Of a stretch of 64,000 bases of DNA, positions 1 to 64,000 are shown piece by piece. This DNA is from Paenibacillus sp. YPG26 (GTDB lineage Bacteria > Bacillota > Bacilli > Paenibacillales > Paenibacillaceae): the NCBI RefSeq assembly GCF_023704175.1, contig NZ_CP084530.1, positions 663,501-727,500 on the forward strand. Reading direction: 5' to 3'. Positions within the stretch are counted from its first letter, which is position 1, and each line of letters begins with the position of its first letter. A program made the translations under genes and the position numbers. The notes below the pieces were generated by a model. The model was not told the DNA's origin. It saw nothing but the letters and a program-made list of their open reading frames with translations, and did no database searches.

Positions 1-1734
1 TCCAGATATCAGACGATCCTGCAGGAGAGTCTGGTCAGTGTCAGGAATGGGCGCTATGTCATTCCGCTGAAGAAGGAATATTACCGCCAGGTCAAAGGGA
101 GCGTACTGGATTATTCAACGAGCGGGCAGACGGTATTTGTGGAGCCTTACGAGATATCGGGGCTTCAAGCTGAGCTTGAGCTGTTGCAGGGGGATGAGAG
201 CAGGGAAGAGGCCAAGGTTCTCAGCATGCTGTCCGACATGGTGGAGCAGGGGACCGAAGAAATCCGGATAAATATCAAGATTACCGGAACTTATGATTTT
301 ATCTTCGCCAAAGCCCGGCATGCGGTCGCCATAGGGGGCCAGGCGGTGGAGCTTAGTGAAGAAGGCCAGACCCGGCTGCTTGGCGCCAGGCATCCGAAGC
401 TGCTCCAGAACATGGTTCCACTGGATATCGAGATAGGGAAGAGCTTCAGAACCCTGATTATCACAGGGCCGAATACCGGAGGCAAGACCGTTGTACTCAA
501 GACCCTGGGATTACTAACCCTCATGGTGCAGTCGGGTCTGCTGGTTCCAGTGCTGCCCGGAAGCAGGTTCGGCGTCTATTCGAGAGTCATGGCCGTGATC
601 GGGGACGGACAAAGTATTGAACAATCCCTAAGCACCTTCTCCGCCCAGATTACCAGCTTGGTGGGCATGCTTGCCGCGGCAGATTCACGGACACTGCTAT
701 TAATCGATGAGCTGGCTGCCGGGACGGATCCTGGAGAGGGGATTGCGTTATCCACGGCCATTCTGGAGGAACTGAGCGGGCAAGGGGCTTCGGTACTTGT
801 GACTACTCATTTCAATGAGCTAAAAGTTCTGGCGGCGAGAACACCGGGCTTCGAGAATGCCCGGATGGAGTTCGATCCGGTATCCCTGCGTCCGCTGTAC
901 CGTCTGACCATTGGTCAGGCCGGACAGAGCTATGCGATAGAGATTGCCGATAAGCTGGGTATCCCTGCTGCTGTGCTTGACAGATCGAGGGCGCTGCTTT
1001 ACAAGCAGCCCGTCCGGGCAGAAGGGGAACGATATCCGGATGACCGGGAAGGGCCGGAAGAGTGGCGAGACCCTGTTATAAGTGACGTGGGAAGCGAGGA
1101 GCAGGTCGGCTCCAGGGAGCAGCCGGCTCGGAATGTCTCGGAGACAGGTACAGGGCGGATAGAAGATGGGGTTGGACGAACAGATGCGAGGGCTGGAGGA
1201 ACAGAAGCCGCAACAGGACGAACGAAGGCAGGGACTGAGCGGGCAGAAGCTATAACCGGACGGGCAGAATCAAGGACTTGGCGGGCAGAAGAAGTATCTG
1301 AGCGAACAGAAGCGGGAACTGAGCGAGAGGAAGCCATAAATACACGACTAGAAAAAGACCACAGTGATCAAGCCCAACTTCCTGGTGCTCAGGAAGAGCG
1401 TGAAGCATCGGCAGACCCGGTGGAGCAGCCAGCTGCGCCCCGGAGAGCTTTTGAAATTGGGGATGCCGTTAAAGTCACCTCTCTTGGAAAGGTAGGTATT
1501 GTGTACGAGGCTCAGGATCGGCAGGGGATGGTCGGTGTTATGGTTCAGAAGCAGAAGATGCGGGTTAACCATAAGCGCTTGAAGCCGTACATCTCCAAGG
1601 AGGAGCTGTACCCAGATGATTATGACTTCGATATTGTCTTTGAGACGAAAGAGAACCGGAAGAAGAAGAAAGTAATGAGGAAACGGCATGTGGAAGGAAT
1701 GACCATCATCCATCAGCCTGACCAAGACAGGTAG
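1..1734 (+). CDS. MutS2-like mismatch-repair family ATPase lacking Smr domain (5' end outside window)
   Basis: The reading frame is open from base 1, so the gene begins upstream of the window. The visible part has the MutS-family ATPase: Walker A GPNTGGKT near base 466, Walker B LLLIDE near 697 followed by AGTDPGEG, the form typical of MutS2 rather than MutS1. MutS2 proteins act on recombination intermediates or stalled ribosomes, and normally end with a coiled coil, a KOW-like segment and a Smr nuclease domain. Here the ATPase is followed by nine heptapeptide repeats (1153-1341), then a KOW-like segment (FEIGDAVKVTSLGKVGIV, near 1450), and the protein stops after a basic tail with no Smr domain. 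It is probably a second MutS2-like paralogue of the kind found in Paenibacillus. The family is confident; its role is unknown. The gene ends before the hairpin at 1836-1886. Confidence 0.85.
   Translation, partial: SRYQTILQESLVSVRNGRYVIPLKKEYYRQVKGSVLDYSTSGQTVFVEPYEISGLQAELELLQGDESREEAKVLSMLSDMVEQGTEEIRINIKITGTYDFIFAKARHAVAIGGQAVELSEEGQTRLLGARHPKLLQNMVPLDIEIGKSFRTLIITGPNTGGKTVVLKTLGLLTLMVQSGLLVPVLPGSRFGVYSRVMAVIGDGQSIEQSLSTFSAQITSLVGMLAAADSRTLLLIDELAAGTDPGEGIALSTAILEELSGQGASVLVTTHFNELKVLAARTPGFENARMEFDPVSLRPLYRLTIGQAGQSYAIEIADKLGIPAAVLDRSRALLYKQPVRAEGERYPDDREGPEEWRDPVISDVGSEEQVGSREQPARNVSETGTGRIEDGVGRTDARAGGTEAATGRTKAGTERAEAITGRAESRTWRAEEVSERTEAGTEREEAINTRLEKDHSDQAQLPGAQEEREASADPVEQPAAPRRAFEIGDAVKVTSLGKVGIVYEAQDRQGMVGVMVQKQKMRVNHKRLKPYISKEELYPDDYDFDIVFETKENRKKKKVMRKRHVEGMTIIHQPDQDR
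1153..1341 (+). repeat. Nine in-frame 21-bp repeats in the MutS2-like gene
   Basis: Nine consecutive 7-codon units have a consensus close to (G/E)R(T/A)EA-x-T. Examples are GRTKAGT, ERAEAIT, GRAESRT and ERTEAGT. The phase is exact: unit 1 starts at 1153 and unit 9 (EREEAIN) at 1321. The units are diverged in sequence but constant in length. They lie where MutS2 proteins usually have a coiled coil. Confidence 0.85.
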
Positions 1735-1835
1735 ACGTATAGAGCTTGCTTTGATAGACAGCTGATCCGCGTCAAGTATGTGAATCATAACCAGAGGCTA
1801 ATAAGCGGATCAGCATAATCAGCGGCATTAGCGGC

Positions 1836-1886
1836 AAAAGGGACATCAATTCATTCCAAGGCGGAATGAGGCTGATGTCCCTTTTT
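1836..1886. terminator. Bidirectional terminator between MutS2-like gene and fRMsr gene
   Basis: The 12-base arm AAAGGGACATCA (1837-1848) pairs with TGATGTCCCTTT (1873-1884), and an inner stem TCATTCC/GGAATGA extends it. A-tract and T-tract flank the two ends, so it can work for both convergent genes. Confidence 0.85.
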
Positions 1887-1898
1887 GTAACCGCATGT

Positions 1899-2384
1899 CT
1901 AGACTGCCAGCTCTTCGGTAAGAATCTGAACGAACTTCTCCAGATACTCCTTGTCCAGTTCATCAAATCTTCCCTTCAGCGGGCTGTCAATATCCAGCAC
2001 GCCAATCAGCTGGCCGTTCTTGATGACCGGAATGACAATCTCGCTGTTGGAAGCCGCATCACAGGCAATATGACCCGGGAAGGCATGGACATCCTCAACA
2101 ACGAGCGTTCTACGCTCCCCGGCGGAAGTCCCGCATACTCCGCGGCCAAGCGGAATGCGGATGCAGGCCGGAAGCCCCTGGAACGGGCCAAGCACCAGCT
2201 CTGTACCGTCGAACAGGTAGAAGCCAACCCAATTCACATCTTTAAGAAATTGGCCAAGGAGAGCTGAGGCATTAGCCAGATTAGCGATCAGGCTGGGCTC
2301 ACCGTGAACGAGTCCTCTCAGCTGACCAAGAACAGTCTCGTATTGATCATGGCGGGTGCCAGTATAATGATCTGCATGAAACAT
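1899..2384 (-). CDS. Free methionine-R-sulfoxide reductase (GAF domain, fRMsr)
   Basis: The 161-residue single GAF domain is the usual size for fRMsr (MsrC in E. coli, YtsP-type in Bacillus), which reduces free methionine-R-sulfoxide with thioredoxin in the cytoplasm. Cysteines lie at residues 74, 84 and 108. Their spacing (10 and 24) matches the catalytic and resolving cysteines of the E. coli enzyme. The GAF core VNWVGFYLF and the end of the domain (IGVLDIDSP) are intact. The gene stands alone, with a purine-rich ribosome site before the ATG and the shared hairpin at its 3' end. Confidence 0.88.
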   Translation of the reverse strand: MFHADHYTGTRHDQYETVLGQLRGLVHGEPSLIANLANASALLGQFLKDVNWVGFYLFDGTELVLGPFQGLPACIRIPLGRGVCGTSAGERRTLVVEDVHAFPGHIACDAASNSEIVIPVIKNGQLIGVLDIDSPLKGRFDELDKEYLEKFVQILTEELAV

Positions 2385-2562
2385 AGGTGTTCCCCCTTTT
2401 GGTGAATCAACGTTTTAATTAGAGCCCTTTTTGAGCCGGATGTCAACAGGTCATTCCCTAGAAATCAAGGCCCGGTAAGGCTTGAAGGCCGCTGAGTGTT
2501 TCCTAGGTAGCTGCTCGGGGTAAGTACAGTCTGAGCATCTCACACCGGAAGGAGAGTTATGT

Positions 2563-2856
2563 ATGCGCGCAGATGTGCAAAATTTGTTTATCCGAATTCA
2601 CATGCTCCACAAAGCTGGAATGGAAGATATTAATATGGGGGACATGCTGCTGCTGCTTGAGAAGCATGGCTACAAGGTTGCCGAGCGTGAAGTGAAGCAG
2701 GAGCTCGAGAGGCTGACCGAGGACAATTTCCTCACGCCCCACGATGATCAATATTCAATTACCGGTGCGGGGATTGAAGAGCTGAAAGAGATCAGAGCCG
2801 TGCTTCATGGACTCTGCAGCGAGGTTCTTCAGCCGGAGGCGGAACAGACAAGATAA
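2563..2856 (+). CDS. Small winged-helix-like protein of unknown function
   Basis: This 97-residue protein has a good ribosome site (GGAAGGAG) ahead of ATG. I do not recognise the family. The layout resembles a winged helix: a helical start, a recognition-helix-like stretch (REVKQELERLTEDNFL), a short hairpin (TPHDDQYSIT) and a final helix, as in PadR- or RpoE-delta-like folds. It lies between the fRMsr gene and the peptide-receptor locus, with a terminator-like hairpin after it, so it appears to be its own unit. A DNA-binding role is only inferred. Confidence 0.6.
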   Translation: MRADVQNLFIRIHMLHKAGMEDINMGDMLLLLEKHGYKVAEREVKQELERLTEDNFLTPHDDQYSITGAGIEELKEIRAVLHGLCSEVLQPEAEQTR

Positions 2857-2892
2857 TCAAGGTTTAGCTGATATATAACATAGCGAAAAAAA

Positions 2893-2970
2893 GGCGGCTC
2901 TATTACTTATTTCAGAAGGATTTTCCATCTAATCCGGTGAATAACTAATAGGGTGGCCTATTATTTTTTT
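2893..2970 (+). terminator. Imperfect hairpin with T-tract after the 97-residue gene
   Basis: The region 2893-2911 (starting GGCGGCTCTATTA) pairs imperfectly with 2939-2958 (ending TAATAGGGTGGCC). A run TTATTTTTTT (2961-2970) follows. It separates the small gene from the receptor promoter. Confidence 0.6.
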
Positions 2971-2980
2971 AATTAACCAT

Positions 2981-3009
2981 TTGTTAAAAATATGCAATTT
3001 TGGTATTAT
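2981..3009 (+). promoter_or_regulatory. Promoter of the peptide-receptor gene
   Basis: TTGTTA (2981-2986) and TATTAT (3004-3009) are separated by 17 bases. The expected start near 3016 gives a short leader holding the ribosome site AGGAGGTG (3022-3029). The -10 region GTATTATTATAGA resembles that of the peptide-gene promoter at 4475. Confidence 0.65.
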
Positions 3010-3033
3010 TATAGATAGATTAGGAGGTGCTGA

Positions 3034-4428
3034 ATGGAGTCTATGAGCTCAATTCGTTCGGAAATTGAGGATCACCTTTCGAGCTCCGGTTATACACTCA
3101 CCACATTCGGACACCTTTCCGGAATGAACAGGGGCAGTCTTAGCGCAATTCTGCACGGAACTCCCCCAAAGCCTATAGCTATAAGACAATTAGACATTAT
3201 TACAGAGACGCTGGGATACCCGGAAGGGTGGTTCTACCATTTATATCTGGATGAGTGTTTTGCCGGAACGAAGGTTTCGCGAAGACGGCTGGAGCCTTAT
3301 TTGATTCGATGTGCCGAGCTGAACAAGGAGGAATGTCTGAAGGCGGCAATTGTAAGATTGCTGGAGACACCCAAACCGATTGGGATTCTGTTCGATATAG
3401 GCGAGAAGCTATATCAGAAGGGCCGAATAGCGGAATCGGCCTTGTTCCATGAAGCTGTGGCGGAGATGGAGAAGGACAGCCATTCCGAGCGTCTCGCCAT
3501 AAGTCAGTACCGGTTGTTCATGGGAAAGCAGGGACCGGATGCGGAGGAGAACTGGAAGGCCGTGATCCGGTTCGAGCCTTTTCGCAAGCGGCTTCCGGAG
3601 AATCACCAGCTTGATGCCCTTCTGAAGCTTGCTAATGTCTGCTTTACACTGCATAAGTGGAAGGAAGTAGAGAAGTACTCTGATGAGCTGAGAGCATTGG
3701 CCCAGGCCGTATACCGGGAACAATTGAGACGGAAAGTACGGGAGAAGTCTTGTGAAGTGCTGGATACAGAACGGCACCTGGTGGTCTATTATGGTCAGGG
3801 CTATCTCCTGAAGACGGTCGCTCTCCAGAAGCAGGATCTGTATGATAAAGCGAAGAAGTACGTCACCGGCTATGCAGACTTAAGCTGGTTCGAGAATTTG
3901 AACGAAATAGGCTGGATGGAAGTCAAGAAATTCAAGGTCTGGGCCCGGGCGAATGCCTATACGCTGGAGATGCTCACTGGGAACATTGATATTTTGCCGG
4001 ATTACTGTCAATTTCTGCAGGATCACCCTGAAGAGATTCTTCCTGGTCTGCTGACCATTGTTGAATCGGCGAATAAATACGGTTTCTATGCCGACCCTGT
4101 TATTGAACAGTGCTCCCAGGTGATCCAGAAGCTTAACAATCAGAACCCCATTGAAGTGGACAGGCATTATTCCTACCGCTACCAGCTCTCGATCTACCAT
4201 TTCAGGAAGAATCAATATATAGAGGGAATAGCCCACATCCTGGTTGCCCTGAAGCTGGCTTACCTGCAGAACAATGATAGAGATGTCATTCAGAGTGTGA
4301 CCTTATTTGAGGCTTACAGGGCTCATGCATCGGAACAGCAGAAGAGGGAATACCAGCTTTTGATGGAGGAGATCAGAAGCAAGGAGAAAGGTTATCCTAC
4401 CGTGGGCCGCCGCTATCATTTCGCATAG
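3034..4428 (+). CDS. RRNPP-type peptide receptor (HTH plus TPR; AloR/AimR-like)
   Basis: The 464-residue protein starts with a helix-turn-helix of about 65 residues (LTTFGHLSGMNRGSLSAIL), followed by a long all-helical region with the look of TPR repeats (for example FDIGEKLYQKGRIAESALFHEA). This is the plan of RRNPP quorum-sensing receptors, which bind an imported short peptide in the TPR groove and change transcription or a partner protein. The length and the missing phosphatase-type N-terminus fit the AimR-like receptors (AloR) described in Paenibacillus better than Rap proteins. A 39-residue secreted pro-peptide gene follows at 4586 and a Spo0E-family gene at 4948, as expected for a receptor/peptide cassette linked to sporulation. 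The start is set by AGGAGGTG six bases upstream. The peptide match is inferred from position. Confidence 0.85.
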   Translation: MESMSSIRSEIEDHLSSSGYTLTTFGHLSGMNRGSLSAILHGTPPKPIAIRQLDIITETLGYPEGWFYHLYLDECFAGTKVSRRRLEPYLIRCAELNKEECLKAAIVRLLETPKPIGILFDIGEKLYQKGRIAESALFHEAVAEMEKDSHSERLAISQYRLFMGKQGPDAEENWKAVIRFEPFRKRLPENHQLDALLKLANVCFTLHKWKEVEKYSDELRALAQAVYREQLRRKVREKSCEVLDTERHLVVYYGQGYLLKTVALQKQDLYDKAKKYVTGYADLSWFENLNEIGWMEVKKFKVWARANAYTLEMLTGNIDILPDYCQFLQDHPEEILPGLLTIVESANKYGFYADPVIEQCSQVIQKLNNQNPIEVDRHYSYRYQLSIYHFRKNQYIEGIAHILVALKLAYLQNNDRDVIQSVTLFEAYRAHASEQQKREYQLLMEEIRSKEKGYPTVGRRYHFA

Positions 4429-4450
4429 TAATCAATTTCGCTGAAAAATC

Positions 4451-4480
4451 TTTACAAAAATAGAAGTTACCTAGTATTAT
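4451..4480 (+). promoter_or_regulatory. Probable separate promoter for the pro-peptide gene
   Basis: TTTACA (4451-4456) and TATTAT (4475-4480) have an 18-base spacer. The leader of about 95 bases runs to the pro-peptide. The string TATTATAGA is shared with the receptor promoter, which could be a common binding site or just a similar -10 element. Confidence 0.55.
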
Positions 4481-4585
4481 AGACTTATAGGGAATATTAT
4501 CCAAATTAGTATAACCCTGTACTACTCACAGATCTATTTCGGCATAAGAGAATGAAATAAAGTCCTGAATCAGGAGGTGAGCAGA

Positions 4586-4705
4586 ATGAAGAAGGTAATC
4601 TTGTCTCTGGTCTTGGCTGTAGGAATCTTTAGTGGCGTTGCTGCTGCAGCACCAGCTTCTCACGGCGGTATTCAACCTTTGCTCAACCATGGCGTTGGCG
4701 GCTAG
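4586..4705 (+). CDS. Secreted signalling pro-peptide (AloP/Phr-like)
   Basis: This gene encodes 39 residues. It has a strong ribosome site (AGGAGGTGAG) and a clean Sec signal peptide: MKK, a hydrophobic core (VILSLVLAVGIF), then SGVAAAA with an A-x-A-type cleavage site. The remaining tail, APASHGGIQPLLNHGVGG, is small, glycine-rich and ends in HGVGG. Phr/AloP precursors follow this plan: Sec export, extracellular trimming to a 5-10 residue peptide, uptake by an oligopeptide permease, and binding to the neighbouring RRNPP receptor. The gene lies 157 bases after the receptor, on the same strand, with its own promoter and a strong terminator. The mature form is not known; the C-terminal 6-10 residues are the best guess. 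Confidence 0.85.
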   Translation: MKKVILSLVLAVGIFSGVAAAAPASHGGIQPLLNHGVGG

Positions 4706-4721
4706 GGAATCATACCCGAAG

Positions 4722-4744
4722 AGCACTCGAGAGAGTGCTTTTTT
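4722..4744 (+). terminator. Terminator of the pro-peptide gene
   Basis: The stem AGCACTC (4722-4728) / GAGTGCT (4733-4739) is followed by TTTTT. It begins 16 bases after the pro-peptide stop codon, so the peptide mRNA is short. Confidence 0.9.
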
Positions 4745-4947
4745 AATTTCATAGACATTAAGCCGGATGGAATGACTGTAGAATTATCAGGTGCAACCGA
4801 TAGATACAGATATATAGTGCTTGATATGCAGGTCGTTCGCAGCTGGATAATTCCGACATAAATCCTGATTTTTTGTTTTTGAAAAATATGTTTTTTTGGC
4901 ATCATGGGGTATGATAAGCTGGTAATGATAGGAGAGAAGGTGAGAAT

Positions 4948-5166
4948 ATGGCATCCAAGGCTTATCAACCGCATGAACGACCTAATAAAGGCAGCAGAGT
5001 AAATGAAGAACTTCTTACGATTATAGAGAGTCTTAGATACGAACTGGCGGCTATGGCTGGAGAACAGGATTTCACCAATCCCCATGTTCTGGAGCTCAGC
5101 CAGCGGCTGGACAAATATATCGTTATGGCACAACACCAAATGGTCAGCGGTTATGCAGTGGAGTAG
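4948..5166 (+). CDS. Spo0E-family aspartyl-phosphate phosphatase
   Basis: The 72-residue protein has the Spo0E-like pattern: a first helix (LLTIIESLRYEL), a short loop (TNPHVLEL) and the signature SQRLDKYI at residues 51-58. Spo0E-like proteins dephosphorylate Spo0A~P and so delay sporulation. The ribosome site is AGAGAAGGTGAG. It lies directly after the receptor/pro-peptide pair, which hints that the signalling locus feeds into the Spo0A phosphorelay, but it has a spacer of 242 bases and so may be transcribed separately. The family call is confident; the link to the receptor is inferred. Confidence 0.85.
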   Translation: MASKAYQPHERPNKGSRVNEELLTIIESLRYELAAMAGEQDFTNPHVLELSQRLDKYIVMAQHQMVSGYAVE

Positions 5167-5196
5167 ATTATGGCTAATTGCCTGTGTAAAATAACA

Positions 5197-5240
5197 TAAG
5201 CCGCCTTAGCTTGAATCTGACAAGCATAAGGCGGCTTTAA
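5197..5240. terminator. Bidirectional terminator between spo0E-like gene and hydrolase
   Basis: TAAGCCGCCTTA...GCTT pairs with AAGC...ATAAGGCGGCTTTA. It lies between two convergent genes. Confidence 0.8.
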
Positions 5241-5255
5241 GGCGTTCGGGTATTC

Positions 5256-6242
5256 TTAGTGCTGCGGCGCAGAAGTAATAGAGATGCCGGACTGGGTGGG
5301 CTGACCCGCGTCTATCCTTGAAGTAGAGCCTTCAAGAACTCCATCTATGAAAGCGTGCACCTTCCTGGTGTAGCCTTCGGGGTCCACTCCGTAGGCTTTG
5401 GCATGCTTGGCCCCGTCAATGATTAGCAGATCCCTGATTCCAGACTTGGCATCATACATATCCCTGCTCATACGGGTAGGTACATAAGTATCCGCCGAGC
5501 CATGAATGAACAACACGGGCAAGAGACTCTGCCGAACCGCCCGGATAGGGCTGACCTGGTCAAGTCGGAACCCCGCCTTGCGTTCAAGGCGCTTATCAAT
5601 GAGAGACATGAGAGGAAACGCGGGCAGCTTGTTCAGAACCGTCAGTTGATAACGGATTAACTCGGTCAGATCGGAATAAGGGCAGTCGGCAATCACAAAT
5701 TGGACGTTCGGATGGGCGATGCTCAAGTATTCCAGAACTGTTCCACCCCCCATAGACTGACCATGAAGTCCAATCAGGACATCCTCTCCGTAATGTTCGC
5801 GAACCCAGCCCACCCATACTTCGATATCATATTTCTCTTGGAAGCCGTAGGTGGTATAACGGCCTTGGCTTCTGCCGTGGCGGCGCTGATCCACAAGCAG
5901 AACGTTAAATTCCTTGTCCTCGAACATGCCTGCGAATTGAGAGGATACCTCTAAGGCCCCCGTATATCCATGTACGATGATAGCCCAGCGTGGGGAGCCT
6001 GGGTGGGATTCCAGCACATGTCCCCTTAACAGCAGGCCATCGCGTGAGGTAACGCTAACTTCCTTTTTGATCAGAGCTTCAAATTTCTCACGGGAGAACA
6101 CTCCTGTCTTCTCCATAAATTTGAACCGCCCTTCGTACGTCTGCGGCCGCATTTGCGTAATCTGACGGAAGCCATACCGGGTGAGACCGCTCAGGGTAAG
6201 CAAGATAATGAGTACTACAATAATCACAACGGTGTATGTCAT
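5256..6242 (-). CDS. Membrane-anchored alpha/beta hydrolase (YqkD-like)
   Basis: This 328-residue protein begins with one membrane segment (VVIIVVLIILLTLSGL), so the hydrolase domain is probably anchored to the cell membrane. The fold is clear: oxyanion region VHGYTG near residue 90, nucleophile elbow GQSMGGG, acid loop HGSADTYVP and a late histidine in GAKHAKAY. The closest recognised type is Bacillus YqkD, an uncharacterised peptidase/esterase-like hydrolase. The substrate is unknown. It is transcribed alone, with the ribosome site (revcomp of TCCTCC) just before ATG. Confidence 0.8.
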   Translation of the reverse strand: MTYTVVIIVVLIILLTLSGLTRYGFRQITQMRPQTYEGRFKFMEKTGVFSREKFEALIKKEVSVTSRDGLLLRGHVLESHPGSPRWAIIVHGYTGALEVSSQFAGMFEDKEFNVLLVDQRRHGRSQGRYTTYGFQEKYDIEVWVGWVREHYGEDVLIGLHGQSMGGGTVLEYLSIAHPNVQFVIADCPYSDLTELIRYQLTVLNKLPAFPLMSLIDKRLERKAGFRLDQVSPIRAVRQSLLPVLFIHGSADTYVPTRMSRDMYDAKSGIRDLLIIDGAKHAKAYGVDPEGYTRKVHAFIDGVLEGSTSRIDAGQPTQSGISITSAPQH

Positions 6243-6404
6243 GAGAGAGATTCCTCCAAACCTGGTTCTTAATGCTTATATTATCACCGAAATGTTAGCT
6301 GGAATATCGTCTCTGTAAAATTGTTGTCAAGACTTTGACGAGAACGGAGTAAGTATGGTTACCTAGGTTAAGTGGTTAGAACTGCTCAAGGAGGAGTGGA
6401 CAGA

Positions 6405-6983
6405 ATGTACAGATGCGGGGGAGTCATTCCTGAGCTTCATAGCAGCCGCCTGCGGCTTAGAAGGCTGGAGGATAGTGACGCGGCACAGCTCTTCAAGTAT
6501 TGGGGGGATGACGAGGTCGTCAGGTATCTGAACATGTCCAGACTGGAAACAGTACAGGATACGCTGGATATGATTAACTTGCTTAATGGCTTGTCCGAGA
6601 GCGAAGATACCCTGAGGTGGGGCATTGAGCTGAAGGAAACCGGCGTTCTGGTCGGCAGCTGCGGATTCAATGTATGGCAGCTGGCCGGAGCCAACCGGGG
6701 GGAGATCGGCTACGATCTTGGGGTAGATTACTGGGGCAGAGGTTATATGCCGGAGGCTCTGCTCACCCTTATGGAATTCGGCTTTTCTGTGATGGGGCTT
6801 AACCGGATTGAAGCGCTTGTGCTGCCGGAGAACAGCGCCTCAAGAAGGATGCTGAACAAGCTTGGATTTCAAGAAGAGGGGCTGCTGCGGGAGTATCAGC
6901 AGAATGAACAGGCTGAAGGGTATATTGATCTGTATTTATATGCGCTTTTGAAAAGGGAATTTGTGCAGAGGAGCGTGACATAG
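6405..6983 (+). CDS. GNAT N-acetyltransferase (RimJ/RimL type)
   Basis: The 192-residue protein has the RimJ/RimL layout: an opening strand (LHSSRLRLRRLEDSDAAQLF), the central GEIGYDLGVDYWGRGYMPEAL coenzyme-A binding region, and the closing NSASRRMLNKLGFQEEGLLRE. These enzymes acetylate protein N-termini, antibiotics or small amines; the substrate here is unknown. The start at 6405 is preferred to an upstream GTG because AAGGAGG (6388-6394) sits at the right distance. Its stop codon overlaps the GTG start of ecfT by one base, so the two are translationally coupled. Confidence 0.82.
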   Translation: MYRCGGVIPELHSSRLRLRRLEDSDAAQLFKYWGDDEVVRYLNMSRLETVQDTLDMINLLNGLSESEDTLRWGIELKETGVLVGSCGFNVWQLAGANRGEIGYDLGVDYWGRGYMPEALLTLMEFGFSVMGLNRIEALVLPENSASRRMLNKLGFQEEGLLREYQQNEQAEGYIDLYLYALLKREFVQRSVT

Positions 6984-7744
6984 TGAGCGGCAGAACTACA
7001 AAATTAAAGGGACGCTTCGTTCTTCAGGGGTTCGATCCTCTAAGCAAGCTGGTTGCTCTGATCTGTCTTGCTGCACTCGCGATGCACTGGGAGAATCCGC
7101 TTCCGCTGGCATTAATGCTTGTGTTCCTGGCAGGCGCAGCGTGCTTCGGAGCTGGGATGACGCTTGGGGCACTGAGGCAGAGAATGGCTTTTATCGGCGG
7201 ATTCAGTCTGCCTCTATTCCTGTTGACCACACTTGCGGCCCCGGGCGGCAGGGTGCTTGGGTCGATCGGACCTCTGGAGCTGACTACAGGAGGGCTGTAC
7301 GATGGTGGTGCGGCCGCACTTCGGATGTGCTGTCTGTTCCTTTCTTCGCTGGTCTACATTGCTTCCACCGATCCCGGAGACTTCGTGATAATGGTGGTAC
7401 AGAAGCTGAAGATTCCGTATCGGCTGGCGTTCGGGGTATCGATTGCGCTGACATTCCTTCCCCTGCTAGAGCAGGAAGGCAGAGCAGCCGCCGCAGCCCG
7501 GGAGATTCGGGGTGGCCGCCCAGTGCGGGGAGTCCGAGGACGGGTACAGCGGATCAAGAGTCATGTGGCTGCCATGTTCACTGCTGCGATTAGACGGATC
7601 CAGCAGACGGCGGGAGCCATGGAGTCCAAGGGGTTCGGAGCCTACCCCGGCAGAACCTTCCTCAGAGAGGTGCCGCTTCAGATGAAGGGGCTGCTCATGA
7701 TGCTGGCAAGTGTGATAGTCACCGCCTGCATGTGGGTCCTGTAG
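6983..7744 (+). CDS. ecfT: ECF transporter transmembrane protein EcfT (YkoC-like)
   Basis: EcfT is the membrane coupling subunit of energy-coupling factor vitamin transporters; it links the ATPases to the substrate-binding S component. The 253-residue protein has several membrane segments and the two cytoplasmic coupling motifs of the family, AAREIRGG near residue 172 and AMESKGFGA near 213. The GTG start overlaps the stop of the acetyltransferase. The S component and fused ATPase follow at 7843 and 8440 but have their own promoter, so EcfT may be made both with and without them. An unrelated S component elsewhere could also use it. Confidence 0.87.
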   Translation: MSGRTTKLKGRFVLQGFDPLSKLVALICLAALAMHWENPLPLALMLVFLAGAACFGAGMTLGALRQRMAFIGGFSLPLFLLTTLAAPGGRVLGSIGPLELTTGGLYDGGAAALRMCCLFLSSLVYIASTDPGDFVIMVVQKLKIPYRLAFGVSIALTFLPLLEQEGRAAAAAREIRGGRPVRGVRGRVQRIKSHVAAMFTAAIRRIQQTAGAMESKGFGAYPGRTFLREVPLQMKGLLMMLASVIVTACMWVL

Positions 7745-7778
7745 AGGGCTGGACGGCCGATAGAATTATAAATAGGAC

Positions 7779-7807
7779 TTGACGCAGGATAATTGTTAAC
7801 CTAAATT
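7779..7807 (+). promoter_or_regulatory. Promoter of the S component/ATPase genes
   Basis: TTGACG (7779-7784) and TAAATT (7802-7807) have a 17-base spacer. The -10 element lies inside the BirA-like dyad at 7792-7826, so a bound repressor would block polymerase. Confidence 0.6.
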
Positions 7808-7826
7808 AATATTGTTAGTTGACAAT
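7792..7826 (+). promoter_or_regulatory. BirA-like operator (biotin repressor-type dyad)
   Basis: ATTGTTAACC (7792-7801) and AGTTGACAAT (7817-7826) are half sites separated by 15 bases. The left arm matches the BirA half-site TTGTTAACC exactly and the right arm differs from GGTTAACAA at two positions. The spacing fits the 14-16 bases seen in Firmicute BirA operators. That BirA binds here is an inference. Confidence 0.6.
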
Positions 7827-7842
7827 AGAAAGGGAGATCAAG

Positions 7843-8436
7843 ATGGCAAGTTCCAGAAGAAGCATGGTTGCTTCATTCTCAACCATGGAAATTGTACTTA
7901 TGGCCATGCTGGCCACAGCCAATGCGGTGATGACGACATACATATCACCCGTCAATCAGGCGCTCAATACGTTGGGAGGGCCGATTGCCACATCATCCAT
8001 AACCGGAATATATATGATCTATGGACTCCTCGCTTATTATATTATCCGTAAGCCCGGAACAGCGGTTATTACCTACGGGATTGGCGGCGTGGTACAAGCT
8101 TTCATGGGCACGGCTTACGGTATAGCTTCCTGCTTCGTCGCCGCGGCATGCTACATGGTGATTGCCGAGCTTGTATTTGCAGTCGTCCGCTACCGCAAGT
8201 GGAGTCTGACGGTTCTAATGATAGCCGGAGGAGCCATGGTGCCAATCTGGTTCTTCTTCGCAGCGAACATGTTCGGCTATACCAAGTGGGGAACTCCGGT
8301 CCTGCTTATTGCGCTTGGGGTAAGGATTCTGAGTGGGATTCTGCTGTGCGGCCTTCTTACTAAAGTTCTGGGAGAAGCTCTTGTCAGAACCCAGCTGCTG
8401 AGACGCTTCGCGATCAGCCGGGGACAGGAAGCCTAG
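7843..8436 (+). CDS. YkoE-family ECF transporter S component
   Basis: The 197-residue, multi-span membrane protein belongs to the YkoE ('ABC_cobalt') family of ECF substrate-binding components. The family signature is seen as YYIIRKPGTAVITYGIGG followed by VVQAFMGTAYG. YkoE of Bacillus imports thiamine precursors (HMP) and is normally under a TPP riboswitch. No TPP riboswitch is visible here; a BirA-like operator is, which would point to biotin instead. The start at 7843 uses AGGGAG (7831-7836); an upstream TTG overlaps the operator and is less likely. The stop is three bases before the ATPase start. The substrate is therefore open: HMP/thiamine by family, biotin by regulation. Confidence 0.82.
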   Translation: MASSRRSMVASFSTMEIVLMAMLATANAVMTTYISPVNQALNTLGGPIATSSITGIYMIYGLLAYYIIRKPGTAVITYGIGGVVQAFMGTAYGIASCFVAAACYMVIAELVFAVVRYRKWSLTVLMIAGGAMVPIWFFFAANMFGYTKWGTPVLLIALGVRILSGILLCGLLTKVLGEALVRTQLLRRFAISRGQEA

Positions 8437-8439
8437 ATC

Positions 8440-10146
8440 TTGAAAGCTCCGGTGATCGAGCTGTATAACGTGACCTACACATACGAGACGGAGAACCGGC
8501 CTGTGCTGAATAACCTGTCCCTGGTTGTGGAGCCGGGTGAGTGGGTGGCTGTAACAGGGCGGAGCGGAAGCGGCAAGTCCGCACTGTGCCAGCTGCTGAA
8601 TGGATACCTTCCCCGTGCCGGAGGTGGAGAACGGCAGGGCATCGTCCGCATCGGAGGAATTGACCCGCTTGAAGCGGAGATTGCGGAGATTGCCGTGCGC
8701 ATCGGGGTTGTCTTCCAGGACCCGGATGCCCAGCTGGTGCAGGGAAGGGTGGAAGACGAGGTCGCCTTCGGCCCCGAGAATCTGTATGTTCCCGCACCCG
8801 TGATTGCCGGGCGGGTAAGCGCAGCCCTGGACGCCGTCCGGCTGACGGAGCAGCGGACAAGCTCTGTCCATGCGCTGTCCGGTGGTCAGCGGCAGCGGAC
8901 GGGCATTGCCGCGGTCCTGTCCATGCAGACACCAGTCATCGTCTTCGACGATGCGGCGTCCAGTCTGGACAGGGCTTCGCGGGAGCAGCTGCTCGCGCTG
9001 CTGCAATCGCTGCACGCGGAGGGGCGCACGCTCTTGACGGTGTCCAGCCGCGTCGATGCAATCGCAGCGGCGGCTGGGCGCCTTGTGGTGCTTGAAGGCG
9101 GGGCCGTTGCCTTGGACGGCCCCGCGGCAGAGCTTGTGCGCACCGGGCGGGATCGCCTGGCGCAGCTCGGCGTGCTGCCCCGCGGGGCGGGCCCGGGCGG
9201 CGCACAGCCAGCCGCACAGCCGAGCGCTGCGCCAGCCGCTGCGCCGGCGGCGCTGCCGCGGGGCGCGGGCCCGGACGGCGCACAGCCAGCCGCGCAGCCG
9301 GGCGCTGCCCGAGGCGCTGCGCAGGCGGCGCTGCCGCGGGGCGCGGGCCCGGACGGCGCACAGCCAGCCGCGCAGCCGAGTGCTGCCCGAGGCGCTGGGC
9401 CGATGGCGCGGCCCCGCACAAGCCTGCGCGGCGCGCTTGCCGCTTCGGGCCAAGGCGAGCCGCCGCTGCTTGAGCTGCGGAACCTCACGTTCCGCTATCC
9501 AGGCAGCGCCGCCGCTGTGCTCCGCGGCATCAACCTGTCGCTGCGCCCGGGGGAGTGGGCGCTGATCTGCGGGGAGAATGGCTCCGGCAAGACGACAATG
9601 TCGCAGCTGCTGATGAACCTTCTCCCCATGCCCCGGGGCTTCTTTTACTGGGAAGGCAAGGAAGCCTCACGCATGAAGACCTATGAGCTGGCGGAGCAGA
9701 TCGGTTATCTGTTCCAGGAGCCGGAGCACCAATTCGTTGCCTCGAACGTATTGGATGAGATACTGTTCGGACCCGCACGGGACCTGTCGCTTGAACCGGG
9801 AGCTTCGGTTCCCGAAGAAGTGAGGCTGCGGGCGGAGCGGCTCCTTGAAGCCGCCGGACTCAGCGGGAGACTGGATGCCTCCCCTTATCTGCTAAGCGGG
9901 GGAGAGAAGCGCCTGCTGGGTGCTGCAGCCCAGTTCATGTCCCCCAAGAAGCTGTATATTCTGGACGAGCCCACAGCAGGCACCGATTACGCTGGAACAG
10001 AGCTGTTGATTAATCTGTGCAGGGCAGCCTCGGGGGAAGGTGCGGCGCTTCTGATCATCACCCATGAACCTGAACGTTTTGAAGATGAGGCGGATACCCT
10101 GTTCACCCTGGATCAGGGTGAGATAAGCAGATCATCCATAAGCTAG
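8440..10146 (+). CDS. ECF transporter ATPase with two fused ABC domains (YkoD-like)
   Basis: The 568-residue protein has two complete nucleotide-binding domains in one chain, the YkoD arrangement. Domain 1 (residues 1-245) has Walker A GRSGSGKS and signature LSGGQRQR. Domain 2 (about 341-568) has Walker A GENGSGKT, signature LLSGGEKR and Walker B YILDEPTAGTD. They drive vitamin import with EcfT and the YkoE-like S component just upstream. The linker (about 246-330) is an Ala/Gly/Pro-rich tract built of three 26-residue repeats, far longer than expected, with GC content well above its surroundings. The start is TTG, three bases after the S-component stop. A strong terminator ends the operon. 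Confidence 0.88.
   Translation: MKAPVIELYNVTYTYETENRPVLNNLSLVVEPGEWVAVTGRSGSGKSALCQLLNGYLPRAGGGERQGIVRIGGIDPLEAEIAEIAVRIGVVFQDPDAQLVQGRVEDEVAFGPENLYVPAPVIAGRVSAALDAVRLTEQRTSSVHALSGGQRQRTGIAAVLSMQTPVIVFDDAASSLDRASREQLLALLQSLHAEGRTLLTVSSRVDAIAAAAGRLVVLEGGAVALDGPAAELVRTGRDRLAQLGVLPRGAGPGGAQPAAQPSAAPAAAPAALPRGAGPDGAQPAAQPGAARGAAQAALPRGAGPDGAQPAAQPSAARGAGPMARPRTSLRGALAASGQGEPPLLELRNLTFRYPGSAAAVLRGINLSLRPGEWALICGENGSGKTTMSQLLMNLLPMPRGFFYWEGKEASRMKTYELAEQIGYLFQEPEHQFVASNVLDEILFGPARDLSLEPGASVPEEVRLRAERLLEAAGLSGRLDASPYLLSGGEKRLLGAAAQFMSPKKLYILDEPTAGTDYAGTELLINLCRAASGEGAALLIITHEPERFEDEADTLFTLDQGEISRSSIS
9175..9408 (+). repeat. Three 78-bp tandem repeats coding for the linker of the double ATPase
   Basis: Units start at 9175, 9253 and 9331, an exact 78-base period (26 codons). 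Each opens LPRGAGP(G/D)GAQPAAQP. Units 2 and 3 are nearly identical until the end; unit 1 is more diverged in its second half. The tract is in frame and very GC-rich. Confidence 0.9.
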
Positions 10147-10149
10147 CTG

Positions 10150-10181
10150 TCCGAAGGGATACCCTTCGGGCGGCTTTTTTG
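10150..10181 (+). terminator. Terminator of the ECF transporter operon
   Basis: CCGAAGGG (10151-10158) pairs with CCCTTCGG (10162-10169), and CGGCTTTTTT follows. Confidence 0.92.
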
Positions 10182-10361
10182 TCGTTCGGATTTATGGACT
10201 TCCTTTGGGCAGAGGTTTATAATTACATTTTGCAAATTGTTAACACAGCATCGTCTACAATGCTAAGACTAAAGAATTACCCAGAGCAACAGTGTGAAAT
10301 GATTCTGGAGAAGCGTGTAAATCATCATTTCAATCAACATAGAAGGGTAGGTCATATTCAC

Positions 10362-11864
10362 GTGCAGTCCTCTTTGAAGCGAAACTATATTTTGGCCGGC
10401 CTCCTGCTGTCAACCTTTCTTGCAGCTATCGAAGGCACGGTGATCGGGCCCGCGGGACCGAGAATTGTTGGTGACCTTGGCGGGGCCCAGCTGCTCAGCT
10501 GGGTGTTCACCGCCTATTTGCTAACGATGTCTGTGGCAACGCCGATCTTTGGCAAGATCAGTGATCTGTTCGGACGGAAGCTGGTATTTATCATCGGCTC
10601 GGTACTGTTCCTGGGTGGATCCCTGCTGTGCGGATTTGCTGGAAGTATGGAGCAGCTGATCATCTTCCGGGCAATCCAAGGGATCGGAGCCGGCGGGCTG
10701 ATTCCGGTAACCTTTACCATCATTGGAGACATCTATTCCATAGAGGAACGTTCCAAGGTGCAGGGCTATGTCAGCTCGGTATGGGGGATTTCTTCCCTGG
10801 TTGGACCTCTGCTCGGCGGGTATGTGGTGGACTCCTTGAATTGGAGATGGGTGTTCGGCTTCAATATTCCGTTCGGCCTGCTCTCCGTTGTCTTCATTAT
10901 CAAATATTTGAAGGAGAACATAGAGAGAAAAAAGGTCAAGATCGACTATGCCGGCGCCGTGACTTTTACGATCGGGGTAGCCGCCCTGCTGTTCGGGCTT
11001 GCGGCAGGCGGACAGTATTTTGCCTGGAATTCACCTGAACTTCTGGTTATTCTTCTGGTTGCCGTTATCGCTCTGGTGTTGTTCTTCCTTGTGGAAAAGA
11101 AAGCCGAGGAGCCGCTCGTACCCCTCAAGCTGTTCCGCTATAGAGACATCGCCTTCTCTAATATTGCGAGCCTGCTGACCAGTGCTCTGCTGATCGGACT
11201 CACCTCCTATTTTCCGTTATGGGTACAGGGGGTTCTTGGCAAGAGCGCGACCCAGTCGGGTCTGCTGCTTGCACCGATGTCCGTGGCCTGGCTTATCGGA
11301 TCGGTGATCGGAGGCCGCTTGATCGTCAGACATGGCTCGCGCCTGATCTCGTTGATCGGACTGCTATTCGTATTGGTTGGCGCGGGCGGCATGGCATGGA
11401 TTACGGACGAGACTCCGCAATACCTGCTGATGGTATGGAATGCGCTCTACGGGCTTGGATTTGGCTTCTCGTTCACCGTATTTACAATCATCGCCCAATC
11501 TTCTGTGGGCTTCAATCTAAGGGGCGCATCCACCGCGCTGAATTCGTTCGTGAGGTCGCTCGGCCAGACAATTGGAGTTGCTGTATTCGGGGTATTGCTT
11601 AACCAGCATATTTCCAGTGCGGCTGAAGCAAGCCGCAGACAGGGAACCGCCGTGACCCAGGACGATATCAACAAGCTGTTATCCCCAGAGAAGATCGCTG
11701 ATCTGCCGAAGGAGTTGTGGAATACACTTCGTCATTTCCTGGAGGGCGGTCTCCAGCTTCTCTTCATCATTATGGCTGTGATTGCCCTGTTTGGTACGCT
11801 GAGCGTGCTTGGTCTGCGGAACAAGCCCCCAGGTACAGAGGAGACGAGCCGGGATCAAGCTTAA
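10362..11864 (+). CDS. MFS drug exporter, DHA2 family (14 membrane segments)
   Basis: This protein of about 500 residues is a major-facilitator multidrug exporter of the EmrB/QacA (DHA2) type, using the proton gradient. Family marks include the DHA2 motif near the start (LAAIEGTVIGPAGPRIVGDL), motif A (GKISDLFGRK) and motif C in helix 5 (SLVGPLLGGYVVD), with about 14 hydrophobic helices. The GTG at 10362 begins the conserved part; the frame continues upstream, but that part runs into the previous terminator and lacks membrane-protein character. The ribosome site (AAGGGTAGG) is weak, so the start is uncertain. The gene appears single. The upstream region has a small TGTTAACA palindrome near 10233. 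The drug substrate cannot be told. Confidence 0.83.
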   Translation: MQSSLKRNYILAGLLLSTFLAAIEGTVIGPAGPRIVGDLGGAQLLSWVFTAYLLTMSVATPIFGKISDLFGRKLVFIIGSVLFLGGSLLCGFAGSMEQLIIFRAIQGIGAGGLIPVTFTIIGDIYSIEERSKVQGYVSSVWGISSLVGPLLGGYVVDSLNWRWVFGFNIPFGLLSVVFIIKYLKENIERKKVKIDYAGAVTFTIGVAALLFGLAAGGQYFAWNSPELLVILLVAVIALVLFFLVEKKAEEPLVPLKLFRYRDIAFSNIASLLTSALLIGLTSYFPLWVQGVLGKSATQSGLLLAPMSVAWLIGSVIGGRLIVRHGSRLISLIGLLFVLVGAGGMAWITDETPQYLLMVWNALYGLGFGFSFTVFTIIAQSSVGFNLRGASTALNSFVRSLGQTIGVAVFGVLLNQHISSAAEASRRQGTAVTQDDINKLLSPEKIADLPKELWNTLRHFLEGGLQLLFIIMAVIALFGTLSVLGLRNKPPGTEETSRDQA

Positions 11865-11981
11865 GGCTGATTATACGGCTATAGACTTGTGGGAGAGTGG
11901 CTGCGCTGGCCTTGACCGCCGGGATGAAGTATAAAAAAGGGTATGCCTCCACACCTTAACAGGTAAGGGGAGGTGTGATAG

Positions 11982-12326
11982 ATGAACGAACCGTTCAATG
12001 TGGACCAGAATATGCTGGTTAACGCCTGGCAGCAGCAGCTGCCTGAGTTCCTGAATTCGGGAGACAGCGCCCAGGTGCTTGCGGATGCCAAGGATCCTCA
12101 GAGTCTGCGGATTCATATTAATGCAGCAGGGCATCAGTTCTATTCCTTTGACTTCCAGTGTACTTACCTGGATCCTCGCGAGATTAAGGTGAGTCTTGTG
12201 GATGTGGAAAGAGCCGGGGATCATGTGGATGAGCGAAGAGATGTCATACAGGATCTCGCCGCCGATTATTCCCGCCACCTGCATGAATGCGCGCAGGCCT
12301 TGCACAGAATTACGAATCAGTCTTAG
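11982..12326 (+). CDS. Conserved hypothetical protein, 114 residues
   Basis: The protein has a strong ribosome site (AAGGGGAGGTG) before ATG and a terminator after it, so it is a real single gene. I do not recognise its family. It is soluble, acidic, without signal peptide or membrane segment. The middle alternates strands (LRIHINAAGHQFYSFDFQC, then EIKVSLVDVER) and the end is helical (RRDVIQDLAADYSRHLHECAQAL). Possible roles cannot be drawn from the sequence. Confidence 0.65.
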   Translation: MNEPFNVDQNMLVNAWQQQLPEFLNSGDSAQVLADAKDPQSLRIHINAAGHQFYSFDFQCTYLDPREIKVSLVDVERAGDHVDERRDVIQDLAADYSRHLHECAQALHRITNQS

Positions 12327-12339
12327 ATAAGCAGAGAGG

Positions 12340-12380
12340 GAAGAGCAGGCTCCTAACCGGAGCGCTGCTCTTCTTTTCTT
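12340..12380 (+). terminator. Terminator after the 114-residue gene
   Basis: GAAGAGCA (12340-12347) pairs with TGCTCTTC (12366-12373), with an inner GCTCC/GGAGC stem and a T-rich tail. Confidence 0.85.
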
Positions 12381-12485
12381 TGGATTTTTTTGCGACTTTT
12401 CAGGGGTTATGCACGTTATTTTAATAAGCTGGGAATTGATTATAGTATCGTGAATACATCCACCTATAAGGAAGGAGCGGGCAGC

Positions 12486-13199
12486 TTGACTTACGACCAG
12501 GAGCATGTGATTCAAGTACATATTGAGGAAGCCGGATACGAGAAAGACAACCCGAGAATCCACGGCGTAGATATCGATGTGCGTGCTGGAAGGCTGACGG
12601 GCTTAATTGGTCCGAACGGGGCAGGCAAAAGCACCACGATCAAGACCATCCTTGGTCTGCTGCCGCATTCCAAGGCTGATATCAAGTTCGGGGGAACTTC
12701 CGGCAGCTATGCCTATGTCCCCGAACAGCCTGTCTATTATGATACGCTGACGCTCTGGGAGCACATGGACCTCGCCGCGGCCGTCTATGGACTGGAGGAG
12801 GCGGAATTTGAACGTGAGGCGTCATATCTGCTGGAGAAATTCCGTATGAGCGAGGTCCGTGATCATCTGCCGGCAAGCTTCTCCAAAGGAATGCAGCAGA
12901 AGATGATGCTGATGATCGGCTTTCTGATCCGGCCGGAGGTATACATTGTAGATGAGCCTTTTATCGGTCTGGACCCGAGAGCGACCAAGGACTTCCTGGG
13001 ACTGCTTGAGGAAGAGCGGCGAAGAGGAGCGGGCGTGCTGATGTCCACGCACGTGCTGGATACTGCGGAGCGTATCTGTGATGATTTCATTCTGATCTCG
13101 AACGGGCAGGTGGCGGCAAGCGGAACCTTGGAGGATATCCGCGAAGCAAGCGGTCTTCCGGGAGCTTCATTATTTGATTGTTTCGACAAATTGACTTAA
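12486..13199 (+). CDS. ecsA: ABC transporter ATP-binding protein EcsA
   Basis: The 237-residue ATPase has Walker A GPNGAGKS, signature SFSKGMQQK and Walker B VYIVDEPFIGLD. The phrase DEPFIGLDP and the EcsB-type permease next door identify EcsA, the ATPase of the EcsAB exporter linked in Bacillus and Staphylococcus to protein secretion, competence and intramembrane proteolysis. TTG at 12486 follows GGAAGGAGC at good spacing; the longer frame upstream (to 12390) lacks a ribosome site and runs into the preceding terminator. EcsB follows after 89 bases, so the two are probably one operon. Confidence 0.87.
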   Translation: MTYDQEHVIQVHIEEAGYEKDNPRIHGVDIDVRAGRLTGLIGPNGAGKSTTIKTILGLLPHSKADIKFGGTSGSYAYVPEQPVYYDTLTLWEHMDLAAAVYGLEEAEFEREASYLLEKFRMSEVRDHLPASFSKGMQQKMMLMIGFLIRPEVYIVDEPFIGLDPRATKDFLGLLEEERRRGAGVLMSTHVLDTAERICDDFILISNGQVAASGTLEDIREASGLPGASLFDCFDKLT

Positions 13200-13288
13200 C
13201 GGCCGCGGGAAGAGGCATTGTCCTCTGTTATATCAGGTCTATCCCGTTCTGACTGGCCTGAATCCACACGAGAAGGAGGAATCCGGGT

Positions 13289-14548
13289 ATGCCGATGATC
13301 AGCAGCGAGCGCCTGTTTATGCGCCGGTTGATGGATCATTGCCGTAAGCAGTATGGCGTCATTCGTTCTGTCATAGATATCACAGTTGCCCTGTATATCG
13401 TTATTCCAGGAGTTCTGCTGCTGGCGCGATTATATTACGATCTGCTGGCTAGTCCGCCTGAATGGCTGACTCAGCTTCCTTTTGTTGTAATCCCATTGAT
13501 TCTTATGCTGGTGATAAGTCAAAGCGGGGGGCTCATTCTATACCGCGAAGCCGCTGATATGCTGTTCCTGAAGCAGCATGAACGCTGGCAGAGCCGCCTC
13601 CTGCGTCTGGGCTTGTTCTTCAGCATTGCCTATCAAATTATAGTTGCAGCCGTTCTGGTGCTTATCCTTACTCCTGTGCTTCTTCAAGTCTTCCAACTTA
13701 ACCTGACCGGAATTATCCTGCTGTTCGTAATTACAGCCGCATACAAAACGGCGCTAATTCTTGCAGAGCACCTCGTGCAGGTGCTGTTATCCGGCTGGCG
13801 CAGACACGTGGTCAAGTATTTAGCGTTTTTGCTGCTCGCAGCCGGGTATCTGTGGCCATCTGCATTGCTAATCACATCACCCTTGTGGGCATGTATCGCT
13901 GTGATAGGAATCATCGCTCTCGCGGCTGTGCTGGCTATCGTCCGTCTCCGGTTAAGAGGAACCTTTCTGGCTGATGTTCGTGAGGACGAGAGGCAGAAGA
14001 CCGAGCTGACTGCCGTGCTGCTCTCGGGAGCCGTGGATAAGCCTCGTGAACAGAAGTCAAGACCCTGGATATTCCGGAAATCCAACCATCTGCTTCGTTC
14101 ACGTGAAGCTCCAGAGCGGATTGCCGAGTCTGCCGTCAAGGCCTTCTATCGCAGTTATGTGAACATCCCGTTGTATTTTCAATTTACATTTATAGGCATG
14201 ACCGCGTGTTATTTGCCTCCTTTTCCGGTAAATGTTCTGGTCTACCTGTCACTGATTATCTTGCTGTCCTACTGGATGAGCGGGTATCGTAAATATTTCC
14301 TTAACTCCCGGTTCATGAACATGCTGCCTTTGGAAGAGTCCACCGCCCGCCGCTTGGCGCCTCCGGCGATGAGATTGCTCATGCTGCCAAGTGTCCTGCT
14401 GTTAAGCTTGAGTCTTGGCGTTAAAATACTGCAGATCTGGTGGGCTGTCCCTGTCTTTATTCTTGTCGGGCTTGGGGTGAACTGGTGGGTAAGCGCGTCA
14501 TTATGGAAGGTATTTGGGGTCGGCGCAGCAGACCGGAGGTCAGCATAA
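13289..14548 (+). CDS. ecsB: ABC transporter permease EcsB
   Basis: The 419-residue protein has at least six hydrophobic segments in two blocks (residues about 30-90, 100-210) and again near the C-terminus, separated by a charged cytoplasmic stretch (about 220-285). It directly follows ecsA and has the EcsB length (about 400). The start has a textbook ribosome site (GAGAAGGAGGAA). EcsAB exports an unknown substrate, and loss in Bacillus blocks secretion and biofilm formation. Confidence 0.83.
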   Translation: MPMISSERLFMRRLMDHCRKQYGVIRSVIDITVALYIVIPGVLLLARLYYDLLASPPEWLTQLPFVVIPLILMLVISQSGGLILYREAADMLFLKQHERWQSRLLRLGLFFSIAYQIIVAAVLVLILTPVLLQVFQLNLTGIILLFVITAAYKTALILAEHLVQVLLSGWRRHVVKYLAFLLLAAGYLWPSALLITSPLWACIAVIGIIALAAVLAIVRLRLRGTFLADVREDERQKTELTAVLLSGAVDKPREQKSRPWIFRKSNHLLRSREAPERIAESAVKAFYRSYVNIPLYFQFTFIGMTACYLPPFPVNVLVYLSLIILLSYWMSGYRKYFLNSRFMNMLPLEESTARRLAPPAMRLLMLPSVLLLSLSLGVKILQIWWAVPVFILVGLGVNWWVSASLWKVFGVGAADRRSA

Positions 14549-14628
14549 TGGAACATTGCAGCTTGTAGTATACAAGTGTCCTCCTTGAATAATAGATTGG
14601 CTATATCAAATAACGGGAGCTGGTATAA

Positions 14629-15114
14629 ATGGAATACCGTGTGCGTCCGATGAGTCCGGATGATATCAGACAGGTTCAGGTGGTGGCCAGAGCAAGCTGG
14701 CATACAGCCTACCAGGGGATCATTCCCACTGAGATTCAGGACCGGTTCCTGAATTCAGCTTACAGTGATGAGATGATGAAGCGGCGCCTAGAACAGTCAT
14801 TCCTGTATGTTGCTGAAGATCGCGGCCGGATTGTTGGATTCGCCAATTTCTCACCTGTAAATGAAGACAAGGTAGTGGAGCTTATGGCGATCTATCTGGA
14901 GCCTGAATATCAGGGTAGAGGAATAGGCTCGGCACTTCTGCAGGAGGGAATTGTCCATTCGGCTGGAGCGAAAGAGGTCTATGCCCATGTCGAGAGAGAG
15001 AATAAGGCCGGAAGAAGATTCTATGAATCGAGGAGGTTCGTTACAGCTGCCGAGTTCGATGATGAATTTGACGGTCACAGGTTAAAGACTCTACGAATGG
15101 TGCTCACACTATGA
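14629..15114 (+). CDS. GNAT N-acetyltransferase
   Basis: The 161-residue protein has the classic GNAT core: MSPDDIRQVQVVARASWHTAY at the start, a central strand VVELMAIYLEPEYQGRGIG with the R/Q-x-x-G-x-G/A coenzyme-A loop, and VERENKAGRRFYESRRF as motif B. The opening 'SWHTAYQGIIP' is often found in small-molecule acetyltransferases. The substrate is unknown. It lies 80 bases after ecsB and ends before the strong hairpin at 15153. Confidence 0.8.
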   Translation: MEYRVRPMSPDDIRQVQVVARASWHTAYQGIIPTEIQDRFLNSAYSDEMMKRRLEQSFLYVAEDRGRIVGFANFSPVNEDKVVELMAIYLEPEYQGRGIGSALLQEGIVHSAGAKEVYAHVERENKAGRRFYESRRFVTAAEFDDEFDGHRLKTLRMVLTL

Positions 15115-15152
15115 GCTTCATAACAGAGGGCTTCGCTGCCCTCCAATGATAA

Positions 15153-15187
15153 CAGGCCACCCATGGAACTCATCCATGGGTGGCCTG
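15153..15187. terminator. Bidirectional terminator, 15-bp perfect stem
   Basis: CAGGCCACCCATGGA (15153-15167) pairs with TCCATGGGTGGCCTG (15173-15187) over a 5-base loop. It serves convergent genes on both sides. Confidence 0.88.
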
Positions 15188-15213
15188 CTTATATATGCCC
15201 GTCCCGGGACGGA

Positions 15214-16488
15214 CTAACGCTGATGACGGGTGCTCTCTCCGGCGTGGTAACCCGCCGTATATCCTGTAGTGAAGGCGGCTGTAATATTATAACCGCCTGT
15301 GTAGCCGTGGATATCGAGAACCTCGCCGCAGAAGAACAGACCGGGCATCAGCTTGGATTCCATCGTCTTCGGATCAATCTCCTTCAGGTGTACGCCTCCT
15401 CCTGTTACAAAGGCTTCCTCAAAAGGCCGGGTTCCCGTCGCCTTCACCGGAAAGCCCTTGAGTACAGAAATAAAGGCGCTCCAGGGCTCCTTCGGCAGAT
15501 GCTCGTACGTAGTATCGCCAGGAAGCCCGGCACGGCTGAAGAGAAGCGGCAGAAGCCGCTCGGGGATCGTTCCCTTGAGGACATTCTTGAGCGCCTTCTT
15601 CGGTTCAGCCGCGGCCAGGCGGCGAAGCTCCTGCTCCAGCGAGCCGGCAGAATGATCCGGGAACAGGTCGATCTGAAGCTGGGCTTCCTGCATCTTATGC
15701 TTGTTCTTCACCTGCCTGATGAACTGGCTGCAGCGAAGCGCAATCGGACCTGATAGTCCGAAATGGGTGAAGATCATGTCCCCGCGGTGGGAGATGACCG
15801 CCTTGCCTTTCGGATTCATAACGGACAGCTCCACGTCCCGAAGAGACAAGCCTTGCAGTTCCCGGCTTACAATGAACGGCTCCTTGGATACGATAGGCAC
15901 TTCCGTAGGGTACAGCTCTGTAATGGTATGCCCCGCGGCTTTGGCCCAGGGATAGCCGTCCCCTGTGGAGCCGGTGTGGGGAACGGATCTTCCTCCGGTG
16001 GCCACGATCACCGCGGGAGATAATATTTTTTTGCCTGATTCCAGCAGTACGCCCTGTACACCTTCCGCACCATAGAGAATCTCCTTAACCGGTTCCAGCG
16101 TGCGCAGCTTCACGCCTAGCGAGAAGGCTTTGCCAACCAGCGCATCGACTACCGTCTTGGCTTTATCGGATACCGGGAACATCCGTCCGTTGTCTTCTTC
16201 CTTCAGAGCGATACCAAGATCCTCGAAGAATTGGATAATGTCCCGGTTATTGAAATTAGCGAAGGCGCTATAGAGAAAACGCCCGTTGCCCGGAATGTAC
16301 CGGATCAGCTCATCAATCTCTTTGGCATTGGTTACATTGCAGCGTCCCCCGCCCGAAATGCCCAGCTTACGGCCCAGCTTGTCCCCTTTATCCAGGAGTA
16401 CAACGGATGCGCCCTGTCTCGCCGCGGCAATGGAAGCCATCAGTCCCGAGGGGCCGCCTCCGATCACAATTACTTCATATCGATTCAT
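15214..16488 (-). CDS. FAD-dependent oxidoreductase, HI0933/BaiN family (YtfP-like)
   Basis: The 424-residue flavoprotein starts with the Rossmann FAD motif [19 protein letters not shown] and the family mark [12 protein letters not shown] near residue 50. A second mark, the GGV-type closing motif, is present near residue 365 ([14 protein letters not shown]), followed by [21 protein letters not shown]0933 proteins (also called BaiN) are widespread and poorly characterised; a role with bile-acid or similar dehydroxylation is known only for gut species. It is transcribed alone on the minus strand. Confidence 0.85.
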
Positions 16489-16569
16489 GGTGTCTTCCTT
16501 TCACTAACCTTGTTGTTGTTAAGTATATCCTATACGAGTGCACCCGCAATACATAATGGGGCATGGTTC

Positions 16570-16603
16570 CCTATAAAAAACCTATAAAAAACCTCTATAA
16601 AAG
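16570..16603 (+). repeat. Tandem 11-bp direct repeats upstream of the sensor kinase
   Basis: CCTATAAAAAA occurs twice in tandem (16570-16580, 16581-16591), and a diverged third copy (CCTCTATAAAAG) follows. They lie between the divergent flavoprotein and kinase genes, so a regulatory role is possible. Confidence 0.7.
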
Positions 16604-16629
16604 ACAAACCTAAGGGGGTCCATAGGTTA

Positions 16630-16658
16630 TTGTAAAATATTGTCGGCTATGATTTAAT
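16630..16658 (+). promoter_or_regulatory. Probable promoter of the sensor kinase
   Basis: TTGTAA (16630-16635) and TTTAAT (16653-16658) have a 17-base spacer. Confidence 0.45.
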
Positions 16659-16693
16659 CGTTAACAGAACATGCTCCGCGAAGGAGGAAGAAC

Positions 16694-18403
16694 GTGGTTG
16701 CCGTTAAGGAAGTGTTACTTCAACTACTCATTGCGTGTTCGCCAGCCTTTCTATTTCCCCTTGTCTTTGAGAGGAGCAACCCACACCCTGCGCAGAACCA
16801 AAGGCTGGAGAGAACCTCGTACTACAATATGCTTCTTATGTCTTGTCTGATCAGTATTTTTATCTGCTCCTTGTTCTCGTCTGAGCTATTCGGGATTATC
16901 CCGCTTAATTATTTTTTGCCATCCCTGTTCATAGGGATATTGTATGGAAGAAGACGTGACGGCTTGATCCTGGCTGCGGTGGAGCTGGTTATCTACGCAG
17001 TTATGGAGACTCCCTTTGATCTCCCGGACTTCCTTCTGCACACAGGTCTCTGCATGTACCCGTTAGTATTCCTGGCGGCTGGCCGGTTCAAGCGGAGTGG
17101 ACGGCATGCGAAATATGTCACGCTATCTTTGTTTCTTCTTGTCGGCCAATATTTATCGACCTCGATGTCCTTCCTAAGCCTGCCCATGTCTTACCGGATG
17201 AACCTTACGATCATCATATTCGGAATTGTGAATATAATCGTTGCGGTTCTGATTGGCAGCCTGCTCCTGTTTGTAATCGAGAGCTCCCTGGACAAGGACA
17301 AGCTGCAAATCCAGGTGACGATGTTATCCAGACGCTACTTCCGTGAAGCTGAGAAGCTTCAGCAGATGATGGATGCGGCTCCATTATCGATCCTACTGCT
17401 GGATCAGGAGGGGAGGATCGTCTCCCTCAACCGTACATTCCTGACATACTATTGTGCAACGCATCCTATGGCTACCAGGGAAGAACTGGTAGGCAAGTCC
17501 CTCCAGGAGATTATCAAGGAATTCGATTACGAAATTGTAGGTCAGCGGGTGGATAAGACGCCTCTGAACACAGAGAATACCAGTGAGCTGGTACAGAGCA
17601 ACGGCAGGACTTTCTTTGCTAGCACCTCGCCCATCAAGCGGGGACTCACGGAAGAGACGGTGGGAGCCGTGGTCATTATTCAGGACATCACAGAACTGGA
17701 AGCGCTTAGAACAGAGCTCTTCAATGTGGACCGCCTCACTCTTGTCGGACAGATGGCGGCAGGGATTACCCACGAAATCCGTAATCCCATGGCCGTGGTC
17801 AGAGGCTTCCTGCAGCTGATGAAGGAGAAGAGTCCTTCCACCCTGGATAACTACTACCGCATTGTGATGGATGAGCTGGACCGTGCCAACAGCATTATTA
17901 GTGACTTTCTCTCCCTGGCTCAGACCCGCAGTGTGAACAAAGAGGATTGCCATCTGCACGATATTATTCAGGAATTAAGTCCGCTTCTCTGGGCCGATGC
18001 GAATCTCCGGGGGCAGAGCATAGAGCTGAAGCTGGCGGAGCAGCTTCCCCGTCTGAAGCTCAATACCAAAGAGATTAAGCAGGTTATTCTGAACCTGTCC
18101 CGGAACGCGATGGAGGCGATGGAAGAGAAGGGTCAGCTGACCTTGGAGACGCGGAGCACCCCGGGCGGAGTGGAGCTTTTGGTGACAGATACAGGTCCTG
18201 GGATACCGCCCGCGAAGCAGGAGAAGCTGTTCCAGCCTTTCTTCACAACCAAATCACAGGGTACCGGTCTCGGGCTTGCCCTCTGTCTAAGTATCATTGA
18301 GCGTCATCATGGCAAAATCTCTGTCAAATCCGAAGAAGGCACCGGCACGACCTTTTCTGTTCTGTTCCAGGAAGATGCAGGGCATCATACGGATGACAGG
18401 TGA
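16694..18403 (+). CDS. Membrane PAS histidine kinase (KinB-like sporulation kinase type)
   Basis: The 569-residue sensor kinase has five or six membrane segments in its first 195 residues, then a PAS domain (about 222-340), a HisKA dimerisation box with the phospho-accepting histidine at residue 360 (GITHEIRNPMAVVRG), and a HATPase domain with N box (NLSRNAMEAM), G1 (DTGPGIP) and G2 (GTGLGLAL). The 5-6 TM lead with PAS and no response regulator next door matches KinB/KinD-type kinases that feed the Spo0F/Spo0A phosphorelay. The GTG start has AAGGAGG at 16681-16687. Its ligand is unknown. With the Spo0E-like gene at 4948 it is one of two phosphorelay-type genes in the window. Confidence 0.83.
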   Translation: MVAVKEVLLQLLIACSPAFLFPLVFERSNPHPAQNQRLERTSYYNMLLMSCLISIFICSLFSSELFGIIPLNYFLPSLFIGILYGRRRDGLILAAVELVIYAVMETPFDLPDFLLHTGLCMYPLVFLAAGRFKRSGRHAKYVTLSLFLLVGQYLSTSMSFLSLPMSYRMNLTIIIFGIVNIIVAVLIGSLLLFVIESSLDKDKLQIQVTMLSRRYFREAEKLQQMMDAAPLSILLLDQEGRIVSLNRTFLTYYCATHPMATREELVGKSLQEIIKEFDYEIVGQRVDKTPLNTENTSELVQSNGRTFFASTSPIKRGLTEETVGAVVIIQDITELEALRTELFNVDRLTLVGQMAAGITHEIRNPMAVVRGFLQLMKEKSPSTLDNYYRIVMDELDRANSIISDFLSLAQTRSVNKEDCHLHDIIQELSPLLWADANLRGQSIELKLAEQLPRLKLNTKEIKQVILNLSRNAMEAMEEKGQLTLETRSTPGGVELLVTDTGPGIPPAKQEKLFQPFFTTKSQGTGLGLALCLSIIERHHGKISVKSEEGTGTTFSVLFQEDAGHHTDDR

Positions 18404-18502
18404 GGTACAAGCGGAATTTGCTTTCCTGATCCGGAGTTGTATAATAAACTTATCTTTGAAAAACAAGCTGTGAGAGATTAGTAAGTTAAGGAGTGAAGGA
18501 TC

Positions 18503-18937
18503 ATGTCCATGTCTTTTGACCAATATATGAGAGATATGGTTCAACCTATGAGGGATGAACTGACTCGTCTGGGAATTCAGGAACTTCGTACGCCGGAAGA
18601 GGTGGAAGCAAGCTTCCCAGCCTTGAAGGGTACTTCATTAGTAGTTATTAACTCGGTATGCGGCTGTGCTGCCGGGCAATGCCGTCCAGGGGTAGCCCAG
18701 GCGCTAGGGCACGACCTTACACCAGACCACTTGTTCACTGTGTTCGCGGGTCAAGACAAGGAAGCGACAGCGAAGGCGCGCGAATACTTCGCCCCTTATC
18801 CGCCGTCTTCTCCTTCCATCGCGCTGCTTAAGGATGGGGAGCTCGTTCACTTTATTGAACGGCACCAAATCGAAGATCGCTCTGCAGAGGAGATTGCGGC
18901 TGATTTGACCAGCGCATTCGACCGTTTCTGCCGGTAA
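18503..18937 (+). CDS. Bacilliredoxin (BrxA/BrxB family)
   Basis: This protein of 144 residues carries the C-G-C active site at residues 53-55 in SVCGCAAGQC, which is diagnostic of bacilliredoxins (YphP/YqiW). These remove bacillithiol from S-bacillithiolated proteins after oxidative stress in the cytoplasm. The start has the ribosome site AAGGAGTG. It cannot be assigned to BrxA or BrxB by eye. Bacillithiol use fits a Bacillales host. Confidence 0.9.
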   Translation: MSMSFDQYMRDMVQPMRDELTRLGIQELRTPEEVEASFPALKGTSLVVINSVCGCAAGQCRPGVAQALGHDLTPDHLFTVFAGQDKEATAKAREYFAPYPPSSPSIALLKDGELVHFIERHQIEDRSAEEIAADLTSAFDRFCR

Positions 18938-18949
18938 TACTGAGATGAT

Positions 18950-18994
18950 ACGCCCTGCAGATCGGACAACCGATTGTGCGGGGCGTTTGGTTTA
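18950..18994 (+). terminator. Probable terminator after the bacilliredoxin gene
   Basis: ACGCCC..GATCGG (from 18950) pairs with CCGAT..GGGGCGT (to 18986) with small internal mismatches; a short T/G tail follows. Confidence 0.6.
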
Positions 18995-19059
18995 CGTGGA
19001 AGTGGGTTAGTGTACATAGTGAAGGTACAGCTCGTTAAAGCCAATAGAGAGGTGATCAT

Positions 19060-19869
19060 ATGAGTTTGCAGCAGGAAATTATTGAACGTTTGGGTGTCAA
19101 GCCAACTATTGATGTTGATCAGGAGATCCGCAGACGTATTGATTTTCTTAAAGAATATGTGAAGAATTCTGGCACTACAGGACTGCTAATAGCCATTAGC
19201 GGCGGGCTCGACAGTGCGGTAGCGGCGGGTCTCTGCAAGCAGGCAACGGATGAGCTTACAGAGGAGCTCGGCAGGGAATATATCACTCTGGGTGTATATC
19301 AGCCTTACGGAACTCAAGAAGATATTGCACACAGCTACGAGGTGGCCGAGGCCTTCGGGTTGACCAAGACGGTAGAGACGAACATTGAGGAAGCCGTCAA
19401 TGAAATTGCGCTTGAGACCGAGCATGGATTGAAAAATATCGGTATTTCCCGGCATATCAGCTATCAGGGGAAAGGGAATGTTAAGGCAAGAACCCGCATG
19501 GTGGTTCAGTATGCCATCGCCTTTGAACTTAATCTGCTGGTAGTAGGTACTGACCATGCTTCAGAAGCCATAACCGGATTCTATACTAAATGGGGCGACG
19601 GTGCGGTGGATATCACACCACTCAGCTCACTTAACAAGCGTCAGATCCGACAGATTGCAGCCAAGCTTGGCGTGCCGCAGAGCATTCTGGACAAGGCGCC
19701 TACAGCTGGCCTCTGGGAAGGACAGACGGACGAGAAGGAGCTTGGTGTCAGCTACGATGACAACAGCGACTATCTTGAGGGCAAGGAGATCAGTGCCGAG
19801 GCTCGTGAGCGTCTGGAGAAATATTATCGGAGAACAGAACACAAGCGCAGTCCCATTCCGGGGATCTAA
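19060..19869 (+). CDS. nadE: Ammonia-dependent NAD+ synthetase NadE
   Basis: NadE makes NAD from deamido-NAD, ammonia and ATP. The 269-residue length is that of the single-domain bacterial enzyme. The PP-loop SGGLDSA is at about residue 47, then the conserved GNVKARTRMVVQYAIA, GTDHASE and FTKWGDG-type (FYTKWGDGAVD) signatures, and the final HKRSPIPGI. Ribosome site AGAGGTGA. No glutaminase domain is attached, so ammonia or another source supplies nitrogen. It is transcribed alone, with hairpins on both sides. Confidence 0.93.
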   Translation: MSLQQEIIERLGVKPTIDVDQEIRRRIDFLKEYVKNSGTTGLLIAISGGLDSAVAAGLCKQATDELTEELGREYITLGVYQPYGTQEDIAHSYEVAEAFGLTKTVETNIEEAVNEIALETEHGLKNIGISRHISYQGKGNVKARTRMVVQYAIAFELNLLVVGTDHASEAITGFYTKWGDGAVDITPLSSLNKRQIRQIAAKLGVPQSILDKAPTAGLWEGQTDEKELGVSYDDNSDYLEGKEISAEARERLEKYYRRTEHKRSPIPGI

Positions 19870-19915
19870 GGCTCTCTGAAGCTGACCGGACATGGCGCAT
19901 AGCGAATCATAAAGT

Positions 19916-19943
19916 CAGGGCCGCCCCTATCGGGACGGCCCTG
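19916..19943. terminator. Hairpin between convergent nadE and hydrolase genes
   Basis: CAGGGCCG (19916-19923) pairs with CGGCCCTG (19936-19943), with further pairing inside; TTATCAT follows. Confidence 0.7.
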
Positions 19944-19973
19944 TTATCATGTGAGGTAAGTATATGAAGAAGA

Positions 19974-20813
19974 TTACTTGTTGATCACAGAATGATGCCG
20001 ATTGCGGAGCACATCCGAGATGAACAGCTCGCTCGCGTTGAGGGCATCCTTCAGCTGTCGGCTGGCTCCCTGGAAGGGGTGGACCGTGTTAAAGGTATGA
20101 TTGCCGCCTTGAATCTGTATCCAGGGAATATGAGGATTCGCCTGCACGAGCCGGCGGGAGCCTTCAAGAAGATGATCTTCGGTGCCTTGGACAAGAGCAA
20201 CCGCGAAGTCGGCAAAAGCAATTCGTCCCAGAATATCATACCTCGCCTGCTGCCGATCAAGGTCTTCGAGGATAACCATGTCCAGCGGCATCCGCTGCCC
20301 GGTTCTGCTGTTAATCACATGGCTTCGGCCATACTCACGCATCCCGGTCTTCTGCTCCTCTGTGAACAGGTCAAGATTCGTAACACCGTTCCAGGACAGA
20401 ACCCCTGTTAAAGTGCGCGGATGATCGAAGCCATAGACCAGGCATACCCCGGCGCCGCGGCTGTGCCCGATCAGAAAGAGAGGCAGTGAGGCGAGCTTCG
20501 AATCTTGCCGAAGATGGGCGATAAGAACGTCCATATCACGAAGCTCCCGGTCGTAGGTATTAACCGCGAACTTCTCCATTTCCGTGAATTCCTGCGGATG
20601 ATCACCAATCCCGTTATGGGAGAAATTGAAAGTGATGACTTCATGATGCCGGCTCAGCTGATCAGCGGCGTAGGGGAACATGGCGAAGTCCTTGAACCCT
20701 TTGAACCCATGGGCCAGAATAATCAAGCTCTGCGGGTCAGAAGTCTTGGAAGGGTAACGCGTACACCTGAGTATGTCGGTCTCGTCCAGCGGGATATTGA
20801 AATCTATGGGCAT
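19974..20813 (-). CDS. Alpha/beta hydrolase (dienelactone hydrolase-like)
   Basis: The 279-residue cytoplasmic hydrolase has the HGFKGFKD oxyanion region, the nucleophile elbow GHSRGAG, an acid region (VQGTEDHLL) and a late histidine in GGNHTFNTVHPF. The layout matches prolyl-oligopeptidase/dienelactone-type hydrolases, with substrate unknown. The start at 20813 is chosen because AAGGATGTG precedes it on the minus strand; ATGs further up lack a ribosome site, and the long frame to 21032 would overlap acpS. It diverges from acpS with about 150 bases between them. Confidence 0.78.
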   Translation of the reverse strand: MPIDFNIPLDETDILRCTRYPSKTSDPQSLIILAHGFKGFKDFAMFPYAADQLSRHHEVITFNFSHNGIGDHPQEFTEMEKFAVNTYDRELRDMDVLIAHLRQDSKLASLPLFLIGHSRGAGVCLVYGFDHPRTLTGVLSWNGVTNLDLFTEEQKTGMREYGRSHVINSRTGQRMPLDMVILEDLDRQQARYDILGRIAFADFAVALVQGTEDHLLEGSRRLVQANPHIPWIQIQGGNHTFNTVHPFQGASRQLKDALNASELFISDVLRNRHHSVINK

Positions 20814-20963
20814 CAAGCTCACATCCTTATCTGGGTATGATTTGCATTCATAGGTGTCAATCAGTTCCATTATATCACAGGCGGTGTAAGGACTCGCATG
20901 ACAGCCCTGTAGTTGATACAATGGATGGGAGCATACACATGGAAGAGAAGGAAGGGTATACGT

Positions 20964-21353
20964 TTGATTCATGGCATCGGGCATGATGTGGTTGAGATTG
21001 ACCGGATCAAGGCGCTGACTGACAGCTTGCACGGGGAGCGGTTTCTAAGCCGTATTCTGACTGCCGAAGAGCGGGAACTGGCTGTAGGACGCCGGAGGGC
21101 TGCTGAGTATACGGCGGGGCGCTTCGCGGCTAAGGAAGCTGTAAGCAAAGCTTTTGGATACGGGATTGGCGGTATATTAGGCTTTCAGGATATCCAGATC
21201 ATCCCGGATGCTTATGGCAAGCCCTGGGCGAAGCTCTCAGGAGCGGCTTGGGACCGGCTGGCTATAGGAGAACCGGAAGATTACAGCATCCATGTGAGCA
21301 TTACTCATGAGCGGCACCTTGCGTCGGCTTTTGTCATCGTGGAGCGTGCCTAG
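20964..21353 (+). CDS. acpS: Holo-[acyl-carrier-protein] synthase AcpS
   Basis: AcpS moves 4'-phosphopantetheine from coenzyme A to apo-ACP. The protein is 129 residues. It opens with IHGIGHDVVEIDRI, holding the metal-binding Asp, and carries the second motif GRFAAKEAVSKAFGYGIG with the catalytic Glu/Lys, plus VSITHERHLASAFV at the end. The start is TTG at 20964 with AAGGAAGGG upstream; the longer frame (20913) overlaps the promoter region of the divergent hydrolase and has no family residues. mutY follows after 32 bases. Confidence 0.9.
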   Translation: MIHGIGHDVVEIDRIKALTDSLHGERFLSRILTAEERELAVGRRRAAEYTAGRFAAKEAVSKAFGYGIGGILGFQDIQIIPDAYGKPWAKLSGAAWDRLAIGEPEDYSIHVSITHERHLASAFVIVERA

Positions 21354-21385
21354 TATATAAGGATTTTAGGAGACAAGGAGATCTA

Positions 21386-22573
21386 ATGCAGCAGGATAAC
21401 CAACATTTTTTTAGTACAGAGCTTCTGGGATGGTATGAACACGCCAAAAGGGATCTGCCGTGGCGCAGACACAGAGACCCCTATTTCATATGGGTATCGG
21501 AGATTATGCTGCAGCAGACCCGGGTGGATACGGTGATCCCGTATTTTCACCGTTTTATCGAGAAATTCCCTACCGTGGCCGCGCTTGCGCAGGCACCGGA
21601 GGAAGAGGTGCTTAAATGCTGGGAGGGGCTTGGATATTACTCCCGCGCACGTAATCTGCAGGCCGCTGCGAAGCAGGTCACTGAGCTGCACGGAGGAGTC
21701 ATTCCCGACGATCTAAGCGCCGTGTCCGCCTTGAAGGGGGTAGGGCCGTACACCCGGGGATCGATCATGAGCATCGCCTTTAACCGGCCAGTTCCTGCGG
21801 TGGATGGAAATGTGATGCGGGTACTGTCACGGTTCTTCCTGATTGAAGAGGACATCATGAAGGTGGGCACACGCAAATCCATGGAGGTGCTGGCCGAAGC
21901 CCTCATTCCGGAAGGCCGCGCCTCCGACTTCAACCAGGCACTGATGGAGCTTGGCGCACTGGTCTGTACGCCCAAGTCGCCTCACTGCCTGACCTGTCCG
22001 GTCATGCAGCACTGCCAGGGCCGCATCGCCGGCATGGAGACACAGCTGCCGGTGAAGACCAAGGCCAAGAAGCCGCGGCCGGAGTACCGCCTGGCCGCGC
22101 TCATCGAGGGCCGCGGCGCCGAGGCGGGCCGCGTGCTCGTCCAGCAGCGGCCCGAAGCCGGCCTGCTGGCCCGCATGTGGGAGCTGCCGCACGTGCTTGC
22201 GGCAGCGGAAGATCCAGCCGGCGGCGCCGGACTGCCTGATGAGCCGGCCATGGACCGGCTCACGCAGGCCCTGGCCGCCGAAGGGCATTACGCGCAGCCG
22301 CAGGGGCTGTATGTGGAAGCTGAACATACGTTCAGCCACATTCAATGGTACCTGCGCGTGTACCGCTTCCGCCAGTCGCCTGAGCTGGGCGCCCTGGCGG
22401 CACTTGGCGCTGTAGCGGAGTCCAGCGCCGAGTATGAGCTCGCGGCATCGCGGGAAGATGCCCGGCCGCAGACCCGCTGGATCAATCAGGCGGATATGGA
22501 GCAGCTCGCTTTTCCAAATGTGTTCTTGAGGATTCTGAATCAATATTTTGCAAGCAGGAACGGACAGGAATAA
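21386..22573 (+). CDS. mutY: A/G-specific adenine glycosylase MutY
   Basis: MutY removes adenine paired with 8-oxoguanine. The 395-residue protein has the catalytic Glu39 in SEIMLQQTRV, the helix-hairpin-helix LKGVGPYTRG, the conserved Asp in VPAVDGNVMRV, and an iron-sulfur cluster (C-x6-C-x2-C-x5-C) near residue 195. The C-terminal NUDIX-like domain, which reads 8-oxoguanine, has HTFSHIQW. The second half is much richer in G and C than the first, a difference in base use between domains. Ribosome site ACAAGGAG. It follows acpS closely and may share its mRNA. Confidence 0.93.
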   Translation: MQQDNQHFFSTELLGWYEHAKRDLPWRRHRDPYFIWVSEIMLQQTRVDTVIPYFHRFIEKFPTVAALAQAPEEEVLKCWEGLGYYSRARNLQAAAKQVTELHGGVIPDDLSAVSALKGVGPYTRGSIMSIAFNRPVPAVDGNVMRVLSRFFLIEEDIMKVGTRKSMEVLAEALIPEGRASDFNQALMELGALVCTPKSPHCLTCPVMQHCQGRIAGMETQLPVKTKAKKPRPEYRLAALIEGRGAEAGRVLVQQRPEAGLLARMWELPHVLAAAEDPAGGAGLPDEPAMDRLTQALAAEGHYAQPQGLYVEAEHTFSHIQWYLRVYRFRQSPELGALAALGAVAESSAEYELAASREDARPQTRWINQADMEQLAFPNVFLRILNQYFASRNGQE

Positions 22574-22593
22574 TCCTTGCGTCTTATGATGAT

Positions 22594-22638
22594 AAAAAAA
22601 CAGCCTTCAACACCGTGTTAGACGGGTTGAAGGCTGTT
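22594..22638. terminator. Terminator hairpin between mutY and a 64-residue gene
   Basis: ACAGCCTTCAAC (22600-22611) pairs with GTTGAAGGCTGT (22626-22637). The A-run at 22594-22600 gives a T-run on the minus strand, so it mainly serves the gene at 22674-22868; it may also end mutY. Confidence 0.8.
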
Positions 22639-22673
22639 CGCTTTGGAAGTGAATTCTCCTAAATCAATAATCA

Positions 22674-22868
22674 TTAAATCATACGATTCTCAACAGACTT
22701 CATCTTATTCTGCTGGTCAGGGACGCGGCTCTGATCGTGAATCTCCTGATCATGCTCATGAGCCATCTCTCCATTAACGCTGCGGGCGAAGCTGGTGAAC
22801 TGTGCTTTTTGCTCGTCGGCCTTATGCTTGGACTTCAGCAGTTCCTGTGGATCATTGGTAGTCATCAT
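22674..22868 (-). CDS. Small hydrophilic protein of unknown function
   Basis: This 64-residue protein has an excellent ribosome site (AAGGAGG at 22874-22880 on the minus strand) and a terminator. It is highly charged and rich in Gln, Glu, Lys and His (HKADEQKAQF, HEHDQEIHDQS), without signal peptide or membrane segment, as in several small stress or spore-associated proteins of Bacillales. No family recognised. GTG or a second ATG within four codons are alternative starts. Confidence 0.55.
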   Translation of the reverse strand: MMTTNDPQELLKSKHKADEQKAQFTSFARSVNGEMAHEHDQEIHDQSRVPDQQNKMKSVENRMI

Positions 22869-22996
22869 CACAACCTCCTTCTCAGAGTTGTTATTACTTT
22901 ACCCACTTCGTCCGTTTCCAATCAGAAAGATTGAGCCTATCGGTACACCTGATTTTCTTATGCAAGATATCCTGTGCCCAAGCTTCACCACAAAGC

Positions 22997-23024
22997 AAAA
23001 GAGGACCGCATGACGCGGTCCTCT
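22997..23024 (-). terminator. Terminator of sodA
   Basis: GAGGACCGC (23001-23009) pairs with GCGGTCCTC (23015-23023), loop ATGAC; the minus-strand transcript then reads TTTT. Confidence 0.88.
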
Positions 23025-23042
23025 CTTCTGGTTGGTGCTTAA

Positions 23043-23657
23043 TTATTTTTTTGCAGCCTCGTAACGCTTGTTCACTTCGTTCCAGTTGATTACATTCCAG
23101 AACGCTGCGATATAGTCAGGGCGTTTGTTCTGATATTTCAGGTAGTAAGCATGCTCCCATACGTCCAGACCCAGTACCGGAGTTTGTCCGTCTTGAAGCG
23201 GATTGTCCTGGTTAGGTGTGCTGGTTACAGCAAGCTTGCCGTCCTTGCCTACTACGAGCCAAGCCCAGCCGCTGCCGAAACGGGTAGTTGCCGCTTTAGC
23301 GAAATCTTCCTTGAACTTGTCGAAGCCGCCAAGCTCACTGTCGATAGCCGAAGCAATCGCGCCAGTAGGGTTGCCGCCGCCATTCGGTCCAATGATCTCC
23401 CAGAAAAGGGTGTGGTTGGCATGGCCGCCACCGTTGTTGCGAACTGCAGTACGGATATTCTCAGGAACGGCATCCAGGTTGGAGATCAATTCTTCAACAC
23501 TCTTATCTTGAAGCTCTGGTGCGCTTTCGAGTGCCGCATTAAGATTAGTGACATATGTGTTGTGGTGACGATCATGGTGGATGTTCATAGTCTGTTCGTC
23601 GATATGTGGTTCAAGTGCATTTGCTGGGTAAGGCAATGCTGGTAATTGATGAGCCAT
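23043..23657 (-). CDS. sodA: Manganese superoxide dismutase SodA
   Basis: SodA turns superoxide into hydrogen peroxide and oxygen in the cytoplasm. The 204-residue protein has all four metal ligands: His27, His82, Asp165 and His169 (in DVWEH). Gly77 and the Gln of PNQD (150) mark the Mn type. A second, longer SOD lies at 29024. The start has GGAGGGATT upstream. The gene is single, ended by the hairpin at 23001. Confidence 0.95.
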
Positions 23658-23871
23658 TTGTGAATCCCTCCTGTAATGTGATTATTATTTAACACATGCA
23701 AAAGAGCACCAATGTATGTACCGATGCTACTATATTTATTAAACCTTATAATAAAAAGTAAATCAATAGGGATGTAAGGAAACACCTGGATATTGACCGT
23801 CCAATATGGCATTCTATTCTTATAGAGAGATAGTTCCAGATCAATAGGAGAAGTGGAGGCGGTACCTACTT

Positions 23872-25089
23872 ATGCACAAGGAAGAAACTGCACTGCCGGA
23901 TTCCTCAAAAGCCGGACAGTCCAGACTCTGGGAGCTTCTTGGTGTCTCTACCAAGCTGGGATTGACCTCGTTCGGGGGACCCACTGCCCATCTCGGTTAT
24001 TTCCATAACGAATATATCCGGCGCAGGAAATGGATGGACGAACGAAGCTACGCTGACCTGGTTGCCTTGTGCCAGTTCCTTCCCGGGCCAGCAAGCAGTC
24101 AGGTTGGGATTGGAATTGGCATCATGCGCGCCGGTCTGCTTGGCGGGATTGTCGCCTGGCTTGGCTTCACGATCCCCTCGGTGATTGCCCTTATCCTGTT
24201 CGCCGTACTGCTGCAAGGGACGGATCTCAGCCAGGCAGGCTGGATTCATGGACTTAAGATCGCCGCCGTGGCTATCGTAGCGCACGCTGTTCTGGGAATG
24301 GGGCAGAAGCTTGCCTCTGATAAAAAGCGGGCGACGATTGCGGTTCTGGCCGCCGCGGTCATACTGCTGTGGCAGACCGTATTCAGCCAGGTTGTTGTTA
24401 TTACTGCCGCCGGTCTGCTTGGCCTTTGGTTATACCGTAAGGCGGACGTGCCGGAGGTTCCGGATGTGGATGTGCCCGTGAAGCGCAGCTTCGCAATAGC
24501 ATGCTTAACTGTGTTAATCGGGCTGTTAGCTGCGCTGCCTCTGCTTCGTATGATTATCGAGCACAAGGGTCTCGCTATCTTCGACAGCTTCTACCGGTCA
24601 GGGTCGCTCGTGTTCGGGGGAGGACACGTGGTGCTTCCGCTTCTGGAGAGGGAGACCGCCGGGGCGGGCTGGATCAGCAAAGCTGACTTCCTTGCAGGCT
24701 ACGGTGCTGCGCAGGCAGTTCCAGGCCCGCTGTTCACGTTCGCCTCATATCTAGGTCAGATGACCGCGGGAATCAGCGGCGCGGTCATTGCCACGCTGGC
24801 GATCTTCCTGCCTGCCTTTCTGCTCATCGCAGGAACGCTGCCGTTCTGGAGTCATCTTCGGCGGAATACCAAGGTTCAAGGCGCGCTTGTTGGGATCAAC
24901 GCAGCTGTAGTAGGTATCCTGCTCGCCGCCCTCTATAATCCGCTGTGGACAACGACGATTATGAATTCAGCCGACTTCGTGCTGGCTTCGATCCTGTTCG
25001 TCCTGCTTGTCTACTGGAAGCTGCCGCCTTGGGCTGTTGTCGCGGCCGGGGCAGCTGGCGGCATGGTTGTCTCCGCCCTCCAGGTCTGA
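23872..25089 (+). CDS. chrA: Chromate transporter ChrA (two CHR domains)
   Basis: The 405-residue membrane protein is a long-chain CHR exporter. The first CHR domain carries GLTSFGGPTAHLGYFHNEY and LVALCQFLPGPASSQVG; the second carries FGGGHVVLPLLERE and GYGAAQAVPGPLFTFASYLG. ChrA pumps chromate out of the cell with a proton or sulfate gradient, though many soil CHR proteins may carry other anions. It is transcribed alone, with the terminator at 25171. Confidence 0.9.
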   Translation: MHKEETALPDSSKAGQSRLWELLGVSTKLGLTSFGGPTAHLGYFHNEYIRRRKWMDERSYADLVALCQFLPGPASSQVGIGIGIMRAGLLGGIVAWLGFTIPSVIALILFAVLLQGTDLSQAGWIHGLKIAAVAIVAHAVLGMGQKLASDKKRATIAVLAAAVILLWQTVFSQVVVITAAGLLGLWLYRKADVPEVPDVDVPVKRSFAIACLTVLIGLLAALPLLRMIIEHKGLAIFDSFYRSGSLVFGGGHVVLPLLERETAGAGWISKADFLAGYGAAQAVPGPLFTFASYLGQMTAGISGAVIATLAIFLPAFLLIAGTLPFWSHLRRNTKVQGALVGINAAVVGILLAALYNPLWTTTIMNSADFVLASILFVLLVYWKLPPWAVVAAGAAGGMVVSALQV

Positions 25090-25170
25090 CTGGCGGCTGG
25101 TAGTTATTGTGATAATTTTTGTTCAAATCTATACCTTAGGGGCTTATAAATAGAATAAATCCTTGTCCGC

Positions 25171-25200
25171 AAAGGCTTCTCTTAATGAGAAGCCTTTGTC
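25171..25200 (+). terminator. Terminator of chrA
   Basis: AAAGGCTTCTC (25171-25181) pairs with GAGAAGCCTTT (25187-25197). It lies 80 bases after the stop. Confidence 0.82.
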
Positions 25201-25227
25201 ATAGAATAGGGGTAAAAAACCAAAATC

Positions 25228-25243
25228 AATGTAAACGCTTTCT
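25228..25243 (+). promoter_or_regulatory. CcpA-binding (cre-like) element
   Basis: AATGTAAACGCTTTCT fits the Bacillus cre consensus WWTGTAARCGYTWNCW. It lies about 200 bases before the acetyltransferase start. A second half-match, AAGCGCTTTCAG, follows at 25247-25258. Confidence 0.5.
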
Positions 25244-25438
25244 ATTAAGCGCTTTCAGAAGAAAACAGGTGATTTGCTTAGATAAATGTGGTTTAATGGT
25301 CAAGGAAGCATTAATTTATCGGTTTTTGTCATGAAATATGTTCGATTAATGTAAAATTTAAATCGGCCCAGGTGGAAGGAATCTATGCCGATTTTACTTT
25401 GCGTTAATCCATCTTGTCAGGAAAAGGGAGATAATAGG

Positions 25439-25876
25439 ATGCGGGTTCGTTCCTTTCAATTGAGTGACGCAAGTCAAGTCATGGAACTTTTGCAGGTCGC
25501 CTTGTCAGAAGATTGCTACGAGGATACTAAGCGGGCTTTTGCCCGGCAGCTTTCTTGGGATTCCGAACTTATTGTAGTAACGGAAGTGGATGGGGAAATC
25601 GTAGGTGCTTTAATTGGAACGATCGATCAGAACCTGGGCTGTATCTACCGGGTTGCGGTACATCCGGAATACCGGCGTCAGGGTGTAGGCAAGAACCTTG
25701 TGTCGGCTATGGAACAGCGGTTCCAGCAGCGTAATGTAAGTCGTATCATGGTTGCGGGAGATGAACATAATCTGGCTGCCATGCCGCTCTATGAAGCGAT
25801 GGGTTATGCGGGTCGTATTCTTGAGGCTTTTCAGAAGCTGGGAATCGCGGCTACCCACTCTTTATCCAGATCCTAG
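25439..25876 (+). CDS. GNAT N-acetyltransferase
   Basis: The 145-residue protein has the coenzyme-A loop VHPEYRRQGVGKNL after the strand GCIYRVAV and the closing NLAAMPLYEAMGYAGRI, as in standard GNAT proteins such as RimI-like enzymes. The substrate is unknown. ATG at 25439 has AAAAGGGAG upstream; the longer frame to 25385 has no useful family residues. A cre-like element lies upstream. It is followed by lepB with 122 bases between. Confidence 0.78.
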   Translation: MRVRSFQLSDASQVMELLQVALSEDCYEDTKRAFARQLSWDSELIVVTEVDGEIVGALIGTIDQNLGCIYRVAVHPEYRRQGVGKNLVSAMEQRFQQRNVSRIMVAGDEHNLAAMPLYEAMGYAGRILEAFQKLGIAATHSLSRS

Positions 25877-25998
25877 ATCTTAGAATAAGTCCGAGCTTTA
25901 TCTCTTATAGCATATCTTTCCGTTCATTGCATTTGGCGGTTGGATATGCTTTTCTATTATTGTAGAACAACATGACATTAATCAGGGCGGGGTGCCGG

Positions 25999-26595
25999 AT
26001 GGAACCTGTATTTCCTTCAAGCGGGAAGACTAGCGGACGGGGGCCAGCCTCATCTGACGGCAGTCAGAAGAGCTTGCTCACCGAACTGTGGGAAGTAATT
26101 CGAACGGTAGGGATTGCTTTCATTGTATTGCTGCTGCTTAATATATATGTTTTTAATTTGTCAGTGGTTAAGGGGCAGTCTATGGAACCGACGCTGGAAG
26201 AGAGCGAAAGACTGTTCGTGAACAAAATAATCTATGATTTCCGGGATCCGCAGCCTGGTGAAGTTGTGGTTCTGAAGGATCCAAGCGATGGGCCGGATAA
26301 GAAGGAATATCTGGTTAAGCGTGTTATCGCCGGACCTGGAGATATCGTAGAGGCGAGAGATCGTGAGTTGTATGTGAACAGCATCGCACTGAATGAGCCG
26401 TACACGGATATCCGGATTGAGGATGCGGACTTCGGGCCGGTGGTCCTTGAGTCAGACGAATACTTCGTGATGGGCGACAACCGGCATGCCGGGCGAAGCA
26501 AGGACAGCCGTTACTTCGGGAATGTGAAGAAGAATCAGATTACAGGCCGTGCTGAATTTGTATTCTGGCCGTTAACCAAGATCCGCGGTCTGTAG
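25999..26595 (+). CDS. lepB: Signal peptidase I
   Basis: Type I signal peptidase cuts Sec signal peptides outside the membrane. The 198-residue protein has one N-terminal membrane segment (IRTVGIAFIVLLLLNIYVF), the catalytic Ser61 in GQSMEPTL, Lys107 in KRVIAGPGD, and box E GDNR with the following SKDSR. This is the short Gram-positive SipS/SipT layout. The start is uncertain: ATG at 25999 has GGGCGGGG upstream, while ATG at 25972 has no ribosome site. The gene precedes queG by 29 bases, so the two may be co-transcribed. Confidence 0.9.
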   Translation: MEPVFPSSGKTSGRGPASSDGSQKSLLTELWEVIRTVGIAFIVLLLLNIYVFNLSVVKGQSMEPTLEESERLFVNKIIYDFRDPQPGEVVVLKDPSDGPDKKEYLVKRVIAGPGDIVEARDRELYVNSIALNEPYTDIRIEDADFGPVVLESDEYFVMGDNRHAGRSKDSRYFGNVKKNQITGRAEFVFWPLTKIRGL

Positions 26596-26624
26596 CGGAT
26601 GAATAGAAATATGAGGTGAGAAAT

Positions 26625-27878
26625 ATGGCGCAGGAGGAACATTCCAGGGAACCGGCAAGCTCTCCCTGGATGAAGCTGAAGCGTGAAATCCAAGCTGCTG
26701 CGTCGTCCCTGGGCATTGATGATATTGGATTCGCTACGGCGGACCCTTTTCTATCTCTGAAGGAAGTGCTGCTGGACCGGCGCCGCAAAGGTTATGAATC
26801 AGGATTCGAGGAACCGGATATTGATAAAAGAATCTACCCTGAGCTGTCGCTAGCGGACCCCGCTTCGCTCATCTCCATCGCGGTGGCTTATCCCTCCAAG
26901 ATGGAGAATCCGCCGAAGTCGGAGCCCGGCGCTAACCGGGGCATTATGGCCCGGTCGGCTTGGGGAAGGGACTATCACCATGTTCTTCGCGAGGCGATGA
27001 AGAAGCTTGAAGCATTCATTCGGGAGCGGGTTCCTGACGCCCGAATTGAGAGTATGGTGGATACAGGGGCCCTTAATGACCGGGCGGTTGCTGAGCGCGC
27101 GGGTATAGGCTTTCGCGGGAAGAATAGTCTCATTATCTCGCCTAAGTGGGGTTCATGGATCTATCTCGGCGAGCTGATTACAAATATTCCGTTCCCGCCG
27201 GATACCCCGGTTACAGAGGATTGCGGGGAATGCACGAAATGCCTGGATGCCTGTCCGACTGGCGCCCTGGTGGGTCCGGGGGAACTGAATGCCCAGCGCT
27301 GTGTATCCTTCCTTACCCAGACCAAGGGCTTTCTTGAGGAGGAATTCATGCTGAAGATAGGCAACCGTCTGTACGGCTGCGATACCTGTCAGACCGTCTG
27401 CCCGAAGAACCGCGGCAAGCATTGGAGCCACAGGCCTGAGCTACTGCCTGATCCTGAGGTGGCCAAGCCCCTTCTGCTTCCGCTTCTGGATATTGGCAAC
27501 CGTGAGTTCAAGGAACGGTTCGGAGAGAGCGCGGCAGCCTGGAGGGGCAAGAAGCCAATTCAGCGCAACGCCTTAATTGGTCTCGGGAACTTCAAGGACC
27601 GGCTGGCTGTGCCGAAGATCGTTGAAGTGCTGCACCGGGATCCGCGGCCCGAGCTCCGGGGTACCGCGGCTTGGGCGCTCAGCCGGATAGGCGGGCGGGA
27701 GGCTATGGACGGGCTGGAGCATGCAGCCGGGACAGAGCAGGATGAGGCTGTCCGGGTACGGATAAGCCGCGCTATAACCAAGCTGCAGGCGACGGATCTC
27801 GCCGGGGATTCCAGACGTCCCCCGGCCGGGCCGGAGACGAACTTATGGCTCGGTCAGAATCCGCGGGATATCCGGTAA
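26625..27878 (+). CDS. queG: Epoxyqueuosine reductase QueG
   Basis: QueG makes queuosine from epoxyqueuosine in tRNA, using cobalamin and two 4Fe-4S clusters. The 417-residue protein has the DUF1730 part (AVAYPSKMEN, DTGALNDRAVAERAGIG), then the ferredoxin cysteines CGECTKCLDACPTGAL (near residue 205) and the second set CDTCQTVCPKN (near 255). The C-terminus (about 310-380) has HEAT-like repeats (FKDRLAVPKIVEVLHRDP, LRGTAAWALSRIGG) as in other long QueG proteins. GAGGTGAG precedes ATG at 26625. After lepB, likely same mRNA. Confidence 0.92.
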   Translation: MAQEEHSREPASSPWMKLKREIQAAASSLGIDDIGFATADPFLSLKEVLLDRRRKGYESGFEEPDIDKRIYPELSLADPASLISIAVAYPSKMENPPKSEPGANRGIMARSAWGRDYHHVLREAMKKLEAFIRERVPDARIESMVDTGALNDRAVAERAGIGFRGKNSLIISPKWGSWIYLGELITNIPFPPDTPVTEDCGECTKCLDACPTGALVGPGELNAQRCVSFLTQTKGFLEEEFMLKIGNRLYGCDTCQTVCPKNRGKHWSHRPELLPDPEVAKPLLLPLLDIGNREFKERFGESAAAWRGKKPIQRNALIGLGNFKDRLAVPKIVEVLHRDPRPELRGTAAWALSRIGGREAMDGLEHAAGTEQDEAVRVRISRAITKLQATDLAGDSRRPPAGPETNLWLGQNPRDIR

Positions 27879-28038
27879 GGAGCTCCAGCCGTGGGGGGAT
27901 CGGGGCTGGGACCGCATTTCCGGCAGCGGTTCTCTCGTGATTTTCGGTTTGCCTGCTATGGTTAAAGGATGCTATTATTAGTGAGTGCGTCCGCATGTCC
28001 GGATGCCTGGAAGAATCATAACTTAGAGGTGATCGACC

Positions 28039-28269
28039 ATGGTTTATGTCGTTGGTATTATTGCGCTTATCGTTGGTTTGGTCGGCGGATTTTTCATCGG
28101 TGTCGTATATCTGCGCAAGCAGTTGACGAAGATGCAAAGTGATCCGCAGATGCTTCAGAAAATGGCCAAGCAAATGGGCTATAATCTGAATGGCAAGCAA
28201 ATGCAGCGTGCGCAGCAAATGATGAAGAATCAAGGCGGAATGCCGCCGATGAACCGCAAGAAGAAGTAA
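28039..28269 (+). CDS. YneF-family (UPF0154) small membrane protein
   Basis: The 76-residue protein opens with one membrane segment (YVVGIIALIVGLVGGFFIG) and continues with a basic, helix-rich tail (LRKQLTKMQSDPQMLQKMA, QMGYNLNGKQMQRAQQMMK). This is the whole pattern of UPF0154 (YneF in Bacillus), a small membrane protein of unknown role. The ribosome site is AGAGGTGATC. folE lies 49 bases further on. Confidence 0.85.
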   Translation: MVYVVGIIALIVGLVGGFFIGVVYLRKQLTKMQSDPQMLQKMAKQMGYNLNGKQMQRAQQMMKNQGGMPPMNRKKK

Positions 28270-28318
28270 GGCAGGATAAGCCTTTAGAACAGGCTTTCTT
28301 GGAAGGAGGGGGTCCAGT

Positions 28319-28912
28319 ATGGCTGGCGTCAAAGATTACTTGAATACCCAGGTCGGGAAGAACCGGGAACAAGTTGAGCACCATGTGCGGGAAATATTGA
28401 AGCTGATTGGTGAAGATGTGGAACGTGAAGGGCTGCTGGACACACCGGCCCGTGTTACCCGCATGTATGAAGAGATTTTTGGCGGTTATGAAGTAGATCC
28501 AAGAGAAGTGCTCGGGGTTACATTCGAGGAGAACCACGAGGAGCTTGTCATTGTGAAGGACATTGTCTATTACAGTCAGTGTGAGCACCATATGGCGCCT
28601 TTCTTTGGCAAGGTGCATATCGGTTATATCCCAAGCGGAAGAATAGCCGGACTCAGCAAGCTCGCTCGTCTGGTCGAGGCGGTTACACGCCGTCTGCAGG
28701 TTCAGGAGCGTATTACTTCACAAATAGCCGATATTATGGACGAGGTTCTCAGTCCACAAGGGGTTATGGTTGTAGTTGAAGGTGAACACCTGTGCATGTG
28801 TGCACGGGGTGTGAAGAAGCCGGGCAGCAAGACCGTGACGTCTGCGGTACGCGGAACATTCCGCAGTGAAGCGGCATCCCGGGCCGAGTTCTTGTCCTTG
28901 ATTAAGTCCTAG
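28319..28912 (+). CDS. folE: GTP cyclohydrolase I FolE
   Basis: FolE turns GTP into dihydroneopterin triphosphate, the first step to folate. The 197-residue protein has the zinc ligands Cys and His in QCEHHMAPF and the second Cys in HLCMCARGV. Other marks are [27 protein letters not shown] and the end [14 protein letters not shown]. The ribosome site AAGGAGGGGG is strong. The downstream hairpin is shared with the SOD-fusion gene. Confidence 0.95.
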
Positions 28913-28940
28913 AACACAGAAGTGAATATAAGGTAATGAC

Positions 28941-28986
28941 AAGGAGCATGCCAGACAGTGAATTCTGTCTAGGACATGCTCCTTTT
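28941..28986. terminator. Bidirectional terminator between folE and SOD-fusion gene
   Basis: AAGGAGCATG (28941-28950) pairs with CATGCTCCTT (28975-28984); inner AGACAG/CTGTCT. The flanks end in T-runs on both strands. Confidence 0.88.
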
Positions 28987-29023
28987 GTTCATGTGAATAT
29001 AAGCGAATTAAGCGAGTTGCCGT

Positions 29024-30346
29024 TTAAAAAGGCTGCCATTTCAGCTTGCGTGCCTCGTTGTAGCGAGAAGCAGCTTCCGGCCAGTACACGACTTTCCACC
29101 AATCCGCAATGTATTTCTTACGCTCATTCTGATGTTTAAGATAATAGGAGTGCTCCCATACGTCGATCGGCAGCAGGGGAACCACATCCCACTGGGACAG
29201 GTTCTGATGCTTCTCGGCCTGCAGGATCTCCAGCCGGTGGCTTCTCGGGCTCCAGACCAGAATGGTCCAGCCGCCGCCCTCAACCTCTTCGGCCGCTTTG
29301 GTGAATTGCTTCTGAAAGGCTTCATAACTCCCGAAATCCCTGCGAATCTGATCAGCAAGCGCTCCTTCCGGGCGGCCCCCGCCTTTGGGGTTCATGGTTG
29401 ACCAATATATCGTATGCAGATAATGTCCCGCTCCGTTGAAGGCGAGTTCCCGCTCCCAGTGCTTCACCAGGTCAAAGTTGCCTGTCCTGCGCGCCTCTTC
29501 CAGCTTCTTCTCCGCTTTGTTCAGGTTGTCTACATAGCTCTGATGATGCTTGTCGTGATGAATACGCATCGTTGCCTCGTCAATATGCGGCTCCAGTGCA
29601 TTGTACGGGTAGGGAAGAGGGGGCAGCTTGTGACCTCCTATGGGAACGGGCTGGTCTGGTATACCGGCCGCCGTATTTGCTGGCGCGCCAGAACTTATAG
29701 CAGCATGGTTCCCGGAGGTTCCTTGCCCCACGGCGGGTTGATGTCCGGCAGCGGCGGCACCAGAACCAGGCTTATCTATGTTCCCGGCAGCGTTTGTGCC
29801 TTCACCCGGATTCACTTCCGCTGCCGTCCCTTCTGGGCCGGGTTCACTGCGGGCATAATCTAGGGCCTGCTGATAAGGGTCAAGCAACGCCGGGGGATTA
29901 TGCACGGCATCTTCAATAACGCCCGGCCTGTTCAGCGTCTCAAGCACACCCAGGAAATACTCGGACTCGCGGATAATATGAAGAATGACGACCTTGGCCA
30001 AAGGAATGGTCTTTACCGCAGCGCTTTGATCCAGCAGGACATACAGCTGGCGAACCCATTCGCGCGATTGGCGGAAGGAAGCATCGAGCAGCCGCTCAAT
30101 CTGCTTCAGCAGCTCAGGATGCAGCTGGTCCTGCTGGACATGAATAGTATGCTGAAGCAGGTCGTTGGCCGCCTTTTCGGTCTCTTCGAACACTTTGGAC
30201 CAGTCATTCAGCAGCTTGACATAGGGCTGTTCCAGGGTAGGGACAATGGCTTTGATGACATCGGTATGTTCCTTCTCCTGTTCCTTCCAGAACCGGATTT
30301 CTTCCAAGATACGAACAGGCAGATAAGGCCCGTAAACGTAGAGCAT
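29024..30346 (-). CDS. Superoxide dismutase fused to an N-terminal helical (DUF2935-like) domain
   Basis: The 440-residue protein has three parts. Residues 1-155 are all-helical and look like a DUF2935-type bundle (LEEIRFWKEQEKEHTDVIKAI). Residues about 160-225 are a Gly/Ala/Pro-rich linker without clear structure. Residues about 230-440 form an Fe/Mn-SOD domain ([18 protein letters not shown]) with all ligands: His in IHHDKHH, His in GHYLHTIYW, Asp and His in IDVWEHSYYLKHQ. Bacillus SodF is similar. This is a second SOD beside sodA, with no secretion signal. The N-terminal domain's own function is unknown; it could bind metal or a partner. Confidence 0.85.
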   Translation of the reverse strand: MLYVYGPYLPVRILEEIRFWKEQEKEHTDVIKAIVPTLEQPYVKLLNDWSKVFEETEKAANDLLQHTIHVQQDQLHPELLKQIERLLDASFRQSREWVRQLYVLLDQSAAVKTIPLAKVVILHIIRESEYFLGVLETLNRPGVIEDAVHNPPALLDPYQQALDYARSEPGPEGTAAEVNPGEGTNAAGNIDKPGSGAAAAGHQPAVGQGTSGNHAAISSGAPANTAAGIPDQPVPIGGHKLPPLPYPYNALEPHIDEATMRIHHDKHHQSYVDNLNKAEKKLEEARRTGNFDLVKHWERELAFNGAGHYLHTIYWSTMNPKGGGRPEGALADQIRRDFGSYEAFQKQFTKAAEEVEGGGWTILVWSPRSHRLEILQAEKHQNLSQWDVVPLLPIDVWEHSYYLKHQNERKKYIADWWKVVYWPEAASRYNEARKLKWQPF

Positions 30347-30432
30347 ATCAAGCGTACCTCCTCCAAAAATAACCTCAATATTGAAGGTATGCGTTGGAGA
30401 GCTTGATCTATGCTAATCGTTTCGGGCCTTGT

Positions 30433-31461
30433 TTATTCCTGCTTTTCTCTTAAGTATGCCTGGGTCTTGCCAAGAAATGTAGAGACACGGCGCAAGTATT
30501 CCCTCGGATGCTCACGGAAAATGAGCTCATGATGGGCTTTGTCCACAATCCAGACACCGGACACCGGATTCGTCTGATTCGAAGCAAGCTTCTCGGCAAT
30601 CGGATAAGGCGCCTTCTCATCTTCCGTCCCATGAATGAACAGGATAGGGAAGGGATATGCCTTCTTCTTGACTTCCTGATAAGGGATCTGACGAAGACTT
30701 GTGCCATTCTGTATGGGAAGAAGCAGCTCAAGAATCTCAATGGACGGATGCTGCGGAAGGCTCATCTTTTGACGGATGTTATGATACAGCGTGTCAGGTT
30801 CAAGCAGGAAGGTGCTGTCGAGAATCATAGCGTCGACATCCTTGCTGACGAGACCTGCTTGAAGCGCCGTTCCTGCCCCCATGGAGAATCCCCATACGAC
30901 AATCTCCTTGGCTCCCCGGTGTTTGGCGAGCTGAATTGCTCCGAGCAGCTGCTGGGTCTCTTTCTTGCCCCCGGTGGCTACTTCTTTGCTGTTCTGGGCG
31001 GCGAAGCCGTAATCGAACATGATGACATTGAAATTCAGCCGGTGTGCGAAATGAGCGAGATCATACATGGGCACCCAGCTCTCTTCGCGGTTGGCCCCAT
31101 AGCCATGACTGAATATAATCGTCTTCTTGGAATCAGCGGCGGGAATATACCAGCCCTGCATCGAACGGCTGCCATCTATAGCCGGGAAGGATACTTCCTC
31201 ATATTTCATACCCTTGGCCATTAGAGGATTAGAGTATAAAGGAGCAACGGTAGGGTTCGAGAGTACCCAGGCAATATACCCGTGGAGGGCAACAAAGCAG
31301 AAAACCAAGAAAAATATAATGGACAGCACCAGGGCGACCAGTACATGCTTGAATTTGATGAAGCGTGTTGGCAGAAGCGGCGATGTCTGTGGGTCTCCGG
31401 CCGGACCGGAAGATAGGGAAGCATCGCTCCGCGTCGTAGTTGTAGTCGTTGTCGGATTCAT
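30433..31461 (-). CDS. Membrane-anchored alpha/beta hydrolase
   Basis: This 342-residue protein begins with MNP and seven threonines, then a membrane helix (HVLVALVLSIIFFLVFCFVA) and an outside hydrolase domain. The nucleophile elbow is GFSMGAG, the acid region HGTEDEKAPY, and the late histidine is in DKAHHEL. It is of the same broad type as the YqkD-like gene at 5256. ATG at 31461 has TAAGGAGGG upstream on the minus strand; an earlier start overlaps that site. Substrate unknown. It diverges from the iclR gene. Confidence 0.8.
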   Translation of the reverse strand: MNPTTTTTTTRSDASLSSGPAGDPQTSPLLPTRFIKFKHVLVALVLSIIFFLVFCFVALHGYIAWVLSNPTVAPLYSNPLMAKGMKYEEVSFPAIDGSRSMQGWYIPAADSKKTIIFSHGYGANREESWVPMYDLAHFAHRLNFNVIMFDYGFAAQNSKEVATGGKKETQQLLGAIQLAKHRGAKEIVVWGFSMGAGTALQAGLVSKDVDAMILDSTFLLEPDTLYHNIRQKMSLPQHPSIEILELLLPIQNGTSLRQIPYQEVKKKAYPFPILFIHGTEDEKAPYPIAEKLASNQTNPVSGVWIVDKAHHELIFREHPREYLRRVSTFLGKTQAYLREKQE

Positions 31462-31614
31462 GCGAGCCCTCCTTAATAACATTACCTATGGTGATTACCC
31501 GGTGGAACACTAATAAATCAGAATAACTGTATAAATAATCGTATGATGGGGAATGGGTAAAGTCAATGCCGGGAAAAAATGGGCTTTTCCCTGTAGGAAT
31601 ACGCTGGAGAGCGG

Positions 31615-31643
31615 TAGACGGGGCACCCCGTTTGGGATATACT
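31615..31643 (+). promoter_or_regulatory. Probable promoter of the iclR gene
   Basis: TAGACG (31615-31620) and TATACT (31638-31643) have a 17-base spacer. The dyad at 31656-31672 lies just after the expected start of transcription. Confidence 0.5.
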
Positions 31644-31655
31644 TTATGTAACTGG

Positions 31656-31672
31656 GTTTCATACAGTGAAAC
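31656..31672 (+). promoter_or_regulatory. IclR-type operator dyad GTTTCA-N5-TGAAAC (iclR promoter)
   Basis: A perfect 6-base inverted repeat, GTTTCA TACAG TGAAAC, sits about 8-24 bases after the inferred transcription start of the iclR gene. IclR/KdgR-type sites are often of the form GTTTCAT...ATGAAAC. The same dyad occurs before acnA at 41673-41689. Confidence 0.7.
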
Positions 31673-31694
31673 GTTGGGGGAGGGGCTTTCGGGA

Positions 31695-32438
31695 ATGGAA
31701 GACCGGAAATTAACTGTACGTGCCGTGGAGAGGGCACTGGATATATTGATGTGTTTTACCAAGTCTGAGGATCTGGGGCTTACGGAGATTTCCAGCCAGA
31801 TTGGACTTCACAAAAGCACGGTTCACCGCCTTATGGCCACACTTGAGGATAAGGGATTTGTCATTCGGGATGCCGCTACGGAGAAGTACCGGCTTGGGCT
31901 TAGAATCTGGGAGCTCTCGGCCCACCTGTCCCATAGCGATAACCCTGCTGTACTGCTGCTGCCTCAGCTGGAGCAGCTTCGGGATCGGCTTGGCGAGACG
32001 GTGAGCCTGTATCTTCTGGATGGCATTGAGCGTCTTCGCATTCAAGCGGTCCAGAGCAACCAGGCTATACGCCGGGTTGCCCCGGTCGGCGTCAGGCTTC
32101 CGCTGTATGTGGGAGCCTCCAGCAAGGTGTTGGTAGCCTTTGCCGATCCTGGAACGCAGCAAGCCGTGCTTAACAGTCCGGACTGGCCGGCTTCGGTGGA
32201 CAAGGAGGATTATATCCGTCAGCTGGAAGAGATACGCAGCAAAGGATATGCTACAAGTTATGAAGAGCGTGAACCCGGAGCGGGTGCAGTCTCGGCTCCG
32301 ATCTTCAATCATGCGGGCCAAGCGGTAGCGGCGCTGTCCGTCTCCGGCCCGGTCAGCCGTCTGTCCCCGCAGACCCTGGTCGAATTCGGGCCTGTTCTGA
32401 TTGAGGCTGCCCGGGAAATGGGCATGATGATGAATTGA
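31695..32438 (+). CDS. IclR-family transcriptional regulator
   Basis: The 247-residue protein has an N-terminal winged helix (VRAVERALDILMCF, then GLTEISSQIGLHKSTVHRLM) and a C-terminal effector domain (LGLRIWELSAHL, VSLYLLDGIERLRI, ...YVGASSKVLVAF, EREPGAGAVSAPIFN). IclR proteins respond to small carbon acids or aromatics. The 5' region has a clear dyad operator, so autoregulation is likely; the same dyad at acnA makes aconitase a likely target. ATG at 31695 uses GGGGGAGGGG; the frame extends further but includes the operator. Neighbouring genes give no pathway. Confidence 0.87.
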   Translation: MEDRKLTVRAVERALDILMCFTKSEDLGLTEISSQIGLHKSTVHRLMATLEDKGFVIRDAATEKYRLGLRIWELSAHLSHSDNPAVLLLPQLEQLRDRLGETVSLYLLDGIERLRIQAVQSNQAIRRVAPVGVRLPLYVGASSKVLVAFADPGTQQAVLNSPDWPASVDKEDYIRQLEEIRSKGYATSYEEREPGAGAVSAPIFNHAGQAVAALSVSGPVSRLSPQTLVEFGPVLIEAAREMGMMMN

Positions 32439-32557
32439 TTCTCCGCTAATGAGGAAAGCTTAAGAGACCTGCTCCGCGAGAAGCTTGAGAGATACTTATT
32501 TACCCGGCGGTGCAGGGTGTACTTGGATAATTGCTCCACGTTTAGGGAGGAGGAGAT

Positions 32558-32854
32558 GTGTTGATCCTATGGTTATTCTTTTGGGGCGCTGTACTGGCTG
32601 CCGGCTTCTCCATCAGCCGCGGCAGGCTGTATAGCCTTGTGACCAGAGGCCGTAGAGACATGATTCCCGGAATGGAATTGAACCGGATTTTCAAATTGAT
32701 TGGATTATATTGTTATTCCATTGCCACAGTTGGCGTTCTAAGAGAAATTGTTCCCTTGGTGGCCAATCTAAGCCCTTATACTCCCATGCTTAACATTATT
32801 CTTGTCTCTTATGTATTTACTGCAACGCTGATTATGCTGGTCAGGCTTCGTTAG
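32558..32854 (+). CDS. Small membrane protein of unknown function
   Basis: The protein of about 98 residues has a good ribosome site (GGGAGGAGGAG) just before a GTG/TTG start. Three hydrophobic stretches are visible: ILWLFFWGAVLAAGFSI, LIGLYCYSIATVGVLREIV and NIILVSYVFTATLIML. It has no conserved motif I know. It lies between the iclR and stalk-hydrolase genes and may be single. Confidence 0.6.
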   Translation: MLILWLFFWGAVLAAGFSISRGRLYSLVTRGRRDMIPGMELNRIFKLIGLYCYSIATVGVLREIVPLVANLSPYTPMLNIILVSYVFTATLIMLVRLR

Positions 32855-33020
32855 GTAAAGGTGGGGTAATGACATATCTGGATTGATCCTATTCTCGGTC
32901 AGAGCGGTGGAGCTACATCAAGGAGTGGAGCTACTCCCAAGACGTAAGGAGACGATGGCACTCGTTCAGTTCAGGAGTCCCTGCGTTATGCCTCACATAT
33001 ATGTTGTACTAAGAACGAAC

Positions 33021-33048
33021 GAAGGCCAACCTGATCAGGTTGGCCTTC
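33021..33048. terminator. Perfect 28-bp palindrome, bidirectional terminator
   Basis: GAAGGCCAACCTGA and its exact complement form a full palindrome at 33021-33048. It lies before the 3' end of the minus-strand hydrolase gene. Confidence 0.8.
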
Positions 33049-33061
33049 ATTCTTGTATCCT

Positions 33062-34705
33062 CTAATTCTTCGAATTATTCTTCACCCAAGCCGCAATGTC
33101 ATTGACCATAGGCTCAGCCACGTGGGCTGCCTGTGCGTATTCTGCGCCCGTCGATAAGGCATCATATTCACTGAGCAGGTGATTGACCTTCGGATAAGAC
33201 TTGAACTCCACATCCGTGCGGTTCTTCAGCTCGCTCTTCCAGGCGCTGAATTGGCTCATAGGTACCTGCCAGTCATTCTCGCCTGCCAGAATCAGCAGGG
33301 GTCCCTTCTGATTCTTAGCCACTGCTGCCGGCTGGTAATCCTTAAGGGTATACCACCAATAAGCTGAGCTTGATCCCAGCGGGAAGCTGCTCGGGAGGTT
33401 ATCCTGGGAATACTGCGGATCGTTAAGCATCTTGGCCGCCGCCATCCATATCTCCGCATTCTTCTCATAAGGAGCAGGATCACCGCCCAGACTTTTTACA
33501 CGCAAGATAAGTTCCTTCTGCTGCTCCAGGACCACATCGACAAAGGAGCTGCTTGGCCCGGCAAGCATGATGGAGCCTCTAATATTACGTTCGTCCTTAT
33601 CCGCGTTCAAGATTAGCGGTAGAGCAAATCCGCCTTGGCTGTGGCCTGCAACGAAGATATGGGACCGGTCAATATCTTGGCGTGTGCTTAAGTAACGGAC
33701 TGCCGAGATGGCATCATCCACAGTCTCCTGCTTGATCGTAGCTCTAGGATTCGCCGCGAATTTGAAGGTGTGCTCGTAGGTTATTTTATCATAGCGAAGT
33801 ACGGCAATACCCTGGCTGGCCAGGCCGTTAGCCAGATCCCGGAACGGCTTCGAACCGCCGATGGAGGAATCTCTGTCTTGGGGACCCGATCCATGAACAA
33901 GCACAACAACCGGAGCAGGACCGCCGGCAGCGGGCTTGGTTAATACTCCCGGTACAGCGAAGATGCCTTCGCCAATGGTGACTTCTTCTTCTGTGTATGC
34001 AGAAGGGTTAACGTAAGATGGATGAGTGTAGGCTGCTGTGCTGGCCGGCCCAATGAACAGATCATCTACCAGACCTTCTTTGTTCAGGCGCAATGTATAG
34101 TTAAGCGGAGTAGACGCCGTCTGAAAAGAGTAGGTGATGTTCGTATGCACGCCATTCGGTGTTACGGTTCTTGACAGCTGAGCACCAGGAGTTCCATAGA
34201 TTTGTGCGTAGCCTTTCCACAGACCTTTGAGCTGAGGAGCGGTCAGGGACAATTGGAAGGCCGGGCTCATCAGCTTCTGGGCCTTTGCGGAATCACCTGA
34301 TTGCAATGATTGAATGAAGGAATCTCCGGGAAGTCCCGATTCAGCAGGCGGAGCTGGAGCCACCGGGCTCTCCTTGAACCATTTGATGACCGCGTCCGGG
34401 GAGATTAGGGCCTGGTTCCGAACTACCCGCAGCGTATCGGAGAGCGTCACGGGCTTGCCGTTTAATTTGGCTGTCTTTTTGCCGGCTGTCATTACAAGTG
34501 TTGTGCTTTTTTTGGTGAGAGTTACGGTCTGAGTCTTCTGATTCCAGGTTACCTTCGCCCCGATCTTAACCGCTGTATCGCGGACTGGGATTACGGATGC
34601 GGAGCTCTTGGCTGCTGCGCTGGCTGCACCGGGAAGAGAGAGACTAACGGCAAGAGCCGCTGCTGCTGCGGTATGGAGCAGGGTTCTACGTGTACCTTTC
34701 GACAT
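33062..34705 (-). CDS. Secreted alpha/beta hydrolase with N-terminal stalk domain
   Basis: The 547-residue protein has a Sec signal (SKGTRRTLLHTAAAAALAV, ending ASA|AAK), then a copper-amine-oxidase-type stalk repeat (about 35-110), a DUF3887-like middle (about 125-215) and an alpha/beta hydrolase domain (about 240-545). The nucleophile elbow is GHSQGGF, acid near ENDWQVPMS, late His in VNHLLSE. Middle/hydrolase fusions of this type are seen in many Paenibacillus. It should act outside the cell, tied to wall or membrane. Substrate unknown. Confidence 0.82.
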   Translation of the reverse strand: MSKGTRRTLLHTAAAAALAVSLSLPGAASAAAKSSASVIPVRDTAVKIGAKVTWNQKTQTVTLTKKSTTLVMTAGKKTAKLNGKPVTLSDTLRVVRNQALISPDAVIKWFKESPVAPAPPAESGLPGDSFIQSLQSGDSAKAQKLMSPAFQLSLTAPQLKGLWKGYAQIYGTPGAQLSRTVTPNGVHTNITYSFQTASTPLNYTLRLNKEGLVDDLFIGPASTAAYTHPSYVNPSAYTEEEVTIGEGIFAVPGVLTKPAAGGPAPVVVLVHGSGPQDRDSSIGGSKPFRDLANGLASQGIAVLRYDKITYEHTFKFAANPRATIKQETVDDAISAVRYLSTRQDIDRSHIFVAGHSQGGFALPLILNADKDERNIRGSIMLAGPSSSFVDVVLEQQKELILRVKSLGGDPAPYEKNAEIWMAAAKMLNDPQYSQDNLPSSFPLGSSSAYWWYTLKDYQPAAVAKNQKGPLLILAGENDWQVPMSQFSAWKSELKNRTDVEFKSYPKVNHLLSEYDALSTGAEYAQAAHVAEPMVNDIAAWVKNNSKN

Positions 34706-34751
34706 TCGTGATTCCTCCTAAATAATGAATGATATATGGGTGAATACTGGC

Positions 34752-35852
34752 TTAGGGAGCCAGAAAGCTGATGATAAGTATAATAATTGCAAACGGAGCC
34801 AAGAAGATCAACCAAGCAAGCGGCCTCGCCATGTTGAGAGTCCAGCCTACACCCATTCTTTTCTCCACAAAAAGGGAAGGGTCCTTCGCGTTGAAATACA
34901 TATTGCCAAGCTTCCAGTTCGCATCATCTTGCACGACATCCGTGCCCGGGGTCTCCGGACGCGGGCCAATACGGCTCCCGCCCTGCCCAGTCTGGATAGA
35001 TATAATCAGGGCGGAGATCAGGATGAAGGCAGGGAAGATTAACACTGTAGGCATCAGTACCTCAGGGCGGATGTGCTGGAACATGCTCAGCTGGATTAGG
35101 GAGAAGAGCAGGATCATAACTAGACCCGTCATCAGTGTGAACATGGACCATTTACGGCGGAAAATAACATTTTGCTGAACAGAGGCTTCGGCCTTATCAG
35201 GCGAGAGCTGCTGCTTGTTGTTGTAGATGCTGCGGTTCACCGCAAAGAACAGAATCAGCATGAAAACCTGCATAATATTCGGGAAGAACATAGCCGTATA
35301 GGACTTGTCAACGGATCTGATCACCTTTCCAGACATGCTGTATTTCATTGCAATGGTGTCCGGTGCCTGATCATAGTACTTCCATGTCAGAAGGAAGCTT
35401 GCTGCGATGATCACTAGATGGATAAGAAACCACTTGTTCGGGTAGACGAGTCTCTGCTGCCGGAAGCTTGTATCAATGACACGGCGGTCTTTGGCGGGCG
35501 GAACCGCTGGCTGTAAGGCTTTATAGCGCTTCATTCTTGTATAGAAGATTCTTTGAATTAACATAATGCTGGCAATGAGTAAGACTGAGTAGAAGGGGAG
35601 TGCATAATTCAAAGCCTGTTCATTCATAACGAACAAGATGACCGCTAACCCCGCAAGTAACAGGAACTGTATGATTCCGGTCACCCAGGCATACGACCTG
35701 CGCATCCGGCGGAGAGGTTCGCTGTAATACATTTCTTCGGACACGGAGATACCGAAGCTCACCGTTCTTCTGGTAAGGTAGGGGATCGCAATAAGGGCGA
35801 TGGAGACTGCCGCGAACATAAGAATCAGGATCAAGGCTGAGAGCCAATACAT
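34752..35852 (-). CDS. DUF1648/DUF5808 membrane protein
   Basis: The 366-residue protein has about seven to eight membrane segments. A DUF1648 segment is visible (TWKYYDQAPDTIAMKYSMSG then VDKSYTAMFFPNIMQ), and the C-terminal end has the DUF5808 mark (NWKLGNMYFNAKDPSLFVEK then GWTLNMARP). In Bacillales such proteins are often beside GntR regulators, as in SdpI-like immunity loci. It starts two bases after the GntR stop, so the two are coupled. Role unknown. Confidence 0.8.
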   Translation of the reverse strand: MYWLSALILILMFAAVSIALIAIPYLTRRTVSFGISVSEEMYYSEPLRRMRRSYAWVTGIIQFLLLAGLAVILFVMNEQALNYALPFYSVLLIASIMLIQRIFYTRMKRYKALQPAVPPAKDRRVIDTSFRQQRLVYPNKWFLIHLVIIAASFLLTWKYYDQAPDTIAMKYSMSGKVIRSVDKSYTAMFFPNIMQVFMLILFFAVNRSIYNNKQQLSPDKAEASVQQNVIFRRKWSMFTLMTGLVMILLFSLIQLSMFQHIRPEVLMPTVLIFPAFILISALIISIQTGQGGSRIGPRPETPGTDVVQDDANWKLGNMYFNAKDPSLFVEKRMGVGWTLNMARPLAWLIFLAPFAIIILIISFLAP

Positions 35853-35854
35853 AG

Positions 35855-36256
35855 TTAATTACCCCTTTCAAGCTCTGTAGGTTGGAGCTCATCATAGATT
35901 TGTCCGGCAATAGTCAGAAGCTGTTCCCGCGTCATTCCTCTGCATATCGCTTCGGCGGTAATGGATCTGAGCTGCCTATACTGCTGCTGCATGTACTCCT
36001 CTGTGACTGGCGGCATGCCGTCCGGGTTGATAACAACCCCTTTCTGACGGTGGACCAGAATGAAGCCTTCCTGTTTGAGCAGGGTATAAGCCTTGTTCAC
36101 GGTATGGAGGTTGATGCCGATGTCAGCCGCCATACTTCTTACCGAAGGCAGCGCTTCTCCGGGCTGAAGTTGCCCGCTTGCAATGCCTTCAATAATCTGA
36201 TTGATCAGCTGCGTGTAAATAGGTACATCCGACTGCATATCAAGTTCAATCATCAT
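35855..36256 (-). CDS. GntR-family regulator (YtrA/YhcF subgroup)
   Basis: The protein of about 133 residues has a GntR winged helix (SDVPIYTQLINQIIEGIASG, PGEALPSVRSMAADIGINLHTVNKAYTLL) and only a short helical tail, as in the YtrA/YhcF subgroup, which controls nearby membrane or ABC genes. A perfect 29-base palindrome at 36275-36303, next to the start, is its probable operator. Three in-frame ATGs (36268, 36256, 36253) are possible; AGAGAGGA suits 36256. It is followed directly by the DUF1648 gene. Confidence 0.85.
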   Translation of the reverse strand: MMIELDMQSDVPIYTQLINQIIEGIASGQLQPGEALPSVRSMAADIGINLHTVNKAYTLLKQEGFILVHRQKGVVINPDGMPPVTEEYMQQQYRQLRSITAEAICRGMTREQLLTIAGQIYDELQPTELERGN

Positions 36257-36274
36257 GAGGGAGAGCATCCTCTC

Positions 36275-36303
36275 TATCTGTTATAGTTGAAATATAACAG
36301 ATA
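36275..36303 (-). promoter_or_regulatory. Perfect GntR operator palindrome (11-bp arms, 7-base spacer)
   Basis: TATCTGTTATA (36275-36285) and TATAACAGATA (36293-36303) are exact complements, with GTTGAAA between. It is 19 bases before the preferred GntR start, where autoregulation is expected. Confidence 0.8.
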
Positions 36304-36430
36304 TCAGAACTTTTGTAAATAGGCAGCCTGGTTTGAGTATTAACGGTTCATCCCGTATATTAGAAGAAGGTGTTGCAAATCCGATTAACCTGGTGGAATA
36401 AGACCATTTTCAACTGAAAGGGATGTACAT

Positions 36431-37366
36431 ATGCCGAAGATCGCGAAGAATTTGACGGAGCTCATTGGGAATACACCCTTGCTTGAACTCAGCAATTATA
36501 CGGAAGACAAAGGGATTCAAGCACGTATTTTGACCAAGCTGGAATATTTCAACCCTGCGGGGAGTGTGAAGGATCGTACCGGATTCGCTTTGATTAAGAG
36601 CGCGGAGGAGCAGGGCCATCTTCACAAGGATGCGGTGATTGTTGAGCCGACCAGTGGAAATATGGGGATAGGGCTTGCCTTTGCCGCTGCTGCCCTGGGG
36701 TATAAGCTCATCATTACGCTCCCCGAGACGTTCAGTATTGAGCGCCGCAAGCTGATGCAGGCATACGGAGCTGAGCTTGTACTAACCCCGGCTAGTGAAG
36801 GGATGGCTGGCGCTATCCGCAAGGCGGAAGAGCTGGCAGCCGAAATTCCGAATGCGTTCATCCCCCAGCAGTTCAACAATCCGGCTAATCCCAATATACA
36901 TAAGACGACAACTGCTGAAGAGATCTGGCGGGATACGGACGGTACAGTAGACATATTTGTGGCGGGAGTAGGAACAGGCGGTACGATAAGCGGAGTTGGC
37001 GAAGTGCTTAAGAAGTACAATCCGAAGGTTCATATCGTTGCAGTAGAACCATTCGATTCCCCGGTGTTATCCGGCGGGAAGCGGGGGGCTCACCAAATCC
37101 AGGGAATTGGCGCTGGCTTCGTACCTGATAACTATAATGCAAAAGTGGTAGATGAAGTGATCAGAGTCAAGAATGAGGATGCCTTCGAGACATCCCGCAG
37201 ACTTGCCCGTACAGAGGGACTGCTGGTTGGGATCTCCTCGGGCGCTGCGGCTCATGCGGCAACCGTGCTGGCTGCCCGCCCGGAGAACAAGGACAAGACG
37301 ATCGTGGTTGTTCTCCCTGATACGGGAGAGCGGTATCTGTCTACGAACCTGTTCCAGGATGAGTAG
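36431..37366 (+). CDS. cysK: Cysteine synthase CysK
   Basis: CysK makes cysteine from O-acetylserine and sulfide, using PLP. The 311-residue protein has the PLP lysine Lys47 in [10 protein letters not shown], the substrate loop [13 protein letters not shown], the glycine-rich phosphate loop [13 protein letters not shown], and [10 protein letters not shown] near the end. Ribosome site GAAAGGGATG. It is single, with a hairpin 46 bases after the stop. A serine-acetyltransferase is not adjacent. Confidence 0.94.
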
Positions 37367-37412
37367 GAAGATAAACCATAAATATGTGCTATTCAATATA
37401 TGATCACAAATG

Positions 37413-37453
37413 ATGAGCAGCGATCCTCCCATAACAGGAGATTCGCTGCTCAT
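37413..37453. terminator. Hairpin between convergent cysK and stalk-domain gene
   Basis: ATGAGCAGCGA (37413-37423) pairs with TCGCTGCTCAT (37443-37453), with an inner CCTCC/GGAG stem. Confidence 0.7.
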
Positions 37454-37513
37454 TTGACGTTTAGGGTTCTGAACATATGGACAGAGCCGTCCACAGTTAG
37501 ATTAACGGTTAGC

Positions 37514-38698
37514 TTAGAGCCAATCCTTCACTTTGACAATCAGCTTATCTGTCTTTTTATCGATATATCTTGGGTATTCGAGATGAATGATCCCATCCTG
37601 CTCCCCTTTTACAACGAGCCAATCTCCCAAATAGGGAAGGTCATTCGTATTGAAGAATTCCTGATCTTCCTTGTTCAGAAGCTCATTAAGCACTTTCTTC
37701 CTGTCCGTATCAGGGTTAACAAGAGTAAGCATTCCAGTCTTATTAGGTCTAATAAGCAGGTAATCATCGCCCATGCCTTCCACGCTGTAGAGCTCATCAT
37801 ATCCGCCAAGCTTGACTAAGTCGAATTCCTTTTCCACAGAACCATCCTTAGGATCAAGCATCTGAAGCCGTTTTCCGTCTGTTAAGATAGGGCGGTTCTT
37901 GAAGCTGGAAATATTGGGACTATCCCGCTGGAAATATTCTACCGATGACTGGTTAAGCAACTTATTATTTTTTATATACGCAGTGTTATTCACAGTGTGA
38001 ATCATCGGTTCGCCATAATAGTCAACCACTTTAACCATGAACTCCCCGGCCTGCAAGGAGTCTATACTAATATTCATATAGTGAATAGAGTGAGGTTCAT
38101 AATTAAGCTTCCCTGTGAGTACAGCCGCTTTAGCTCCCGAGGTGTATTGATAGAGTTCGCCGCTCAATGTGTTCAACCAGAAGGTATTGGAGGCTTCTCG
38201 TGAAGGTTGCACGATTTCCATCATGTATATTTCAGGATATGAAATAGATGCCTTCCGTTTTGATGCATTCCAGCCCACCTGGGCTCCCAGAGACTGAGCA
38301 ATGAATCGGAGCGGAACATAGATTCTGCCGTTCTTCATTGTAGACGGGGCTGTTAACTGGATAGCTCGTCCGTTATGTCTTGCGGACTGGCAGCCAGGCT
38401 TCAATTGTATAGTATGTTCTGGTGCAAAAATAGAGACCTCCTTGGCTGCTTCATTCCAGATTACTACGGTCTTAAGCATGCTTGATACAAGACGAAGAGG
38501 CACATACACAGTTCCGTTGGTATCCAAGAAGGGGGCATCGTCCGACTGTACCGCTGATCCATTCAAATCAAGCGAAATCGCCTTGCTTAAGGTAGACGTT
38601 GCTGCCGAGATGGGTCCTCCGCTGACCGCGGCAATACTTCCGGCTGTGAGCGTGAGTGATAAGCCAAGCCGATACAACTGATCCAGTATTTTTGACAT
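37514..38698 (-). CDS. Secreted stalk-domain protein of unknown function
   Basis: The 394-residue protein starts with a signal sequence (LYRLGLSLTLTAGSIAAVSG) and two or so stalk repeats of the copper-amine-oxidase N-terminal type (about 40-155; marks are VYVPLRLVSSML and IYVPLRFIAQSLGAQVGWNA). The rest (about 160-394) looks like beta strands as in a propeller or DUF5050-type sensor domain (GELYQYTSGAKAAVL, LYSVEGMGDDYLLIRP). Stalk domains are found on many Paenibacillus cell-surface proteins. Function unknown. Confidence 0.75.
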   Translation of the reverse strand: MSKILDQLYRLGLSLTLTAGSIAAVSGGPISAATSTLSKAISLDLNGSAVQSDDAPFLDTNGTVYVPLRLVSSMLKTVVIWNEAAKEVSIFAPEHTIQLKPGCQSARHNGRAIQLTAPSTMKNGRIYVPLRFIAQSLGAQVGWNASKRKASISYPEIYMMEIVQPSREASNTFWLNTLSGELYQYTSGAKAAVLTGKLNYEPHSIHYMNISIDSLQAGEFMVKVVDYYGEPMIHTVNNTAYIKNNKLLNQSSVEYFQRDSPNISSFKNRPILTDGKRLQMLDPKDGSVEKEFDLVKLGGYDELYSVEGMGDDYLLIRPNKTGMLTLVNPDTDRKKVLNELLNKEDQEFFNTNDLPYLGDWLVVKGEQDGIIHLEYPRYIDKKTDKLIVKVKDWL

Positions 38699-38775
38699 TT
38701 ACCCTATTAACCACCTTCCAATAATATACATATTTGACGCCTGACAAAGAGAATAGTTGCATAGTTCAAAATGAT

Positions 38776-38827
38776 AGTAAAAAGAGCCTGCAGCAAAGGA
38801 ATATAATCCCTAAGCTGCAGGCTCTTC
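38776..38827 (-). terminator. Terminator of acnA
   Basis: AAGAGCCTGCAGC (38782-38794) pairs with GCTGCAGGCTCTT (38814-38826). The minus-strand transcript then reads CTTTTACT. Confidence 0.85.
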
Positions 38828-38835
38828 TGTATATC

Positions 38836-41559
38836 TTAGTTCGCTGCTGATTCTTTGATCATCTGGCGAAGTACAGTCTGCAGAATACCCCCGTTATGGT
38901 AGTAATCTACGTCAACCATGCTGTCCAGACGGGCCACTACATGGAACTCGAACTGGGTTCCATCTGTGCGTGTAGCGACTACAGTCAGAGTCTGACCAGG
39001 CTTCACTTCGTTGTTGATGCCCAGAATATCGAACGTCTCAGTTCCGTCGATACCCAGTGTCTTCCAGCTGCTTCCTTCCTGGAATTGAAGCGGAAGAACG
39101 CCCATGCCGACCAGATTGCTGCGGTGAATACGCTCGAAGCTTTCAGCGATAACCGCTTTGACACCAAGGAGGAAGGTACCCTTTGCTGCCCAGTCACGGG
39201 AGCTTCCTGTGCCATACTCTTTACCTGCCAGAACAACCAGGTTGGTGCTGCTGCTTTGATAATTCATCGAAGCGTCATAGATGGACATGACCTCATCATT
39301 TGGAAGGTACTTGGTTACGCCGCCCTCTGTTCCTGGAGCAACCTGGTTGCGGATACGAATGTTGGCGAACGTACCGCGCATCATGACTTCATGATGACCG
39401 CGGCGGGAGCCGTAGGAGTTGAAGTCCTTGCGGGCTACGCCGTGCTCGCTCAGGTACAGCCCAGCCGGGCTGGTAGGTGTAATGTTACCTGCCGGTGAGA
39501 TATGGTCCGTTGTGACGGAATCGCCAAGCAGGGCAAGTACACGCGCACCGCGGATCTCTTCAATATCCTGCAGACCGTCCGCAAGCTTCTCGAAGAACGG
39601 AGGGTTCGCGATATAGGTGGATTTCTCATCCCATTCGTACAGCTCGCCTTTCGGTACTGGAATGGAGTTCCAACGCTCATTTTGCGTAAATACATTCTCG
39701 TATTTGCTGCGGAACATGGCAGGACTCACAGACAAGCCGATAGCATCTTTGATTTCTTGCGATGTCGGCCAGATGTCCTTCAGATAGACCGGATTACCAT
39801 CCTGGTCATGACCCAGCGGATCGTTCTGCAGATCGATGTTCACGGTACCCGCAAGAGCGTAAGCTACCACGAGTGGAGGTGAAGCCAGGTAGTTGGCTTT
39901 GACCTGAGCGTGAACACGGCCTTCAAAGTTACGGTTACCGGAGATAACTGCCGCTACGGTCAGATCATTGTCTGCAATAGCTGCGCTGACTTCATCCGGA
40001 AGCGGACCGGAGTTACCGATACATGTAGCACAGCCGTAGCCGGCAACGTGGAAGCCAAGCTGCTCCAGAGAGTCGATCAGACCCGCCTTCTGCAGGTACT
40101 CGGTCACTACAAGGGAACCAGGCGTCAAGCTGCTCTTCACATAGGCAGGCTTAGTCAGACCGCGCTCCACGGCTTTCTTTGCAAGCAGGCCTGCACCCAG
40201 CATAACGCTCGGGTTGGAAGTGTTCGTACAGCTCGTAATTGCAGCGATAACTACCGCGCCTGTACCCAGCTTCGTCTCGCGTCCATCGGGATGCTTCACG
40301 TCAACCGCTGCGGCGATCTTCTCATCGCTAAGGCCGTATCCGCCTTTCTCCACAGGAGTACGGATAATATCATTGAAGCTCTTCTTCATATCTGTCAATT
40401 CGATGCGGTCTTGAGGGCGCTTAGGACCTGCAAGGCTCGGCACGACAGAAGCAAGATCAAGCTCGATCAGATCGGTGAACTGTGGATCTTCAGTGTCACT
40501 GGTACGGAACATGCCTTGTGCCTTGTAGTAGGCTTCAACCAGAGCAACCTGCTCGTCTGGACGGCCTGTGCTGCGAAGGTAGTTCAAAGTCTCGTCATCA
40601 ACCGGGAAGTAACCGATGGTGGCACCATATTCAGGAGCCATGTTAGCTACGGTTGCGCGGTCAGCAAGGCTGATGTTGGCAAGACCTGGTCCGTAGAACT
40701 CGACGAATTTACCAACTACGCCTTTTTTACGGAGCATTTCAGTTACGGTCAAGGCAAGGTCGGTAGCGGTTGCGCCTTCAGTAAGACTGCCTGTGAGCTT
40801 GAAGCCGATAACTTCAGGAGCTACGAAATACAGAGGCTGCCCAAGCATACCTGCTTCCGCCTCGATTCCGCCAACACCCCAGCCTACTACACCAAGACCG
40901 TTGATCATAGTGGTGTGGGAGTCTGTACCTACAAGGGAGTCCGGGAATACGACAGTCTCTCCGTCAATCGTCTTCGTAGCCGCCACGGAAGCCAGATACT
41001 CCAGGTTAACCTGGTGAACGATACCAGTAGCCGGAGGAACGGCGCGGAAGTTATTGAATGCGGTCTGAGCCCAGCGAAGGAACCGGTAGCGTTCTTCATT
41101 ACGCTCGAATTCGACGTTCATGTTATATTCAAGAGCTTCAGGAGTACCGAAAGCATCAACCATAACCGAGTGGTCAATAACAAGGTCAACCGGTACAAGC
41201 GGATTGATCTGCTTCGGATCGCCGCCAGCTTTCTTCACGGTATCGCGCATTGCCGCCAGATCGACAACCACCGGTACGCCGGTGAAGTCCTGCAGTACGA
41301 TACGCGCGGGGATGAAAGGAATCTCCTTGTTGCTGTCCTGACCTTCGGTCCAGTCAGCAATGAGCTTCACGTGCTCTTCGGTAATCGCCCGGCCGTCAAA
41401 TTGTCTGACCGCAGCTTCAAGAAGCACTTTAATCGAGAATGGAAGCTTGGAGACATGCGTGAATCCTTGAGTTTCAAGTGCCTGCAGATCATAGTAACGA
41501 TAGGATTTGCCGTTCACGTCAAGACTGCGGGCTGCAGAGTAACGATCTTTAATAGACAT
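38836..41559 (-). CDS. acnA: Aconitate hydratase AcnA
   Basis: AcnA turns citrate into isocitrate in the TCA cycle, with a 4Fe-4S cluster; it can also bind RNA when it loses iron. The 907-residue length is that of the AcnA/CitB class. Marks include [36 protein letters not shown], the cluster cysteines in [11 protein letters not shown] and [15 protein letters not shown], and [15 protein letters not shown] near the end. Its promoter has a dyad that matches the iclR operator. It is transcribed alone. Confidence 0.96.
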
Positions 41560-41671
41560 GTAGTTAACCTCCTAAAAATAGTGCGCGAAGTAAGCAGTGG
41601 ACCAAATCTCGCTGCGGATAATGCCTGATTTCTATACGATCGAGAGATGTTCAGCCGTACTTTTTCGACGT

Positions 41672-41690
41672 TGTTTCATTAGATGAAACA
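41672..41690 (-). promoter_or_regulatory. Operator dyad TGTTTCAT-N3-ATGAAACA in the acnA leader
   Basis: An 8-base perfect inverted repeat (TGTTTCAT TAG ATGAAACA). It contains GTTTCA-N5-TGAAAC (41673-41689), the same dyad as at the iclR promoter. It lies about 20-37 bases after the inferred acnA transcription start. Confidence 0.75.
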
Positions 41691-41715
41691 TAATTTCAAA
41701 ATATTATCTTCTATA

Positions 41716-41744
41716 ATTATACCGCTTCCCTAGTGGGGAGTAAA
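41716..41744 (-). promoter_or_regulatory. Probable promoter of acnA
   Basis: On the minus strand, TTTACT (41744-41739) and TATAAT (41721-41716) have a 17-base spacer. No CcpC-type ATAA-N7-TTAT dyad is clear nearby. Confidence 0.6.
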
Positions 41745-41917
41745 GTATTTTTTATTGGTTATAAGCACGGTTTTCGCGGATTTATAGGGGGAAAGATCGG
41801 GTGCTTCCCGCCTGAACATACTGACTGCTGTCTGCTCATATAAATGAAGAAACAGAGGGAGGCCCATACGGTATGGACGGCCTCTCTGATGCGGAATTGT
41901 GGAAGGAGGATGAGTCA

Positions 41918-42919
41918 ATGGCGGAAGAGTGGAAAGGCGCATTATCCGCTTATATACAGCAGCAGAACAAGGATGAGGTGGATTTTCGGCCTAATGCTGT
42001 ACCCACGATCGTCACGGATCTGGAGTATTTGATTCAGCGGGGGGAGCGGAGACAGGCGCTGTCCGAGTGGTACGGCAGAAGAAGGGCATTCCCGCTGCGG
42101 AGTGAGACCCGGGCCAAGCTGCTTAGGGAACTTGCGAACCGCCAGGATGAGGTTCAGGTGGATCTGCAGCTGCACCGGACCATCTACTATGAGAAAGGCG
42201 GAGTCACCCACAAGGAAGAGCGCATGGATCAGGAGCGGCTGACCCTGCAGCAGGAGGATGGGAACTGGTCCATCATACGGGTGGAGATTCAGGTGGCCGA
42301 GAGGCACCCGCACACGGGGCTCCCCTATACCGCCGAGGACACAGATCTTGAGATTCCCCGCTCACTTGCGGGCCCTTATCTGAATCGTGAGGTGCTGGGG
42401 TTTGGAGGGTCAGGCCGGGGGAATGTGTATAACAGGTCTGAAGCTGCTGCCTACGCCGACCGATGGTGGAACAGCGCCAACCCGGAATTTGAGGAATTTG
42501 CCGTAGACTGCACGAACTTCATCTCCCAAAGCCTCTTTGCAGGCGGAGCTCCAATAAACTATACTGGAAAAAGAGAATCGGGCTGGTGGTACAAGGGATA
42601 CGTGGGTGGAAAAGAAGCCTGGAGCTTCAGCTGGTCCGTGGCGAACAGCCTGGAACGCTACCTAAGCGGAGGCGGCCTGGGTGCCAAGGTCGTTGACCAT
42701 CCGCAGCAGCTGCATTTAGGCGATGTCATTATCTATGACTGGGATGGCAACGGCAAATATGAGCACAGCACGATCGTAACCGCATTCGATGCAGGAGGGG
42801 CGCCGCTGGTGAACGCCCATACCACGAACAGCAAGCACCGGTATTGGGACTACCGCGACTCCTACGCCTGGACGAAGAATACGGTATACCGCTTCTTCCA
42901 TCTTGCAGACCGGTTCTGA
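41918..42919 (+). CDS. Amidase_6-domain protein
   Basis: The 333-residue protein ends in a cysteine-peptidase-like Amidase_6 domain (about 175-333): NRSEAAAYADRWWNSANPEF, catalytic-type Cys in VDCTNFISQSLF, histidine in YEHSTIVTAF, and a further VNAHTTNSKHRYWDYR. The front (about 1-160) is helical then beta. It has no clear signal peptide, as often with this family, which is common in Bacillales cell-wall or spore genes. Start at 41918 after AAGGAGGATG. ddl follows after 27 bases, so a peptidoglycan context is plausible. Confidence 0.78.
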   Translation: MAEEWKGALSAYIQQQNKDEVDFRPNAVPTIVTDLEYLIQRGERRQALSEWYGRRRAFPLRSETRAKLLRELANRQDEVQVDLQLHRTIYYEKGGVTHKEERMDQERLTLQQEDGNWSIIRVEIQVAERHPHTGLPYTAEDTDLEIPRSLAGPYLNREVLGFGGSGRGNVYNRSEAAAYADRWWNSANPEFEEFAVDCTNFISQSLFAGGAPINYTGKRESGWWYKGYVGGKEAWSFSWSVANSLERYLSGGGLGAKVVDHPQQLHLGDVIIYDWDGNGKYEHSTIVTAFDAGGAPLVNAHTTNSKHRYWDYRDSYAWTKNTVYRFFHLADRF

Positions 42920-42946
42920 TCATAATTAAGTGAAGAGAGGTTAACC

Positions 42947-44041
42947 ATGGGACAGGATAAGTTAACCGTCGGTCTGATCTACGGCGGTAAGTCTGGCGAG
43001 CATGAAGTGTCGCTGCAAACGGCCTTCGCTGTGATGAATGCTTTTAACTATGATAAATATGAGGTGCTTCCTTTCTATATTACGAAGCAGGGAGAATGGA
43101 GAGTCGGGGGCGCGCTCTCGGCTCCTTACGGTGAGCTCGGTGATCTGCGCCTGGAGAATGGGGCAGGCGATACATCCGAGGCTATCCAGCAGCTGTTCAG
43201 CAAGCTGGCTACCGGCCAGGCTGCTGTTGATGTCGCCTTCCCGCTGCTTCACGGTACTTACGGGGAAGATGGTACCATTCAAGGTCTGTTCGAGATGGCG
43301 GGTCTTCCGTACGTCGGCGCCGGTGTCTTGTCTTCAGCGGCAGGAATGGACAAAGCAGTCATGAAGAAGCTGTTCGCCGATGCGGGTCTCGAGCAGTGTA
43401 AGTACTGCTATTTCACAGGTGCGCAGTGGGAGCGCAGCAGGCATAGGCTGATTCAAGGGATGGAGGAGAGACTGGGCTATCCATGCTTCGTCAAGCCTGC
43501 CAATCTGGGTTCAAGTGTAGGCATCTCCAAGGCTTCCAACCAGGAAGAACTGGCCAAAGCGGTAGCCTATGCTCTGCGTTATGACACCAAAGTAGTTGTG
43601 GAAGAGTTCGTGGAAGCCCGTGAGATCGAGGTCGGCGTCCTCGGCAACGATGAAGCTGAGGCCTCCGTTCCAGGTGAGATTGTATCTTCGAGCGAGTATT
43701 ACGACTATCAGGCCAAATATCTGGACGGCAAATCCCAGATGGTGATTCCCGCCGAGCTGGATCCCGAAGTGGCTGACCGGGTTCGCGACCTCGCTGTCAA
43801 AGCGTTCAAGGCAACGGAAGGCAGCGGCCTGTGCCGCGCGGACTTCTTCTTGAAGGCGGATGGAAGCCTGCTTATTAATGAAGTGAACACCATGCCTGGC
43901 TTCACTCCATTCAGTATGTACCCGCTGCTCTGGAGAGAGACGGGTGTGACGTACGAAGCCCTGCTGGATCGTCTGATCGAGCTGGCTCAGGAACGTTTTA
44001 ACACAAGACAAAACCTAGATTTCAATAACGGAGTGAATTAA
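42947..44041 (+). CDS. ddl: D-alanine--D-alanine ligase Ddl
   Basis: Ddl joins two D-alanines with ATP for cell-wall synthesis. The 364-residue protein has the opening GLIYGGKSGEHEVSL, the ATP-grasp core (CFVKPANLGSSVGISKA), REIEVGVLGN and the metal/catalytic end LLINEVNTMPGFTPFSMYP. The residues after KAN are typical of Ddl A/B rather than vancomycin-type D-lactate ligases (the Tyr of the omega loop is in SSEYYDYQAKY). The DUF2584-like gene starts three bases after it. Confidence 0.95.
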   Translation: MGQDKLTVGLIYGGKSGEHEVSLQTAFAVMNAFNYDKYEVLPFYITKQGEWRVGGALSAPYGELGDLRLENGAGDTSEAIQQLFSKLATGQAAVDVAFPLLHGTYGEDGTIQGLFEMAGLPYVGAGVLSSAAGMDKAVMKKLFADAGLEQCKYCYFTGAQWERSRHRLIQGMEERLGYPCFVKPANLGSSVGISKASNQEELAKAVAYALRYDTKVVVEEFVEAREIEVGVLGNDEAEASVPGEIVSSSEYYDYQAKYLDGKSQMVIPAELDPEVADRVRDLAVKAFKATEGSGLCRADFFLKADGSLLINEVNTMPGFTPFSMYPLLWRETGVTYEALLDRLIELAQERFNTRQNLDFNNGVN

Positions 44042-44043
44042 TT

Positions 44044-44364
44044 ATGGGCTTCCAAACAGAGTTCAATTCCGTCTGCAAGTTCAAGAGTGAGCAAGAGCTG
44101 TATGAGCTGCTGGAATATGGACGCGGTAAAATGGTCAAATCCGGCCTCCGCGTCTTCCCGACCGGACAGAAGGTCATCGCCTATACGCCGGACAACCGTG
44201 CCGTCGCGATCGTGAAGATTCTCGGCTGTATCGCCGAGATTAACTTCAACGGCGACGAAGTTACCGAGGTGGAGATGTCGCTTGTCCGTCCGCTGAATGA
44301 GGAAGAATCGCGGATTCAGACCGCGCTGGCTTACGAGATGTTTTTTGGTGAGCATAACGGGTAA
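44044..44364 (+). CDS. DUF2584-like small protein
   Basis: The 106-residue soluble protein opens with MGFQTEFNSVCKFKSEQELY and continues with a compact alpha/beta pattern (GLRVFPTGQKVIAY, DNRAVAIVKILGCIAEIN). This looks like DUF2584 of Bacillales, though I judge by eye only. It begins 3 bases after ddl, so it is made in the same operon; its role is unknown. It is followed by a strong terminator. Confidence 0.7.
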   Translation: MGFQTEFNSVCKFKSEQELYELLEYGRGKMVKSGLRVFPTGQKVIAYTPDNRAVAIVKILGCIAEINFNGDEVTEVEMSLVRPLNEEESRIQTALAYEMFFGEHNG

Positions 44365-44410
44365 TGAAATATGAATGATTATTCCCGAATGGTGGAATAA
44401 CACAAGATAT

Positions 44411-44449
44411 GAACCGTTAATCCCTTGAGGATTAACGGTTTCTTTTTCA
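44411..44449 (+). terminator. Terminator of the amidase/ddl operon
   Basis: AACCGTTAATCC (44412-44423) pairs with GGATTAACGGTT (44429-44440), followed by TCTTTTTC. Confidence 0.9.
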
Positions 44450-44478
44450 CTCTGGATAAGGAGCAGGTGAGTTGTGGG

Positions 44479-45480
44479 ATGATCGTACGTTTTGGTTATG
44501 TAGCCATGTCGACTGTTGTGAAGAATGCTTCCCCGTCCAAGACTATGACCTATAAGAGCTTTGGGCAGCTGGCTGACCGGGAGGCCGCCCTGCGCAGATT
44601 GGAGCATGTAGCCGCCGAGAATCTGCATAACACGCTGCGGCTGCTGAAGCACAACCGTGCTTATGATATTCAGGTCTACCGTTTCTCGTCCAAGCTGATC
44701 CCGCTTGCCACGCATGGGGAGCTTAGAGACTGGGATCCTTTTGCTGCACTCAGGGACGATTTCCGCGCTGTGGGAGACTATGTGAAGAAAGAGAAGATGA
44801 GAGTATCCTTTCATCCGGATCATTTCACCGTGCTCAGCACACCCCGCCCGGAGGTGCTGGAGAGTTCAATCCGGGATCTGATGCATCATGTAAGTATGCT
44901 GGAAGCTATGGGGCTGGACGCGAGAGCGAAGAACAATATTCATGTGGGAGGCGCTTATGGGGACAAGAAATCCGCGGCGGAGCGGTTTGTTCAGAATGTG
45001 ACTGCGCTGCCGGACAAGCTTAAGAAGCAGCTGACCTTCGAGAATGATGACAAGACCTTTAATGCCCCTGAGACGCTTGAGCTGTGTGAGCAGCTTGGTA
45101 TTCCGATGGTGCTCGACATTCATCACCAATGGGTGAATAACGAGGGAGATGACCCTGCGGAGCTCTGGCCCCGTATCTTGAAGACATGGCAGTCCCCGTT
45201 CGCCCAAGTTGATACCGGGCCGGACCATCCCCTGCCTCCGAAGATTCATGCTTCCAGCCCGAAGAGTGCATCCGATGCTAGAAGCCATGCAGATCATGTG
45301 GAGGTTGGCCCGCTGCTGGATTTCCTGCGCCGGATTGCTCCTTGCACCGAGCGGCTTGACGTGATGCTGGAGGCGAAGCTTAAGGATGGGGCGTTGTTCG
45401 ACTTGATGGAGCGGCTTGCGCTCTATTCGGGTGAAGGTGTTCATATTATGAATGAGGCGAGTGTGGAGATTAAGCCTTGA
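44479..45480 (+). CDS. uvsE: UV damage endonuclease UvsE
   Basis: UvsE nicks DNA 5' of UV lesions in an alternative excision pathway, and is common in spore formers. The 333-residue TIM-barrel protein has the opening RFGYVAMSTVV, metal-binding SFHPDHFTVLS, NNIHVGGAYGDK, FENDDKTFNAPE, LDIHHQW and VMLEAKLKD. The start at 44479 has AGGTGAG upstream; the longer frame to 44425 lies in the previous terminator. It appears to be single. Confidence 0.92.
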   Translation: MIVRFGYVAMSTVVKNASPSKTMTYKSFGQLADREAALRRLEHVAAENLHNTLRLLKHNRAYDIQVYRFSSKLIPLATHGELRDWDPFAALRDDFRAVGDYVKKEKMRVSFHPDHFTVLSTPRPEVLESSIRDLMHHVSMLEAMGLDARAKNNIHVGGAYGDKKSAAERFVQNVTALPDKLKKQLTFENDDKTFNAPETLELCEQLGIPMVLDIHHQWVNNEGDDPAELWPRILKTWQSPFAQVDTGPDHPLPPKIHASSPKSASDARSHADHVEVGPLLDFLRRIAPCTERLDVMLEAKLKDGALFDLMERLALYSGEGVHIMNEASVEIKP

Positions 45481-45571
45481 GCTCCAAGGGGCTAACCTTG
45501 AAAACTTTAGGAAAATAAGGTAAGTTGGACGTAAGATGCGTGTCACACGCGACTGAAGGAGGACTTATTTA

Positions 45572-46342
45572 ATGAGCAATTTATTGGAAGGCAAGAATAT
45601 TATTATTATGGGCGTAGCCAATGATCGCAGTATCGCTTGGGCTATTGCACAGAGCCTCGCGGCACACGGTGCCCGTCTGGCATTTACATATGAGAGTGAA
45701 CGGGTGGAAGGCCGTGTGCGTAAGCTGGCTGAGACGATCCCGGGCTCACTGATCCTGCCGTGCAATGTAACGGTGGATGAAGAGATTGATACACTGGCCG
45801 AGACGCTGAAGAGTGAATTTGGCGTACTGCACGGACTTGTGCACAGCATTGCTTTTGCCAAGGCGGAAGATCTTGCAGGCGAATTTGCGGACACGTCCCG
45901 TGAAGGCTTCGCGCTTGCCAATGATATTAGTGTGTACTCTCTCGTCACTGTGGCTAAGCGTCTCTCACCGCTGATGACCGAAGGCGGAAGCATTATGACC
46001 ATGACGTATATGGGCTCAGAGCGTGTAATGCGCAACTATAATGTTATGGGTGTAGCCAAGGCTGGGCTTGAGGCTTCGGTACGTTACCTGGCGAATGACC
46101 TGGGGCCGAAGAATATCCGCGTTAACGCGATTTCTGCAGGGCCTATCCGTACTCTTGCGGCTAAGGGCATCAGTGATTTCAACTCAATCCTCAAGCAGGT
46201 TGAAGAGAAAGCGCCTCTGCGCAAAACAACCGAAACAGCTGAGGTCGGAGATACGGCTATGTTCCTGCTGAGTCATTTGTCCCGTGGCATTACAGGTGAA
46301 GTTATCTTTGTTGATGGCGGATATAATATCGTCGGAGCTTAA
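45572..46342 (+). CDS. fabI: Enoyl-[acyl-carrier-protein] reductase FabI
   Basis: FabI does the last reduction in each fatty-acid elongation cycle using NADH, and is a triclosan target. The 256-residue SDR protein has GVANDRSIAWAIA in the cofactor-binding part, AFAKAEDL, and the catalytic Tyr-x6-Lys in YNVMGVAKAGLEASVRYLA. Ribosome site GAAGGAGGA. No FapR-type palindrome is seen upstream. A hairpin ends the gene. Confidence 0.95.
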   Translation: MSNLLEGKNIIIMGVANDRSIAWAIAQSLAAHGARLAFTYESERVEGRVRKLAETIPGSLILPCNVTVDEEIDTLAETLKSEFGVLHGLVHSIAFAKAEDLAGEFADTSREGFALANDISVYSLVTVAKRLSPLMTEGGSIMTMTYMGSERVMRNYNVMGVAKAGLEASVRYLANDLGPKNIRVNAISAGPIRTLAAKGISDFNSILKQVEEKAPLRKTTETAEVGDTAMFLLSHLSRGITGEVIFVDGGYNIVGA

Positions 46343-46357
46343 GCATGGATTGATAAA

Positions 46358-46408
46358 AGGTTCGTTACCGGGTATGTACAAGTTAGCACCCGGGAACGGA
46401 CTTTTTGT
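46358..46408 (+). terminator. Terminator of fabI
   Basis: TTCGTTACCGGGT (46361-46373) pairs with ACCCGGGAACGGA (46388-46400) with one mismatch pair; CTTTTT follows. Confidence 0.78.
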
Positions 46409-46583
46409 TCCTCCTGGGAGAGGAGGGTCCTCGGCCCATTCCTGAATACTTGTTCACATTTGCCAAAAAGGGCATCTTTCTGCTGCAGATACGGTTGACG
46501 AATGGATCCTTATTCAAGTAACGTATAGAGTGAAGAAAAAAGGAAATATTTAGTAGATTATTACAGAAAGTAGAGTGAGAGAT

Positions 46584-47465
46584 TTGAACCGGAATGTGAA
46601 CCAGAGCCATGATCAAGATCAAGTTCCATATACAGTCAGCAGTAAAAGTCCAACCGCCGTGGCGATCAACGCTGCTGCCAAGACCGGAGAGTGGATCAAG
46701 ACAAGACTCGGTAATCACAAGGAGCTCAACACGAAGCTGTCTCCTCAGGATTTGGTTACGGATGTGGACAAAGGAGCCGAGCTCATGATCCGAAAGCTGA
46801 TTCTGACTCACTTCCCGGATCATGACTTTTTGGGTGAGGAAGGCGTTCAGCCGGGTCTTCATGCATCATCAGAAGCTATTGCCGAGTACGCGGATGCCGA
46901 ATATCTGTGGATTGTAGATCCCATTGACGGGACAACGAACTTCGTGCAGGGATTTCCTGGCTTCTGTGTATCTATTGCGCTGGCTCATCACGGAGAAGTC
47001 ATTGTAGGTGTAATTTACGATCCTGTACGTGATGAACTGTTCGTGGCGGAAAAGGGCAAGGGAGCTTATATGCACGGGAATCCAACACGGGTGTCAGAGG
47101 ATCAGACCCTTGCGGGAAGCGTAATGGCCATCGGTTTCAATCCTGAACGGGATTTCGCCCTGCCGCTTAATATGAAGGGGATCGAGGCTTTGGCAACAAG
47201 AACACGGAGTCTGCGTGCGGTGGGTTCGGCTGCGCTTCATTTGGCTTACGTGGCCGCTGGACGGATGAGCGGTTATTATGAGGTCGGACTTAACTCATGG
47301 GATATTGCTGCGGGCACCCTGCTGGTGCAGGAGTCCGGCGGTACAGTGACGGACACGAAGGGCAATCCATATCATCTGGGTGTTCGCCATATGTTAGCTA
47401 CGAATGGTCTTATTCATCAGGAGCTGCAGCAGGTCATTGAGGAAGCGGGAGCAACAGGACTATAA
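46584..47465 (+). CDS. Inositol monophosphatase family phosphatase
   Basis: The protein of about 293 residues has the metal-binding GEEG, the DPIDGTTNFVQGFP signature near residue 115 and the closing WDIAAGTLLVQESGG. These enzymes remove phosphate from inositol monophosphate, fructose-1,6-bisphosphate, NADP or PAP. It may be a Bacillus YktC-type enzyme. The start is a choice of TTG at 46584 or GTG at 46575; both have a weak ribosome site (TAGAGTGAGAG). The gene before has its own terminator, and a small coiled gene follows by 28 bases. Confidence 0.86.
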   Translation: MNRNVNQSHDQDQVPYTVSSKSPTAVAINAAAKTGEWIKTRLGNHKELNTKLSPQDLVTDVDKGAELMIRKLILTHFPDHDFLGEEGVQPGLHASSEAIAEYADAEYLWIVDPIDGTTNFVQGFPGFCVSIALAHHGEVIVGVIYDPVRDELFVAEKGKGAYMHGNPTRVSEDQTLAGSVMAIGFNPERDFALPLNMKGIEALATRTRSLRAVGSAALHLAYVAAGRMSGYYEVGLNSWDIAAGTLLVQESGGTVTDTKGNPYHLGVRHMLATNGLIHQELQQVIEEAGATGL

Positions 47466-47493
47466 TTCTAATTCTCTAAAGGGGGTTATCGGG

Positions 47494-47742
47494 ATGAGTG
47501 AGGACAAGGAGCTTGAACGTCAGCTAAGTGAGCTGCTATCTCAGGAGGCTGAACTTAGTGAAGAGGAACGCCAGGAGGAGGAGCGCAGACGGCTCTCGCC
47601 CAAGTATGAAATTCGCATTCAGACGGAGCTTGATCCCATTGTGGAGGAGACCCTCAAATACCGCAGTATCGCCAAAGAACTGGATGGACGTTATGACGAA
47701 TATATGAAGAAGAGCGGGAAGACAAGTAAGGAATCGGAATAG
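47494..47742 (+). CDS. Small charged protein of unknown function
   Basis: The 82-residue protein is almost all charged and helix-forming (LERQLSELLSQEAELSEEER), with a more ordered end (YEIRIQTELDPIVEETLKYR). Strong ribosome site (AAAGGGGG) before ATG at 47494. It is not a known family to me. It lies between the phosphatase and a secreted hydrolase, possibly co-transcribed with the phosphatase. Confidence 0.65.
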   Translation: MSEDKELERQLSELLSQEAELSEEERQEEERRRLSPKYEIRIQTELDPIVEETLKYRSIAKELDGRYDEYMKKSGKTSKESE

Positions 47743-47759
47743 TTAGGGGTGTGAATTTG

Positions 47760-49037
47760 TTGAGTGTACGATCAGTTAAAAAAAGCCACATTCTGAGCGG
47801 AGTCTTGTCGCTCATTCTAATGATTACAGGTGCTGGTTCTGCCGCAGCGGCGGCGGGCGGAACAGTTCAGACAGCAAGTCCGGCCAGCTACAAGATTGTG
47901 GCTCTTGGAGATTCCATCACAGCGGGCTTCGAGCCGGCTATGATCACGCAGACTAACCCGAAAGCCTACGGATACGTGGATCGGCTGCATGAACAGGGTC
48001 TGTTCCGGGGACGCACACAGACTGTGAACTATGGAATTCTCGGATTGAAGTCCGAGGGCCTAGGCCACTACGTTAAAGCCATTAAAGAAGGACGAACCTT
48101 GGCTCCAGATGAGATTCAGCCTGCTTTGGCTGATCCCAGGGCAGCTGCTTTCGGGCAGGCAACGGCTGCGGCCAAAGCTGATCTGCTAGGGGCGAGTGTC
48201 ATCGTTATCACGATTGGGGGCAATGATGTCTCGCAGGTGATGACAGCCGTTGCTGAAGGCAAGGTGACTTCCGGCAGCCTGGAAGCCAGTGTGGCTCAAC
48301 TGCTTGGGAGCTATAAGACTCATGTAAGCCAGACTTTAACGGATCTGACCGAACTGAATCCGAATGCGCAAATTGTGATTGCGGATCAGTACCAGCCTGT
48401 GCCAAAGCTTGCCGGAGCAGCCGCTTATGAACAACTGGAGCAAACCGCGGAGGCTTTTACCGAATCGGTTGATCAGCTTGCGGAGGAGTTCACAGCCAAG
48501 GGTGCCAAAGTTAAGGTGGCCCATGTTGCCAAGGAGTTCGTGGGTGGTGAAATCTCCTATACCCACATTATGGAGAAGGACATTCATCCTAACCAGTTCG
48601 GTTACGAGGTGATTGCCAAAGTATTTGCCAAAGAAATCTGGGGAGAGTATCTCTATGCTTCCACCCGGTCCAGTGAAGTGCCGCTAACGATCATTGTGAA
48701 GGGCAAAGAGATCAGCAGTCCTTACAAGCCGGTGGTCAAGAACGGCCAGACCTTCGTAGCCATCAAGGATATCGTTACAGCTATAGGGGCCACTACAGCT
48801 TGGGATAACCGCACGAACAGTGCGACAATCAGCAGTGGCAGCCGCAAGGTTGTTATTCCGGTTGGTTCCAAGACGATCAAGGTGAATGGACACAATGTGG
48901 CGACTGCCTCACCAGCTTACCTGAACAAAATCGGCAAAGAGACGAAGACCTATGTGCCGCTCGCGCTGCTCGCTCAAGGTCTTGGATTGGATGTACAGTA
49001 CAGCTCGCATTTGAAAGTGGTATTTATTAATCCATAA
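47760..49037 (+). CDS. Secreted SGNH/GDSL hydrolase with C-terminal stalk domain
   Basis: The protein of about 425 residues has a signal peptide (LSGVLSLILMITGAGSAAAA), then a GDSL-type esterase: block I GDSITAGFE, block III GGNDVSQ and block V IHPNQFGYEV, so the triad residues are present. The last 120 residues form a stalk repeat (VVKNGQTFVAIKDIVTAIGA, KTYVPLALLAQGLGLDV). It should act on lipids or acetylated sugars outside the cell. The TTG starts at 47757 and 47760 and GTG at 47751 all fit; AGGGGTG favours 47760. Terminator follows at 49081. Confidence 0.82.
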   Translation: MSVRSVKKSHILSGVLSLILMITGAGSAAAAAGGTVQTASPASYKIVALGDSITAGFEPAMITQTNPKAYGYVDRLHEQGLFRGRTQTVNYGILGLKSEGLGHYVKAIKEGRTLAPDEIQPALADPRAAAFGQATAAAKADLLGASVIVITIGGNDVSQVMTAVAEGKVTSGSLEASVAQLLGSYKTHVSQTLTDLTELNPNAQIVIADQYQPVPKLAGAAAYEQLEQTAEAFTESVDQLAEEFTAKGAKVKVAHVAKEFVGGEISYTHIMEKDIHPNQFGYEVIAKVFAKEIWGEYLYASTRSSEVPLTIIVKGKEISSPYKPVVKNGQTFVAIKDIVTAIGATTAWDNRTNSATISSGSRKVVIPVGSKTIKVNGHNVATASPAYLNKIGKETKTYVPLALLAQGLGLDVQYSSHLKVVFINP

Positions 49038-49080
49038 TTGTACGATTTGCTAATAACATCCTGTTCCATCCTATTAGAAA

Positions 49081-49150
49081 AACCGTTCACCTTGGGTCAT
49101 ACCCTGTTAATTAGACAGGTGTATGAATATCCTGGGTGAACGGCTTTTTT
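49081..49150. terminator. Long bidirectional terminator
   Basis: AACCGTTCACC (49081-49091) pairs with GGTGAACGG (49135-49143), an inner TCATACC..CTG stem pairs with CAG..GTATGA, and runs of A before and T after flank the arms. It serves the GDSL gene and the opposite secreted gene. Confidence 0.82.
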
Positions 49151-49232
49151 ATAATTTTTTATAGATTATTGAATGCTTCATGTCTTAACTCATTCATGGT
49201 TTTGAATATTGAGGTTATCAATATTTCCTCGG

Positions 49233-50441
49233 CTATTCTGATACGAAATAGAGCCCTAACGGTACGGAGAGGAAAGGCTGGATCATTGTAGTTAAGGTGA
49301 AAGATGAAGTGTTGCTGATAATCCGGGTCTGTCTGTTCCCATAGCTGTAGGACTCTACGGGTCCATTGTCGATCCGGTAATGAACATATCCGGTTGATTC
49401 GCTGCGGGGGGCCGCCCCGTAAAGGGTATGAATATTCGCCTGATCGGATGGAGTCTGAATCTGGATATTATAGACAAGATCGGTGAACCAGTAGGAGCCG
49501 CGTTGTTTGTTGTTTTTGCCCACCACTTCAATAGAGGACTTCAAGGGCTCGCCCTGCACATTCCAGCTCGAAGCCAGACGTTCCTGTTCGCCGGAATAGG
49601 CTAAGGGTTCGGAGTCACTCATCTTGATATATTTGGCCGGAGTGCCTTCTGTCAGCTGGACCTTAAGTTCGACCTTACGGGCTGAATATTTCAGCAGTCC
49701 ACGATAGTCGTCACCGGTTTTGAAGTCAAAATTGGTCTGGGCAATCCGGGCGCTTGAGGCATAATCTTCAAGCTTGGCGATGCCATTATTCGTAACAATA
49801 TCCGATACGATTACCGTCTCGCTCTGCCCTGTCTTTACGTTGACGGCGCGGAAATCGGCAATATAATTCATGACTTGATAAGGAGCTATTGAGGTGGAAT
49901 AAGGCAGCACATAAGATTTGCCGGGAGCAATCGTAGCCAGATAGGTTCCGCCTGTCCCCGCGGACTGATTCAGGAACTGCGTGGTAGCCGCCTTCAGGCT
50001 TGTAACCGGATCGGCGGAGCTCCCGCTGGAATAGCCTTTACGCTTAATATAGAGCTTGACTGGATTTGCAGCTGGATTCTTGACATGCATATAGAACGAT
50101 ACCCGCTTCTTGGTTGCATTGGTGTGGACAGACCAAAAGCGGAAGCTGCCCTTCATCCGGTCCCGGTATAGGGTGTTGTTAACTTGAACAACCTTGGAGC
50201 CGTCTGATCGATTGCCTTCGAACAAAGTCTCGGGCGCGTTGGAGGCGAACACCGGGGTTCCTTCCCGTTTGAATGTAATTTGGTCGGCGGAGTCTGAGGC
50301 TTGCTGAATTTGCAGCGCCGATTCGGGCCGTGAAGCTGTGTCGCCTAAAGATGCGCTCCCTGCAGCGAAGAGGGGAGAGGAAGGAAAGGTAATAGCGGTA
50401 ATGACAGCTGAGAATAGCAATATCTTATAAAATGATTTCAA
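49233..50441 (-). CDS. Secreted protein of unknown function
   Basis: The 402-residue protein has a clear signal peptide (FYKILLFSAVITAITFPSS, ending LFAA). I do not recognise a family. The body is rich in beta strands, Ser and Thr (FRFWSVHTNATKKRVSFYMH, RKVELKVQLTEG), with repeated conserved-looking short runs (YRDRMKGSF, YSSGSSADP). It is single, with 322 bases upstream and the shared terminator after it. An adhesin or wall-associated role would be guesswork. Confidence 0.65.
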   Translation of the reverse strand: MKSFYKILLFSAVITAITFPSSPLFAAGSASLGDTASRPESALQIQQASDSADQITFKREGTPVFASNAPETLFEGNRSDGSKVVQVNNTLYRDRMKGSFRFWSVHTNATKKRVSFYMHVKNPAANPVKLYIKRKGYSSGSSADPVTSLKAATTQFLNQSAGTGGTYLATIAPGKSYVLPYSTSIAPYQVMNYIADFRAVNVKTGQSETVIVSDIVTNNGIAKLEDYASSARIAQTNFDFKTGDDYRGLLKYSARKVELKVQLTEGTPAKYIKMSDSEPLAYSGEQERLASSWNVQGEPLKSSIEVVGKNNKQRGSYWFTDLVYNIQIQTPSDQANIHTLYGAAPRSESTGYVHYRIDNGPVESYSYGNRQTRIISNTSSFTLTTMIQPFLSVPLGLYFVSE

Positions 50442-50763
50442 GGTATACCTCCCGATGGCGTGGATTATAAACGTTCATCTGTTCATTCAGATAGACGCCG
50501 GGATCAAGAAAAAGGTTTCAAATTCTGTCATAATTCCCCAGCCTCATCTGCAGCTAATTACTTGTCGGTACGCTAATTGAACTTTCTAAGATTAGTCACA
50601 CTTGCAGTGGGCTGCTCGATAATCTTCATAATCCGCTAAAGTGCCCGGTCTTCTCTTCCTGTTCTTCTTCTGTATCCACAAATCAAAGAACCCACCAGCC
50701 TCAAAGGCCAGTGGGTTATACCTTTCATTACATTATGGTTAATGCAAATTCTCGCAAGGGGGC
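50442..50763. other. 322-base region between hemL and the unknown secreted gene
   Basis: It has the hemL terminator at 50689-50717 and the leader of the secreted gene (minus strand). Nothing else is clear, and I did not find a confident promoter. Confidence 0.6.
50689..50717 (-). terminator. Terminator of hemL
   Basis: AACCCAC (50689-50695) pairs with GTGGGTT (50711-50717), with inner GGCC/GGCC-like pairing. The minus-strand transcript continues CTTTGATTT. Confidence 0.75.
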
Positions 50764-52074
50764 TTAAGCTTTCAGCTTCCGGAAGGCATTCTCCGCAGCT
50801 TCCAGCGTGAAGTCAATGTCTGCGTCCGTATGAGCCGTGGTCAGGAACCACGCTTCATACTTCGAAGGCGCGAGGTTCACGCCTTGGTCCAGCATATGCC
50901 GGAAGAAGGCGGCGAACATTTCGCCATCGGTATCCTGGGCCTCGTCATAATTCGTGACCGGATGGTCGCAGAAGTGGGTCGAGAAGGCGCCGCGGATCCG
51001 GTTGATCGTAAGCGGCACCCCGTGGCGGGCGGCGGAAGCCCCTAGGCCTTCCGTCAGCCGTACAGCCAGGCGCTCCATCTCGTCGTAGACGCCCGCGCCC
51101 TGCAGCACTTCCAGGCAGGCGATGCCTGCCGAGATCGAGGCCGGGTTGCCCGCCATCGTCCCCGCCTGGTAGGCTGGGCCGAGCGGAGCAACCTGCTCCA
51201 TGATCTCCTTGCTGCCGCCATAAGCGCCGATCGGCAGGCCTCCGCCGATGATTTTGCCAAGCGCCGTCAGGTCCGGCTTGATGGCTTCATGGTTCGCGAG
51301 CCCCGCGTAAGTCTGCGCGGACCCGTAATGGAAGCGGAAGGCCGTGATCACCTCGTCATAGATGACGAGGGCGCCGTACTCGCGGGCGAGCCGGCAGAGG
51401 CCTTCCAGGAAGCCGGCCTCCGGCATGACCATGCCGAAGTTGCCGACAATGGGCTCTACCATGACGGCTGCGACGTCATCGCCCCATTTGTCCAAGGCTG
51501 CTTGGAGCGCCTCCGTGTTGTTGAACGGTACGGTAATGACCTCATGCGCGATGCTGGTCGGAATTCCCGCGCTGTCCGGAATCCCGAGCGTGGAGGGCCC
51601 GGAGCCGGCAGCTACAAGGACCAGGTCGGAGTGCCCGTGATAACACCCGGCGAACTTGATGATCTTGTTGCGCTTTGTATATGCGCGGGCTACACGGATG
51701 GTTGTCATTACGGCTTCGGTCCCCGAATTGACGAAGCGGACCTTGTCCATGGAAGGAATTGCTTCCTTCAGCATCTTGGCGAGCTTGATCTCAAGCTCGG
51801 TGGGTGTCCCGTACAGCACGCCGCTTGCGGTTGCGCGGGTAATGGCTTCCGTGATATGCGGATGCGCATGGCCGGTAATGATCGGGCCGTAAGCAGCCAG
51901 ATAATCGATGTATTTATTGCCATCCACATCCCAGAAGTGCGCCCCCTGGGCCTTGCTCATAAAAACAGGCGCCCCGCCGCCCACCGCTTTGAACGAGCGG
52001 GAGGGGCTGTTGACGCCGCCAACAATATGTTCGAGTGCTTCCTTGTATAAATGTTCGGATTGATTGCGGTTCAT
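50764..52074 (-). CDS. hemL: Glutamate-1-semialdehyde 2,1-aminomutase HemL
   Basis: HemL makes 5-aminolevulinate, the first porphyrin building block, with PMP. The 436-residue protein has [58 protein letters not shown]-type Asp in [10 protein letters not shown], and the PLP Lys in [18 protein letters not shown]. The body is notably GC-rich compared with its neighbours. The start has AAAGGAAG on the minus strand. No other hem gene lies nearby. Confidence 0.94.
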
Positions 52075-52098
52075 ACGTCAGGACTTCCTTTCTAATGT

Positions 52099-52118
52099 AC
52101 AGCCGCTTAAGCGGCTGT
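52099..52118. repeat. Perfect 20-bp palindrome between the LCP gene and hemL
   Basis: ACAGCCGCTTAAGCGGCTGT reads the same on both strands. No T-run follows, so it is not a typical terminator. It may be a binding site or an mRNA hairpin ahead of hemL. Confidence 0.7.
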
Positions 52119-52138
52119 GACTTAAAGCATCCATTCTA

Positions 52139-53185
52139 TCATTTTGTATCTTCAGAAGCGGTCTTCCCGGATGAAGGGTCGCTGATGCTGCTTGAGACGG
52201 TTCCGGGTTTGGCTGTTCCGTTCTCAGAGGTTCCGTTCAGAACATCCTGAACGTACTCTTTCAATTTCCTCTCGCTGCTGACACCAAGCACAGAGCCTGC
52301 CGACGTATTCTTCTCCACGAGCAGGTTCATTGGCGGAATCTGCCCGCTGCCGCTCATCTGGCTGTCGTAGCCGACAGAAGCCAGCTTCCACATATCATTA
52401 ACCGACATATTGGTATCAATGTAAGGATTGATTTTCTCCAGTATGCCCGGCAGGTTCATGATGGAGGTTGTTGATTTCATCTTGTCGGCGACAGCCTTAA
52501 GGAAGTTCCGCTGCCGCTCGGTCCGGTTGAAATCGGACAGGGCATCGTGACGGAAGCGGACGTACTGGAGCGCTGTCTTGCCGTCCAGATGCTGCATGCC
52601 TTTCTTCAGATCGATATCATATTCGTGCTTGTCCGCAGCACTGGCATAATGCATATCCTTCTCAACGTTGAAGTCAACCCCGCCAACCGCATCAACCAGG
52701 GCAATGAAGCCTTGAAAGTCGGTATAGACGTAATACTGTATAGGGATTCCCAGCAGATCCGAGGCCGTCTTCATAGCTGACTCGGGGCCATGGGTAATCG
52801 CGGTGTTGATCCGATCCTGCTTGTCTTGACCCGCAATGTCGACGTAGGTATCACGCATAATGGAGAACAGATACCCTTTCTTCTGCACCGGATCAATGGA
52901 AGCGACGAGCATGGTGTCGGAACGCGGAATCTCCCCTTTCTTCAGGCCGCGTGCGTCTACACCCATCATAAGAATGTTGACACGTTCGCTGCCTTCCCAT
53001 TTCGGAGGAGCAGTCACTTTGGTATCCGTAGGCGTAAGCTGGCTGAATGGAGAATTCTCTCCCACCTTGTGAAAGTTGTTCACTTGATTGTAGATAGCTA
53101 CGAAATAATAAGTTGCAAAAGCAATAACCGCAATCAATACGGCGGCGATGGACCATAGAATAGTCCGTTTTGTTCTTTTTGTCAT
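52139..53185 (-). CDS. LytR-CpsA-Psr (LCP) family protein
   Basis: The 348-residue protein has one N-terminal membrane helix (TILWSIAAVLIAVIAFATYYF) and an outside LCP domain (about 65-305), with VNILMMGVDARG, RSDTMLVASIDPV, SIMRDTYV, the loop YYVYTDFQGFIALVDAVGGV, LQYVRFRHDALSDFNRTERQ and the C-terminal basic part. LCP enzymes attach teichoic acids or other polymers to peptidoglycan. The tail is Ser/Thr-rich. It lies upstream of hemL on the same strand with a palindrome between. Confidence 0.9.
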   Translation of the reverse strand: MTKRTKRTILWSIAAVLIAVIAFATYYFVAIYNQVNNFHKVGENSPFSQLTPTDTKVTAPPKWEGSERVNILMMGVDARGLKKGEIPRSDTMLVASIDPVQKKGYLFSIMRDTYVDIAGQDKQDRINTAITHGPESAMKTASDLLGIPIQYYVYTDFQGFIALVDAVGGVDFNVEKDMHYASAADKHEYDIDLKKGMQHLDGKTALQYVRFRHDALSDFNRTERQRNFLKAVADKMKSTTSIMNLPGILEKINPYIDTNMSVNDMWKLASVGYDSQMSGSGQIPPMNLLVEKNTSAGSVLGVSSERKLKEYVQDVLNGTSENGTAKPGTVSSSISDPSSGKTASEDTK

Positions 53186-53311
53186 CGCATTCTTCCCTTC
53201 GAGCCTATGGTTGCTCTTTAGCCTAATTCGTATTTACATTATAATTTCTTTTATAAATACAATCAATTTTCCTGTTTATCCTACAGGTTAAGACAGAGAG
53301 GGGCTGTGCTA

Positions 53312-53785
53312 GTGTCAGAACAGCAGGTTCAACTGGGTCACCGTGTACCCGATTTCACTCTTCCCACCACTTCAGGAGAGAATATAAGCCTTGGTCAGTT
53401 CCGGGGGAAGAAGGTTGTCATCTACTTCTATCCCAAGGATTCAACTCCGGCATGCACTCAGCAGGCATGCGACTTCCGGGACAGTACAGGCTATTTTGCG
53501 GATAAGGGGGCCGTTATAATAGGAATTAGTGCGGATAACGTCAAGTCACATCAGAAATTTGCTGACAAACACGCTTTGCCCTTTCCGCTTCTAGCGGATA
53601 CAGACAAGGAGGTGAGCCGCTTGTTCGGCGTATGGCAGCTGAAGAAGATGTATGGCCGGGAATTTGAGGGCATCGTCCGCTCTACCTTTCTGATTGATGA
53701 GCAGGGAATTCTTGTGAAAGAGTGGCGTAAGGTAAAAGTCGGCGGCCATGTGGACGAGGTTCTCCAGGCGATAAGTGAAAATTAG
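53312..53785 (+). CDS. bcp: Thioredoxin-dependent thiol peroxidase (Bcp/PrxQ)
   Basis: This 157-residue peroxiredoxin has FYPKDSTPACTQQACDFRD, with the peroxidatic Cys48 and resolving Cys53, the Bcp pair. It removes peroxides using thioredoxin. GTG at 53312 is preferred to GTG at 53306 because AGAGAGGGG lies eight bases before it. It diverges from the LCP gene and ends in a strong shared terminator. Confidence 0.92.
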   Translation: MSEQQVQLGHRVPDFTLPTTSGENISLGQFRGKKVVIYFYPKDSTPACTQQACDFRDSTGYFADKGAVIIGISADNVKSHQKFADKHALPFPLLADTDKEVSRLFGVWQLKKMYGREFEGIVRSTFLIDEQGILVKEWRKVKVGGHVDEVLQAISEN

Positions 53786-53786
53786 G

Positions 53787-53834
53787 CACAAAAGAAGGGA
53801 AGAGCGGTCAATGCCGGTCTTCCCTTCTTTTGTG
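53787..53834. terminator. Bidirectional terminator, 16-bp stem
   Basis: CACAAAAGAAGGGAAG (53787-53802) pairs with CTTCCCTTCTTTTGTG (53819-53834), between convergent bcp and the DedA gene. Confidence 0.88.
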
Positions 53835-53848
53835 AATGTTCAAGCCTT

Positions 53849-54508
53849 CTAATCTGTCTTGGAAGCCTTTGATTTGCTCCTGGATTTGCCAAAGGCTCTG
53901 GTTGTCATCTGTTTAATCGTCTTGCGGTATCGGAAGAGAACGACAATCATAATAATCAAGATAAGGGCAATCGCTGCAGCAGCAGAGTAGGTAGCCGCCA
54001 GGTGGAACATCCGGTTCCACTGAGGACCAAATATTTTCCCGATTCCGATGAACAGAATTGTCCAGAAGAGCGCCCCTGAATAGGCGAATATGACGAACTT
54101 CCGGAACGGAAGGGCAATAATGCCGGAGAAATATCCCGTGAAATGACGGACACCTGGAATAAAGTATCCAATAAATATGAGGGTGTATCCATACTTCTCG
54201 AACCAGTACCTGGTAACCTCCAGCTTCTTGGGAGGGAGGAAGAACCACTTGCCATACTTATGGATAAATGGAAGCCCAGCCTTGCGGCCGATCCAATAGG
54301 TGATCGTGATTCCAATCGTAGTCCCCAGGAAAGCAAGAAGGATCAGAAGCCCCCAGTTCAGCACCCCCTTGTAAGACAGATACCCCGCGTAAGCCATCGT
54401 AGTCTCGCCGGGAAAGGGAAGGGCGATGAATTCCAGTAGGAGCCCGACAAAGAGGACGATATAACCATGCTGCTCAAATATACTTTCAAGATATTTAAGG
54501 AAATCCAT
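53849..54508 (-). CDS. DedA-family membrane protein (VTT domain)
   Basis: The 219-residue protein has about five to six membrane segments and the DedA marks: LEFIALPFPGETTMAYAGYL, FLGTTIGITITYWIGRKAG, FEKYGYTLIFIGYFIPGVRH with the conserved Arg/Pro-Gly. DedA proteins move lipid carriers or phospholipids across the membrane and support proton-gradient homeostasis. The C-terminus is basic (RKTIKQMTTRAFGKSRSKSK). Single gene. Confidence 0.88.
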   Translation of the reverse strand: MDFLKYLESIFEQHGYIVLFVGLLLEFIALPFPGETTMAYAGYLSYKGVLNWGLLILLAFLGTTIGITITYWIGRKAGLPFIHKYGKWFFLPPKKLEVTRYWFEKYGYTLIFIGYFIPGVRHFTGYFSGIIALPFRKFVIFAYSGALFWTILFIGIGKIFGPQWNRMFHLAATYSAAAAIALILIIMIVVLFRYRKTIKQMTTRAFGKSRSKSKASKTD

Positions 54509-54642
54509 TCGCTCACTCCAGCTCCAATCTGCTTATAATGCTCTGAATTTTATTCTATCTACCAATAGTCTATTTCCAAGTGTGCCTCCATATAATCTAT
54601 CAAAAGCCAGTTCATTTCATAGAAACCGATGGAGGTTATTCA

Positions 54643-55929
54643 ATGTACAGAACCTTTCTGCACGTATTGAAGCGTTTGTATGTACCTGCAATCTTGGCGC
54701 TGCTTATAATTGGGGCACTCCCGCTTGATCTTCAGTCTCCCATGAAATCTACGGTGTACGCACAGGAAGGGTTTCAACCAATTTCGGCCATGAGCCAGAT
54801 TTCTGCCCGGCCCATAGCTGGGAGAACGTCTGAGTCTCCTGTGACAACCGCCTCCCATACAACAAATAAGAGAATCGTCTACTTAACCTTCGATGATGGA
54901 CCGACCAAGCTGACAGATCAGGTGCTCCAGATTCTATCCAGGAACAAGATTAAAGGAACTTTCTTCGTACTTGGAGAGCAGGCCCAGCGGTTCCCGGAAA
55001 TTATCCGCCGCATTGCCGATGGGGGGCATGCCCTTGGTAATCACACTTTTGATCATGAATATAAGAAGCTTTACCACAATTTTAGCGAATTTTGGGGACA
55101 AATAAAACAAACCGAGGAAATCCTCAGAAATATCACAGGTTCAAGGCCTGATCTGGTCCGGGCTCCGGGAGGAACCTTCGGCCATTTCGATCACAATTAC
55201 TTCAAGCTGCTGGAGCAGGGCGGATATACGGTATTTGACTGGGATGTGGATACCCGGGATTCCTCCCGGAAGGGAGTGCCCGCCGCGGAGCTCATCCGCA
55301 ATGTGAAGCGGGCGAAGCTGAAGGACCAGCTTGTTGTGCTAATGCATGATGGTGCAGGGCATGAGGAGACCGTGAAGGCACTCCCCGTGATTATTTCCTA
55401 CTATAAAGCGCATGGATACGAATTCGGCATATTATCCTCCAAAGTTAAGCCGGTGCATTTCTCAGTGCATGTCAGCGCTGTGTACAAAGGAAGAGCTCAG
55501 CCTACGGCGAAGTGGATTGCTGCTAATGTAGTACCTAATGCCGCCCTATTCAAGCGTGCGCCTTCGCTGATAGTGCAGGCGGGAGGGGTAGAGACCGAGA
55601 TGAAGAGCGGCGAATTCGAATTGTCATCAGGACGTTATATGGTACCGCTCAGAGCAGTGCTTGAACGACTGGGGGCTACTGTGTTATGGAACCAAGCCCA
55701 GCAGTCAGCGCAGGTAAACTGGGGGACTCGCGTGCTTACGGTAAGGGTGGAAGCGGGTAGAGTAGAGCTTCGCAGGAAGGGAGGTCAGACCTCCACAGCC
55801 TATCAGATTCCGCTCTCCACTCGTAATGATGCGATCTGGGTCCCCTTGCGGAGTTTGCTTGAAATGCTGGGCCATCCCATTACTCATACAGCCGGAGGTC
55901 CAGACAATTATAAGGTCATTGCCTTGTAG
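54643..55929 (+). CDS. Polysaccharide deacetylase with C-terminal stalk domain
   Basis: The 428-residue protein has an N-terminal signal/membrane helix (RLYVPAILALLIIGALPLDL) and a NodB domain (about 80-280): TFDDGPTKLTDQVL, GHALGNHTFDHEY, RAPGGTF, FDWDVDTRD and VVLMHDG. These are the NodB motifs for metal binding and catalysis on chitin or peptidoglycan. The C-terminal 110 residues form a stalk repeat (YMVPLRAVLERLGATVLWN, AIWVPLRSLLEMLGH). ATG at 54643 has GGAGG upstream. It faces away from the DedA gene. Confidence 0.85.
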   Translation: MYRTFLHVLKRLYVPAILALLIIGALPLDLQSPMKSTVYAQEGFQPISAMSQISARPIAGRTSESPVTTASHTTNKRIVYLTFDDGPTKLTDQVLQILSRNKIKGTFFVLGEQAQRFPEIIRRIADGGHALGNHTFDHEYKKLYHNFSEFWGQIKQTEEILRNITGSRPDLVRAPGGTFGHFDHNYFKLLEQGGYTVFDWDVDTRDSSRKGVPAAELIRNVKRAKLKDQLVVLMHDGAGHEETVKALPVIISYYKAHGYEFGILSSKVKPVHFSVHVSAVYKGRAQPTAKWIAANVVPNAALFKRAPSLIVQAGGVETEMKSGEFELSSGRYMVPLRAVLERLGATVLWNQAQQSAQVNWGTRVLTVRVEAGRVELRRKGGQTSTAYQIPLSTRNDAIWVPLRSLLEMLGHPITHTAGGPDNYKVIAL

Positions 55930-56021
55930 ATTGAAGATAATGATAGGCTCCTGATGTCTATTTCCAGTGGAAACGGGTGACACTGTTTACTAGATTCCTT
56001 TCGGAGATGGAGGTTGTGAAC

Positions 56022-57008
56022 TTGTCAAAATCTTTCGCGCTGTCTCATGACCAGACGACGGTCCTGCTTGAGCGTCTGGTGAGCCGGGTGGATCAAGTCG
56101 TGATCGGCAAGAGACATGAAATAGAACTTATCATTATCGCTATGCTTCAAGGCGGCCATGTTCTTCTGGAAGACATTCCGGGTGTCGGAAAAACAACCCT
56201 GGTCCGCGCCATAGCCGCCAGTCTTGGAAGCTCCTTCGGGCGTATTCAGTTCACCTCGGATATCATGCCTTCGGATGTAACAGGTGTGGCTGTCTATCAC
56301 CCTCATTCCGGTGATTTTGAATTTCGTCCGGGACCCGTACTCTCGAACATTGTACTTGCCGACGAGATCAACCGGGCGGCTCCCCGAACGCAGTCTGCGC
56401 TGCTGGAGGCCATGGAAGAGCGCAGAGTTACAGTGGATGGAGTCACTTATAATCTGCCCAGGCCTTTTCTCCTGCTGGCTACACAGAACCCGCTGCAGTT
56501 CGAGGGCACGTACCGTCTTCCGGAGGCTCAGATGGACCGCTTTCTGATGCGGATATCGCTGGGCTACCCTCAGCCTGAGCAGGAAGTTGATATGCTCGGA
56601 CGTCATCAGGCCGGTTCTGTGATTGAGGAGATGAAGCCGGTCCTGCTTGCTGAGGAAATGGCCGGAATGCAGCGCATGGTCCGTACTGTGCTTGTGGACG
56701 AATCTATTAAGCGTTATCTGGTCTCTGTGGCTGATCAATCCAGGCGGCATCCGAAGACTTCCCTCGGGATCAGCCCGCGGGGGACATTGGCCTGGATGGG
56801 AGCTGCGCAAGCTCATGCCTATTACCGTGGCCGGATGTATGTGATCCCGGATGATGTGAAGGCGGTAGCCGCTGCCGTACTCGCCCACCGGATCGTATTA
56901 AGTCCGGATAGTAAGCTGGTTGGGCTTAAGGGTGAGGAACTGGTCCTGGAATGGCTGGGCAAGACCCCAGTCCCTATGTCACCGGTTATCGCAAGGGCTT
57001 CGTCATGA
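56022..57008 (+). CDS. MoxR-type AAA+ ATPase
   Basis: The 328-residue protein has the Walker A GVGKTTL after LEDIPGVGK, Walker B ADEINR (IVLADEINRAAPRTQSALLEAMEE), sensor ATQNP and a typical second half (PEAQMDRFLMRIS). MoxR ATPases act as chaperones that fold or activate complexes, often near DUF58 and transglutaminase-like proteins, as here. The start is TTG at 56022 with TGGAGG upstream; an earlier frame to 55977 has no ribosome site. The DUF58 ATG overlaps its stop codon by 4 bases (ATGA). Confidence 0.9.
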   Translation: MSKSFALSHDQTTVLLERLVSRVDQVVIGKRHEIELIIIAMLQGGHVLLEDIPGVGKTTLVRAIAASLGSSFGRIQFTSDIMPSDVTGVAVYHPHSGDFEFRPGPVLSNIVLADEINRAAPRTQSALLEAMEERRVTVDGVTYNLPRPFLLLATQNPLQFEGTYRLPEAQMDRFLMRISLGYPQPEQEVDMLGRHQAGSVIEEMKPVLLAEEMAGMQRMVRTVLVDESIKRYLVSVADQSRRHPKTSLGISPRGTLAWMGAAQAHAYYRGRMYVIPDDVKAVAAAVLAHRIVLSPDSKLVGLKGEELVLEWLGKTPVPMSPVIARASS

Positions 57009-58195
57009 AAGTGTCCATATTGCCATGGTTCTGGACGTCGTCAGCCTCGCTTCTTCTCGTGGCCGCTTATGCGGGCTACGGTGGACCCTCCTTAGTATTT
57101 CTGCTGATGGCAGTCGGGTTAATCATGCTGCAGGGTGCCCTGGTCCAGGCGGGGAGTCCAAGGCTTGTCAGGGTCACCCGTGAATGGTCGCCGGTCCGCC
57201 CGACTGCGGGAGACAGTGCGGAGTTATCGCTGCATATTGAATTTAAGGGGGGACTGCCGCCCTTGTGGATCAAGGTCCATGATCCGCTGGCTGTCCGTGC
57301 GGGCAGCCCCGGCGAATTTGTTATGTTGACGGGCTTCCGTCGTCATGCTGATCTTACGGGAAGGGTAAGCGGACTTCGTAGAGGTATTTATAGGACAGAG
57401 AAGCTAAGCATTACCTATGGTGATCTCTTTGGATGGTTCACGCGCACACTGTCGATAGAGGCTGAAGGCTTCTTAACTGTCGTTCCGAAGATATCCAGTA
57501 TGCCGGCCTCTGGCGAGACAGGAAATCTTGCGGGCGGAGAATCCATGCAGGGAGGGCTGCCGGCAGGTCATAAGGGAGAGCTGCTAAGGGATTATAGGCC
57601 CGGCGATTCGTGGAAAAGCATCCACTGGAAAGCCTCGTCAAGACGCGCAGGCTTGTTAGCACGAGTGCCGGAAGCTGGCGGCCCCGCCGAGCGAATCATT
57701 CTGCTCTCGACCGACCCGGGGTCATATTCGCCTGCAGCTGAGGAATTTGAACTCGCCGTATCCTGTGCGGCGTCTTTGCTGCGGATGGAGAACTCTGCCG
57801 GCAGGAGGGCAACGCTGATCTGCGGCAGCAGATCAGATGGTGGCAGAAGCTGTGGACATGATATCGAACAAGAGGAAGGGATGAACATTCTTGCGGCTGT
57901 GAGCCTGGATGCTTATATTCCTGGGCACAGTCTCTTAATTGAGACTGTTCAAGAGCACAGTCATGGGCTCATCACTTTCATTATAGGAAGGCTGACCCCG
58001 GAGATCGCCTCTGCTGCTATATCTGCGGCTGCCCGGGGAATAGCTCTGGAAATAATAACTACAGGTGATAAAGCCTGGGCTCCTGAGCTTTCGGTGGACA
58101 CAATAGAACTTTTACTGCACTCGGGGCTTAGACTCTCTCCAAGGGTTGTCCCTATTCAGGACACGGAGCTTCCCGCTAAAGGGAGGTCATCGTAA
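57005..58195 (+). CDS. DUF58-domain membrane protein
   Basis: The protein of 396 residues has two short membrane segments (SSASLLLVAAYAGYGG, LVFLLMAVGLIML), a beta-rich middle, and the DUF58 signature LLRDYRPGDSWKSIHWKASSRR near residue 200, followed by a vWA-like end. DUF58 proteins are nearly always paired with MoxR. It overlaps moxR by four bases (ATGA), and the transglutaminase gene by one (TAATG), so all three are translationally coupled. Confidence 0.88.
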   Translation: MKVSILPWFWTSSASLLLVAAYAGYGGPSLVFLLMAVGLIMLQGALVQAGSPRLVRVTREWSPVRPTAGDSAELSLHIEFKGGLPPLWIKVHDPLAVRAGSPGEFVMLTGFRRHADLTGRVSGLRRGIYRTEKLSITYGDLFGWFTRTLSIEAEGFLTVVPKISSMPASGETGNLAGGESMQGGLPAGHKGELLRDYRPGDSWKSIHWKASSRRAGLLARVPEAGGPAERIILLSTDPGSYSPAAEEFELAVSCAASLLRMENSAGRRATLICGSRSDGGRSCGHDIEQEEGMNILAAVSLDAYIPGHSLLIETVQEHSHGLITFIIGRLTPEIASAAISAAARGIALEIITTGDKAWAPELSVDTIELLLHSGLRLSPRVVPIQDTELPAKGRSS

Positions 58196-60504
58196 TGTCC
58201 AAGGCTGAGTTACGTTCAGTTGCTTGCATGCACCCGGTCAAAGGCTTGGGGGAACGCCTGATCCTATCCTTGTTCATATTCGGACTTTTTAGGGAATGGC
58301 TGTCCCCGCTGCTGAAATTGCTTGGTCCCGAGGGAGAGAAGCCTCTGGATTTGTTCTATATTCTGACGATTCTCCTGCTTGTGGCGGGGTGTCTCGTAAT
58401 GTCTGTAGCGATGTTCTCAATCATGCTTCCCCTCTTATGTATGGGCAGCATGATTTACTTATATGGCGGGGACAAGGGAATAGGCTGGGTTACTGACGGC
58501 ATCCGCATCTTTGCGAAGGATATTTCCAGTGTGGTCAGCGCGGGAGGAGTTGCCGTGTTAAGTCCTGAGATGCGGATGTTCATCCTGCTAATAGGCTGGG
58601 CCCTTCTGGTTGCTTCAGTCCAGCTGCTTGCACTGAGCCGTCAAAGTATTCTGCTGTTCTTCAGTGCCACAGTGGTCTATTTGCTAAGCCTGGAGTTTGG
58701 ACTCGGTCTGCACACTTACTCGGGGCTGGTACGCACAGTTCTGATTGGTCTATTGCTTCAGGCAGTCCTGCATACTCTGGACATTCAGGAGAAGAGTGCT
58801 GCCGAAGAGCATGGAGAGACAAGTTCTCTGTATCGGCGGTCTCCCACAGCAGGATTTGCCGTTCTTATCACGATCATTCTCGGAGGAATTGTTGGTCTGG
58901 CAACCCTTGCAGGATCTCTGCCCATTAAGCCAGCGCAGACCCTCTCGCTTCAGCAAGTCGTGTCCAGCCTTGAAGTCTGGTCACAGACCGAGCTCTCCGA
59001 GCAGGGCCGCGGGAATAATAACCTGTCGGGTTATGGTCAACATGACCATGAGCTGGGTGGCCCTTTAACGCTTAGGAGAGAAGCATTCTTCACAGCAGCC
59101 TCGCCTTATCCCACTTATTACAGGGGAGAGAGTAAAAGCACCTATACCGGGCGGGGCTGGACGCAGGGAGATCAGGAGACAGCTTCACCCGCGCTTGATG
59201 GACGTATCTCTACAGAGGAACCCGTTCACTCGTCCGGAGAAGCATTTAGCCAGTCCATTACATTTGAAGCACCCCAGAGTGGAAAGGTCGTCCTTCCTCT
59301 AGGCGGAATCCCGGTTAAAGTGAATAGGCTTCATGGCGGGAAGCAGGATCTGCCTTTGCATAATCTCGTCACCTATAAGGACTCCGGCTTGATTCAATAC
59401 CATAGTGATGCGGACGTTCAGAACTTGGAAGCCGGCAGTACAAGATCACCGGATTCAGGTAAGGAGCTCTCGGGCTATGAGATTACCGTAAGGCAGCGGC
59501 AAAGTTCACCCGCAGCACTGAATGAAGCGAGAGGGGAAGACCCCACCTCGATCTCAAGCGTGTATACTGAACTGCCTGATACCCTCCCGAGAGAAGTCCG
59601 TGAGTTAGGGGCCAAGCTGACCAAGGGAAGCAGAACCCGGTACGAGGCGGTGAAGTCGGTTGAGTTATTTTTGAAGAACAACTATAAATACAGCCTAAAG
59701 CCCGCTGCCCTGCCATCAGGTCAGGATTTCACGGCCAATTTTTTGTTTGTCCAAAAAATCGGCTACTGTGACCATTTCTCCACAGCCATGGCCGTGCTTC
59801 TCCGGACGCAGGGAATACCGGCAAGATGGGTCAAAGGATTTGCCCCTGGCCAGAAGAGCGAAGAAGATCCCCATAAGTATACAGTCTCTTACTCGGACGC
59901 GCATTCTTGGGTTGAGGTATATTATGGAGGCGTAGGCTGGGTACCCTTTGATCCAACGCCAGGCTTTGAAGCGGCCGATGGAGCGGTACCTGCTTCGCTC
60001 AATATGAAGGACACAAGTTCCTATGGAAATCTGGTTGATCAATTAGGCAGTGCCGCTGCCTACAGTATAAGCTCAGCTTTTCTCATGATCACGGAGATCC
60101 AAGCCTGGATGCCTCATTCGCTGCTTGCATTGGCGGCTCTATGCCTGGGTGGAGCTCTGTTCTTATTAGCCCGTGTCTACTGGTCCCCTATGAAAGAGGG
60201 GATTAGAGTGTTAGAGCCGATCTTAAGATGGAGAGGTGGGCGGTTTCCCCAGCGGGAACAGCTTCTTCGGGCCTCAGACAAGGCCTGGAGACAGTTGTAC
60301 GACGTCTATGGCCCCCGGCCGCCCGGGCTCACAGGAAGGGAATATGTTCAGCGTCTGCATGGATTAGACCCGGCGCAGCAGGCTCATCTTAATCAATTTT
60401 TAGATGCGTGGGAATCATTGTATTACGGAGCTGGCGATCTGGACCGTATGTCGACAAAGTCTTTTCTTGAGCATTGCCGTCAGATGGGGGCTTCCCGGAG
60501 TTGA
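58195..60504 (+). CDS. Membrane transglutaminase-like protein (TgpA family)
   Basis: The 769-residue protein has about six membrane segments in residues 20-235, an outside domain (about 260-630) with a transglutaminase core (catalytic-type Cys in GYCDHFSTAMAVLL, His in YSDAHSWVEVYY, Asp in PFDPTPGF), one more membrane helix (near 640-660) and a DUF4129-like helical tail (about 675-769). This is the TgpA layout: it may act on cell-surface proteins or peptides. The gene closes the MoxR/DUF58 operon. Substrate unknown. Confidence 0.88.
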   Translation: MSKAELRSVACMHPVKGLGERLILSLFIFGLFREWLSPLLKLLGPEGEKPLDLFYILTILLLVAGCLVMSVAMFSIMLPLLCMGSMIYLYGGDKGIGWVTDGIRIFAKDISSVVSAGGVAVLSPEMRMFILLIGWALLVASVQLLALSRQSILLFFSATVVYLLSLEFGLGLHTYSGLVRTVLIGLLLQAVLHTLDIQEKSAAEEHGETSSLYRRSPTAGFAVLITIILGGIVGLATLAGSLPIKPAQTLSLQQVVSSLEVWSQTELSEQGRGNNNLSGYGQHDHELGGPLTLRREAFFTAASPYPTYYRGESKSTYTGRGWTQGDQETASPALDGRISTEEPVHSSGEAFSQSITFEAPQSGKVVLPLGGIPVKVNRLHGGKQDLPLHNLVTYKDSGLIQYHSDADVQNLEAGSTRSPDSGKELSGYEITVRQRQSSPAALNEARGEDPTSISSVYTELPDTLPREVRELGAKLTKGSRTRYEAVKSVELFLKNNYKYSLKPAALPSGQDFTANFLFVQKIGYCDHFSTAMAVLLRTQGIPARWVKGFAPGQKSEEDPHKYTVSYSDAHSWVEVYYGGVGWVPFDPTPGFEAADGAVPASLNMKDTSSYGNLVDQLGSAAAYSISSAFLMITEIQAWMPHSLLALAALCLGGALFLLARVYWSPMKEGIRVLEPILRWRGGRFPQREQLLRASDKAWRQLYDVYGPRPPGLTGREYVQRLHGLDPAQQAHLNQFLDAWESLYYGAGDLDRMSTKSFLEHCRQMGASRS

Positions 60505-60522
60505 ATCTCTTCCCGATCTTTC

Positions 60523-60552
60523 TTGACGACCTGTTTTGTCGTTTCGTATAAT
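60523..60552 (+). promoter_or_regulatory. Promoter of guaA
   Basis: TTGACG (60523-60528) and TATAAT (60547-60552) have an 18-base spacer. The leader of about 25 bases is too short for a riboswitch. Confidence 0.78.
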
Positions 60553-60581
60553 AAGACCCATGAATTGAGGGAGGCTCGGAA

Positions 60582-62120
60582 ATGAATAAGCCAAATGAAA
60601 TGATTGTCGTTCTGGATTTCGGAGGACAATACAACCAGTTAATAGCCAGAAGGATCCGCGATCTGGGCGTGTACAGTGAACTTCTTCCTTACAACACACC
60701 TGTGGAGCGTCTGCGGGAGATCTCTCCAAAGGGGATTGTATTCTCAGGCGGACCTACGAGTGTGTACGCGGAGAATGCCCCGCATGTAGATCCGGAGATT
60801 TTTAATCTAAATGTTCCGATATTCGGGATTTGTTATGGTATGCAGCTGATGGCTCAGCAGTTGAACGGCAAAGTCGAACGTGCAGCCAAGCGCGAGTATG
60901 GAAAAGCCGATGTAAGCTTTGCAGATCATTCCGCGCTTACGAAGGGACTTGAGTCCAAGCAGACCGTATGGATGAGTCACGGTGACCACGTGGTGGAGCT
61001 TCCTGAAGGCTTCCAGATTGATGCTTTCACTGACCATGCCCCAATAGCCGGGTTCAGCAACCCTGACCGTCGTTTGTATGGTGTTCAGTTCCACCCGGAA
61101 GTTCGTCACTCTGTTCACGGTAACGAGATGATTCGTAACTTCTTGTACGAGATCTGTGGCTGTGAAGGCGACTGGACGATGAGTACATTTATCGAAGATA
61201 CAATCAAGGATATTCGTGAGCAGGTTGGAGACAACAATGTACTCTGCGCCTTGAGCGGCGGTGTTGACTCTTCAGTTGTAGCGATTCTGCTTCACAAAGC
61301 CATCGGGGACAAGCTTACCTGCATGTTCATCGATCATGGTCTTCTCCGGAAAGGCGAGGCCGAAAGTGTCATGGAGACCTTTGTCGGCAAGTTCGATATG
61401 AAGGTTGTGAAGATTGATGCCCGTGAGCGCTTCATGTCGAAGCTTGCCGGTGTGGATGATCCTGAGCAAAAACGTAAGATTATTGGTAACGAGTTCATCT
61501 ATGTGTTTGATGAGGAGTCCAAGAAATTCGATCATTTCAAATTCCTGGCCCAAGGAACGCTGTATACGGACATCGTGGAGAGCGGAACTGCGACCGCACA
61601 TACAATTAAGTCGCATCACAATGTTGGCGGTCTGCCGGAAGATATGGATTTCGAACTGGTGGAGCCACTTAAGACCTTGTTCAAGGATGAAGTCCGCAAG
61701 GTAGGCGAAGAATGCGGCCTGCCTGCAGAAATCGTATGGAGACAACCGTTCCCTGGACCGGGTCTGGCCATTCGTGTTCTTGGTGAAGTCACCGAGGAGA
61801 AACTCCAGATCGTACGTGATTCGGACTTCATTCTCCGTGAGGAGATTGCCAAGGCAGGACTGGATCGGGAGATCTGGCAGTACTTCACGGCACTGCCGAA
61901 TATGAAGAGCGTTGGAGTAATGGGTGACGCGCGTACGTATTCCTACACCGTAGGTATCCGGGCAGTAACCTCCATCGACGGCATGACAGCCGACTGGGCA
62001 CGTATCCCTTGGGACGTGCTGGAGAAGATCTCCGTGCGGATCGTCAACGAAGTCGACAACGTTAACCGGATTGTCTATGACATCACGTCGAAGCCGCCGG
62101 CAACGATCGAGTGGGAATAG
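60582..62120 (+). CDS. guaA: GMP synthase (glutamine-hydrolysing) GuaA
   Basis: GuaA turns XMP into GMP using glutamine and ATP. The 512-residue protein has a class-I glutamine amidotransferase with the nucleophile Cys in [10 protein letters not shown], and His/Glu in [11 protein letters not shown], followed by the PP-loop ATPase ([11 protein letters not shown]) and the C-terminal dimer domain with KPPATIEWE. Ribosome site GAGGGAGGC. It is followed by pbuG, so two guanine-pathway genes sit together. Confidence 0.96.
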
Positions 62121-62133
62121 GATTGAAATATAG

Positions 62134-62172
62134 GAGGGCAGTCTCTGGTTAGTGGAGACTGCTCTCTTTTTT
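62134..62172 (+). terminator. Terminator of guaA
   Basis: GAGGGCAGTCTC (62134-62145) pairs with GAGACTGCTCTC (62155-62166), and TTTTTT follows. Confidence 0.93.
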
Positions 62173-62277
62173 AGCTATACATGGAAAAAACTCACCGTAG
62201 ATCTAAGATCAATTCGTTACTGTGACGTAAATCACGAACAATAAAGTAAATATAACGTTAAATATTCGTATTTTGTA

Positions 62278-62306
62278 TTGACAAGCTCTTTGCTCAGGCC
62301 TACAAT
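62278..62306 (+). promoter_or_regulatory. Promoter of pbuG
   Basis: TTGACA (62278-62283) and TACAAT (62301-62306) have a 17-base spacer. Transcription should start near 62313, giving a leader of about 290 bases with the riboswitch. Confidence 0.82.
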
Positions 62307-62367
62307 AAGTCAAGTAAAGTGTGTATACGATTTATAACGAGGATTTTCGACAATAATAATATTATAG

Positions 62368-62438
62368 CTTTTCGTATAATTCCAGGGATTGGCCTGGAAG
62401 TTTCTACGAGGTCACCGTAATGATCTGGCTACGAAGGG
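62368..62438 (+). ncRNA. Purine (guanine-class) riboswitch aptamer with shortened loops
   Basis: The three-way junction can be read by eye. P1 pairs CTTTTCGTA (62368-62376) with TACGAAGGG (62430-62438). P2 is CCAGG/CCTGG with loop GATTGG. J2/3 is AAGTTTCTAC. P3 is AGGTCA/TGATCT with loop CCGTAA. The base that reads the ligand (C74 in xpt numbering) is C at 62429, so guanine/hypoxanthine is expected. Both loops are 6 bases instead of 7, and the base before C74 is G rather than A. The target, a purine permease, fits. Confidence 0.9.
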
Positions 62439-62534
62439 AATAGGCGCTTTGACTCAAGAAGCAGAGTAAGCTTGAAGCCGCGGCCAAGCGGGTCCAATGC
62501 TGCTATTGCTTCCGCCTTTTCCTCCCGAGCATAG

Positions 62535-62568
62535 AACCCGGAGACAGTTGGTTTCACGGGTTTTTTTG
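62535..62568 (+). terminator. Riboswitch expression-platform terminator
   Basis: AACCCG (62535-62540) pairs with CGGGTT (62557-62562), and a T-run follows. It would stop transcription before pbuG when guanine is bound. The antiterminator pairing was not worked out. Confidence 0.7.
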
Positions 62569-62605
62569 TCGTTTATGACTCATTTTAAGGGGGAGAAATT
62601 CTACA

Positions 62606-63976
62606 ATGGATCGGTTCTTTAAGCTGAAGGAACATGGAACGAATGTAAGAACAGAAGTGATTGCCGGTATTACCACCTTTATGACCATGGCTTATATTCT
62701 GGTAGTCAACAACATCTTCTTAGGTCCAGGAGGAGCAGGTATTCCGGCGGAGGGCGTGTTCTTCGCAACAACAATCGGTGCGGGATTGATTACGATACTC
62801 ATGGGTCTGTATGTGAATATTCCTATCGCCCTCGCTCCGGGAATGGGCTTGAATGCCTATTTCATGACCATAGTTCTAAGCTCTAATGGGACTATTACTT
62901 GGCAGGCTGCTCTTGGTGCTGTGTTTATCTCCGGGATTATCTTCCTTATTCTGACCGTGACAAAAGTTAGACAGCTGTTAATTAAAGCAGTACCCACAAG
63001 CATTAAATCAGCAATTACAGTCGGAATTGGTTTGTTCGTAGCGATCATTGGCTTTAAGATGAGTAATCTAATGGTTGCCAATCTAGCGGGTGTTAAGGAC
63101 CCTACCCAGACCGTACCGGGCAGCAGCATGAACTTTGCGCTTGGAGATTTCGTTCATAATGCAGATGTGCAGCTAACGCTGATCGGTCTGATGATTATCG
63201 CAATTTTGATGGTTCTTCGCGTCAAGGGTGCATTGCTGATCGGAATCGTGCTTACGACCTTAATTGGTATTCCAATGGGTGTAACCCATACAGAAGGGTT
63301 GGCAAGTGCACACTGGATTCCAACATTCGACAATCTGGCAGTAGGTCAACTGGATCTAGCAAGTGCCTTCAAAATTGGTTTGTTTGAGATCGTATTTATC
63401 TTCACATTCGTAGAGTTATTCGATACATTCGGTACGTTAGTTGGTACAGCTACTCGGGCCGGACTAATGAAGAACAAAGAAGAAGGCGAGAAGAAAATCG
63501 GTAAAGCAATGCTGGTCGATGCTGTAGGCGTAAGCACAGGGGCTGTGCTTGGTACCAGTACCATTACTTCTTATGTTGAAAGTACTGCCGGTGTCGCTGA
63601 AGGCGGACGTACGGGGCTTACCTCGGTAGTAACTGGAATCCTGTTTATTTTGGCCTTGTTCATTTCACCGCTGGCTAGTATTGTGCCATCAGCTGCAACT
63701 TCACCTGCTCTGATTATTGTTGGTGTTCTTATGATGTCTCAGGTCCGCAATATCGATTGGGATGATTTTCTGCACGCGTTTCCGGCATTCCTTACAATTG
63801 CCCTGATGCCTTTCACTGGGGGTATTGCCAACGGTATTTCAGCGGGTATTGTCTCCTATGTCATTCTGGCCCTGTTCAATAATCTCTTCACTAAAAATAA
63901 AGTTCAGATCCATTGGTTAATGTGGATCTTGGCCATCTTAGTTCTATGCCGCTATATTTTCATGGGCGGAGAGTAA
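62606..63976 (+). CDS. pbuG: Guanine/hypoxanthine permease PbuG (AzgA-like NCS2 family)
   Basis: The 456-residue protein has about 13 membrane segments. Family marks include the opening FKLKEHGTNVRTEVIAGITTFMT-type start (broken here as FKLKEHGTNV / RTEVIAGITTFMTMAYIL), APGMGLNAYF, GIGLFVAIIGFK, LFDTFGTLVGTATRAG and SYVESTAGVAEGGRTG. These mark the AzgA/PbuG group, which imports guanine or hypoxanthine with protons. The ribosome site is AAGGGGGAG. A guanine-type riboswitch controls it. The gene ends 24 bases before the window edge. Confidence 0.95.
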   Translation: MDRFFKLKEHGTNVRTEVIAGITTFMTMAYILVVNNIFLGPGGAGIPAEGVFFATTIGAGLITILMGLYVNIPIALAPGMGLNAYFMTIVLSSNGTITWQAALGAVFISGIIFLILTVTKVRQLLIKAVPTSIKSAITVGIGLFVAIIGFKMSNLMVANLAGVKDPTQTVPGSSMNFALGDFVHNADVQLTLIGLMIIAILMVLRVKGALLIGIVLTTLIGIPMGVTHTEGLASAHWIPTFDNLAVGQLDLASAFKIGLFEIVFIFTFVELFDTFGTLVGTATRAGLMKNKEEGEKKIGKAMLVDAVGVSTGAVLGTSTITSYVESTAGVAEGGRTGLTSVVTGILFILALFISPLASIVPSAATSPALIIVGVLMMSQVRNIDWDDFLHAFPAFLTIALMPFTGGIANGISAGIVSYVILALFNNLFTKNKVQIHWLMWILAILVLCRYIFMGGE

Positions 63977-64000
63977 CATACTATTTGTAGAGAGCCGGCT

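Follow-up and report, generated by a model that had tools for sequence, protein, structure and literature searches.

The described systems closest to the locus analysed here are the Alo systems of Paenibacillus polymyxa, so named by Voichek et al. in 2020, who found spo0E-like genes immediately behind 6 such systems in P. polymyxa and 12 in P. terrae (PMC7425212). The parts of that paper on Alo13 report that addition of the AloP13 hexapeptide SHGRGG lowered spo0E expression 4.5-fold after ten minutes and that, when Alo13 was rebuilt in B. subtilis, AloR13 switched on the promoter of the neighbouring spo0E, whose activity the peptide reduced from 10 nM upward; fragments of 9 of the 14 P. polymyxa Alo peptides were detected, and the question of an Alo phenotype was left open (PMC7425212). 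Bernard et al. (2023), who cite Voichek et al., describe viral RRNPP pairs beside spo0E-like genes (PMC10075063). In the arbitrium system of Bacillus phages (AimR-AimP-AimX) an HTH-plus-TPR receptor, a peptide gene and an adjacent target are likewise found together, and there, as in Alo13, the peptide reduces expression of the target (PMC7425212). The Rap-Phr systems of Bacillus, in which Rap itself is the phosphatase (PMC7425212), combine a TPR receptor with a secreted pro-peptide and lead to the phosphorylation state of Spo0A.

The window, by which we mean the whole 64,000-nucleotide stretch of Paenibacillus DNA that was analysed, carries a locus that resembles Alo13 in having an HTH-plus-TPR receptor, a short Sec-type pro-peptide ending in xHGxGG and, immediately after these and in the same orientation, a spo0E-like gene. 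Re-checking of the open reading frame list places the three genes consecutively on the + strand at 3034-5166, the arrangement given in a preliminary description of this DNA, and they make up the one Alo system found in the window genome. To the left lies a gene for a small winged-helix protein of 97 aa (2563..2856, +; family matches weak), and to the right, convergent with spo0E, a gene on the - strand (5256..6242) which, from its fold family, we take to be an alpha/beta-hydrolase; an Rfam search of 2400-5400 gave zero matches at gathering scores. The locus differs from arbitrium in having a gene of the Spo0E-like type next to the pair, and no AimR chain was among the sequence matches of the receptor at E up to 1. 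It shares with Rap-Phr the TPR receptor and a Phr-like secreted pro-peptide (the PhrK family match is below cut-off), but has a DNA-binding receptor beside a separate phosphatase gene. With the viral pairs it shares an RRNPP pair next to a sporulation-regulator gene; the pairs treated in that report are phage or prophage genes (PMC10075063), whereas the window spo0E neighbourhood is conserved across the genus.

The receptor (3034..4428, +, 464 aa) is preceded by a putative promoter, TTGTTA-N17-TATTAT (2981..3009, +), that can be aligned with the corresponding stretches of P. zeisoli and P. tuaregi and was found by a pattern scan that returned 7 sites against 5.4 expected. Its structural model (pLDDT 89.3) has an HTH at the N-terminus (about residues 7-60) followed by a TPR-type superhelix, as the preliminary description had proposed, and the structural matches include NprR, Rap and AimR, so that the RRNPP TPR superhelix fold is present; Foldseek by itself ranks general TPR proteins highest. 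Positions 12-76 give profile matches to HTH regulators, the protein as a whole has zero Pfam matches, NCBIfam matches are sub-threshold and PHROG matches are weak. Close homologues are found in Paenibacillus and Brevibacillus: P. zeisoli (89% identity), P. tuaregi (80%), P. shirakamiensis (66%) and Brevibacillus laterosporus, which has two receptors 54-55% identical to that of the window. Altogether 174 receptor matches occur in 37 of the 59 genomes searched (own included), and the receptor counts that follow rest on the best 150 of these, without the weakest 24. One Alo receptor each was found in the window genome, in P. zeisoli and in P. tuaregi, against up to 17 in other genomes, and in a species with a single Alo pair an Alo phenotype would be easier to test.

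For comparison with Alo13 we used eight genomes (loci L216-L223) of which six match the published primer exactly and two with one mismatch; because of these primer matches, and because the peptide ends in SHGRGG in four of the eight, these alo13-type loci were taken to represent the P. polymyxa group. In phmmer searches calculated for the small set of alo13-type locus ORFs, the window receptor matches the eight spo0E-adjacent receptors with E values of 8.8e-132 to 3.9e-138, in line with homology to AloR13 along its full length; it is 55-56% identical to them over the N-terminal portion and 43-46% over the TPR region. In a tree it falls into one set with the alo13-locus receptors, nested inside the Alo family (support 90/91). 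Homology and tree position thus support the identification, also made in the preliminary description, of the window pair as an AloR-AloP system of the RRNPP type.

The pro-peptide gene (4586..4705, +) starts 157 nt past the receptor stop and has its own promoter, two points that set it apart from Alo13; there is no overlap with the receptor, unlike in many relatives. Its 39-residue product lies within the Alo pro-peptide range of 32-50 aa with an N-terminal hydrophobic signal, so the short Sec-type pro-peptide ending in HGVGG that had been proposed is indeed encoded. The six codons for NHGVGG (4685..4702, +), the presumed mature hexapeptide, encode the same residues in all three orthologues: the two others retain the signal sequence and an identical end, and the base differences among them in these codons are all synonymous. 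NHGVGG is identical to AloP13 SHGRGG at 4 of 6 positions, and the sister peptides of Brevibacillus, whose reading frames overlap the receptor end, finish in DHGIGG and EHGVGG. An inner SHGG lies ahead of the terminal NHGVGG in the window pro-peptide, and GHGNG occurs twice in two alo13-type peptides, so inner signal repeats may be more widespread. Downstream of the gene is a terminator hairpin, AGCACTC-GAGA-GAGTGCT with a T run (about 4721..4745, +), that a simple terminator scan does not list.

A blind scan for reading frames of 28-62 aa with a charged start, a hydrophobic core and a ribosome-binding site found a pro-peptide-like candidate at the receptor end for 111 of 149 unbroken receptors (from the best 150 of 174), against 2/149 in antisense, 0/149 inside the receptor and 1/149 at 500-780 bp downstream; 94 of the 111 candidates end in HG or NG followed by at most five residues. 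On these grounds the pro-peptide ORF is not a chance one. An orphan receptor beside an ORF for some other small secreted protein might be argued from the 157-nt gap, which differs from the overlap in many relatives, but the scan and the conservation of NHGVGG and of its Brevibacillus counterparts make this highly improbable. The 38 receptors without a candidate include 14 that are linked to spo0E, and since a looser scan recovers a peptide candidate for two or more of the 38, L066 and L007 (P. zeisoli) among them, the blind scan under-counts peptides. P. shirakamiensis (L004) has kept the receptor and spo0E, and neither a recognisable peptide gene nor the AGGGAA element described below was found at its 6250-6810; it may have a receptor without its signal, or may have lost the peptide.

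The third gene (4948..5166, +) codes for a 72-aa protein that matches the Spo0E family PF09388 with 45.4 bits (cut-off 23), which bears out the family assigned to it earlier. It contains the motif SQRLDKYI, whose S, Q, L and D are invariant in an alignment of five Spo0E-like proteins; S-Q-x-L-D is the signature motif of Spo0E-like phosphatases. A search against PDB sequences at E up to 1 gave four designed proteins and nothing else. Since the protein matches only a short motif family, and the window genome has three Spo0E-like matches, the pair might signal while this protein acts on another response regulator than Spo0A, or is inactive. We regard this as unlikely: besides the invariant residues, S-x-x-L-D is present in 38 of the 39 Spo0E proteins linked to Alo receptors, and the window genome has a Spo0A_C match. 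The likely connection of the pair with sporulation by way of spo0E, anticipated as a possibility in the preliminary description, finds support in homology and conservation. The two further spo0E-like genes of the genome (L037 and L038, G000:C1 near 1114265 and 1127923) are separated by about 13.5 kb and face in opposite directions; in the locus DNA compared they share 849 bp that are inverted and identical throughout.

A search for PF09388 in the 37 genomes with receptors gave 153 matches. Of the 150 best receptors (of 174), 39 are followed by a co-oriented Spo0E at a distance of up to 1.5 kb, and for 2 of the 150 the nearest Spo0E lies within 1.5 kb upstream; a linked pair occurs at least once in 33 of the 37 genomes. 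A receptor tree with 145 members (built by a quick method, with 27 open forks; it omits one broken receptor and six short fragments and includes two further Brevibacillus sequences) requires 10 changes of the linked state, and thus the linkage has been gained or lost repeatedly. In 30 of the 39 linked loci a fold-based scan finds a terminator-like hairpin in the interval from receptor to spo0E, and reading by eye of the DNA upstream of 28 of these genes for common operators gave nothing firm. The preliminary description knew of no account of the third gene beside the pair; spo0E-adjacent Alo pairs are published, and so a gene of this sort in this place has been described before (PMC7425212, PMC10075063). 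Pair and spo0E together are of a known sort, and what is distinctive here is the history of a resident spo0E and the peptide's own promoter.

That history was examined at 34 same-genus hydrolase loci, own included (two outside-genus matches, G036 and G041, were dropped beforehand, and two further same-genus genomes lacked a hydrolase match at the cut-off). A convergent Spo0E adjoins the hydrolase in 29 of the 34, and an Alo receptor is nearby in only four of these 29, in the window genome, P. zeisoli, P. tuaregi and P. shirakamiensis, so that the gene order is conserved beyond the window genome. A tblastn search at E 1e-5 found zero Alo receptors at the other 25 spo0E-hydrolase loci (about 3 kb each) and at the five hydrolase loci without Spo0E. 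The winged-helix gene is retained on the far side of spo0E in 8 of the 25 AloR-less loci. In a tree of 65 Spo0E proteins, the alo13 Spo0E not being among them, the window protein groups with the hydrolase-linked Spo0E (98, starred), apart from most other Alo-linked Spo0E; this tree has 67 columns, 32 of its 61 forks are open, and long branches are flagged between its two main groups.

The window spo0E therefore appears, on synteny above all, to be an older resident, and insertion of receptor and peptide between the winged-helix gene and spo0E is the simplest history for the window clade. It is new, as far as we can judge, that the window spo0E seems not to have arrived with its Alo pair. A travelling three-gene cassette was considered as the origin within the genus and rejected, given spo0E-hydrolase neighbours in 29 of 34 loci, 25 of them AloR-less. 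For Brevibacillus L006 such a cassette may apply: spo0E follows the Alo pair there, its Spo0E sits on a long branch of the Spo0E tree, and no hydrolase was found in the 11.4 kb of locus examined. The tree, though weakly resolved, and the clear synteny suggest that the Alo-spo0E neighbourhood arose at least twice, on two distinct spo0E branches, and the comparison shows a route by which a sensor pair can come to adjoin an existing sporulation brake.

By analogy with Alo13 we consider it rather probable that the locus is an Alo quorum-sensing system in which AloR is an activator, NHGVGG its off-switch and the adjacent spo0E among its outputs. After Sec-dependent export the 39-aa pro-peptide would be processed to its C-terminal end, probably NHGVGG, which would re-enter through an oligopeptide permease and bind the TPR domain of AloR. 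Peptide-free AloR would be a transcriptional activator that the peptide switches off; this direction of control, and control of the window spo0E by the receptor, we infer. Spo0E would dephosphorylate Spo0A~P and hold sporulation back, so that at high density spo0E expression would fall and sporulation would be licensed.

The promoter signals bear directly on what AloR controls. Before the pro-peptide gene is a putative promoter, TTTACA-N18-TATTAT (4451..4480, +), conserved as TTTACA-N17/18-TATTAT or TATGAT in the three species where a peptide was found; with the hairpin after the gene, it agrees with the separate promoter and terminator claimed in the preliminary description. Just after it, in an inverted repeat (RNA fold z -2.2), lies AGGGAATATTATCCA (4489..4503, +), a candidate AloR operator of which AGGGAATATTATCC forms part; it is conserved in the three species, the motif having been picked by eye, and has one exact copy in the window genome and one mismatched copy inside a longer ORF. 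The pattern [AG]GGGAA-N2-3-TATC stands before the peptide in these three species and before spo0E in 0 of 4 window-clade loci, whereas it is found in 8 of 8 alo13-type spo0E promoters, where [AG]GGGAAGGTATC lies 60-61 bp ahead of the point at which the primer site marking the start of spo0E ends. The combined pattern occurs four times in the flanks of the best 150 of the 174 receptors, against 0.9 in single-base shuffles; three occurrences are the window-clade peptide promoters, and the fourth falls in an unrelated flank, in opposite orientation.

Before spo0E is another element, the old promoter element of that gene, TTTGGCATCAT-N4-TATGATA (4895..4916, +), which in the window reads TTGGCATCATGGGGTATGAT and has a second, mismatched copy inside a longer ORF of the genome. 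A loose form, TTGRCA-like-N8-TAnnAT, is present ahead of spo0E in 47 of 65 loci, among them the window and loci that lack AloR, where single-base shuffles give 0.5 on average and never more than 3; it is common to two distant Spo0E branches. Since AloR-less loci have it, the element is no evidence for control by the window receptor.

These data lend some weight to a different reading, to which we give a real, though lesser, chance: AloR directly targets the peptide's own promoter in a self-regulating loop, and spo0E is a mere old neighbour with a promoter of its own. The position of the GGGAA-type element, the spo0E promoter element shared with AloR-less orthologues and the terminator between peptide gene and spo0E all speak for it and against AloR control of spo0E. 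P. shirakamiensis, where receptor and spo0E are kept but no peptide or operator was recognised, also counts against such control. Nevertheless, the operator pattern was drawn after viewing both groups, each of them one lineage; the repeated adjacency of Alo receptors and spo0E favours a functional link; and Brevibacillus L006, of a sister lineage, likewise has spo0E after its pair. In addition, L219 holds a second match to [AG]GGGAA-N2-3-TATC about 3.5 kb upstream (3535 bp before the primer-site end and about 180 bp before the start, at -3357, of a neighbouring Alo receptor ORF), perhaps another target of the same regulator. The shared element suggests, as a lead, that AloR acts at the peptide promoter, action at spo0E also being possible, and its target may be the peptide promoter, spo0E or both; AloR control that includes spo0E remains the reading we prefer.

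Two further candidate signals were rejected. A palindrome-like ATCAT-N5-ATGAT before spo0E, considered as an AloR-specific operator, is also found at hydrolase-linked spo0E without AloR nearby. A likeness of the aloR and spo0E promoters (23 of 30 positions) reached a score attained by 2 of 200 shuffle pairs in the window; in two orthologues 15/200 and 113/200 shuffles did so and the best pairs were other stretches. A possible Spo0A-box-like stretch was seen ahead of the resident spo0E genes.

The comparison of the two groups also allows a wider reading, tentative and on balance doubtful, in which AloR-AloP is a plug-in sensor module that was independently captured by different resident spo0E genes. 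In the window clade the pair would have come to lie beside a hydrolase-linked spo0E, with a peptide promoter activated by AloR, which would so drive its own signal directly; in the alo13-type case the receptor's DNA-binding half would be fixed, as would the promoter of spo0E, while the sensing half and the peptide are exchanged. At L216-L223 three receptor types are found beside one near-constant spo0E and promoter. The N-terminal 77 positions of the eight receptors are 95-100% identical, and the TPR part has 50-64% identity between types and 86-98% within them; the peptides end in SHGRGG (four), FGHGIGG or FGHGTGA (two) and GHGNGH (two). It looks, from these alignments, as if the sensing half is exchanged or fast-diverging and the DNA-binding half fixed. 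Two to five Alo receptor ORFs lie within about 10 kb upstream of spo0E at these loci; other genes are interspersed, and some of the receptor ORFs are short or split.
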